Shown: positions 1 through 42,781 of the stretch, in pieces | Numbering within the stretch: position 1 is the first letter of the stretch | How the letters are laid out: each line of letters opens with the position of its first letter | From: Treponema sp. | GTDB lineage: Bacteria; Spirochaetota; Spirochaetia; Treponematales; Breznakiellaceae | Direction: 5' to 3' | Length of the DNA: 42,781 nucleotides | NCBI GenBank assembly: GCA_009782955.1 | Contig: WRIB01000020.1 | Location: forward strand, 1 to 42,781 | Translations under genes and position numbers: made by a program | The notes under the pieces: model-generated | Told to the model about the DNA's origin: nothing | Seen by the model: only the letters and a program-made list of their open reading frames with translations | Database searches by the model: none

Positions 1-102
1 ACAAATAATAACAAAGTGTATTGACTAAATCCTTGTAATATAATAACATAGTAACAGTTAGACACAAGAGATAACAGACAATCACAAGCAGTTCCATAAC
101 CC

Positions 103-404
103 CAATTTACCGCTGAGCCTGATATTTGATTAACTGAACAATTACCTGGAAAGGGGTGAGGCTGCGCTGCCAAAAAGTTCCTGGGGTTCCCTGCGAAACA
201 GATCACGGGGAAAAAGAAGTATTAAGCATAAAAGAGCCTGACTACTTAATGATTAACCTCATAAGGTTTTACAAAATACGGAATTATTTTTAAGTAGTCA
301 GGAAGCTGATTGAGCAGGATCGCCCAGAGTTTTTGGCAGTGCAGACTTATCCCTTTGCTGAATTTATTCGGAATAATTAAATTGTAAGGCTCAGCGATAA
401 ATTG
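103..404. repeat. Large imperfect inverted repeat (candidate MITE or structured RNA)
   Basis: CAATTTACCGCTGAGCCT (103-120) pairs with AGGCTCAGCGATAAATTG (387-404), 17/18. Similarity continues inward to CTGCGCTGCCAAAAA versus rc CTGCACTGCCAAAAA. Inner perfect 13-bp IR CCTGACTACTTAA (237-249) / TTAAGTAGTCAGG (290-302). Confidence 0.8.
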
Positions 405-419
405 TGATTTTAGGCTCTA

Positions 420-1346
420 TCAAAAAAGCGGTGTACTGAAATATCGTTCTGCCGTATCGGGCAATAGAGTTATAACCCGCTTTCCTTTACCGAGTTTTTT
501 TGCCATGCGCAAGGCGGTACACACATTGGAGCCGCCTGAAATACCGCACATCAGACCTTCCAGACGGGCTAGATCTTTTGCGGTTTGCAGTGCATCCCTG
601 TCACTTACAATATCAACTTTACTGTATATTTCAGTATTAAGATTTGGGGGAACAAGTCCGTCACCGATGCCCATTTGAACATGAGTTCCGATTTTCCCTC
701 CCAACAGGATTGCAGCGTTTTCAGGCTCCAGCGCCCAGATTTCAATGTCCGGATATTTTTCACGCAATACCGCACCAATACCGCTGATTGTTCCGCCGGT
801 TCCGATACCGGAACAAAAACCATGCAATGGTAAACCATTAAGTTGTTCGATTATTTCACGGCCTGTATGTTCACGGTGAACTGCAGGGTTGGCGGGATTC
901 TCAAATTGCTGAGGTACAAAGATTTTCGGGTTTTCCTTTGCCATTCTCAGGGCTGTTTGCAGACAATCTTCAATTACCTTGCCTATGTCTCCATCATCGT
1001 GTCTTAGTATAACTTCCGCACCGTATTGTTCAATTAACTTGCGGCGCTCACCGCTCACGGAATCGGGCATAATAACAACGGCTTTATAACCCCGCACTGC
1101 CGCAATAAGCGCAAGGCCAATGCCCTGATTACCGCTGGTTGGTTCGCAAATAATCGAATCAGGTTTTAACAACCCCAGTTTTTCTGCTTCAAGAATCATA
1201 TTGTAAGCAGTACGTGTTTTAACGGAACCGCCAACGTTTAAACCTTCAAATTTTACAAGAACTTCCGCATCGCCGGACCCCGCCATACGATTCAGGCGAA
1301 TAACAGGTGTATTACCAATGCTATCCAGAATATTCGAACAAATCAT
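420..1346 (-). CDS. cysK: Cysteine synthase / PLP-dependent beta-family enzyme (CysK-like)
   Basis: MICSNILDSIGNTPVIRLNR, PLP-lysine motif GGSVKTRTA, TSGNQGIGLA, GTGGTISG. Start moved to the ATG at 1346, preceded by an AGGAG-like RBS. Confidence 0.85.
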   Translation of the reverse strand: MICSNILDSIGNTPVIRLNRMAGSGDAEVLVKFEGLNVGGSVKTRTAYNMILEAEKLGLLKPDSIICEPTSGNQGIGLALIAAVRGYKAVVIMPDSVSGERRKLIEQYGAEVILRHDDGDIGKVIEDCLQTALRMAKENPKIFVPQQFENPANPAVHREHTGREIIEQLNGLPLHGFCSGIGTGGTISGIGAVLREKYPDIEIWALEPENAAILLGGKIGTHVQMGIGDGLVPPNLNTEIYSKVDIVSDRDALQTAKDLARLEGLMCGISGGSNVCTALRMAKKLGKGKRVITLLPDTAERYFSTPLF

Positions 1347-1360
1347 AATTATCTCCTTAA

Positions 1361-3316
1361 TTAATTTTTTCGTACTTTGGCAGAAACAGAAACAGTGATC
1401 CGGTTTTCCCACATATCACCGGGATTAAGAAAAAGCTGAAACACCGGAAGAAAACAGCGCGTTTGGCATGATTCTTCCAAATCTGCAAAATACAAATCGC
1501 AGGGGGTTTGGAAACCAACGTTAATAACAGCTCCATGTTTGGAACTCTGCTCTTCAAAAGAAAGGACCCGCTTTTTTATACCATTTTTATCGGAAGAACT
1601 TTCTTCTTCTCCCTGGCTCCTGCGAAAAAGAAGCTCCCCCCCTGCTAAAGCCAAATCAAAACGGGGCACAAAACAAAGTACTGTTTTTTCTTCTCCCATA
1701 TTGCTCAATTTATAGCAAAGATTGAGCGTGTTTTTTTCCAGGCTGTAGGTTTTTTGAATTTCGATAAAACCAAAAGGAATTCCCTTACGCGGAGAAAGAA
1801 CAAAAGAAGCTTTAAGCTTTGCCCTGTCTGCAGATAAAAGTTTGAATTCTTCGTTTCCGCAAAACCTGCTGTTTTCGGGAAAAACAGTATCGCCGGGGAA
1901 AGTGTATACGCTCGAAGAAGATTCTGCCGGCGGAATAAAATCGCCGGGAAAAAGCATATCAATAAAAGCACAGCGCCTGTCCGGAGGGGAACCTTCGCTC
2001 ATCTTCGTTCGCTCGGCGGAGTATACCGGAGGGGAACCATGTGAACTGTCGTTCGTAACGTTCACTTTTTTTCGATTGGCGGAGTCAGCAGAATCACCGG
2101 TAAACGAATCCAGATAATTCCAGCCTTTGGGAAGGTAATCCAATTCAAAAATAGCCGCCCCTTTTGTTCTTACATAACAATTTAGATTTTTATCATGAAA
2201 AAGGAATTCTTCCATACGGTCAAGGTCAAAATCAAAACTAAGCAACGAAGATTTAAACTCCTTTTCCCGAATTATCCGTTCAGATGCAAGAATTGCTTTT
2301 TGGGCATAGCGCCGTACGTCTTTATTGCCGATAAACGACAAGGTTTCCGCACCCTGAGCCTTCCACAGTTCTTCCCGGGCGCTGCGTTTCCGGGATTTGT
2401 CTCCGCGCAGCTGGTTAATAAGGTTATGGATAAAATGAATCCTTGCATAAAGTTCGTTGGCTTCCGGGTATCTGGCAAGGAACGAACGTGGTTGAGAACA
2501 GGAAGAATCCCCGGAAGCCGGGAAGTACAGCCGCGGAAGAAAAGTACTGGAACGGTATATCCTGCCGGGAGTAGTAAGCCCAAGGTTTACATTGCCGGAT
2601 TTATCTGCCAATGCAGTAACAAGCCCTTCGAAGAAGGATAGAATGCTTTCTTCGGCGTCTTCCTGCGGGAAATCGGGAAATACTGTTATAACAGCTTCTT
2701 TTCCGTCATCAGGGGTGATTTTTACTTTTTGCAAAATATCCCTGATGCCATCCTTTCCTATGCCTGCAAGTGAAGAAAAAACCGGAAACACAACAAGAAG
2801 TTTTCCCTGATCTTCGGTACATACCGGACCATAAAGGTTTTTTCCTTTACAGCCGGCGGCGGCAAACTGTTCTTCGCTTAAAAAGGTATAATCCATGCCG
2901 CATGCTGCAAGCATTCCTGCCAGAGACTGTTCCCATAACGAATAGGCCAGCATACAACCCTGGGGCTTCCGGCCGAAATTCTGCCTGATATAGGTGGTTA
3001 ACATCTCTATCTGACCTATTCTGTCTGCCGGGGGAAGGAGAGGCATTATAGGTTCATAAAAACCGCCTCCCAAAAGCTCAAGTTGTTTTCGGGCTGCCAT
3101 ATGCTTAATCAATAAAAAAAGCTCCGGTTTTTTTTGTTCCAAACGGCTAAAGAGAAAGCCTGAATAATGGAGTACCGCGGGGATTTTGGGGTATTGATTT
3201 AATACAGTAATAAAAGGCCTTAACCTGGTTTGGTATAATACTTCAAATTCTTCATCTGTTGCCGAAGGGAAAACATGTGCATGTGAACCCAGAATCAGGT
3301 TTACTTTTCCGGCCAT
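1361..3316 (-). CDS. Glycoside hydrolase family 57-like protein (alpha-amylase/4-alpha-glucanotransferase type)
   Basis: N-terminus LILGSHAHVFPS...; LELLGGGFYEPIMPLLPPADRIGQIEMLTTYI...FGRKPQG is typical of GH57. Confidence 0.8.
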   Translation of the reverse strand: MAGKVNLILGSHAHVFPSATDEEFEVLYQTRLRPFITVLNQYPKIPAVLHYSGFLFSRLEQKKPELFLLIKHMAARKQLELLGGGFYEPIMPLLPPADRIGQIEMLTTYIRQNFGRKPQGCMLAYSLWEQSLAGMLAACGMDYTFLSEEQFAAAGCKGKNLYGPVCTEDQGKLLVVFPVFSSLAGIGKDGIRDILQKVKITPDDGKEAVITVFPDFPQEDAEESILSFFEGLVTALADKSGNVNLGLTTPGRIYRSSTFLPRLYFPASGDSSCSQPRSFLARYPEANELYARIHFIHNLINQLRGDKSRKRSAREELWKAQGAETLSFIGNKDVRRYAQKAILASERIIREKEFKSSLLSFDFDLDRMEEFLFHDKNLNCYVRTKGAAIFELDYLPKGWNYLDSFTGDSADSANRKKVNVTNDSSHGSPPVYSAERTKMSEGSPPDRRCAFIDMLFPGDFIPPAESSSSVYTFPGDTVFPENSRFCGNEEFKLLSADRAKLKASFVLSPRKGIPFGFIEIQKTYSLEKNTLNLCYKLSNMGEEKTVLCFVPRFDLALAGGELLFRRSQGEEESSSDKNGIKKRVLSFEEQSSKHGAVINVGFQTPCDLYFADLEESCQTRCFLPVFQLFLNPGDMWENRITVSVSAKVRKN

Positions 3317-3329
3317 TATTTCACTCGAT

Positions 3330-3360
3330 GCTGTTCCAAAATGTCAGATTTTGGAACAGC
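3330..3360. repeat. Perfect hairpin GCTGTTCCAAAAT-gtcag-ATTTTGGAACAGC
   Basis: 13-bp perfect stem with a 5-nt loop between rnfA and the GH57 gene. The core TGTTCCAAAA...TTTTGGAACA recurs at 24787-24817. Confidence 0.85.
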
Positions 3361-3376
3361 TGCCTTGGATTTTACT

Positions 3377-3961
3377 CTATAAAAATATTTTTAAAAATAG
3401 CACCGATGCAGCAGAAAAAACAAGAGACAAAAACCCCATGGAGATAAACAGTATTGGAGTTCCCCGCAGCCCATGAGGTATAGCTTCCAGAAATGAACGT
3501 TTTTGAATTTCTTTAATTATCAGGAAAGCCAGAAGGGCTCCCGCCGAAAAGGTTAAGGAAAGAAGAAAAGCATCTGCAAAAGAGAGGGCAAAGTGGAGTG
3601 TTAAGAATAACGCCGCCGCAGCCAGACCGTTATAGGATGAACCGGCAGAAAACAAACCAGGATTCTCATGCTGTTTTGTCAAAGGTACAGCAAAACGAAA
3701 AAACAGGACTTCCAATCCCATGCTTCCAAGGACTGATAAGGGAAAGATCAAAAAATAATCAAGTATTCCGCCGGTAAAAAACAAGATCCGCGCAAAGAGT
3801 ATCCACAGGAACAATGTGGAAACAAAAAGGACAACCCAGGGGTAGTAGAGCAGTATCGCCGGAGTTCGTTCGCGGAGTATCAGTTCCCTGACTCCCAGTG
3901 CAAAATTTAAAAAGAGGTTTAAAGACAGGGCCGCAAAAAAAACAAGTGCAAAAGCTGCCAT
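3377..3961 (-). CDS. rnfA: Electron transport complex subunit RnfA/NqrE-like
   Basis: 194-aa polytopic membrane protein, last gene of a C-D-G-E-A ordered operon with 1-4 nt overlaps. Confidence 0.7.
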   Translation of the reverse strand: MAAFALVFFAALSLNLFLNFALGVRELILRERTPAILLYYPWVVLFVSTLFLWILFARILFFTGGILDYFLIFPLSVLGSMGLEVLFFRFAVPLTKQHENPGLFSAGSSYNGLAAAALFLTLHFALSFADAFLLSLTFSAGALLAFLIIKEIQKRSFLEAIPHGLRGTPILFISMGFLSLVFSAASVLFLKIFL

Positions 3962-4572
3962 TAATCATCCTCCGAACGTGTAATTTCATTTCTGAAATGC
4001 CGGTATACTGCAATTACATAACCGAGAATAATCAAGGCGCCCGACGAAGCCTGAAGAAAACGCAATGGCTCATTCTTTGCAAAACGGATAATGTCGAAGC
4101 CCGGAAAAGAAATGGAACCAAAACCCAATGGTTCCCGTACCAGAGAAAGGCCGAGAACAAGAACTCCAAGGATCAGGGCTTCTGCCATAGCCTGAGAAAT
4201 AACTTCACCCATATCATATTCAAGGGTTCTGTTGTAAATACCCGAAGCAATAAAGACAACCGGAACAAGAAAAACAAAGAACGAACTTTCCATTGCCATT
4301 ACAGGATTTAAAATCCAAAGAAGTATCAAAAATATTCCGGCTGCCAGGGAAGAAATAAATAGAAACACTGCATTTCTTCCCCATCGGGGAAAGTATTCGC
4401 CGCCCAATTTTGCAGCAGTCAAAGTAAAACCATAAACCCACACCAGGGCCAGGCTGCAAATGATCGCAAAAACAATACGTCCGGAAGCAACAATAAGCAG
4501 TGCGGCGCCGGTAAGAGAACCAAGCGGCGAATTTTTTCCCCAAAACAGGTGTGATTCCATTTGAACGTTCAC
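3961..4572 (-). CDS. rnfE: Electron transport complex subunit RnfE/NqrD-like
   Basis: 203-aa polytopic protein (FWGKNSPLGSLTGAALLIVASGR...). Overlaps neighbours by 1-4 nt; operon synteny. Confidence 0.7.
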   Translation of the reverse strand: MNVQMESHLFWGKNSPLGSLTGAALLIVASGRIVFAIICSLALVWVYGFTLTAAKLGGEYFPRWGRNAVFLFISSLAAGIFLILLWILNPVMAMESSFFVFLVPVVFIASGIYNRTLEYDMGEVISQAMAEALILGVLVLGLSLVREPLGFGSISFPGFDIIRFAKNEPLRFLQASSGALIILGYVIAVYRHFRNEITRSEDD

Positions 4573-5030
4573 CGTAACACCCCTTTCTTCAAAGTCATGT
4601 TCCGCGCATTCCGTTCTATACGGTCTACATAAAAGCGATATACCGGCAAACGTAATTCATCGATAATCTGCCGGGCATTTTCGCTGAGTGGAATAATCGA
4701 TCTGACTTTGTCTTCGTTATCAACAAGGGCAACACATGCTGCTGCAATGCCGTTTTGCATTATGGAAAATACAAAAGCCCTGTCTGAAGAATTATTCAGC
4801 GCAAACCAGGAACCGCCCATAACAGAAACAGGGTTTCCCAAAAAACCGTATGGTTTATCTACAAGCCCGCCGCCAGCCAGGCCTGTAACGCCGCTTTGTG
4901 CAAGAGCTTTATTTACCCTTTGTGTTAATAACTTTGTCCGGTAAGACAAGGTAAAAAACCAAAGCAGAAAACCAATAACAAGTGCCGAACCAATCCAGGC
5001 AAGGCAAAGAAGTATATTCCGCCTTGTCAT
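4569..5030 (-). CDS. rnfG: RnfG/NqrC-like subunit, short and degenerate
   Basis: 153 aa, one N-terminal TM helix, position between rnfD and rnfE. No SGATxTS-type flavinylation motif seen. Confidence 0.55.
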   Translation of the reverse strand: MTRRNILLCLAWIGSALVIGFLLWFFTLSYRTKLLTQRVNKALAQSGVTGLAGGGLVDKPYGFLGNPVSVMGGSWFALNNSSDRAFVFSIMQNGIAAACVALVDNEDKVRSIIPLSENARQIIDELRLPVYRFYVDRIERNARNMTLKKGVLR

Positions 5031-6079
5031 AATTGTTTCCTTTTTTCATAATACCAGGCATTTTCCAGCCTTCGTATCAAAGGAACCAGTGCATTACCCA
5101 AAAGAACAGCGGTAACCGTCCCGTAAGGATCAAGTCCCGGATAACGAAACAAAAAAGTAAAGACAGCACAGAGACTTATAAAAATTGTATTACCCGGCAT
5201 GGATTTAGGACTTGTTGCAGGATCGGTAACAAGAATAAAGGCCGCCGCCAGAGTACCGCCGGAAAACAGGGCAAAGATAATATCTCCTTCCCAAAAGGAA
5301 CCGCCAAAAGGCAAAGCGCCGAAAATCCGGATTAATATTGAATAAACAAAAATAAACACCGCCGGCAGCCAAAACCGAAAACATTGTGAAGAAGCTATTA
5401 AAATTGTTCCCAATAAAAGGAAAAACAGCCCGCGATCCGCAATAATCCCCGATCTGTTAGAAGAAAACAAGGTAAGATACCCGCTTGGCAATGAACTTCC
5501 CATAAATCGAAAGATCGTTTGGTTAAAAAAAGCGCTTAACTTGCTGTCCAGGAGGGTATTTGACCAGCCGTTGATCATAAGAAGCGCCAGTGGTGAACCC
5601 ATACTGTCTCTGAGACCTCCTTCAAGAGACGCCGACAGCCTCATAAGATGGTTGTCTTCAATACTGCGGTTAAATGCAACAGGCCAGGCGGAACGGATAA
5701 AAAGCCATGCGCCTGCGGCCGGGTTAACCCAATTGGATCCCAATCCGCCAAAACTATGCTTGAGTACAGCCATTGCAAAGATCCCTCCCAGAAATGCATA
5801 AAGGGGATTGAGTGTATTGGGAAGGAACAATGTAAGGATCAATGCTGAAGCTATTGCGCTGGAATCTTTTATGGAAAACCTCCGTTCGCCAAAATTGAAA
5901 AGGAGTTCTGTTCCTACCATCCCCAGAACAGCAGCTAAAGCAATAATCAGCGAATGCCCGGAATCACTTAAGGAAGATTCAAAAATTACCAATAAAGCGC
6001 ATACCGAAACAAGCCGCATTCTGAGCGCAGTAGAACGGGAAAGATTAATTTGCGGTTTTTGAAAAAGGCTCAGATCCAT
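5027..6079 (-). CDS. rnfD: Electron transport complex subunit RnfD/NqrB-like
   Basis: GGLGSNWVNPAAGAWLF and TDPATSP motifs, polytopic. Confidence 0.8.
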   Translation of the reverse strand: MDLSLFQKPQINLSRSTALRMRLVSVCALLVIFESSLSDSGHSLIIALAAVLGMVGTELLFNFGERRFSIKDSSAIASALILTLFLPNTLNPLYAFLGGIFAMAVLKHSFGGLGSNWVNPAAGAWLFIRSAWPVAFNRSIEDNHLMRLSASLEGGLRDSMGSPLALLMINGWSNTLLDSKLSAFFNQTIFRFMGSSLPSGYLTLFSSNRSGIIADRGLFFLLLGTILIASSQCFRFWLPAVFIFVYSILIRIFGALPFGGSFWEGDIIFALFSGGTLAAAFILVTDPATSPKSMPGNTIFISLCAVFTFLFRYPGLDPYGTVTAVLLGNALVPLIRRLENAWYYEKRKQL

Positions 6080-6080
6080 G

Positions 6081-7385
6081 CTAGTTTCCTTTTAGAGCAG
6101 AACGAATAATACTGGTAGAAAGAGGAAGTCCCGAAGGACAAACTACTTCGCAGCAGCCGCATCCATGGCATTCGGCTGCCCTGCCGGTTTTGGCATCTCT
6201 GCTTTCCAAACCTTTCATATATTTATAAAGCGCTTCGGGATCCAAACCTACAGGACAAACGATCCGGCATTCACCGCAGCCAATACATTTATTCCGATAG
6301 TTGCTGCCCAACTGGCCTCCCAGAAAAGCAAAAATTGCAAAGCTGGTTTTAATTACCGGCTCGTCCAAATCTACAACAGTCCTCCCCAATAAAGGAGAAC
6401 CTGAACCGATACGCTTGGGCTTGTCAACATAACCCCCGCATTCTGCAAATATTTCCCCAATCCTTGTTCCAATCTGAACTTTCATTACCTGGGGCTTTTT
6501 TATTGCCGAACCTCCCACCGCTACATAACGGGAAAGGATGGGTTTTTTTAATTTTACAGCATCATGAATTGCCGCCAGGGTGGCAGGCCCCAATGCAAGG
6601 ATTGTTCCCAGTTCAATTCCTTCCTTTTTGGCAAAACGATTAAGCACCAGTTCCAGTTCTCTGCGGTTTCTTTGGGGGTACCTTGCTCCGGTAAGAACAA
6701 GCGATACAGGGAATTCCGATTTACCCATGGACTCCATAAGCGCCAGCGCCCGTTCCTTTTCTCCTCGTGAAAAAACCAGGACTATCCTTCCCATACGGCC
6801 GGCACGGGCAGCAATACGGCTTCCTTCGGCTACTGCCGCTAATCGTTCTTTAAGAAGCACATAATCTGCCGCCAGCCAGGGATCGTCAAAAACACATCGT
6901 ACAATCAGGCTAACCGGATCCTTGGCGGATCTGAGGGAATAAAACATGTCCGACACAGGTCTGCCCGAACCTTCCATTTCTACAATACCGTATTCGGCAA
7001 TAATCCTTTGAATTTCAAAAGAAGAAAGGCTCTGCCATGGAAAAATCTCCTCGTACCTGCCCAGTTTTTCAAAACTACCGTCGAGTTTTATTACCAGGGC
7101 ATCGTTGGTAAATCCCTCTGCCGTTTTCCAGGAAACAATCCGTACTACTCTTCCCGGTACAGTGGCATGGATATTGGCCGATCCCAATCCCTGACCCCGT
7201 CCAATAAGCATTCCTTCACTAACCCGATCACCCACGCTTACCACCGGATTCGCCCGGCTGCCTGTATGCTGAACCAGAGGAATTACAGAAAGGCCGGGAA
7301 GAAAGGCGGTAACACTGGAATTACGCGGAGGTACTGAAGATTCGGTATAACGTATCCCCCCGCGGAGGAATGAAGGAGTAATCAT
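6081..7385 (-). CDS. rnfC: Electron transport complex subunit RnfC-like
   Basis: Two 4Fe-4S motifs, CIGCGECRIVCP and CHGCGCCEVVCP, near the C-terminus; first gene of the rnf-like operon. Confidence 0.8.
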   Translation of the reverse strand: MITPSFLRGGIRYTESSVPPRNSSVTAFLPGLSVIPLVQHTGSRANPVVSVGDRVSEGMLIGRGQGLGSANIHATVPGRVVRIVSWKTAEGFTNDALVIKLDGSFEKLGRYEEIFPWQSLSSFEIQRIIAEYGIVEMEGSGRPVSDMFYSLRSAKDPVSLIVRCVFDDPWLAADYVLLKERLAAVAEGSRIAARAGRMGRIVLVFSRGEKERALALMESMGKSEFPVSLVLTGARYPQRNRRELELVLNRFAKKEGIELGTILALGPATLAAIHDAVKLKKPILSRYVAVGGSAIKKPQVMKVQIGTRIGEIFAECGGYVDKPKRIGSGSPLLGRTVVDLDEPVIKTSFAIFAFLGGQLGSNYRNKCIGCGECRIVCPVGLDPEALYKYMKGLESRDAKTGRAAECHGCGCCEVVCPSGLPLSTSIIRSALKGN

Positions 7386-7465
7386 GATGATATTTAATTT
7401 TATACCAAAGGCAGCTTTTTTTCAATACATAATCCGCAGCTACGCTTTAATCCCATTCTTAAATA

Positions 7466-7474
7466 TGGTATAAT
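7466..7474 (+). promoter_or_regulatory. Extended -10 promoter TGGTATAAT upstream of the HD-GYP gene
   Basis: TGG+TATAAT ending 24 nt before the TTG start; GAGG at 7488-7491 serves as a possible RBS. Confidence 0.55.
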
Positions 7475-7497
7475 ACGATTATTCTACGAGGTAAAAA

Positions 7498-8811
7498 TTG
7501 CCCAGAGATACTTTTGCCAAGATAAAAAGAGTAATTCCGGATTTCACTTCTAAAATAATTGTTTCTGTTCCACCTGAGATAAATGAACAGTTTAACCAAT
7601 TACAATTGAAAAACAGCTTGCTAAGAATAAAAATATTATGTGTTGTATTAACCATTATTAAATTAATTTATACGTCCAACTATATTTACAACAGCAGATT
7701 GGCGGAAATTGTAAAAACACTTTACTATGAAATCTACTCTTTAGGCATCATCACAATTCTCTTTATCCTGTTAACCGGACATTTTTCCAAAAAGAATAAT
7801 CGTTTTGGCTTATGGTTTATGTGTTACTTTTTTGCAGCATATTATTTTATTTTTGCAGCTCTGAACATGGTATTTATCGGAGAAGATATTCCGATTCTAT
7901 ACCTCTTTTCGGTAACCATTTTTGTGAGTGTTTTTATACCGGATTTTAAACCAACAATATTTATTATTTCCGGAATACTTTTTTATTTAATTACCACAGC
8001 TATCCTTGTATATCATAAATCCGAATTTATCTTCGAAGGAACCCAGGAATTTATAACCTTTATTTTTATTTCTACCATGATAGTAAAATTGCTGCACTAT
8101 AACAATAAAGTAACTGTTTTTATTAATACTTTTGAAATTAATGAGATGAATAACAATCTTGAAGAAATAGTCCAGCGAAAAACAAAAACGGTTTTTGAAC
8201 TTCAAAATACTGTAATGGAAACAATGGCAGAACTTGTTGAACGCCGTGACGATTCAACAGGCGAACATATAGCAAGAACAAGCGGATGTTTAAGGGTATT
8301 TATAAATGCAATAATTGCAAGCGGACAATACCAAAAACATACTGCCTCCTGGAATATTGAACAGCTTATTCTGTCTGCACAACTTCATGATGTCGGTAAA
8401 ATTGCGATAGATGACAGTATATTGCGTAAACCCGGTAAACTTACAAATGATGAGTTTGAAAAAATGAAAAAACACACCTCCATTGGCGGTGAAATTATAA
8501 AAAAAATTCAAAACAAGACCGGCGAAAATGATTTCCTGCATTATGCCGGTGTATTTACCGTCTATCATCATGAAAGATGGGATGGATCGGGTTATCCTTA
8601 CGGTCTCAGCGGTAAAAACATTCCGTTACAGGCGCGTATAATGGCGATAATTGATGTATATGATGCATTAATTTCGGAAAGGCCGTATAAAAAACCGTTT
8701 TCGCATGAGGAAGCAATAAAAATAATAAAAAATGAAAGCGGTTCTCATTTTGATCCGGTTTTAACCAGGTTGTTTATATCTGTTTCAGATCAAATGAATA
8801 ACGCTTCATAG
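7498..8811 (+). CDS. Membrane-anchored HD-GYP domain protein (c-di-GMP phosphodiesterase-like)
   Basis: HDVGKIAIDD and HHERWDGSGYPYGLSG motifs after N-terminal TM helices; TTG start. Confidence 0.88.
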   Translation: MPRDTFAKIKRVIPDFTSKIIVSVPPEINEQFNQLQLKNSLLRIKILCVVLTIIKLIYTSNYIYNSRLAEIVKTLYYEIYSLGIITILFILLTGHFSKKNNRFGLWFMCYFFAAYYFIFAALNMVFIGEDIPILYLFSVTIFVSVFIPDFKPTIFIISGILFYLITTAILVYHKSEFIFEGTQEFITFIFISTMIVKLLHYNNKVTVFINTFEINEMNNNLEEIVQRKTKTVFELQNTVMETMAELVERRDDSTGEHIARTSGCLRVFINAIIASGQYQKHTASWNIEQLILSAQLHDVGKIAIDDSILRKPGKLTNDEFEKMKKHTSIGGEIIKKIQNKTGENDFLHYAGVFTVYHHERWDGSGYPYGLSGKNIPLQARIMAIIDVYDALISERPYKKPFSHEEAIKIIKNESGSHFDPVLTRLFISVSDQMNNAS

Positions 8812-8851
8812 GAAGACAAAATGTACACAGAAATTGATAATATCCGGGAGA

Positions 8852-9670
8852 TTATAGGCTTTTAGCGTACTTTTCATTGTTTAGCAGCATCTCAATCTTT
8901 CTGGCATTAATTGCTGCCTGAGCTTTGGCATGATTGTTAAAAAACAACTGGACAATTTTAGTATTTTGCAATAAATGCTTTATTGGTTCAACAAACATTT
9001 GCAATTCCGCATCACTGTACAAATAATCATAGCGGGTAACATTATCGCCCTTGTACCACATTTCTGCGTTCCTGCCGTGGAACCGTAAATAGGCAATATC
9101 GCCTGTAATTACATAGTCCAATTTCATGTGCCCGGTATAGCCAATGTCCTGCATCGTTAAAGGGCTGTCGGCAATACACCAGCCTACCTTCCTCTGACGC
9201 AGGGCATTGTACACCTGGTCGTTTTGCCATTTTGTATTTCTCATTTCAACCACTACCGGAATATCCGAAACCTCTTTTAAGAGGCTGTCCAGATAAATCC
9301 TTTCGTGTTTTTCATAACGGAAACTTTCCGGAAACTGGAACAAAACGCATAACAACAGATTTCTATAGAATAACGGCTCTATAGCTTTTTTAAATTCAAG
9401 TACAACCTGCCTGTATATTCGCTCGTCAATCGTATGCGTCAGCCCGGAAAATGCCTTCACGGTAAACTTAACCTTACCGCCCGACCTGTCAATCATATTG
9501 TGCATTTGCTGCGGACCAGGCATACGGTAATACGTTCCATTCAATTCAAGAGAGTTAAATTGAGAAGCATAGTATTCCAGGAATTTGGCCTTTGCCAGAT
9601 TTTCCGGATAAAAACCGCCTTTCCATTCATTGTAATCATAACCTGATGTACCAATCAGCAATTCACCCAT
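8852..9670 (-). CDS. DUF72 (YecE-like) family protein
   Basis: LLIGTSGYDYNEWKGGFYPENL...FNSLELNGTYYRMP; conserved DUF72 architecture. Confidence 0.88.
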   Translation of the reverse strand: MGELLIGTSGYDYNEWKGGFYPENLAKAKFLEYYASQFNSLELNGTYYRMPGPQQMHNMIDRSGGKVKFTVKAFSGLTHTIDERIYRQVVLEFKKAIEPLFYRNLLLCVLFQFPESFRYEKHERIYLDSLLKEVSDIPVVVEMRNTKWQNDQVYNALRQRKVGWCIADSPLTMQDIGYTGHMKLDYVITGDIAYLRFHGRNAEMWYKGDNVTRYDYLYSDAELQMFVEPIKHLLQNTKIVQLFFNNHAKAQAAINARKIEMLLNNEKYAKSL

Positions 9671-9672
9671 TA

Positions 9673-10968
9673 CTAATACACCCTCGGGATTTCCCTTATA
9701 TTAGTCGTATACTTCGGCGACAAACATCCCCGTTTCATTCTCCATGCTTCATTATTGTTTGCTCTTTGTTCTTTATTCATTTTACTTAATGCGCAGCCAA
9801 GTTTAATTGTACCACTGCCGTACCTGTCATTTATAGCATCAAAGGCCTGCATTAACGGTTCTTTTATTATTTTCCGGTTCAGACCAATATTAAATAAATC
9901 AAGCTGCGAATTCTTGTCAAACTCCAATCCGGTTAATCCAACCATAACCTTTCTGTATTTATAGTTCGGACGGAAAATCCGTTTTAAAAGTTCATTGGCG
10001 GCTGCCTGTATTTCCGGAAGATAGGCACTCAAATAGGGGAGTTCTGCGCTGCATTGGTTAAAGTACTGTTCCCCTTGCGCATAGGCATTGGTCATTAAAT
10101 AAACGCTTACAAACCGGCATGATAAATTCTCCGCCCTTATGCGTTTAACAGCCTCTTGCGTGTACTCCGCCAATGCCGCAATTATATTGTTTAATTCATA
10201 TACAGGTTTGTGAAAACTCTTTGATACCATTACCACTTGCCGGGGCGCTTCCTCTATCCGGTCTATTGCTTTTATTCCGTTCAATTCCTGGACTATCCTC
10301 ATCCCGGTAATCGTCATGTGCTTTTTTGCCTTTTCAAGCGGATAATGCTTAAGGGCAAGGGCGGTTGTAACCCCCTGTTTTTTAAGAAATGCTGCTTTTG
10401 ACCATCCTATGCCCCAAATATCATCGACCGGGTATTTTCCCAGTTCTTCGTCCTGATCGACCCTTGCCCAGTCGTAAACGCCCTCACCGGCGGCGCTTCC
10501 GCCCTGCCTTTTCGCCAGCTTGTTACACATCTTGGCCAGAACTTTGTTGGGAGCAATCCCAATCGACACCGGTATTCCGGTTTCTCTTGTTACTGCCGTT
10601 TTTACCTCATGTCCCAATTCCGAATAATCGGTATTATTCCAGTCCGGAAAGAAAAGGAAGCTTTCGTCAATGGAATAAACTTCCACATCGGGAGCAAACC
10701 TGTTATAAATCAAATTCATCCGTGCCGACATATCTGCATAGAGGGTATAGTTAGAAGAAAAAACAGAAACGCCGCTTTTTTCCAGCTTTTCTTTTACCTC
10801 GAAAAACACATCGCCCCGCTTAAAGCCCAGGGCTTTACATTCGGCATTCAGGGCAATAATAATACCGTCATTATTCGTTAGTACCGCAATCGGGCTATGT
10901 ACCAAATCAGGCCGGAAAACCCGTTCACACGCCGCATAAAATGAGTTACCGTCAATGTGAAATATCAT
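9673..10968 (-). CDS. umuC: Y-family DNA polymerase V catalytic subunit UmuC
   Basis: IDGNSFYAACERVFRPDL, SNYTLYADMSARM, VYSIDESFL motifs. Confidence 0.92.
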   Translation of the reverse strand: MIFHIDGNSFYAACERVFRPDLVHSPIAVLTNNDGIIIALNAECKALGFKRGDVFFEVKEKLEKSGVSVFSSNYTLYADMSARMNLIYNRFAPDVEVYSIDESFLFFPDWNNTDYSELGHEVKTAVTRETGIPVSIGIAPNKVLAKMCNKLAKRQGGSAAGEGVYDWARVDQDEELGKYPVDDIWGIGWSKAAFLKKQGVTTALALKHYPLEKAKKHMTITGMRIVQELNGIKAIDRIEEAPRQVVMVSKSFHKPVYELNNIIAALAEYTQEAVKRIRAENLSCRFVSVYLMTNAYAQGEQYFNQCSAELPYLSAYLPEIQAAANELLKRIFRPNYKYRKVMVGLTGLEFDKNSQLDLFNIGLNRKIIKEPLMQAFDAINDRYGSGTIKLGCALSKMNKEQRANNNEAWRMKRGCLSPKYTTNIREIPRVY

Positions 10969-11335
10969 AATTGTACATTTTGATAGAGGCCGTTACCGTC
11001 CCGACAATCGCCGTTTCATCAACTATCGGTTTAATAGTGTTAATCCCATTGGTAAATACCGCCGTCCCTCTGATTTTTTTCATAAGGCGGCATAAAAACC
11101 GTCCTTCATGCCTAATCACGGCAAATTGATTAAAACCAGGAGTCCTTGAGCGGTCAACAACCAGCAATGTCCCCCTCGGCAAGCCCATATCACTCATATC
11201 TCCGCTTTCCAGCCGAAAAAAGTACGTTGCCGGAGGGTTTTTTACCAGCAGTTCATTAAGGTCAATATTCGGGTCCTCATATCCCAGCGCCGGACTTGCA
11301 AACCCGGAAGCTTTTCTCCCTGCCATATTAGTCAT
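10952..11335 (-). CDS. umuD: UmuD-like protein without a recognisable Ser/Lys dyad
   Basis: SGFASPALGYEDPNIDLNELLVKNPPATYFFRLESGDMSDMGLPRGTLLVVD aligns with UmuD; 17-nt overlap with umuC. Start assigned to the ATG at 11335, next to the predicted TSS. Confidence 0.75.
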   Translation of the reverse strand: MTNMAGRKASGFASPALGYEDPNIDLNELLVKNPPATYFFRLESGDMSDMGLPRGTLLVVDRSRTPGFNQFAVIRHEGRFLCRLMKKIRGTAVFTNGINTIKPIVDETAIVGTVTASIKMYNYDISH

Positions 11336-11342
11336 TATATCA

Positions 11343-11370
11343 ATAATACTATACAAATATATAGTGTCAA
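11343..11370 (-). promoter_or_regulatory. umuD promoter with palindromic spacer (candidate SOS-type operator)
   Basis: On the minus strand: TTGACA (11370-11365), 16-nt spacer, TATTAT (11348-11343). Perfect palindrome ACTATA-N6-TATAGT fills the spacer (11348-11365). Confidence 0.65.
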
Positions 11371-11438
11371 GAGAAATTTCGGCACATTTTTTGGCAAAAT
11401 CCTTACGCATTCCTCATATAAAAAAATTAAAAAAACTC

Positions 11439-11480
11439 TTGACATTTTTACTTAACGATGTTAAGATAACAGTGTTAAGT
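11439..11480 (+). promoter_or_regulatory. tetR promoter with tandem palindromic operators
   Basis: TTGACA (11439-11444), 17 nt, TAAGAT (11462-11467). Perfect CTTAAC-GAT-GTTAAG (11451-11465), then imperfect GATAAC-AGT-GTTAAG (11465-11479). Confidence 0.7.
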
Positions 11481-11495
11481 AAACCGGAGGTTACT

Positions 11496-12158
11496 ATGGG
11501 TAAGCCTGAAACAGATTTAGCTCCCCGAATAAGGGAAAAAACCCTTGAATTGCTGCTGGAAAAAGAGCCGGAAGAAATATCCACAAGGGATATAGCCAAA
11601 GCCTGCGGGGTAACAGCTACCAGTCTTTACTATTATTACAAAGACAAGGAAACCTTGTTTACGGAAGTAAAGTTATGCTGTGTAGAAAAAATGGACAAAT
11701 TCATCTCCGGACAGGTAACGAAAAAAACTCTTAAATCCCATAAATCAGGTAAAAGACTAAACCCTTTTGATGAAGTCAGAATAGGGCTAACAGCGTTCAG
11801 GGATTGGGCTTTTACCAATCCACGGATAGCCCTTTTGGTAATGGGACGGCTTAAGGCGGACATTCGCGAAGACCCCGAAAAAATGAATAAATACTACCAG
11901 AGTTACTTTCTTGCAAAAGTTTTACTGGACAAAGCAGTAAAAGCGGGACTTTCGGACAGCAAAGACACATTACTTGATGTAAGCCTTTGCATAGCGGCTC
12001 TCTGGGGGGCGATTGAATCTGTGCTTCTTAACCGGACTATTCCGCAATACTGGCCGAAACGCGGCGGTTTGAATTTTACCAATAAAATGATCGATTTACT
12101 TTTAACATCGTTGATGAGCGAAAACCGGAACAAGCGCAAAAAATATAATAAGGAGTAA
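11496..12158 (+). CDS. TetR-family transcriptional regulator
   Basis: N-terminal HTH REKTLELLLEKEPEEISTRDIAKACGVTATSLYYYYKDKETLFTEV; RBS CGGAGG before the ATG at 11496. Confidence 0.9.
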   Translation: MGKPETDLAPRIREKTLELLLEKEPEEISTRDIAKACGVTATSLYYYYKDKETLFTEVKLCCVEKMDKFISGQVTKKTLKSHKSGKRLNPFDEVRIGLTAFRDWAFTNPRIALLVMGRLKADIREDPEKMNKYYQSYFLAKVLLDKAVKAGLSDSKDTLLDVSLCIAALWGAIESVLLNRTIPQYWPKRGGLNFTNKMIDLLLTSLMSENRNKRKKYNKE

Positions 12159-12160
12159 TT

Positions 12161-12862
12161 ATGAAAAATTTTATTTTTATTCGTACCGGCAAGGTTGCGG
12201 CGCTGATGTTTTTTGCGGGGTTTTTTCTGTACCTCAATTTTAGCTGTCAGGCACCGAAAGAAAAACCCGCCGCGGGTCTTAACGATGCAATGGAACTTAT
12301 TGTTATACCCGGTGAACATTGGCTTGGTAAAATGAAAGTCTTTATTTTTTCCGTTAAAAAAACACCGCAAATTGCCGCATGGATCGAAGACGAAGAAGGG
12401 CTGTATATTGCAACCATAACGGTTACAAGCCGGAGCGCCAAAAAAAACTGGAGAAGTTCTCCAAAAGAAGGACGGCCCGAAGCATTGCCGGTATGGAATC
12501 ACAAACAGCAGAATAATTCATCAGACGACATTGACACAGTTACCACGGCAACACCAAAAGGTTCTATAGAAGCAAAGATTGACAAAGGGTTATTGATAAG
12601 CGAGAAAACGTACAATGTATATCTGGAAATTAACCATAGCTTTGATTACAACGACAATTGGACCAAAGACAATTCAGGCGAAAATGGCCAGCCTTCCTTG
12701 GTTTACCATGCGAATTTTATCGCAGGCGTTCCATGCCGCATACCCCTTGTTCCGATAGGCTACGGCTCGGTTGATGGTTCCAATGGAAATATCACAAGCG
12801 GACTGGAAAACTTTACCAGTGCGTTCGATATTGTAAAAAATGTGTATATCATCGGGAAATGA
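12161..12862 (+). CDS. Lipoprotein, possibly DUF2271-like
   Basis: Signal peptide with lipobox-like FSCQ; PQIAAWIEDEEGLYIATITVTSRSAKKNWRSSP...RPEALPVWNH; two nt after the tetR stop. Confidence 0.65.
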   Translation: MKNFIFIRTGKVAALMFFAGFFLYLNFSCQAPKEKPAAGLNDAMELIVIPGEHWLGKMKVFIFSVKKTPQIAAWIEDEEGLYIATITVTSRSAKKNWRSSPKEGRPEALPVWNHKQQNNSSDDIDTVTTATPKGSIEAKIDKGLLISEKTYNVYLEINHSFDYNDNWTKDNSGENGQPSLVYHANFIAGVPCRIPLVPIGYGSVDGSNGNITSGLENFTSAFDIVKNVYIIGK

Positions 12863-12885
12863 TATGACAAAAACAGTCAGAAAAG

Positions 12886-12909
12886 AGGCCGTAATTGACA
12901 TTACGGCCT
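12886..12909 (+). terminator. Hairpin downstream of the lipoprotein gene
   Basis: AGGCCGTAAT-tgac-ATTACGGCCT, 10-bp perfect stem; weak T tract. Confidence 0.55.
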
Positions 12910-12919
12910 TGTACTGTAA

Positions 12920-13309
12920 CTAACTTAGCAGTTCCTTGGGTACCTTACCGCCGTTTTCGGCAAGTACCTTCATCAGCTCTTTGTGCAGCCAGACATTCTT
13001 TTCAGGTGAACCATCGGCAGCACTGCCCGTGTAATTAAGGTCGGCGGCGAGTTCTTTACGTGCCGCCAGGCTACTGTCGAGATTGAGCGCCTTCATCATA
13101 TCGACGATAGAATTACGCCAATCGAGTTTCTGACCGGTAGCCTCTACAGCAGCTTCGAGAATGGCCTCCACATCAACAGGTGCCGAAGCCTTCTGTACCA
13201 TGCCCGGCGTATAATTCGACGTAACAGCGGGAGTAGCAGCAGCGGTTTTAACCGGTTCCTCGGCAGGCTTGCCGAAGATCTTTTCCTTAATCGAATTCAA
13301 TATCCCCAT
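12920..13309 (-). CDS. DUF3597-like protein
   Basis: MGILNSIKEKIFG...VDVEAILEAAVEATGQKLDWRNSIVDMMKALNLDSSLAARKELAADLNYTG. Confidence 0.8.
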   Translation of the reverse strand: MGILNSIKEKIFGKPAEEPVKTAAATPAVTSNYTPGMVQKASAPVDVEAILEAAVEATGQKLDWRNSIVDMMKALNLDSSLAARKELAADLNYTGSAADGSPEKNVWLHKELMKVLAENGGKVPKELLS

Positions 13310-13459
13310 ATATCTTCTCCTTGGTTCAATATTCGGATATGGCTTTATCCGTAATGGCTATTCTATTACTTTCAAACCTTTCAATGCAAGACAGCGAACA
13401 GACTCTAGCAATTGCTTTTTGGAATAACATGTGGTATACTATCAAATAAGGAGATAATA

Positions 13460-13765
13460 ATGCCGGCAAAAGCAAAGGAAAGACGCATAACTTATAATCA
13501 AAGAAAGGAACAGGGTCTTTGCCCCCGATGCGGAGTAAAGATCAAAAAGAAGGGAAAATTTATCTTTTGTGACGATTGTCGTGCATTTTTCCGCAATTAT
13601 AATTATGAATGCTCAGAAAACATAAATGAATTAAGGAAAAATCGGTATGAAGAACGCAAGCAGCTGCACCAATGCCCCCGTTGCGGAAAAAAACTTGGCA
13701 AAAAATATAAAAAAATAATGTGCCAAACCTGTCTGGATAAAAACCATAAATATAATCAAAAATAA
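13460..13765 (+). CDS. Small protein with two tandem zinc-ribbon-like modules
   Basis: CPRCG...CDDC and CPRCG...CQTC; RBS AAGGAGA before the ATG at 13460. Confidence 0.65.
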   Translation: MPAKAKERRITYNQRKEQGLCPRCGVKIKKKGKFIFCDDCRAFFRNYNYECSENINELRKNRYEERKQLHQCPRCGKKLGKKYKKIMCQTCLDKNHKYNQK

Positions 13766-13779
13766 TTTTGCCAGGGTAT

Positions 13780-14244
13780 TTACAGAAAACAGAACGCAGC
13801 GGCAATTATGATTCCCAGAACAGCGCCAACGGCTACCTCCAAAGGAGAATGGCCATGCACTTCCTTTATCGGGTGGAAACCTATTTTTAGTTTTTCCGCG
13901 GTTTGGCGGCCAAGCCAGTTAAGCACTCTGGCCTGAATTCCGGAAGAGCGCCGCACCCCCAATGCGTCCCTGACAACGATAAGAGCAAACATAAGAGTAA
14001 CAACAAAAAGGTTAGAATCAATCCCTTCGACAAATGCAACCGAAGCTGCCATTGCGGACACCATTGCGGAATGGCTGGAAGGCATACCGCCGGTACGCCA
14101 TATCAGGATTTCCAATGTATCGCGAGGGCTTCTTGACCTTCTTCTTCTTAACAAATGAATGATCGTTTTAAGCAACTGGGCAAAGAACAGACTTGAAATA
14201 ACTGATAAAAAAACAGGGTTTTCTATAAATCGTTTCAAAGCCAT
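13780..14244 (-). CDS. Divergent PAP2-family (DUF212) membrane protein
   Basis: GGMPSSHSAMVSAMAASVA...VRDALGVRRSSGIQA...KEVHGHSPLEVAVGAVLG. Confidence 0.85.
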   Translation of the reverse strand: MALKRFIENPVFLSVISSLFFAQLLKTIIHLLRRRRSRSPRDTLEILIWRTGGMPSSHSAMVSAMAASVAFVEGIDSNLFVVTLMFALIVVRDALGVRRSSGIQARVLNWLGRQTAEKLKIGFHPIKEVHGHSPLEVAVGAVLGIIIAAAFCFL

Positions 14245-14253
14245 AATAAAACA

Positions 14254-15441
14254 ATGAAAGCTAACAAGGGCTTTGTCAAGAAGTTGATCCTTACTGCCGG
14301 GAACGACGATGCAGACCGGCGGCTGGACAGAATACTTCGAAAAGCCCTGCCGGACATTCCCCTTTCTGCACTCCACCGGCTCCTGCGCAAAGGCCGCATA
14401 CTGGTAAATGGCAAACCGGCAAAAGGCGAAGACAGGATTCCGGACGGCGCTCTTATTGAACTCCCGCTCAAGGAAACCGAAGTACCGCATGTACAAATTA
14501 AACCAGTATTGGAAAATCAACCGCAATTAAAAAAAACAGCAGCCATTGACATACTGTGGGAAGGCGAAGGATTACTTATTGTTAATAAACCTGCTGGACT
14601 AACAATACACGGCGGAAACGGTTCCCCGGATAATCTTGAAAGCCGGGTGCAGGCTTACCTGGAAGGAAAACTGCCCGCTTCTCTTTCATTCAAACCCGGC
14701 CCGCTTCACCGTCTGGATAAACCTGCCAGCGGAGTTGTTGTCTTTGCATATAACCTGGAAGCCGCCAGGTGGTTCAGTGCATTGCTCCGCGAAAGAAAAA
14801 TACGTAAAAGTTATTTAGCTATTCTGGAAGGAGAACTAAAGAAAAGTGAAACATGGGAAGATACCCTTACAAGAGATACAAATGTACAAAAAACATTTGT
14901 TTCATGCAGCAGTACAATTTGCACACCCGGAATTGACCGGAACGCCAATCAACAACCCCGCCCTGAAGGGACGGGGTATGTTGGTTCTGATAGGAATGGA
15001 TTGTATGCGGGTTTAACACCATTAAAGCATAACCTTGAATTTTCACAAACCGCCCCAAGGGGCGGGGTTTTAAACCCGCTTGCGAATAAAAACAAATATG
15101 CTCATACCGGAATAACGCCGCTTGCACGGGCAAAGAAGAACGGAGCTGCATATACTCTTGCCCGTCTCGAAATCACCACAGGAAGAACCCACCAAATCCG
15201 CGCACAGGCAGCCCACCACGGTTACCCTCTGGCAGGGGATAGCAAATACGGTGTACCAGACAAAGATTTTTCCCCCGGCAAAAGAGTTTGGCCAAACAAA
15301 GGGTTTTTCCTGCACGCATCAGAACTGGAACTCCCCAATGAACCTCAAATAAACCCAAAAGTTCCCCGTATAATAAGGGCGCCCTTACCGGAACAATTTG
15401 CAATGACCATAATAGAACTATTTGGTACAATAGATGTATGA
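14254..15441 (+). CDS. RluA-family pseudouridine synthase with an internal insertion
   Basis: S4-like N-terminus, LHRLDKPASGVVVFA, TTGRTHQIRAQAAHHGYPLAGDSKYG; unusual 60-70 aa segment before the TGRTHQIR block. Confidence 0.88.
   Translation: MKANKGFVKKLILTAGNDDADRRLDRILRKALPDIPLSALHRLLRKGRILVNGKPAKGEDRIPDGALIELPLKETEVPHVQIKPVLENQPQLKKTAAIDILWEGEGLLIVNKPAGLTIHGGNGSPDNLESRVQAYLEGKLPASLSFKPGPLHRLDKPASGVVVFAYNLEAARWFSALLRERKIRKSYLAILEGELKKSETWEDTLTRDTNVQKTFVSCSSTICTPGIDRNANQQPRPEGTGYVGSDRNGLYAGLTPLKHNLEFSQTAPRGGVLNPLANKNKYAHTGITPLARAKKNGAAYTLARLEITTGRTHQIRAQAAHHGYPLAGDSKYGVPDKDFSPGKRVWPNKGFFLHASELELPNEPQINPKVPRIIRAPLPEQFAMTIIELFGTIDV
14955..15079. repeat. Palindromic (REP/MITE-like) element inside the RluA CDS
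   Basis: AACCCCGCCC near 14955 and GGGGCGGGGTT ending at 15069 are inverted. Hairpin CCGCCCC-AA-GGGGCGG (15050-15065). IR GCGGGTTTAA (15007-15016) / TTAAACCCGC (15070-15079). Confidence 0.7.
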
Positions 15442-16019
15442 AACGCTGTGAATGGTGTACCGGGCTGCCCCTGTATATGGAATACCACGACACGGAATGG
15501 GGAGTTCCGGTTTACGATGACCGGAAGCACTTTGAATTTCTTGTACTGGAATCTGCACAGGCGGGTTTAAGCTGGCTGACTATCCTGAAAAAACGGGAAA
15601 ACTACCGGAAAGCCTACGACGGGTTTAATCCCGAAAAAGTAGCCAAATACGGTCAGGCAAAAAAACAAAAACTCCTCTCCGATGCCGGTATAGTACGGAA
15701 CCGCCTTAAAATAGAAGCGTCTATTAACAATGCCCGTTTGTTTCTGGAAGTACAAAAAGAATTCGGAAGCTTTTCTGCATACCTCTGGAGCTTTGTCGGA
15801 AAAAAGCCCGTTTGCGGTAACTGGAAAACCCTGGCGGAGATCCCGGCTACTACAGAGCTATCCGACCGTGTTGCCAAAGATATGAAAAAACGTGGATTCC
15901 GCTTTTTGGGAAGTACAATAATGTATGCACATCTTCAGGCAACAGGACTGGTAAATGATCATCTGACATCATGTTTCCGTTTCAGAGAAGTAAAAAAGCT
16001 GATCACACAACAGGAATAA
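15438..16019 (+). CDS. tag: DNA-3-methyladenine glycosylase I
   Basis: RCEWCTGLPLYMEYHDTEWGVPVYDDRKHFEFLVLESAQAGLSWLTILKKRENYRKAYDGF. Confidence 0.93.
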   Translation: MKRCEWCTGLPLYMEYHDTEWGVPVYDDRKHFEFLVLESAQAGLSWLTILKKRENYRKAYDGFNPEKVAKYGQAKKQKLLSDAGIVRNRLKIEASINNARLFLEVQKEFGSFSAYLWSFVGKKPVCGNWKTLAEIPATTELSDRVAKDMKKRGFRFLGSTIMYAHLQATGLVNDHLTSCFRFREVKKLITQQE

Positions 16020-16036
16020 TATAGTATACTCTCTGT

Positions 16037-16918
16037 ATGTTCCGTGAACTGTTCTTTTTTCTGAAAAGAATTAAAACCTATGCACTCATTGGCGAAAGCG
16101 GTACCGGTAAAAGTTTCCGGGCAATGCTTGTTGCCCAAAAATACAGAATAGAATTTATTATTGATGACGGCCTTTTAATACGGGAAAACCGTATTCTGGC
16201 CGGTCATTCGGCAAAAAAAGAAAAAAACTTCCTGGCGGCAATCAAGGTAGCCCTTTTTGACAACAAGGAACGCCGTAAAGAAATAATCAAACGCCTGTCG
16301 GCAGAAAAGGTTAAGAAAATACTGATTCTGGGGACTTCGGAAAAAATGGTTAACAAAATTGCCAGCAGACTGGAACTGCCTGCTCCCGCTCGGATTATTC
16401 ATATCGAAGATATTGCCAGCCAGGAGGACATAGAAAAAGCTATCAGAACCCGTAAGATCGAGGGCAAGCATGTGATCCCCGTACCGGCAATCGAAATAAA
16501 ACACAGTTATCCCCAGATTTTTTATAACGCTATCAGGATTTTTAAACCCAGGCGCTTGCAGGAAACTCTGGGGAATGTTCCTCAACTGCATGAAAAGTCG
16601 GTGGTACGGCCCGAATATTCCAAACGTGGCAAGGTGATAATCTCGGAATCGGCCCTTTCGCAGATGGTAATTCATTGTATTGATGAATTTAATGAACAGA
16701 TATATGTTAAAAAAATCTCTGTTAAAGACGAAAAGTCCGGGTACCGGCTGGTAATTACCATAGATGTGCCTTTTGGGTTACAATTGGGAGGTGATATGCA
16801 GGAGTTGCAGCAGTACATTATTGACAACATAGAGCGTTACACGGGAATACTTATAGAAGAAGTTAATATTATTATAGATAAATTTCGGGAGGAAAAAACA
16901 CAATGGAAAGGACCTTAA
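16037..16918 (+). CDS. P-loop protein with C-terminal Asp23/Gls24-like domain
   Basis: GESGTGKSFRA Walker A; C-terminal GKVIISESALSQMV...YIIDNIERYTGILIEEVNIIIDKF resembles Asp23. Confidence 0.65.
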   Translation: MFRELFFFLKRIKTYALIGESGTGKSFRAMLVAQKYRIEFIIDDGLLIRENRILAGHSAKKEKNFLAAIKVALFDNKERRKEIIKRLSAEKVKKILILGTSEKMVNKIASRLELPAPARIIHIEDIASQEDIEKAIRTRKIEGKHVIPVPAIEIKHSYPQIFYNAIRIFKPRRLQETLGNVPQLHEKSVVRPEYSKRGKVIISESALSQMVIHCIDEFNEQIYVKKISVKDEKSGYRLVITIDVPFGLQLGGDMQELQQYIIDNIERYTGILIEEVNIIIDKFREEKTQWKGP

Positions 16919-18033
16919 AACAATTATTTTTCTTCACTGTTCTATTAAGCCTGGGAATAACTTCAGGCGCACAGATCAGGACAGCCCACTATGAGATCAT
17001 TGTTCCGGAAGGAACCAGTGATGTATATTCATCCGAAATGGAACAGCGGTTTACCGAGTTTAATAAGGTTTTTCGCTTTGATCCGGCGCAGCTTGGTTCT
17101 CTGCTTAAAGTAAGGGTCTTTACCGATAAAAATGAATACGACAGCTATGTTGTCGGCTTACTGGGAAGCCCAAGACCCGGCGCTATTTATATTCACTACC
17201 GTAACCCCGCCAACAGGGAACTGGTAATACACAGGGGAAGCAGCGAAGAAGACTCCATTGTTCCCTACCAGGCATTTATTCAGTTCCTGCGTGCTTTTAT
17301 CCACGAGCCGCCGCCGTGGCTTCGGGAAGGTTTTGCCGTCTATTTTAATACTCTTAAGTATGACAGGGCCAGGGGAACACTGGTTTACGAAGAAAACCTC
17401 AGTTGGCTTGATACGGCAAAACGATCAGCCATAAACCCTGAAGCAATTCTACAGTCCGCCGCTTCTTTTCCAAACATACAGGCTTTTTCCTGGGCTATGG
17501 TTTCATTTTTTATGTCTGATAAAAGCAGTGATTATTTTCGATCCCTGACAGACTCTTTAATGATGCTTTCTCCTGATGCATCAACTGAAGAAAATGTCCA
17601 GTTGATGTACAAAAGACTGATAATGTTTAATCCCATTGCCGCACTGACAAGAGATTACAGTAATTATATTGCAGGCAAAAAAACCTTTACAGAACTGGTT
17701 GAAGACGGGCAAAGAGCATACGGAGCAAAAAATTATATTGCTGCAGAAGAATCCTTCCGCAAGGCGGCAACACTTAGAAACAATCACTATGCTCCCTGGT
17801 ACTACCTGGGTCTGGTGGCATACGAAAACAAAAAATACAACGAAGCGGAAGACTTTTATAAAAAAGCTTTGGATTTGGGCGGCGAAAGAGCCTTGATCCA
17901 GTATGCCAGAGGGGTAAATGCCGCTGCCGCAGGAAAAAAAGCCGAAGCAATAGCTTTTCTGGAAGAAGCCGCCGCCGCAGACAGTGCCAGGTACAAAACC
18001 CGTTCCGACGAGCTAATCAGAAAGCTGCAATAG
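16903..18033 (+). CDS. Peptidase MA-like domain plus TPR protein
   Basis: PPPWLREGFAVYF motif; C-terminal TPR repeats (NYIAAEESFRKAATL, KYNEAEDFYKKALDL). Confidence 0.65.
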   Translation: MERTLKQLFFFTVLLSLGITSGAQIRTAHYEIIVPEGTSDVYSSEMEQRFTEFNKVFRFDPAQLGSLLKVRVFTDKNEYDSYVVGLLGSPRPGAIYIHYRNPANRELVIHRGSSEEDSIVPYQAFIQFLRAFIHEPPPWLREGFAVYFNTLKYDRARGTLVYEENLSWLDTAKRSAINPEAILQSAASFPNIQAFSWAMVSFFMSDKSSDYFRSLTDSLMMLSPDASTEENVQLMYKRLIMFNPIAALTRDYSNYIAGKKTFTELVEDGQRAYGAKNYIAAEESFRKAATLRNNHYAPWYYLGLVAYENKKYNEAEDFYKKALDLGGERALIQYARGVNAAAAGKKAEAIAFLEEAAAADSARYKTRSDELIRKLQ

Positions 18034-18051
18034 GGAGTTTGTTTACACGGG

Positions 18052-18099
18052 GGTACAGAGGTTTACGATTGGCTCAATAGCACGTAAATCTCCGTGCCC
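18052..18099 (+). terminator. GU-compensated stem-loop after the TPR gene
   Basis: GGTACAGAGGTTTACG / CGTAAATCTCCGTGCC: 13 Watson-Crick and 2 G-U pairs with one mismatch; no clear T tract. Confidence 0.4.
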
Positions 18100-18256
18100 T
18101 AGGAGCCTGTCGGACTTGTAGAATTTTGCGGTAAGTAACCGCAAAATTCTGCGATTTATGGGCTCCTTTGCGAGTTTGCAAGGTAGAAAATACTCAAAAA
18201 CTCGGTTTTTGAGTATTTTGTTTATAGAAAAGGGCAAAGCCCGACAAACTCCTAGG
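18098..18256. mobile_element. MITE-like element with terminal inverted repeats and nested hairpins
   Basis: TIRs CCTAGGAGCCTGTCGGACTT / AAGCCCGACAAACTCCTAGG (17/20). Perfect hairpins AGAATTTTGCGGT-aagta-ACCGCAAAATTCT (18120-18150) and AAAATACTCAAAAA-ctcgg-TTTTTGAGTATTTT (18187-18219). Confidence 0.75.
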
Positions 18257-18280
18257 TTCACTTTACCATTTTGATATTGG

Positions 18281-18631
18281 TCATTTCCGCTTGTTCTGCA
18301 TTTCCAGCAACAGATCCAGATGGCGTAACATGTATTCCTGGAATTCCGGGCAAAGCTTATCGAAAAGAAGTTCGATTTTTTTTCGGATTTCACCCCCGGA
18401 ATTATCAAACATAGTCCCTATTCCGGTTTTTAACCAATCTTCGCTTACTCCGAAAGTCATGGAAACAAGCTTAACCATGCGATCATTAAGTACCCGCCGT
18501 TCTTTTTCCAATTCGTAAATATAGCTTCTTGAAAGGTGTAGATCCCCGGCAAAGTTTGTGGGCGTTTTTTTAAGCGCTTTTCGTACTCGAATCAGCCGCT
18601 CATTTGCTGTTTCCGTTGGCTTTCCGTTCAT
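18281..18631 (-). CDS. XRE-family helix-turn-helix protein
   Basis: RLIRVRKALKKTPTNFAGDLHLSRSYIYELEKERRVLNDRMVKLVSMTFGVSEDWLKTG. Confidence 0.88.
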   Translation of the reverse strand: MNGKPTETANERLIRVRKALKKTPTNFAGDLHLSRSYIYELEKERRVLNDRMVKLVSMTFGVSEDWLKTGIGTMFDNSGGEIRKKIELLFDKLCPEFQEYMLRHLDLLLEMQNKRK

Positions 18632-18700
18632 AACAACCTTATGCGATTAAGAATATACCATGACAAATATCACACAGAATGATTCTAAAAACAACAATAT

Positions 18701-19963
18701 TTACTTCGCAGCGGTTTCTGTCGCAACAATAGATTTCTTTCTTCGTCTCCGTCTTGGTTTAGCCGTTTCGTCTGGTTTAACTTGAACATGCTGAACCCTG
18801 CTGTGTCTGATGTGTGCGGCCTGTTTTTCGCGTTCAAAGGTACGAATTTTCTTTAAATCAATGCCATGTTCGGCAAAGATAAGCCGTACTGCCTGTTCCA
18901 GTTCAACCTTGGGCGGATTCATGGGAAGTATAAAACGGCGCACATCAAAAAAAACTGTTTTATACTTTTCCCAACTGCTTTTCGTTAATTCCTGCCAGGG
19001 TGTTTTTTGTTCCAGATAATTGCGGATTAATGCTGCAAGCGGCGACGGCTTCGCAGATAACAGCTGCTTTCCTGACGGCGACTGCTTCGCTGGCGGCACC
19101 TGCTTCGCTGGCGGGTGTCCATTAACAGATGAATAATGTCCGGAAACAAGATCAACAAAACCCTTAAGGTATGCATTACGGAAAGCCGAGTCAATTTTCA
19201 TCATGGCAGAAGCTTCTTTTTGCAAAAAACCGTAAAGTCCTGCATCTTCCAGACTTTCTATAATTTGAGGAGCGGCAGGGGAACGGATAATTTTGGAAAG
19301 TTCTTCGGTAAGACGGGAATTGGAAATTTGATTCAGAAAAAACGCCTCTTTTTTAATGCGTCTCCGCAGGAGCCATGGAATGGAAAAACCTCCTGCTGCA
19401 GCATATTTAACAGCCCGTATCATCCGTACAGGATCATCCCGAAAGATCAATTCCGGAGGTATAATAGGCCGCAGGATTTTTTTCCTGATATCGTTCATGC
19501 CGTTTACATAATCCACAACCAGTTGTTTGCCCGGATCGTAAAACAAGGCATTGCAGGAAAAATCTCTGCGTAATACATCTTCTTCGATGGTACCGTAGGT
19601 ATTACTGGTGTGCCCATCCTTAAGGGAACGAAATGTGGATACTTCAAAGATTCTTTCGCCGAAAAAAACATGAACCAGGCGGAAACGTTTTCCGATAATT
19701 CGGGAATTACGGAAAACCCTCTTAACTCTGGCAGGGGTGGCGTCGGTTACAATGTCAAAATCCTTGGGCTTTTTCCCCAGAATCAGATCCCGTACCGCAC
19801 CTCCGACGATATAACTTTCAAAACCGTTTGCACGCAGCCGGCCGGTAATAAATACCGCATCGCTGTCTACATCGGCAATGTTAATTTTGTGTTCATCACG
19901 GGTGTAGACTTCGGCCTTTTTTTTAAGGCTGCCGTCCTGTTCTTTTCCATATCGGATCAGCAC
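18701..19963 (-). CDS. pcnB: Poly(A) polymerase / tRNA nucleotidyltransferase family protein
   Basis: YIVGGAVRDLILGKKPKDFDIVTDATPARVKRVFRNSRIIGKRFRLVHV; basic C-terminus RRRRRKK. Confidence 0.88.
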   Translation of the reverse strand: MLIRYGKEQDGSLKKKAEVYTRDEHKINIADVDSDAVFITGRLRANGFESYIVGGAVRDLILGKKPKDFDIVTDATPARVKRVFRNSRIIGKRFRLVHVFFGERIFEVSTFRSLKDGHTSNTYGTIEEDVLRRDFSCNALFYDPGKQLVVDYVNGMNDIRKKILRPIIPPELIFRDDPVRMIRAVKYAAAGGFSIPWLLRRRIKKEAFFLNQISNSRLTEELSKIIRSPAAPQIIESLEDAGLYGFLQKEASAMMKIDSAFRNAYLKGFVDLVSGHYSSVNGHPPAKQVPPAKQSPSGKQLLSAKPSPLAALIRNYLEQKTPWQELTKSSWEKYKTVFFDVRRFILPMNPPKVELEQAVRLIFAEHGIDLKKIRTFEREKQAAHIRHSRVQHVQVKPDETAKPRRRRRKKSIVATETAAK

Positions 19964-20046
19964 ATATATTCCTAATCAACCCAGGATAGCTGCTGCAAAA
20001 CCTGTAACGGAGGTTTTTCCGCCTGTGCAACAGCTCCGATCGTAAT

Positions 20047-21021
20047 TTAATCCAGATGCCGCAGAAGCCAGTTAAGAAGAGCTTCTGTCACTTCTTCCCT
20101 GTTGGTTTCATTGATCGTTTCATGCCGTGCTTCCGGGTATACCACAAATTCCAAATTATTAATTCCCTGACTTCTGTACGAGTTTACAAGGGCAGTCGGG
20201 CTTGTTCCCATGTCTCCTACAGGATCCGCACTGCCGCAAAAAATAAATACCGGCAAGTCCTTGTCGATCCGGGCAATAGCATTATTTTTATGTATTGCCG
20301 ACAAGCCTCTAATCATGTCACGATTAAAACCCGAAGAACAGTCATATCCGCAAAGAGGATCCGCTTCGTAAGCATCTACTTCTTTTTCATCACGGGAAAG
20401 CCAATCAGAAGCTGTTCGGTTCGGCCTGAAAGGCATGCTATAGGGACCCTTGGTCATGGCAATGGCAATTTTGGAAACGCGTCTTTTACCTTTTAACAAG
20501 GCAAGCAATGCAAGAACCGGCGCCCCCAGGGCGATCTTTGCCCCTCCCGGACCTCTGGTTCCGGAAAGTATACATCCTTTTAGCTTGATATTCGGGTCCG
20601 GATTTTCTATTAATGCCTGAACCAAAAAGGAACCCCAGGAATGACCCATTATAAAGAAAGGCGCCTCTCCGTATTCATTCCTGGTTTTTTCTATAATATG
20701 CCTTGCTACAATTCGCAAATCTTCCACTACCCGGAAAAAACCGTCATGGTCTGCGGTATGACCCAACAGACCGCCCTTTCCCGCATCATTAACCGAAAGG
20801 TCTGCGGTCTTTCCATGACCCCGCATATCTGCAGCCCAGACTTCAAAACCCCTGGAACACAGCTCCTTTGCAAGACGCCCGTACCGGAGGCAATGTTCCG
20901 CCATTCCGTGAGCGATATGTATAATGCCCGCAGGCTTTTCTGCCTTGGCTTCCTGCTGCCAGCGCCGCACAAAGATTTTTGCCCCATCATCGCAAGTAAC
21001 CCAGCAGTTGGATTCAATCAT
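20047..21021 (-). CDS. Alpha/beta hydrolase (monoacylglycerol lipase-like)
   Basis: HGMAEHCLRYGRLAKELCSRGFEVWAADMRGHGKT, GHSWGSFLVQA, C-terminal YPEARHE. Confidence 0.88.
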   Translation of the reverse strand: MIESNCWVTCDDGAKIFVRRWQQEAKAEKPAGIIHIAHGMAEHCLRYGRLAKELCSRGFEVWAADMRGHGKTADLSVNDAGKGGLLGHTADHDGFFRVVEDLRIVARHIIEKTRNEYGEAPFFIMGHSWGSFLVQALIENPDPNIKLKGCILSGTRGPGGAKIALGAPVLALLALLKGKRRVSKIAIAMTKGPYSMPFRPNRTASDWLSRDEKEVDAYEADPLCGYDCSSGFNRDMIRGLSAIHKNNAIARIDKDLPVFIFCGSADPVGDMGTSPTALVNSYRSQGINNLEFVVYPEARHETINETNREEVTEALLNWLLRHLD

Positions 21022-21139
21022 GCTTTATTATGGTACAGTCACCTTATATATACAAGAGGACCGTAAGCCAATGGCGCCACAGGCTCCTGGGCCGGCTGCC
21101 ATATTGAAACAATGAGCATATTCATCCGAAAATGATTGT

Positions 21140-22831
21140 ATGGGAAAAAAAGCAGCCTTAATCCTGCTGGCGTTGTGTTGTTTCCGAATCGGCGCTGAAA
21201 CAGCGGTAGGGACTTTTCCCAAAGAGAATGCTGACGCTACCACCCCTGTCTGGCGGCATGCTCCCGGAGGAGCATTGCTGGGAGTACCGGCAATTCAGGC
21301 TGGAACAGTGGTGGCTGTACTGGAAGGCGGCCATCTAAAGGCTTATACCCTGGAAGGAAAGCCGCTTTGGGATTATTGGGCCAAATCACCACGGTTAATT
21401 CCCTACGTAACACGCAGCCGTGAAGGAACTTCCTATATATGCCGTACCGACGGCACGTTTATTGCAATAAACCGGGCAGGAAGGGAGTTATGGCAGCTTA
21501 AAACCGGACCTATTACAGCCCCGGTGGTTTGCGGATGGGACGGAAGAATATTTGTTACAACCGAAAAAAAAATCGCCTGTTATACAGCCTCGGGTTACCT
21601 TTTATGGAACGTCGAGCTGGAACAAAAAATTGTTTCCGGCCCTTTTCTTGCCGGAACAGGCGGAATTGTAACTGCCCTTGAGGGAGGAGAACTATTGGAG
21701 TTTAACCCTTTTGGCAAAGTTACAAGCCGTCAAATCGGAGAAACCCCAACGGCAATAATCCCGGTTAATGGCGGAACTGTAACGCTTTTAAAAAACGGCT
21801 ATCTTAAGTTATACCGGGAAAACTCTCTTTCTCCTGCCCGTAATGTGGGAAGCGTCCGCGGCACTCCTTTGGGCGGAATTAGCCGAGGTAATAGCGTGGC
21901 TCTGCTGCTTTCAAACGGTTCTGTAGTGCAGGTGTCGCTTTCAAACGGGAAACAACAGTGGAGTGAATCAAGCCACATAAAAAACAGAGAAATTGATACC
22001 GCTAACGACTTTGCCATGTTATGGGATGAACGCGGAATCTATGTATTCAGCCAGTTGGGAGCAACAGGAATCAGTAATGCCGGAAAACGGTTATGGCTCC
22101 TCAGGTTAAATGGCGCTTCATCTATCCCTGTTTTGAGTGATGACGGTACCCTCTTTTCCGGCGGAAAGGATTGGATACTTTATGCATATAAGGTTGAAAA
22201 TCGTATTGTACAGCGGAAAGAATCTTTATACGGCCCTGCTCCGGATGGAAACTACGGCCTGGCAAACCCTGACCCTTCTCCATGGGCGGAAGATTACGAC
22301 AGATTTTACGAAACACGAATGAACGAAGAATTAAGATATCTAAGTTCTCTGATTAAAGAAGGCAAGGTGGGAGAAAATGAGCTGAATTATGCCGCATACC
22401 TTCGGGAGATTTCCGGGTCATCTATTAACCCAAAAATATCGCAAAGCAGGCCGCCGGTTCATGTCCGGCACCGTTCGGAAGCGGCCAGGCTCCTGGGCTA
22501 TTTTGGCTCACGCGAAACGATCCCTTTCCTGACGGAACTCTACCTGAAAGATCCCGACCCGGCTGTACGGACTGCCGCAGCCGAAGCCATCGGCCGTATA
22601 GGCACTGATCCCGATGGCATAGCTATGAGAGCTTTTACTCAAATAATTACGGCAGCCAACCGGGATGAACAGATTCTTATCGTTACAGCATCCGCCATTG
22701 GTGCACTGTGCCGCTTTTCAGGCCCTCCTTTGAGCGAAAGCGGCATACAATTACTGGGTATTATTGAACGTGATTTTATGCCGGCACGGGCCAGAGCCCA
22801 GGCCAGGCAGGAAATAGCCAATATGAGGTAA
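21140..22831 (+). CDS. PQQ-like beta-propeller protein with C-terminal HEAT repeats
   Basis: Repeated GxxLW/GxELWQLK blades; C-terminal EAARLLGYFGSRETIPFLTELYLKDPDPAVRTAAAEAIGRIG. Confidence 0.8.
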   Translation: MGKKAALILLALCCFRIGAETAVGTFPKENADATTPVWRHAPGGALLGVPAIQAGTVVAVLEGGHLKAYTLEGKPLWDYWAKSPRLIPYVTRSREGTSYICRTDGTFIAINRAGRELWQLKTGPITAPVVCGWDGRIFVTTEKKIACYTASGYLLWNVELEQKIVSGPFLAGTGGIVTALEGGELLEFNPFGKVTSRQIGETPTAIIPVNGGTVTLLKNGYLKLYRENSLSPARNVGSVRGTPLGGISRGNSVALLLSNGSVVQVSLSNGKQQWSESSHIKNREIDTANDFAMLWDERGIYVFSQLGATGISNAGKRLWLLRLNGASSIPVLSDDGTLFSGGKDWILYAYKVENRIVQRKESLYGPAPDGNYGLANPDPSPWAEDYDRFYETRMNEELRYLSSLIKEGKVGENELNYAAYLREISGSSINPKISQSRPPVHVRHRSEAARLLGYFGSRETIPFLTELYLKDPDPAVRTAAAEAIGRIGTDPDGIAMRAFTQIITAANRDEQILIVTASAIGALCRFSGPPLSESGIQLLGIIERDFMPARARAQARQEIANMR

Positions 22832-22836
22832 TTTCG

Positions 22837-22935
22837 TTAGTTGACCTTGAACTTCATTACTTCCTTGGTAAGGGTATCAATGCTGCTTTTATTCCCTACC
22901 GTAGATTCATCTTGCGGATTTTGCCCGTATGGTGT
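22837..22935 (-). pseudogene. Remnant of a methyl-accepting chemotaxis protein C-terminus
   Basis: Minus strand reads NTPYGQNPQDESTVGNKSSIDTLTKEVMKFKVN*, resembling MCP tails, with an in-frame TAA just upstream. Confidence 0.5.
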
Positions 22936-23012
22936 ATTTTATTAGGGTAACCATTTTCAAAAAACTGAAGGTTTTAAAAAGCCTCAGAGCATATCCAAAA
23001 AGGAGCATTATT

Positions 23013-24776
23013 ATGAAAAATCCTTTTCGCATGGTATTAATGGCCGTTTTGTTTCTGGCGGTTGTTTTTACGGTTAATGCCCAAAATGTTAACCGGGAAG
23101 AACTGGAAACCAACCAGGCAACGGTAAACTTTATCAATTATGAAGGGCCCCATTCACGGATTGATACGGTAGAACAAATCCGGAATATCGGGTATGAACT
23201 GGGACGCGCTGTCAGAAACGGCGCCGCCAGGGCAGGAGCGGCAAACCGTTATTTTGTAATCCACTGTGTGGGCGATACCGACGGAGATAAGTTCGATGCT
23301 GATGTATTTGGACTGGGACCGGATGTCGGCGTAGACCACATCAGAAACCTCAGGCTGATTATTCAGGGGTATCTTCAGGGCGCTTACGATTACAGCGCCG
23401 CGGATGCCTCGGTTCTGGCCCGTTATGTTACGATTTACAATGCCGTTTTCCGGGGAGACTGGGATTTCTATACAACACGGTATAAAAACGTTGTTGTCGA
23501 TAACCTTGTTCGGGAAAGAGCAGGCCTTTCGATCCGTTATGATGAATGGCCCGGCCAAACCTTAATGACCATACCTCTGGGAACAGGAGCGCCGGGTTCT
23601 CTCAGCGCAATTGACACTTCCGGCCTTACCGACCCTGCGGTAATTGATTCTTTGCGAAGCGAAGAAGGCAGAGGTATCGAAGATCGTCAGGACATGGTTG
23701 ATCTGAAAGAACGGGAAGCTGAAGAAGCTAACCAAAGCGCAACGCTTCAACGAGAAGCAATAGCTGAAGAAGAAAAGAACATACAGCGTAACCGGGAAGA
23801 AAGCAGCAGTACCCAGCAGCGGATTGAACAGCAGCAACAGCAGGCACAGCAGCAGCAGCAGCAGGCACAGCAGCAGCAACAGCAGGCACAGCAGCAGCAA
23901 CAGCAGGCACAGCAGCAGCAGCAGCAGGCACAGCAGGACGAAGCCGCCGGCAAAATAACGGCGGAAGAATCCCAACGGCAGCAGGAACAAGCACGGCAAC
24001 AGCAGGAACAAGCACGGCAGCAACAGGAACTGGCTCAGCAGCAACAGGAACAAGCTCAGCAGAGGGAGCAGGAACTGGCCCAAGAACAAATGGCCAATGA
24101 ACAACGTCAACAGGAAATAGCTGAGCGTGAACAGGAACAGGAACAACGCCGCCAGGATGCAGATGCAGCCCAGCAGCTGGCCGATCAAAAAACCGAGGAA
24201 GCCCAGCAGGAACGGCAGCAGATTGCCCAGGATCAGCAGGAAATGATTGATTCGGGCAGCACGACAGGTGCAGCAATAGCCAGTGCAACCCCCGGAACAC
24301 CCAGCGTCAATGGCCTCCTGGCAGCAGGAATATTACAGAGCAACACCTCATTGGGCCGCCTCCTGCGAGTTGATCCCAATAATGGAAATGTTGTTCAGAC
24401 ATCCCCCATGACATCGGTAAATACCAGAACGGTTACCATTTCAGGCAACCGGATCTTTGCTATTGCCGGAATCAACCGCGGAAATGCGGCAATCAGGCTC
24501 GTTGAAATGAACAATGATTCTCTGGAAATGCTCAAGCAGGGAGACGATGATATTAATCAGAACAGTTTGCTTTGGACAAATGGTAATAATCTCTACGCAA
24601 TTGTTATAGTAGATGGTAAAGATTACCTGGCCCGGTTTGACACTAACCTGGTAAAACAAGCCCAGACCGCTGTGGAGGTACACCCCTACGCTTCCTGTAT
24701 ATTCCAGGGAGACCGGATTCTTACCCAAAAGCTCGACGGTACGCCGCTGCTTCTTAACGGACAGACACTAAGATGA
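23013..24776 (+). CDS. p83/100 family spirochaetal protein with Q-rich heptad repeats
   Basis: VNREELETNQATVNFINYEGPHSRIDTVEQIRNIGYELG...; signal peptide; RBS AAGGAG before the ATG at 23013. Confidence 0.88.
   Translation: MKNPFRMVLMAVLFLAVVFTVNAQNVNREELETNQATVNFINYEGPHSRIDTVEQIRNIGYELGRAVRNGAARAGAANRYFVIHCVGDTDGDKFDADVFGLGPDVGVDHIRNLRLIIQGYLQGAYDYSAADASVLARYVTIYNAVFRGDWDFYTTRYKNVVVDNLVRERAGLSIRYDEWPGQTLMTIPLGTGAPGSLSAIDTSGLTDPAVIDSLRSEEGRGIEDRQDMVDLKEREAEEANQSATLQREAIAEEEKNIQRNREESSSTQQRIEQQQQQAQQQQQQAQQQQQQAQQQQQQAQQQQQQAQQDEAAGKITAEESQRQQEQARQQQEQARQQQELAQQQQEQAQQREQELAQEQMANEQRQQEIAEREQEQEQRRQDADAAQQLADQKTEEAQQERQQIAQDQQEMIDSGSTTGAAIASATPGTPSVNGLLAAGILQSNTSLGRLLRVDPNNGNVVQTSPMTSVNTRTVTISGNRIFAIAGINRGNAAIRLVEMNNDSLEMLKQGDDDINQNSLLWTNGNNLYAIVIVDGKDYLARFDTNLVKQAQTAVEVHPYASCIFQGDRILTQKLDGTPLLLNGQTLR
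23829..23935 (+). repeat. 21-bp tandem repeat (CAGCAGCARCAGCAGGCACAG), about 5 copies
   Basis: Encodes (QQQQQAQ)n with a 7-residue period. Confidence 0.9.
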
Positions 24777-24786
24777 ATCTAAGGTA

Positions 24787-24817
24787 GGTGTTCCAAAAAC
24801 TGAAGTTTTGGAACACC
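24787..24817 (+). terminator. Hairpin GGTGTTCCAAAA-actgaag-TTTTGGAACACC after the p83/100 gene
   Basis: 12-bp perfect stem just past the stop codon; shares its core with the hairpin at 3330-3360. Confidence 0.6.
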
Positions 24818-24835
24818 CTCAGATAAACATTGGCG

Positions 24836-24869
24836 CCTCAATCAAGACTTAAAAGAGCCTTGATTGAGG
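24836..24869 (+). promoter_or_regulatory. Hairpin whose 3' arm contains the SD of the PHP gene
   Basis: CCTCAATCAAG (24836-24846) / CTTGATTGAGG (24859-24869); GAGG at 24866-24869 lies 9 nt before the ATG at 24879. Confidence 0.6.
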
Positions 24870-24878
24870 TATGGAATT

Positions 24879-25769
24879 ATGTCGAAAATAGATTTGCACA
24901 TTCATTCAAGATTCAGCAGTGACGGCGAAATTCCGGTCAACCGTATTCTGGAAATGTGTTCCCTAACAGGAATGAAACTCGTATCAATAACAGATCATAA
25001 CTCTGTAGAAGGTGTAAGCGAAGCCATGGAAACAACGGATGTCGAAGTTGTTCCCGGTGTTGAACTGGACTGTATTTACAGGGGATTAAATCTTCACCTG
25101 CTCGGATATGGCTTTGATCACACAAATAAAGCGTTTTTAAAAATTGAGGAAGATATTCTTAATCAGGAAAAAGATGCAGGTGAGAAAAGAATCCGTCTGT
25201 TCCAAAAGGCAACCGGTATTCCGCTTGATATTGCGGAAATTCTTAATTCAGAGCACGCAGATATTATCAGCGGAGAATTAATCGCAGAACATGCTCTGGC
25301 AATAAAAAACATCGGGGATTATGATGTATTAAAACCATACCTGCCGGGCGGAGAAAAGGCCGATATGCCCTATGTACGGATTTACTGGGATTTTTTTGCT
25401 CCGGATAAACCGGCATACGTACCAATTCGGTATATTTCTTTACCGGATGCAATAAAACTTATCCACAATGCAAACGGGATGACAGTATTGGCACATCCCG
25501 GACAGAACCTGTCCGGTAATTTCAGCCTGTTACCTGATATTATTTCGGAAGGTCTTGACGGAATCGAAGTATACTCTTCTTACCATTCCGCAGAAGATGC
25601 CGCCTATTTTCTTGATATCGCCAAACAAAACCGGCTGCTGGTCAGCTGCGGAAGTGATTTTCACGGAAAGAACAAACCAGCCATTCAGCTTGGAGGCCAC
25701 GGCGCCTTGCTTGACGATGAAGAAATTATAACCTCATTCCACCATAAACTTATTGGAGAAAAAAAATGA
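24879..25769 (+). CDS. PHP-domain metal-dependent phosphoesterase
   Basis: DLHIHSRFSSDGEIPV, SITDHNSVEG, VPGVELDC, LAHPGQN, CGSDFHGKNK. Confidence 0.92.
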   Translation: MSKIDLHIHSRFSSDGEIPVNRILEMCSLTGMKLVSITDHNSVEGVSEAMETTDVEVVPGVELDCIYRGLNLHLLGYGFDHTNKAFLKIEEDILNQEKDAGEKRIRLFQKATGIPLDIAEILNSEHADIISGELIAEHALAIKNIGDYDVLKPYLPGGEKADMPYVRIYWDFFAPDKPAYVPIRYISLPDAIKLIHNANGMTVLAHPGQNLSGNFSLLPDIISEGLDGIEVYSSYHSAEDAAYFLDIAKQNRLLVSCGSDFHGKNKPAIQLGGHGALLDDEEIITSFHHKLIGEKK

Positions 25770-26269
25770 ATTCATCTATTAAAAACCGGCGAAGTATCAG
25801 AAAGTACAAATCGGACAAACCTGTTACAAAAGACCAGCTTAACCAGCTTCTGGAAGCTGCCATGATGGCGCCTTCCGCCTGCAATTCGCGTCCATGGGAA
25901 TTTATCGCCGTTACAAAACGGGAAATTCTTGATGAAATTGCAAGGATTCACCCTTTTGCAAAAATGTGTAAAACCGCAACGGCCGCCATTATTGTAGTGG
26001 CAATTCCTCAGGAAGGCATGCCTTCGGGTTATTTCTCGCAAGACTGTGCTGCAGCCACGCAGAATATACTTTTGGAGGCCGTCGCAATAGGACTCGGCGC
26101 CTGCTGGTGCGGCGTCTATCCCAGGGGAGAGCGGATAGATTCTTTACGCAAACTCTTTAATATCAACGAGCCGAAAATTCTTTTTAATGTTATCGCCGTC
26201 GGAACTCCCGACGAAGCGCCTGAGCAAAAAGGCTTTTTCGAAGAAGCGAGAGTTACATATATAGAATAA
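25766..26269 (+). CDS. Nitroreductase family protein
   Basis: RRSIRKYKSDKPVTKDQLNQLLEAAMMAPSACNSRPWEFIAV. Confidence 0.93.
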   Translation: MNSSIKNRRSIRKYKSDKPVTKDQLNQLLEAAMMAPSACNSRPWEFIAVTKREILDEIARIHPFAKMCKTATAAIIVVAIPQEGMPSGYFSQDCAAATQNILLEAVAIGLGACWCGVYPRGERIDSLRKLFNINEPKILFNVIAVGTPDEAPEQKGFFEEARVTYIE

Positions 26270-26288
26270 TTGCAGTTATTTTCTCAGA

Positions 26289-28832
26289 TTAAACCAAAGT
26301 TCTTGCAATGCGGACTATGTCCGCAAAGACCCCGCCTGCTGTAACCTGAGCCCCTGCGCCGGGGCCCTTAATTACCATAGGAAGTTTTGAATAGCGGTCG
26401 CTTGTAATAACTACCATATTGTCGGAATCTTTTAGGCCAAGAAAAGGACTGTCCGCTTTTTCGCTTCGTAATGACAGCGTTGCTTTACCTGCTTCGATAA
26501 CGGCGACATAACGCAGGCCTCTTCCTTCCGCCGCAGCTTTTGCTCTGCGAGTTTCAAAATCCGCATCGCATTTTTCCAGCTCTTTAAAGAAGCTTTCAAT
26601 GTCAGGAGCTTTAAAACAAGCTGCGGGAAGCAAGCTTTCTATTTTCAGGTTGTTGTATTCCATTTTCATGCCGCATTCGCGGGCAAGGATCAAGGCTTTT
26701 CTTGCTGCGTCCATGGCATTAAGATCATCTCTTGGATCGGGTTCCGAATAACCAAGAGCTTTTGCTTCGCTAACCAGGGCGGAAAAAGTTTTACTGCCGT
26801 CAAAATTATTAAAAATATACGAAAGCGTTCCCGAAAGAACCGCTTCGATACGACGAACACGATCGCCGGATAGAAATAAATCACGCAATGTCGAGATAAC
26901 CGGCAGTCCTGCACAAACCGTTGTTTCATAGAGATACGGTATTCCCCTTTCACGGGAATAGCCAACAAGCATGCGGTAGTATTCATAAGTCCCTGCATTG
27001 GCTCTTTTATTCGGCGTAATAACCGGAATTGCGCCGGTAATAATATCACCGTAAGAAGCGGCAACATCATCGCTGGCAGTACAATCACAAAAAGCCGTAT
27101 TGGGAAGATTATATGACTTCATTGTATCAATAAACTTATTTAAATCAAACATAACAGGAGATGTATCGTTTGTTTTTTTGTTGAGTATTTTTTTTACCTT
27201 ACCGGGTTCCAGACCTTGAGTATTAAAGATCATTCCATGTGAATTTCCCGCCCCAACCAGGGAAATCTTGATTTGATAGGTATCAGCCAGAATTTCCTGC
27301 TGCAAAGAAAGTTGATCCAGCAGAGTCCCGCCGATAAGGCCAGTACCCAAAAGAAAAAGGTTAACCGACCGGATCCCCGCAAGAAAGAACGCTTCGTGTA
27401 TTGCATTCAGGGCTTTTGATTCATCCGAGCGGGATATTACCAAAGAGATATTCAGTTCCGAAGAACCCTGGGCAATGGCAACTATATTTACCCCGTTTCG
27501 GCCCAAAGCATGGAAGACTTTGCCGGAAATACCTGATACTTGTTTCATCCTGCCGCCCACGACAGCAATAATGGCAAGGTCTTCTTCCGCCACAGGTTCG
27601 TCGACCAGTCCCCCCAAAATTTCCTGGCCGAATTCCTCCCGCAAGGCAAACAATGCTTCATCTCCAAATGCAGAATCCACCGCTGCACAGATCGAGTATT
27701 CGCTGGCTGCCTGACTAATAAGAATCACACTAATTTTCTGCCTGGCCAATGCACCGAAGAAACGTGATGAAAAACCTGCTACCCCCATCATTCCCGGGCC
27801 TTGCAGACGTATCAGTGTTACTTTAGGCAGAGAACTAATCCCCCTGATTGGATATTCGCTCGGTTCGGCTTTAACGGTAATTTTTGTTCCGGGACTTTCG
27901 GGATTAAATGAATTCCGTATAACAATCGGAATTTTTTTGTCAAGAGCCGGTTTAATCGTGGGAGGATAAAGAACTTTTGCCCCAAAATGGGAAAGTTCCA
28001 TTGCCTCTTCGTAAGAAAGTGAGTTTATTCTGAAAGCGTTTTTAACGAGCTTTGGATCGGCAGTCAGTATCCCGTCCACATCTGTCCATATCTCCACTAT
28101 GTCAGCACGCAGAGCAGCTCCGTAAACAGCGGCAGTTAAATCAGAACCGCCTCTGCCCAGCGTTGCAGTGGAACCATCTTCGGTACGGCCGATAAAACCT
28201 GACGCAACAAAAAGTGTTTGGTCTTCGGAAGGTGAATTCTTTTTTCCGTAAACCTGTCCAACCGTGTCCTTTATGCGCATGTAGCTTTCGCCGCGAATAA
28301 TACGAGCGGCGCCGAAGTTTCTGTCGGTAACAATTACTTCACGGGAATCAAGGTACTTTGCAGGAATACCGGAAACACGGAGTATACGGGCAATGAGGGG
28401 AGCGGAAAGACGCTCACCATAGCTCATAATGCTGTCCATAACCCGCGGAGAAATCTCCCGCAGTATAGCAATACCATCCAGCATACGGGAAAGCTCGGCA
28501 AAGGATTGTTCTATTTCCGCAGCAGCTTCTTTTCTTTCTTCGTTTTTAAGGAAAGCAGCACTTAGTTCCAAATGGCGCTTCTTCATAGCTGCAATTGATT
28601 TCGCAACATTTTGCATGGAACTTGAATGCAACCCATCATTAACACAGTCAGTACCTGAAGCATCCTTTGCATCAGCAGCAGCTTTAATAAGACCATCGGT
28701 AATACCCGACAGTGCGGACACTACCATAACCTTTACTTTATTCTCGTGTTCGGAATTTTTAAGAATGGAAATAAGATTGGCAAGAGATTCTTTTGTTCCT
28801 ACGGATGTACCGCCAAATTTGCATACCAGCAT
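26289..28832 (-). CDS. thrA: Bifunctional aspartokinase / homoserine dehydrogenase
   Basis: N-terminal KFGGTSVG, ACT-domain region, C-terminal homoserine dehydrogenase motifs (LLGTGLIGG, GTLSYIFNNF, GYSEPDPRDDLNAMDAARK). Confidence 0.93.
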   Translation of the reverse strand: MLVCKFGGTSVGTKESLANLISILKNSEHENKVKVMVVSALSGITDGLIKAAADAKDASGTDCVNDGLHSSSMQNVAKSIAAMKKRHLELSAAFLKNEERKEAAAEIEQSFAELSRMLDGIAILREISPRVMDSIMSYGERLSAPLIARILRVSGIPAKYLDSREVIVTDRNFGAARIIRGESYMRIKDTVGQVYGKKNSPSEDQTLFVASGFIGRTEDGSTATLGRGGSDLTAAVYGAALRADIVEIWTDVDGILTADPKLVKNAFRINSLSYEEAMELSHFGAKVLYPPTIKPALDKKIPIVIRNSFNPESPGTKITVKAEPSEYPIRGISSLPKVTLIRLQGPGMMGVAGFSSRFFGALARQKISVILISQAASEYSICAAVDSAFGDEALFALREEFGQEILGGLVDEPVAEEDLAIIAVVGGRMKQVSGISGKVFHALGRNGVNIVAIAQGSSELNISLVISRSDESKALNAIHEAFFLAGIRSVNLFLLGTGLIGGTLLDQLSLQQEILADTYQIKISLVGAGNSHGMIFNTQGLEPGKVKKILNKKTNDTSPVMFDLNKFIDTMKSYNLPNTAFCDCTASDDVAASYGDIITGAIPVITPNKRANAGTYEYYRMLVGYSRERGIPYLYETTVCAGLPVISTLRDLFLSGDRVRRIEAVLSGTLSYIFNNFDGSKTFSALVSEAKALGYSEPDPRDDLNAMDAARKALILARECGMKMEYNNLKIESLLPAACFKAPDIESFFKELEKCDADFETRRAKAAAEGRGLRYVAVIEAGKATLSLRSEKADSPFLGLKDSDNMVVITSDRYSKLPMVIKGPGAGAQVTAGGVFADIVRIARTLV

Positions 28833-28886
28833 AAAAATTATTGTACTACGCTTGCCCGGTCAGTTTCAATCAGTTATTATCTTTTT

Positions 28887-30086
28887 ATGAAGCGTTATTA
28901 TTTTGATTGGGCAGCTACAGCTATTCCCGCAAAAAATATTGCAAACTGCGCAGATAATACGGCGTTTGTTCCTGTTGGCAACCCTTCTTCGATTCATACA
29001 GAAGGAAATGCCGCCCGGCAAGCGTTGGAAAATGCACGGAGAATATGCGCTAAATCATTGGAAGTAAAACCGGAAGAAATTTATTTTACTTCTGGCGGAA
29101 CCGAGTCAAATACTATAGTACTTTTTTCACTACTTACCAAGCCTCGCCGTTTTGTTGACAGCTCTCCGCAGGAAAAAACAAATAAATCTGCCGTCTTCTT
29201 GTATTCGGCAGCAGAACATCCTTCAATCCGGGAAAATATTACATCATTGGAACACCTTGGCATTCCCTGTGCTTCAATAGGGGTAGAGAAAGACGGAAGA
29301 GTAAGCGAAGCAACGCTGGAAAAAACGCTGAAAAAAAATTCCAATACCCGTATGGCGGCTTTAATGACAGTAAATAACGAAACAGGGGCGATTAACGACA
29401 TAAAGGCATTGTCAGCTTTAATCCGTAAAAAGCAGAACAGCGCTATTCACATTCACTGTGATGCGGTTCAGGCATTGGGAAAAATCAAACTGGACCTTTA
29501 TAACTGGGGAATTGATTCGGCTTCGTTCAGCGCACATAAAATCGGAGGCTGCCGGGGTATCGGCTTACTCTGGTTAAAATCTCCCATTACTCCGCTTGTC
29601 CGCGGAGGAGATCAGGAAAAGAAAATCCGTCCCGGAACGGAAAATACTCAAGGTGCAATAAACCTGGCGGAATCGCTGGAAAAACAAATAAAGGCGGAAA
29701 CATCAGAATACAAAGAAGCGTCAGAAAAAATGAAAACACTTATTTCTAAACTACATAAAACCGGTTCCTTTATACCCATACCTTCCGGCAGGGAAGCCGG
29801 GGACAACCGCTTTTCCCCGTGGATTCTTCAGTGTGCGTTTAAGAACAAAAACGGAACGATCATACCCGGAGAAGTGATGGTACGCACACTGGACGAAAAA
29901 GGCTTTGCTGTTTCCACCGGTTCGGCCTGTTCTTCGGCGGACAAAAGACGACCCGTTCTGGAAGCAATGGACATTGACAGAGAAGTCAGCCTTGGCGGCA
30001 TACGTATTTCCCAGGGTTACAGCACAACGATGGAAGAAATAAATTTGCTTGCCGATACAATCACTGCATTGCTTATTACCCTGTAG
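28887..30086 (+). CDS. Cysteine desulfurase (NifS-like)
   Basis: RYYFDWAATAIP, TSGGTESN, HCDAVQALGKI, SFSAHKIGG, STGSACSS. Confidence 0.93.
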   Translation: MKRYYFDWAATAIPAKNIANCADNTAFVPVGNPSSIHTEGNAARQALENARRICAKSLEVKPEEIYFTSGGTESNTIVLFSLLTKPRRFVDSSPQEKTNKSAVFLYSAAEHPSIRENITSLEHLGIPCASIGVEKDGRVSEATLEKTLKKNSNTRMAALMTVNNETGAINDIKALSALIRKKQNSAIHIHCDAVQALGKIKLDLYNWGIDSASFSAHKIGGCRGIGLLWLKSPITPLVRGGDQEKKIRPGTENTQGAINLAESLEKQIKAETSEYKEASEKMKTLISKLHKTGSFIPIPSGREAGDNRFSPWILQCAFKNKNGTIIPGEVMVRTLDEKGFAVSTGSACSSADKRRPVLEAMDIDREVSLGGIRISQGYSTTMEEINLLADTITALLITL

Positions 30087-30113
30087 TGTAGTATCTTAAT
30101 ACGGAGGTTTATC

Positions 30114-30527
30114 ATGGGAATGGTATTCGAAACTATTACATTAAAAAATGCCGGAGATGTGGCAAATGCTGAACGCGGCTATATTTCTGAGCAAGAAGTC
30201 CGGGAAACTACTGTTAGTGCTGTAGTTGATACCGGTGCTTTTACTTTGGTTATTTCTGAAGAAGTCCGGGAAATACTTGGCTTACGGATACGGGGAACTA
30301 AAAAAGTAACACTTGCTAACGACAAAAGAGAGGTTTGCACGGTAACCGAACCGGTGGAGATTCACTGGAAAAACCGTGACACCACACTGCCGGCTATTGT
30401 CTCGTCGGGCTGGGGCAAAATACTCCTGGGCGCTTTACCGCTTGAAGACATGGATTTGATGGTCGATCCGGTAAACCAAAAACTCGTCGGCGTTCACGGC
30501 GACAAAATAGAGAGTTATATACTATAG
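30114..30527 (+). CDS. Clan AA (retropepsin-like) aspartic protease
   Basis: VVDTGAFTLVISEEVREILGL and ILLGALPLEDMDLMVDP; collinear with 38273-38686. Confidence 0.8.
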   Translation: MGMVFETITLKNAGDVANAERGYISEQEVRETTVSAVVDTGAFTLVISEEVREILGLRIRGTKKVTLANDKREVCTVTEPVEIHWKNRDTTLPAIVSSGWGKILLGALPLEDMDLMVDPVNQKLVGVHGDKIESYIL

Positions 30528-31705
30528 CTACAATAACAATTCTGGTAAAACTTGGAGAACTCACCTTAAAAGGCGGAAACCGCGAAAGCTTTGAATTGAT
30601 CCTGCGTCGTAACCTAAAAACGATGCTTCGTGCCCGTGCCCCGCATTCCACACTTGAAAGCAGATCGGGACGAATTTACATTCACTGCACCAGCGAAGAA
30701 GCGGCGGATGCTGTGGAAGAAGTTCTTTGCCGCCTTACGGGGATAGCCGGCTGGGCAAGGGCACAAAAAACCGAAAAGACCGTTGATAAAGTTCTGGACG
30801 CATGCGTTAAGGAAGGAAAAAGAATTGCGGAAAACAAAATAAAAACATTTAAAGTCGAAGCGCGCAGAACTGATAAAAGTTTCCCGTTAAACTCCTACGA
30901 AATTTGCTGTGCAGCAGGAGATGCAATAATAGCGGCTGTTCCTGATCTGCACGTTGATGTAAAAAACCCGCAGAGTATTATCTCTGTGGAAATACGGGAA
31001 AAAGCGTATATTTACGGAACGGGAAAAAAGGGCCTCCGGGGACTGCCTGCGGGAAGCGCAGGGAGAGGACTTTTGCTTTTATCCGGGGGAATTGATTCAC
31101 CTGTTGCCGGCTGCCTGATGGCAGGCAGAGGTATGGGACTTGATGCGGTATATTTTCACACCCCGCCCTATACTTCCCAGGAAGCGCTGGAAAAAACAAT
31201 CCGGCTTGCGGAGATTACCGGCTCGTTTTGTATGGGTATACACCTTTACATTGTAAACTTTACAGAAGTACAAAAAACTATTGCGGATAAAAGCCGTCCG
31301 GAATGGAACACAATTCTTCTGCGCATGGCAATGATGGAAACTGCTTCTTTTATTGCACATAAAGCAAAAACAAAATGTCTTGTAACCGGAGAAAGCCTTT
31401 CCCAGGTGGCAAGCCAGACAATCGAAAACATAAGCTGCACGGAAAGCCGCACCGCATTACCGGTATTAAGACCATTAATCGGAATGGACAAAGAAGCGAT
31501 CATAACTCTGGCAAAAGAATTTGGCACCTATGAAACATCAATCCTCCCTTATGCGGATTGCTGTGTGTTGTTCAGTCCTACTCATCCTGTACTGCGGGGA
31601 AAAGTACAGGAAGCTGCTGCCCTGTACGATACACTAGAATTACACGATCTTCTGTTCAGCGCAGCCAGGACAGCGGAAATAAAACGATGCGGCTATTATC
31701 AATAA
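30524..31705 (+). CDS. thiI: tRNA 4-thiouridine synthetase ThiI (non-canonical start proposed)
   Basis: ILVKLGELTLKGGNRESFE is encoded upstream of the tracked TTG at 30596; THUMP region; LLLSGGIDSPVAG PP-loop. Confidence 0.85.
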   Translation: MATITILVKLGELTLKGGNRESFELILRRNLKTMLRARAPHSTLESRSGRIYIHCTSEEAADAVEEVLCRLTGIAGWARAQKTEKTVDKVLDACVKEGKRIAENKIKTFKVEARRTDKSFPLNSYEICCAAGDAIIAAVPDLHVDVKNPQSIISVEIREKAYIYGTGKKGLRGLPAGSAGRGLLLLSGGIDSPVAGCLMAGRGMGLDAVYFHTPPYTSQEALEKTIRLAEITGSFCMGIHLYIVNFTEVQKTIADKSRPEWNTILLRMAMMETASFIAHKAKTKCLVTGESLSQVASQTIENISCTESRTALPVLRPLIGMDKEAIITLAKEFGTYETSILPYADCCVLFSPTHPVLRGKVQEAAALYDTLELHDLLFSAARTAEIKRCGYYQ

Positions 31706-31719
31706 AAGCTTCAATTTAT

Positions 31720-31801
31720 CGAATTAAACGCATCCACTGCAGTCGTAGCTCGCCATGACCCCCACCTATGTGGCAACATTGAGCTCGATGCGTTCAGTTC
31801 G
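31720..31801. repeat. Intergenic inverted repeat between convergent thiI and iscU-like genes
   Basis: CGAATTAAACGCATC (31720-31734) / GATGCGTTCAGTTCG (31787-31801): 13 Watson-Crick pairs, one G-U, one mismatch. Confidence 0.6.
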
Positions 31802-31857
31802 TTACGTTAAGGTCGTTAAGACGGATGAAAATCTCAATCTACAGTAAAGTGGGATTT

Positions 31858-32448
31858 TTAACCGTATAGATGTTCAAATTCATGAATCAGTTCCAGCGCC
31901 TTTGTTTTACAGTTTCCGCAGACTGTACCGATTTTGGTGGCCTGTTGGAGCTGTTCCCATGTATGGGCGCCGTTTTTCCAGGCTGTTTCCAGATCTTTGC
32001 CGGTGATCCCAAGGCAATTACAAATAGTAACATCCTCTTCTTTTAATTCGCCGGCCCGGCCTGTTTTTGTAAGGTAGTCGTCAATGGCTGCCTTCAGAGC
32101 TTTGTCGCCCAGTACAGAACAGTGAATCTTGTTCTGCGGCAGTCCTTCAAGTTTTTTTACAAGATCTTCAGGTTTGATTTTATATGCTTCTTCGATCTTC
32201 ATTCCCATGATCGTTTCGGATAACATGCTGGTAGAAGCAATGGCGCTTGCGCAGCCGTATGTTTTCCAGCGCACAGCTGTGATAGTATCGTCTTTGATCT
32301 GAAGAAGCATTAACATTTGATCCCCGCACCTGATGTTCCCGATTTCTCCGCGGCCATCGGCGGGAAAATCTTCATTATCCGAAAGTACATTCCGGGGATT
32401 TACAAAATGTTCTTTTACCGTATCTGAATAAAGCCAATTGGTATTCAT
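31858..32448 (-). CDS. NifU/IscU-like scaffold with C-terminal BFD-like [2Fe-2S] domain
   Basis: GNIRCGDQMLM, YGCASAIASTS, KIHCSVLGDKAL; C-terminal TICNCLGITGKDLE...GTVCGNCK. Confidence 0.88.
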   Translation of the reverse strand: MNTNWLYSDTVKEHFVNPRNVLSDNEDFPADGRGEIGNIRCGDQMLMLLQIKDDTITAVRWKTYGCASAIASTSMLSETIMGMKIEEAYKIKPEDLVKKLEGLPQNKIHCSVLGDKALKAAIDDYLTKTGRAGELKEEDVTICNCLGITGKDLETAWKNGAHTWEQLQQATKIGTVCGNCKTKALELIHEFEHLYG

Positions 32449-32463
32449 GTATACTCCAAATCC

Positions 32464-33654
32464 TTATTTGCGATCCAGCGCGCTCATGGAACGAAGCCGG
32501 ACTATGATGGGCGGCAGTTTATCAAGAACATTATCAATATCGGTTTCGTCTGTTCCCATTCCAAGGGAAAAGCGGATCGAACCGTGAGCCAGTTCCGGCC
32601 CCGCCCCTATTGCCAATAATACATGAGACGGTTCAAGGCTTCCTGATGCACAGGCTGAACCGGTAGAAACTTCGATGCCGGCCAAATCCAAAGACAATAA
32701 AATGGCTTCCCCTTCCGCTCCGGGAAAAGATACATTAAGGGTATTGGGAAGCACATATGTCTCATGGCCGTTTATTTTGATGTCGGGAACTTTTTCCAAA
32801 AGTCCATCCCGTAGTTTCTTTCTTAACAGGCCGGTTTTTTCTCCATATTCATTAAGACTCTGTTTTGCCAGTTCCGCAGCCTTGCCGAAACCAAGTATCC
32901 CAAAATTATTGTAGGTTCCCGCCCTCATACCGTCTTCCTGGTGGCCGCCATGAATCAAGGGAACAAGAGGAGCTTTTTCTTTGATATACAGTGCGCCTAT
33001 TCCCTTGGGGCCGTAGATTTTGTGAGCTGATGTGGTAAGGTAATCCACACCCAATTCCGCTGCATTCACCGGTATTTTTCCCACCGCCTGAACAGCATCT
33101 GTATGAACAAAAGCTCCGGCAGCTCTGGCCAGGGAAGCAATTTCTCTAATGTCCTGAACTGTACCGATTTCATTGTTGGCCATCATTACCGATACAAGCA
33201 GGGTTTCTTCGTTCAAAGCTTTTTTGTATTGTTCCATGTCAAGCCTGCCCGTTTCATCCACCGGCAGAAAAATCACCTTATAACCCAGCGATTCCAAATA
33301 TCTGGCTGAATTAAATATACAGGGATGTTCAATTGAACTGGTAATAAAAACCCGCCGGCCTGAATTAAGCGGAGCGCCATGCTTGTCCGAAGCCAGAGCG
33401 CGCATAGTACCAAAAACGGTATTGTTTGATTCCGAACCGCCTGAACTGAAAATTATGGTTTTTGCCGGAACTCCCAGCAGTTCCCCCACCCTTTGGCGGG
33501 TTTCTTCAATCCTTGCTCTGGCTTCTCTTCCCGATCCATGCATACTTGATGCATTACCGAAAACCGCAAGATCGTCCACCATGGCTTCCCGGACTTCCTT
33601 GCGGAGAGGAGTAGTAGCGTTGTAATCAAGATAAATTCTTTTCGTATTATTCAA
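32464..33654 (-). CDS. Cysteine desulfurase (NifS/IscS)
   Basis: IYLDYNATTPL, FSSGGSESNNTVFG, SAHKIYGPKGIGALY, STGSACASGSLEPSHVL. Confidence 0.94.
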   Translation of the reverse strand: MNNTKRIYLDYNATTPLRKEVREAMVDDLAVFGNASSMHGSGREARARIEETRQRVGELLGVPAKTIIFSSGGSESNNTVFGTMRALASDKHGAPLNSGRRVFITSSIEHPCIFNSARYLESLGYKVIFLPVDETGRLDMEQYKKALNEETLLVSVMMANNEIGTVQDIREIASLARAAGAFVHTDAVQAVGKIPVNAAELGVDYLTTSAHKIYGPKGIGALYIKEKAPLVPLIHGGHQEDGMRAGTYNNFGILGFGKAAELAKQSLNEYGEKTGLLRKKLRDGLLEKVPDIKINGHETYVLPNTLNVSFPGAEGEAILLSLDLAGIEVSTGSACASGSLEPSHVLLAIGAGPELAHGSIRFSLGMGTDETDIDNVLDKLPPIIVRLRSMSALDRK

Positions 33655-33707
33655 GCCTGCATTTCCTATATAAGCAGTATACTACAAAAACTATTTACTT
33701 TTCAGCC

Positions 33708-35564
33708 CTAAACTTCAAACTCATCGGCAATTGTGGAAATTTTCTGAATGGAAGACCTGGCGCTTACAGCAAGGTCTGAAACTTCCCTCGCACTGACATT
33801 GATGTTCCTGATACCTCCGGACATTTCTTCCATACTGGTTTTTATTTCACCGGCACTGCCCTGAAGTGTACCTATCTCCTGAAGCATGGATTCGCTGCCT
33901 ATGTTCATTTTCTGTGAACCATCACTGACATTTCCGGTATGTTCGTTCATTACCCGAAGGGACTCCATAACCTGTCCCGCACCGGTTTTTTGTTCTCTAA
34001 TAGCATTATCTACCTGAACAACCAGTTTTTCTGTTTCATTAATCCGGCGAGAAACCTCGGCAAAGGCCCTTCCCGACGCCTCTGCGTCCTTAACAATAAA
34101 ATTGATGGTTCCGACAATCTGCTTCAATTCTGCACTGATTTTCTGGGATTCATTGGATGAATTCTCCGCCAGTTTACGGATCTCATCGGAAACAACAGAG
34201 AACCCGCGGCCTGTTTCTCCGGCATGGGCAGCCTCAATGGCAGCGTTCATGGCCAGAAGGTTTGTCTGAGCGGCTATGGTAGCGATAATCCGGTTAGCCT
34301 CCTGCAATGCCTGGGACTGTTCTACAATAGCATGGATACGCTCCGCACTTTCTCTCTGGATACGGCTTCCCTCTTCCGCCGCTTCCTCGACTGTTTGAAA
34401 CTGAGAGGCCATCTTTTCTGTTACCGAACCAATAGAGGAGATGTTCTCTACCATTTCTTCCACTGCTGCGGAAGCCTGGCTCATGCTGGAAGTCTGGACG
34501 GCGATAGATTCATCCAGAGCTTTGATATGATCGGAAATCTGATGAACTGCCTGGGAAGACATATTCACACTCTCCATCTGGCTCTGGGTTTTAGTCAGTA
34601 CCTGTTCCGAAGCTCCCGAAACACGGGTAATCGAGTCTGCCATGCCGGAAGCGTTTTCTTCCAGCCGGTGTCCCACATCGGAAAGTACTTTCTGTCCGCT
34701 TTTAATGTCCCTAATCCCCTCGCCCAGGTGCTCGCAGAAAGCATTTACCATTCCTGAGATGGTACCCAGTTCGTCTACAGAACAAACAGAAATGCGCCGC
34801 GTCAGATCCTTCCGTTCAGAGGAAAGGTTTTCCATTTGTTCTACTATTGAAGAGTAAAATCTGGAAAGATTTTTTTTAAGGGCAAGGGCCATGGCGATAA
34901 CACAGATAAAGTAAACAGTCATCGGAATCTGTACGGCAGACCAACCGGCTTCGCTTATGGCATCCAGCATTCCCCCGGCATGGCTTAAGCCAAGAAATGC
35001 TATGGCGCATCCAAAGAGCAGGGACATCAGAGAAACTACTATCGGGACGATAAAAAATTTCAGTTCCTGCCGTTTTTCACGAAGCTCACGGGGATAACTG
35101 GTCAGGTTATGGGCAAGTAAAGCCCGAAAGACCAGACCGTCGCTCATTACATATACAAAGGTTCCAGCCAAAATTCCGAAGGAAAACATTGCCAGAAACA
35201 GGAATGTACTGATGGCTGGATCAATTCCCAGAAACCCTTTCCTGAAAAAAATGCCCCCCAAAAAAAGGGCATGGAGAACCACATTCAGACCTATAAGTTT
35301 AATCGGAACGCCGCCAATTTTTTTAAGCCTGACTACATATTCATTCTCCATGCAATTCCTGAAGAAATCCGGCGAAAAACATTTGGCATTCAGTCCCAGA
35401 ACGATGCTGTACACGACGACAAAGACAACAGCCAGCGGACAAAACCTGGTTATCAGAACAGAAAAAGAATGCCCAAAAAAGAACAGGACAAAAAAATCAG
35501 CTCCTACCAGAGCGGACCCGGTAAGAAAAACAAGAGCAAGAAAAGAAATTTTTTTATTAGCCAT
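33708..35564 (-). CDS. Methyl-accepting chemotaxis protein
   Basis: Hairpin tip [45 protein letters not shown]; several TM helices; AGGAG before the ATG at 35564. Confidence 0.93.
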
Positions 35565-35691
35565 GGAAACTCCTGATCCAATTAATATACTACAGAATAC
35601 CTGAATAAAAAAAGTAGGATAAAACAGCCCGATTTTTATTTGCAATGTCCCCTTATTGGCGTTGAACAGGTGAATGCGTTATGCTTAGCTC

Positions 35692-37596
35692 ATGAACACC
35701 ATTGCAGAAGCTGAATTAAAAAAAGCCATCGACAAAATGATTTTTTCTCCTTCCGGCTGGCGCGGGATTTTTAACTCCGGCGGAGACGAAGAAAACCCCG
35801 GTGTAGAAATAGCCACTGTCTATAAAATCATCACCGCAGCTGCGGCAGTAGTTTTTTCGGAATATCTTATTGCCGGAACAGAACAGCACCCGGCAACCGG
35901 CGAATTACCAAAACCGCCGGTAATAATACTCGGAACGGATACCAGACCTACCGGAAAAACAATAGCGGATATTATGATCCGGTCTTTCCTTGTTTCGGGT
36001 TGCAGTGTTCAATTTGCGGGAATTACCGCCGCTCCGGAAATTATGGCATACGCACGTTCCGGACAGGATAATGCTGCCGGCGGCTTTTGTTATATTTCCG
36101 CAAGCCATAATCCGATAGGACACAACGGTTTTAAATTCGGCCTTTTCGACGGCGGAGTGCTGGAAGGGCTTGAAGCAAATAAATTAATCGAATCCTTCAA
36201 AAACTTTATGGCAAGTGATGATTCGGCAAGCAGGATCAGCGCACTGCTGGATAATGTTAATGAAGATAAAGTCCGGCAGGTGTATGCAGAATCACAACAG
36301 ATAAAAGAAAAAGCTCTTGCCGCCTATCGTTCTTTCAGCGAAAAAGTTATTTACGGCGAAAGCCCGCAAACAGGCGCCCTTAAACAAGCGATGATCGACG
36401 GTTTAAAAACTTTTCCTTTAAAAATCGCCGCAGATTTTAACGGTTCCGCACGAACAGTCAGTATAGATGAAGAACTCTTTGGATCATTGGGACTTGGCTT
36501 TCACAAGATAAATGCCAGTCCGGGGGAAATTGCCCATGCAATTATCCCTGAAGGTGATTCTCTGGAAAGCTGCCGCCGTTTTCTGGAAGAACTTAACGCA
36601 AAAGACCCTTCAGTGCTTTTGGGTTATATGCCGGACTGTGATGGCGATCGCGGTAACCTTGTAATCTGGGACAAGAGCGAAGAAAAAGGGCGGAGCCTGG
36701 AAGCACAGGAAGTATTTGCCCTGGCATGTATGGCTGAATTGGCCCATCTGGTCTGGACCGGAGAACTGGAATACGATAATAACGAAAAATGCATTACAAA
36801 AGCAGCGGTTGCGGTAAACGGCCCTACTTCCATGCGCATAGACCGCATAGCAAAAGCCTTTGGTGTAGAAGTGTTCCGCGCGGAAGTGGGAGAAGCCAAT
36901 GTAGTAAACCTTGCCAGAAACCTCCGTAACAAGGGATATCTGGTGCGTATTTTGGGTGAAGGTTCAAACGGCGGCAATATTACCCATCCTTCTTCTGTGC
37001 GGGATCCGCTTGCCACGGTCTTTGCATTGGTAAAACTTCTTACGATTCGCCGGGGCGGAGTACGCAATGCAGGCCTTTTTGAAATATGGAAAAACATGAG
37101 AAAAACTGATCTGATCTCCTCAGGGACAGTCCAAACTGATAACGGAGCATCAGATAATTTTTCCCTGGACGATATTATTGCTTCGCTCCCTCCTTTTCAG
37201 ACCACAAGCGTTTCCGCACCCGAAGCAAAACTCCAGGTTACGACAAGAGATCATGCGCTGTTAAAAAGCCAATATCAGAAAATTTTTGAAAAAGAATGGA
37301 ATGAAAAAAAAGACAAACTTATGTTACAATATAACATTACCGGATGGGAGGCGCGTTCCTGTATTGGAACAGAAGAAAAACAGAACCTTTCGGATTTTAG
37401 CGATGCTGAAAGCGGAGGACTTAAAATTGTTTTTAAAAACAAGGAAAACGATATCGCTTTTATCTGGATGCGCGGTTCAAAAACCGAACCGGTATTCCGC
37501 ATAATGGCAGACGCCGAAAACCCGGAACTGGAACGAGAACTTATTGCATGGCAGCGGGCTATGACAACGGCAGCAGATAATGGTAAGATATTATAA
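35692..37596 (+). CDS. Phosphoglucomutase/phosphomannomutase family protein
   Basis: ILGTDTRPTGKTIADI, YISASHNPIGHNGFKFG, PDCDGDRGNLV, GEGSNGGNI. Confidence 0.88.
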   Translation: MNTIAEAELKKAIDKMIFSPSGWRGIFNSGGDEENPGVEIATVYKIITAAAAVVFSEYLIAGTEQHPATGELPKPPVIILGTDTRPTGKTIADIMIRSFLVSGCSVQFAGITAAPEIMAYARSGQDNAAGGFCYISASHNPIGHNGFKFGLFDGGVLEGLEANKLIESFKNFMASDDSASRISALLDNVNEDKVRQVYAESQQIKEKALAAYRSFSEKVIYGESPQTGALKQAMIDGLKTFPLKIAADFNGSARTVSIDEELFGSLGLGFHKINASPGEIAHAIIPEGDSLESCRRFLEELNAKDPSVLLGYMPDCDGDRGNLVIWDKSEEKGRSLEAQEVFALACMAELAHLVWTGELEYDNNEKCITKAAVAVNGPTSMRIDRIAKAFGVEVFRAEVGEANVVNLARNLRNKGYLVRILGEGSNGGNITHPSSVRDPLATVFALVKLLTIRRGGVRNAGLFEIWKNMRKTDLISSGTVQTDNGASDNFSLDDIIASLPPFQTTSVSAPEAKLQVTTRDHALLKSQYQKIFEKEWNEKKDKLMLQYNITGWEARSCIGTEEKQNLSDFSDAESGGLKIVFKNKENDIAFIWMRGSKTEPVFRIMADAENPELERELIAWQRAMTTAADNGKIL

Positions 37597-37605
37597 GGAA
37601 TAAAT

Positions 37606-38193
37606 ATGGGTGTACGCGGCGAAATTTTTTCTACAAGACTGATTCTTCCCAACAGAACCTATTTTCTTAATATAAAAGAAAATCGCATGGGAAATCTGTA
37701 TCTAAACATTGTGGAAAGTAAAAATAAAGAAACCGGCGGTTTTGAACGGCAGTCGGTTATTGTCTTTGCAGAGGATCTTCCCGCTTTTCTTGGTGAATTT
37801 GACAAAACACTTAAGAACCTGGAAAAGATAATTCGGGAACAAAAACAAGGCGGAAGGAAACGATCGGAAAATCGTGAGGAAAACCCCCGCGAAAAAAACA
37901 GGCAAACCGGCAAACCACGCACAGGTTACAGGCCGGAATCATCCGCCGACAACCGGCGAGGGCGCGGTTCTTCTACGCCATACTCTGCCGAATCCGGCCG
38001 CTCACGGGCAGGCGGAAAAAGTTCCCCTACGCCATACTCCTCCAAGTCCGACCACTCGCGCTCAGGCGGGAGAAGTTCCCCTTCGCCATACTCCTCAAAG
38101 TCTGACCACTCGCGGGCAGGCGGGAGAAGTTCCTCTCCGGAACGTTCAAGAGACAGAAAACGGGTAATTGTAAAGAAAAAACCGGAAAAGTGA
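37606..38193 (+). CDS. PUR-domain (DUF3276-like) nucleic-acid-binding protein with disordered repeat tail
   Basis: N-terminus GEIFSTRLILPNRTYFLNIKENRMGNLYLNIVESK...RQSVIVFAEDLPAFLGEFDKTL; low-complexity S/R/G/P-rich C-terminus. Confidence 0.75.
   Translation: MGVRGEIFSTRLILPNRTYFLNIKENRMGNLYLNIVESKNKETGGFERQSVIVFAEDLPAFLGEFDKTLKNLEKIIREQKQGGRKRSENREENPREKNRQTGKPRTGYRPESSADNRRGRGSSTPYSAESGRSRAGGKSSPTPYSSKSDHSRSGGRSSPSPYSSKSDHSRAGGRSSSPERSRDRKRVIVKKKPEK
37966..38127 (+). repeat. Three 54-bp (18-aa) in-frame tandem repeats
   Basis: GSSTPYSAESGRSRAGGK / SSPTPYSSKSDHSRSGGR / SSPSPYSSKSDHSRAGGR. Confidence 0.9.
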
Positions 38194-38272
38194 AATCCAA
38201 TACAAGCGCTCTGTCTAACAAACCACTGTAGTACATTGTCAAACCCTGCTATAATATAAAGGAGAATACGCT

Positions 38273-38686
38273 ATGGGAACAGTATATTCAGAAATTACCT
38301 TACTTAATTCAATGGATCTGGGCAAAGTAACCGAAGGGCTACTAAAGAAAGAAAACGTCCGCTCGGTTACCATAAGGGCGATTGCTGACACAGGGGCAAT
38401 GTATATGGTTATCAACGAAGAAATACGCCAAAAACTGGGACTCGGTATATGGGGCGAAAAAAGCGTTTTGATTGCAAACGGCCAGCGGATTACTGCAAAA
38501 GAAACAGAACCGGTTGTAGTACGCTGGAAAAACCGCCAGACAGCTTGTTCGGCCTTGGTTATTTCAGACGCCAAAGTGATCCTTTTTGGAGCTATCCCCA
38601 TGGAAGGCATGGATCTGATGGTTAACCCTGTTACCCAGGAAGTGGTAGGGGCTCATGGTGATAGAGAGGAATGTCTTATTCTATAA
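38273..38686 (+). CDS. Clan AA (retropepsin-like) aspartic protease, second paralogue
   Basis: AIADTGAMYMVINEEIRQKLGL and ILFGAIPMEGMDLMVNP; 137 aa like its paralogue; RBS AAAGGAG. Confidence 0.8.
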   Translation: MGTVYSEITLLNSMDLGKVTEGLLKKENVRSVTIRAIADTGAMYMVINEEIRQKLGLGIWGEKSVLIANGQRITAKETEPVVVRWKNRQTACSALVISDAKVILFGAIPMEGMDLMVNPVTQEVVGAHGDREECLIL

Positions 38687-38692
38687 TAACCG

Positions 38693-40600
38693 TCACTGTA
38701 TTCTTACTTCTATCTCACCTTCAAAACCATTATGATGCACGAAGAGGAAGTGTACTTCCGGATTATATTCAGCTTGTATTTTCCTAGAATCCTCCGTACC
38801 GGTTTGCACTGCCGGCGCTGCGCATATTTTCGGGCTGTCCCAAATGCCGTCAGGAACAAAAATCATTGTAGGAACTTCCAGTCCGGGATCAGGGCGATAC
38901 CGGAAGTACAGCGTTTTCTTTTTTGCATTCCACTTAAACGACAGCGGCTCTCCGGCGGTGGCAAGGGGATATGGCCGCAGCCATCCTGCCGTTGCTCTTG
39001 GACGCGGCGGGCCTTTTCCGTCGCCTGTTGTTACAATGGAAAAATCTTCGTTGTTCCAAAAATCCCCGCAACTGTTTGTATTATCCGCGGAATAATCCCA
39101 GATACAAGCACCCAAAAGCAATTGATCCATTGCATCGTAGTACATGGTCAGCGCTTCTTCATGCGCGGAATAATTTCCGTTTGTAAAAGCCTTGCCTTTA
39201 TAAATATCGAAAGGAAGTCCGAATTCACCGACAAGGTTTGGCATATCCGGCACAATATTACCGGCAATTTGTTCAACGAAGAGAGCGGCAACGGCCTTTT
39301 TTCCCAGAACGATTTTTCCGTTTTTGGTATTTACGTTAAACCAGGACCGGAATTGTTTTAAAAACATCGTCGGGCCGTCGTACCAATGAAACCCATGAAC
39401 GTTTCGAGGGGATGTAGTGTTATGCTGTTTGATACTTTCTTTCGCGGCAGCATCCTCTTTTATGCCAATGCCTTTTGGTACACCTTCAATAAAGAAAAGT
39501 GATTTTTCATCGGTTTCGGCAAGTCGCTGTCTGAATTTGTCCATAAAGGGAACAAGAAAATCATCTGAAAAGCGCGGCGGTTTTCCCATGTATCCGGAAA
39601 AATGATACGGATTAAGAAGTGTTGGGCCATGCTCCCCGTCACCCCAAACACCGGAGAGCTTCCACGGACAGGTGTTTCCGTTTTTAAAAACGGAAACACC
39701 GTTCGGATTAAGCAGGTAGCGGCCTTTTTTTCTTACTCCAAAAACCCCCGTTGAATATACGGGGATTTCCATTTTATGTCCCGAAGCTGCAGCCATTGCA
39801 GCAAATGGACTGGGCATGGGGCCCACAGCAACCATGTTATTTTCAAGATTGTTCAGGTTTGAATAACCGATAAATCCAGGATGTGGTTCATTCATCGTTC
39901 CCCAACCTGCAATTGAAGCGCAGTTTTTTAGCCGCCGTTTTGCATGGGCATAAGCCTCGATAAACCGGGTTTGCAGCCAGTTTTGAATTGGCGTATTGGC
40001 ATCGCTGCCGGCAATGACAGTAGCCGGTTTTACAGACGGAGCAAACGCATTGCCTGCAAAAAACAGGGTAAACATTGTTGCTGCGGCATAGCGATTGTTT
40101 CCGGCAGGCCAGGTCATCAGGGGACGGCGATCGGGTGTAGTAATACCGGTAATCTCTTTAGACAATACTGCTCCGGCAGCCTCCAGCAGGCCTGTGTCTA
40201 TTCCCAGCGCTTCCAAAGTCCAGGCCGGAGCGCCGTCGCCCCCGGCTGTCCGGCTCCATACATCCTGATGCGGATCAATCCACATATAAATGCCGTGCTT
40301 TTCTGCCGACAGAAGCAATTTACGAAGATACGCAAGATACGCTTCGTCGTATTTTCCGGGCCCTTCGTGTTCAAGCGCCTCCCAGGGGACAATAAGACGA
40401 TTAAAATAGAAACCCCAACGCTTTAGTTCCGCAAAACGTTCGTCCGCATCTTCCAGCAAAAAAGGTTTTCCAACAAAAGATACCGTACCGGCAGAAATAT
40501 CTTCAACAACAGGAACTTTGGTACTTCCGCCAAGATTACATCCCCGGAGAATCAGGGAACGGCCTTCTTCATCACAAATCCATGCGCCTTTTATATACAT
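38693..40600 (-). CDS. Glycoside hydrolase family 5-like (endoglycoceramidase-type) protein
   Basis: LRGCNLGGSTK, YMWIDPHQDVWSR, GWGTMNEPHPG (acid/base), LVGEFGLPFD (nucleophile). Confidence 0.82.
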   Translation of the reverse strand: MYIKGAWICDEEGRSLILRGCNLGGSTKVPVVEDISAGTVSFVGKPFLLEDADERFAELKRWGFYFNRLIVPWEALEHEGPGKYDEAYLAYLRKLLLSAEKHGIYMWIDPHQDVWSRTAGGDGAPAWTLEALGIDTGLLEAAGAVLSKEITGITTPDRRPLMTWPAGNNRYAAATMFTLFFAGNAFAPSVKPATVIAGSDANTPIQNWLQTRFIEAYAHAKRRLKNCASIAGWGTMNEPHPGFIGYSNLNNLENNMVAVGPMPSPFAAMAAASGHKMEIPVYSTGVFGVRKKGRYLLNPNGVSVFKNGNTCPWKLSGVWGDGEHGPTLLNPYHFSGYMGKPPRFSDDFLVPFMDKFRQRLAETDEKSLFFIEGVPKGIGIKEDAAAKESIKQHNTTSPRNVHGFHWYDGPTMFLKQFRSWFNVNTKNGKIVLGKKAVAALFVEQIAGNIVPDMPNLVGEFGLPFDIYKGKAFTNGNYSAHEEALTMYYDAMDQLLLGACIWDYSADNTNSCGDFWNNEDFSIVTTGDGKGPPRPRATAGWLRPYPLATAGEPLSFKWNAKKKTLYFRYRPDPGLEVPTMIFVPDGIWDSPKICAAPAVQTGTEDSRKIQAEYNPEVHFLFVHHNGFEGEIEVRIQ

Positions 40601-40695
40601 ACGGTAATTTTTAATCTTAATCGAAAAAAAAGCAATGTTAAAAAAACGCACAATATATCTCTGAAAAAACTTTTTCTTCCCGATACAAGCACCAA

Positions 40696-40956
40696 ATGCT
40701 TCTTTACCTTATTGTAGGCAGAGTTAAATCAAAACCTACTACTGAAGATGTGCAGGATCATATTGAACGTCTGAAAAAAATGCGTACATACGCCGATTTG
40801 CGCGGCGACAAGCGTACATTTTTAGCTGCTGTTGCCGGTGCGGTAATTGCGGACAATGTAAAAGACTATGCCTTAAAACAGGGCTTTTTTGTAATTGAAC
40901 CCTCTGGAGAAACATTTACTATTATTTCCCCTATCGGTGATCCTAAAGAATGGTAA
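40696..40956 (+). CDS. Small conserved hypothetical protein
   Basis: 86-aa ORF; AAVAGAVIADNVKDYALKQGFFVIEPSGETFTI resembles a C-terminal segment seen in bacterial hypothetical proteins. Confidence 0.55.
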   Translation: MLLYLIVGRVKSKPTTEDVQDHIERLKKMRTYADLRGDKRTFLAAVAGAVIADNVKDYALKQGFFVIEPSGETFTIISPIGDPKEW

Positions 40957-41009
40957 CATTGGGCAAGTGCCCTAAATCAGTACCTGGACGGCGCCGATAA
41001 TCGAAATAT

Positions 41010-42608
41010 ATGCATGCCCTTACAGTCTTATACGGCGGATCCCTTGTATCACAGGCATTTGAACCGGTTTTTAAGGGAAAGTCCGCTTTTTCCATGGCAA
41101 TTAAACAGTCCGCAGCCTTTCCCGGCAGTGAAAAGATAGTTCTGCTGGCAAAAGATCAGGACTTTCCGGATGTTCCGCTTTCTTTTTTGGAAGAAAATAA
41201 TGTCAAAGTTATTAAAAACCCAACATGGACGGTATCTGAACTGCTTAAAAACATATCCGAAGCAAGTGCAGGCTTTGATTTTGCCTATTATGCCTGGGCA
41301 GATTCGCCGTTTCTCGATCCTTCATTGGCAGGAAAAATCGCAGAGCGCCATATCCGTTATGCTGCGGAATATTCCTATGCAGACGGCTGGCCGGGGGGGT
41401 TAGGCCCGGAGCTTATCAACAGTCAGGCTGCGGGAATACTGTATAAAATTGCCGGTGATGACGGGCTGGGCCCTGTTAAACGGGACAGCCTCTTTTCGGT
41501 ATTACAGAAAGATATCAATTCATTTGACATAGAAACTGAAATTTCAACGGAAGATTTGCGATACCATAGGCTTTCTTTTACCGCCGACTCCAAACGGAAT
41601 CTTCTGTTGCTGAAACGATTTGCCGGAATTATTCCTGCGGACGGCGAGGCTGCGGTAACTGAACCGGGGTATGCGGACAACGTTGTCCGCATAATTCAGG
41701 AACATCCTGAATATCTGCGTACCTTGCCGGCATTTTTTCCCATTCAGGTATCCGGTGCTTGTCCAAAAACCATCACCGGTGCATGCAGCATTTGCCCCTA
41801 TCACAAACAGAACCTCTCGCAGCAAACTGATTTTTTTGAACTGCCAGATTTTCTTGCGTTACTGGAAAAAATCGAAAGCTTTACCGGAGACGGTGTTATC
41901 GATCTTTCTTTATGGGGAGAAACCGCTCTCCACCCCAAACGGGAAGAAATTATCCAGGCGGTACTGGAAAGACCGGCGCTTTCGTTAATTATCGAAACAT
42001 CAGGCTATGGCTGGGCTGGTATTGATTTGGGCAAAATTGCCGAAATAGCAGCTGATCGGCAAAACGGTATTCCTGCTTTGTCCTGGATAGTTTCACTTAA
42101 CCCTTCTGATGTGCCGCAAAGCGTGCCGGACGGCGAAAACGAAGCAATTGCTTTTGTCAGAAAATTGGTTTCCTGCTTTCCCCGCGAAAAAGGAAAAGAT
42201 GACCGGGTTTATGCCGAAGCCGTACGTACTACCGGAGAAGAAGACACTATCGAACAATTCTACCGCAACTGGAAAGCTTTCAGCGCCGACAATAACGGCC
42301 CTGCGGTTATCATTCAAAAGTACGATAGTTTTTGCGGTTTTCTTCCGCAAAAACAAGCCGTGGATCTTTCTCCGGTAGAAAGACGGCCCTGCTGGCACAT
42401 CTTGCGGGATTTTCCCGTTCTGATTGACGGGACAGTACCGCTGTGCCGCGAAGACCTGGGAAGCACACCTGCAATACTGGGTAATGTTTTTAAGGATGAG
42501 TTGGAAAATATCTGGGAAAAAGGGAAAGGGGCGTATCTTTCTCATTGCAGGAAAGAATACGAAGGGCCTTGCAAGGTATGCGATGAGTATTACACCTTCA
42601 ACTTTTAA
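41010..42608 (+). CDS. Spiro-SPASM-type protein
   Basis: N-terminal nucleotidyl-transferase-like segment; middle CPKTITGACSIC; C-terminal SPASM-like CWHILRDFPVLIDGTVPLCREDLGS...CRKEYEGPCKVC. Confidence 0.75.
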   Translation: MHALTVLYGGSLVSQAFEPVFKGKSAFSMAIKQSAAFPGSEKIVLLAKDQDFPDVPLSFLEENNVKVIKNPTWTVSELLKNISEASAGFDFAYYAWADSPFLDPSLAGKIAERHIRYAAEYSYADGWPGGLGPELINSQAAGILYKIAGDDGLGPVKRDSLFSVLQKDINSFDIETEISTEDLRYHRLSFTADSKRNLLLLKRFAGIIPADGEAAVTEPGYADNVVRIIQEHPEYLRTLPAFFPIQVSGACPKTITGACSICPYHKQNLSQQTDFFELPDFLALLEKIESFTGDGVIDLSLWGETALHPKREEIIQAVLERPALSLIIETSGYGWAGIDLGKIAEIAADRQNGIPALSWIVSLNPSDVPQSVPDGENEAIAFVRKLVSCFPREKGKDDRVYAEAVRTTGEEDTIEQFYRNWKAFSADNNGPAVIIQKYDSFCGFLPQKQAVDLSPVERRPCWHILRDFPVLIDGTVPLCREDLGSTPAILGNVFKDELENIWEKGKGAYLSHCRKEYEGPCKVCDEYYTFNF

Positions 42609-42781
42609 CAGCACAAGTCCTTACACAGCCAATTCCAAAGGACATCACAGCAGCAATAAACGTTTTCCTTCGGGCTGGAAAGGAATGCTTCCTTCCTACA
42701 CCGCAGTAGGAGGCAGCGAACGGGCGGCATCAACCGGCCTTTCGGCAGTACTCCTTAATCGCGAAGGCCGCTTTCCGCGGC
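42583..42781 (+). CDS. 5' end of an ORF truncated by the window edge
   Basis: Open ATG frame (MSITPSTFNSTSPYTANSKGHHSSNKRFPSGWKGMLPSYTAVGGSERAAST...) overlapping the previous stop by 26 nt; not in the supplied track. Confidence 0.45.
   Translation, partial: MSITPSTFNSTSPYTANSKGHHSSNKRFPSGWKGMLPSYTAVGGSERAASTGLSAVLLNREGRFPR

Follow-up and report, generated by a model that had tools for sequence, protein, structure and literature searches.

We report that a gene within a 42,781-nucleotide stretch of Treponema sp. DNA (contig WRIB01000020.1; the whole stretch is called the window here) probably encodes a constitutive UmuD′ in a LexA-type-repressed polymerase V (Pol V) operon, in which RecA-triggered cleavage has been lost and RecA activation retained; we put the probability of this reading at roughly 0.8. 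Teaching presents UmuD cleavage as a key delay, one that holds mutagenic Pol V back until other repair has failed. A protein with no Ser-Lys dyad and almost no N-terminal arm should be UmuD′ from birth, with that delay removed and with transcriptional control and, judging by the UmuC motifs, RecA activation left. A search of the openly accessible literature found no report of a dyad-less spirochaetal UmuD, or of a UmuD′ that is encoded in the operon across a clade and has lost the dyad. A natural clade that lacks the cleavage step and keeps a pre-processed subunit under selection would offer a direct way to ask what the step is for, and the clade has cultured members in Breznakiella homolactica and Treponema bryantii. 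Database entries for such proteins may have been named "autoproteolytic subunit" by homology, though the proteins are unable to cut themselves.

A UmuD homologue with almost no arm and no catalytic dyad

The umuD′-like gene lies on the reverse strand (11335..10952), from an ATG at 11335 to a stop codon ending at 10952, and encodes 127 amino acids; an alternative ATG at 11326 would yield 124. Profile searches against the S24 and UmuD families, suggested in the initial annotation, matched the Pfam model Peptidase_S24 at 34.6 bits (cut-off 23.3) and gave 71.6 bits with the NCBIfam UmuD model NF007621, below its 110-bit cut-off. With 41.1 bits against a cut-off of 120 for the NCBIfam model NF051876, the protein is not assignable to HumD itself. 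Among solved structures, E. coli UmuD′ and UmuD come closest (phmmer against the PDB: 1umu, 3.4e-12; 8gmt, 3.5e-12), and the phmmer alignment to them is gap-free across the relevant region. The 127 residues comprise the S24 domain alone, and an N-terminal DNA-binding domain of the LexA/UmuDAb type is absent.

The N-terminal motif of UmuD′ is found near the beginning of the protein, reading SGFASPA (11288..11308, reverse strand) where E. coli has CGFPSPA. Gly11 is the equivalent of Gly25, and the site before it reads Ser10-Gly11; the full arm and the Cys/Ala24-Gly25 cleavage site are absent. About 9-10 residues precede Gly11 if translation begins at 11335 and 6-7 if it begins at 11326, in agreement with the minimal arm of about 10 residues proposed earlier. 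Leaving out the initiating Met, the two starts give nine and six residues ahead of the Gly25 equivalent, a range of 6-9. The position of the catalytic Ser60 is occupied by Asp46 (codon GAT, 11200-11198, reverse strand) and that of the catalytic Lys97 by Arg83 (codon CGC, 11089-11087, reverse strand). Both substitutions had been read from the sequence at the outset, and both were recovered in the gap-free phmmer alignment and in a MAFFT alignment with E. coli UmuD.

The window protein resembles E. coli UmuD/UmuD′ (NF007621; 1umu, 1ay9, 8gmt) in its fold, in the GF(P/A)SPA N-terminus seen after processing, in its operon with umuC and in a promoter with a candidate SOS-type box. It differs in that E. 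coli UmuD carries a 24-residue arm, the Cys24-Gly25 site and the Ser60-Lys97 dyad, whereas the window protein has an arm of 6-9 residues and an Asp-Arg pair. An AlphaFold2 model computed with 35 clade sequences (pLDDT 86.5, pTM 0.73) finds its closest PDB structure in UmuD′ (1umu, 1ay9; E 1.5e-7, TM-score 0.80 on the target).

The dyad is missing throughout a clade of spirochaetes

Relatives of the gene are present in 53 of the 394 sampled genomes of the window's order. For comparison we assembled 85 spirochaetal loci from named GTDB genomes, viral contigs and the window; the named members include termite-gut-type Treponema MAGs, rumen Treponema, Breznakiella homolactica and Treponema bryantii. 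The Ser-Lys dyad is missing in 85/85 of these relatives from Treponema/Breznakiella-type spirochaetes, so the survey of treponemal homologues proposed in the initial annotation shows that the window gene is not a one-off. The original description of the protein as "born as UmuD′", bypassing self-cleavage, is strongly supported and, as far as sequences can tell, holds across the whole clade. Position 60 holds Arg (33 loci), His (11), Asn (11), Asp (10), Gln (7), Ser (4-5), Glu (4) or other residues, and position 97 holds Gly (54), Arg (24), Ser (4) or others. The equivalents of Gly25, Phe26, Ser28, Pro29, Asp75 and Gly129 are invariant in the 85 sequences, with either Pro or Ala at position 27, and the GF(P/A)SPA motif of processed UmuD′ is kept.

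Canonical UmuD exists elsewhere in the phylum. The UmuD model scored over its cut-off in 40 of 393 genomes across Spirochaetota, all 40 of them outside the window's order; 37 of these proteins have Ser and Lys and three have Ser and Arg. Nearly all have an arm of 20-35 residues, typically with an Ala-Gly site, and the dyad is present in each of the 35 that were aligned. Judged from these alignments, the dyad loss is beyond chance (85/85 relatives without it versus 35/35 aligned canonical spirochaetal UmuDs with it). In a UmuC tree (quick search, branch support from SH-aLRT only), the dyad-less proteins of the window's order form one side of a branch with an SH-aLRT of 100. Separate dyad losses occur elsewhere, as Ala/Arg in L131 and Ile/Arg in L137. 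Arm loss can come before dyad loss, because phage HumD and N15 gp26, together with L130 and L123 (arm short, dyad intact), show a short or missing arm alongside dyad residues, although L133, L134 and L136 combine Lys97 to Arg with a long arm.

The lost dyad could also leave the protein behaving as a non-cleavable full-length UmuD, with UmuC kept inactive or in a checkpoint role, and not like UmuD′. In E. coli, UmuC leaves the membrane only after UmuD cleavage, and UmuD(K97A) holds it there (PMC4552617); moreover UmuD 18, whose arm is of similar length to that of the window protein, is weakly mutable (PMC5342242). We consider this reading improbable, since most of the arm, which in UmuD bears signals for Lon and ClpX (PMC5342242), is missing from the window protein, most of the dyad-less clade starts merely 3-5 codons ahead of Gly25 (3 codons in 59 of 86 table rows), and the conformation of UmuD 18 is itself UmuD′-like (PMC5342242). 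By analogy with UmuD 18, full activity of the window protein is nevertheless not guaranteed, as it keeps 6-9 arm residues.

It is quite improbable that the gene is decaying, its dyad lost since umuD was no longer needed. In its favour, the genome has another umuD-umuC copy, reduced by internal deletion to a remnant, and relatives carry the operon patchily. Against it stand the invariant residues listed above, an intact operon and UmuC active site, and the low dN/dS of dyad-less umuD′ genes, a sign of purifying selection (0.02-0.15 for most close pairs, and 0.17-0.40 for the three in which synonymous changes were nearly absent).

The remnant copy (L083, G000:C17:43719-43919) has umuD codon ~55 joined to umuC codon 31, followed by a stop. 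It keeps the promoter box (CTACACTATTGTATAG), and its Ser60 site likewise reads SGDM.

A misjudged start codon, with the true protein beginning at the upstream ATG at 11410 and carrying an arm, is very improbable. The reading frame is open as far as that ATG, which would give 152 amino acids, but it sits 5′ of the predicted -35 (11370-11365) and -10 (11348-11343) elements and therefore cannot be on the predicted transcript. Moreover, 61 of the 85 loci offer no ATG, GTG or TTG able to give an arm of at least 18 residues, and without the dyad self-cleavage could not take off an arm anyway. We rejected the long protein from 11410, which the initial annotation had named as evidence that would count against its proposal, on the grounds of promoter position and the relatives. 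Continued processing of the window protein, by way of another nucleophile or base or by a separate protease, is likewise very improbable: when an alternative Ser-Lys pair, the other such evidence named, was sought in the alignment columns of the 85 relatives, position 58 was often Ser or Thr but had no conserved Lys partner near position 97, position 60 held ten residue types, and with the arm nearly gone there is little to cut off.

An intact UmuC in a probable three-gene operon

The umuC gene, encoding the 431-residue catalytic subunit of Pol V (9673..10968, reverse strand), overlaps umuD′ by 17 nt. A DUF72 gene (8852..9670, reverse strand), probably the third of the operon, follows umuC after 2 nt and is conserved in that place in many relatives, lying ~5-30 nt after umuC in L187, L188, L192, L193, L196-L198, L200, L256, L264 and L266-L269. 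This arrangement suggests a umuD′-umuC-DUF72 operon. The DUF72 protein Tm1631 has been predicted to be endonuclease IV-like (PMC3828134).

The catalytic residues D6, D101 and E102 are intact in the window UmuC; across the sequences compared, Asp101 and Glu102 are present in 112/112 and Asp6 in 111, with one gap. Alignment with E. coli UmuC reveals that the QLDLF clamp motif, the motif resembling the RecA-binding one (LMQAFDAINDRYGSGTIKLG) and the UmuD′-binding tail at the C-terminus (MKRGCLSPKYTT) are all kept, and UmuC also matches DUF4113. Because UmuC keeps both the RecA-like motif and this tail, the finished polymerase is probably still activated by RecA. Published modelling puts the N-terminal end of UmuD′ within UmuC, close to the UmuC active site (PMC11791011); this placement would account for the retention of GF(P/A)SPA despite the loss of the protease.

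A candidate LexA-type box in the umuD′ promoter

Ahead of umuD′ lies a predicted promoter, TTGACA-N16-TATTAT (11343..11370, reverse strand), which agrees with the sigma-70 consensus in all but one of its 12 positions. Its 16-bp spacer is exactly an SOS/LexA-type palindrome, CTATATATTTGTATAG (11349..11364, reverse strand), with one mismatch to CTATACNNNNGTATAG. Of 11 umuD′ promoters from the window's family and close termite-type viral loci, 10 contain the latter with no more than one mismatch, versus 0.09% of shuffles. A search of 2.9 million viral contigs for the exact string TTGACACTATACNNNNGTATAGTA returned exactly the three contigs from which the UmuD′ relatives L266-L268 had come. The sole perfect box in the window's own genome stands 17 nt ahead of a TIGR03916 DNA-repair radical SAM gene; boxes also precede TIGR03915 genes in two relatives and lexA in one relative from a related family. 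In the LexA of this genome, Ser, Lys and Ala-Gly are all preserved, and recA is present.

No clear copy of the box was found at the genome's own lexA or recA, and the umuD′ promoters of rumen Treponema mostly lack it. At up to two mismatches genome-wide, the box was not enriched over a reversed control, and the analysis was therefore restricted to exact or one-mismatch promoter sites. The palindrome is likely a LexA/SOS box, and LexA the likely repressor of the umuD′ promoter, although the genome's own lexA and recA and most rumen Treponema umuD′ genes are without the box. The proposal that Pol V is controlled by transcription alone holds in part: the LexA-type box makes transcriptional control likely, but "alone" is too strong, given the RecA-like motif in UmuC.

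Other palindromes were seen near related promoters. In rumen-type Treponema (L050-L070), AT-rich palindromes whose arms change together lie just 5′ of TTGACA in umuD′ promoters; examples read by eye are TCACTATTTAGTGA, TAACTAAACGGTTA and TACTCATTTGAGTA, possibly operators or terminators. Several spirochaetal loci with canonical umuD (L101, L103, L109-L111, L114, L116 and L142) share the element CTAAACAWWTGTTGAC, which seems to overlap the -35 box and is possibly a second type of LexA box.

Proposed mechanism and comparison with known systems

These observations are consistent with a route in which an ancestor of the spirochaete clade lost the inhibitory N-terminal arm of UmuD together with the Ser-Lys protease dyad, and in which the fold and the GF(P/A)SPA N-terminus docking into UmuC would have been retained. 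DNA damage would then relieve LexA-type repression of the umuD′-umuC(-DUF72) operon, and UmuD′ would bind UmuC once made, with no wait for RecA-triggered self-cleavage; the assembled polymerase would still require RecA for activation. We infer the identity of the repressor, the assembly of UmuD′2C, its immediate activity and the retained activation by RecA from the genes and motifs described. More tentatively, one loss in an ancestor may have left the whole clade running Pol V with the checkpoint of UmuD self-cleavage permanently gone, its patchiness deriving in part from phage-like transfer of an SOS box-umuD′-umuC-DUF72 cassette, a combined scenario that is possible but doubtful.

In two IMG/VR contigs (L272 and L273), a box-umuD′-umuC-DUF72 cassette adjoins a phage head and packaging module comprising terminase, portal, protease and major head protein. 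A phage-borne cassette may account for the patchy distribution of umuD′; no DNA-level phage matches to the window operon were found.

The E. coli Pol V mutasome (UmuD′2C-RecA) shares with the window system the active-site, clamp, RecA-like and UmuD′-binding motifs of UmuC; in the window, unlike in E. coli, self-cleavage is not possible and DUF72 is the third gene of the operon. The small accessory subunit proposed for a UmuC-like polymerase in B. subtilis, YqjW-YqjX (YolD), likewise falls outside the S24 self-cleavage scheme (PMC6511836), but YqjX/YolD belongs to a separate protein family, whereas the window protein is genuinely homologous to UmuD. Phage P1 HumD and N15 gp26 (NF051876) are closer in form, encoded directly at UmuD′ length with the start M-GFPSPA, and P1 humD has a LexA site annotated upstream. 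HumD nevertheless keeps Ser and Lys, and N15 gp26 has Thr and Lys, whereas the window protein lacks both dyad residues; nor is umuC annotated alongside P1 humD, whereas the window umuC belongs to the operon and the trait extends across the clade. P1 HumD is thus a known precedent for the missing arm and not for the lost dyad. A HumD-like protein that also starts M-GFPSPA and keeps Ser and Lys is encoded in a Burkholderiales MAG (L249, isolate Ast373_bin27).
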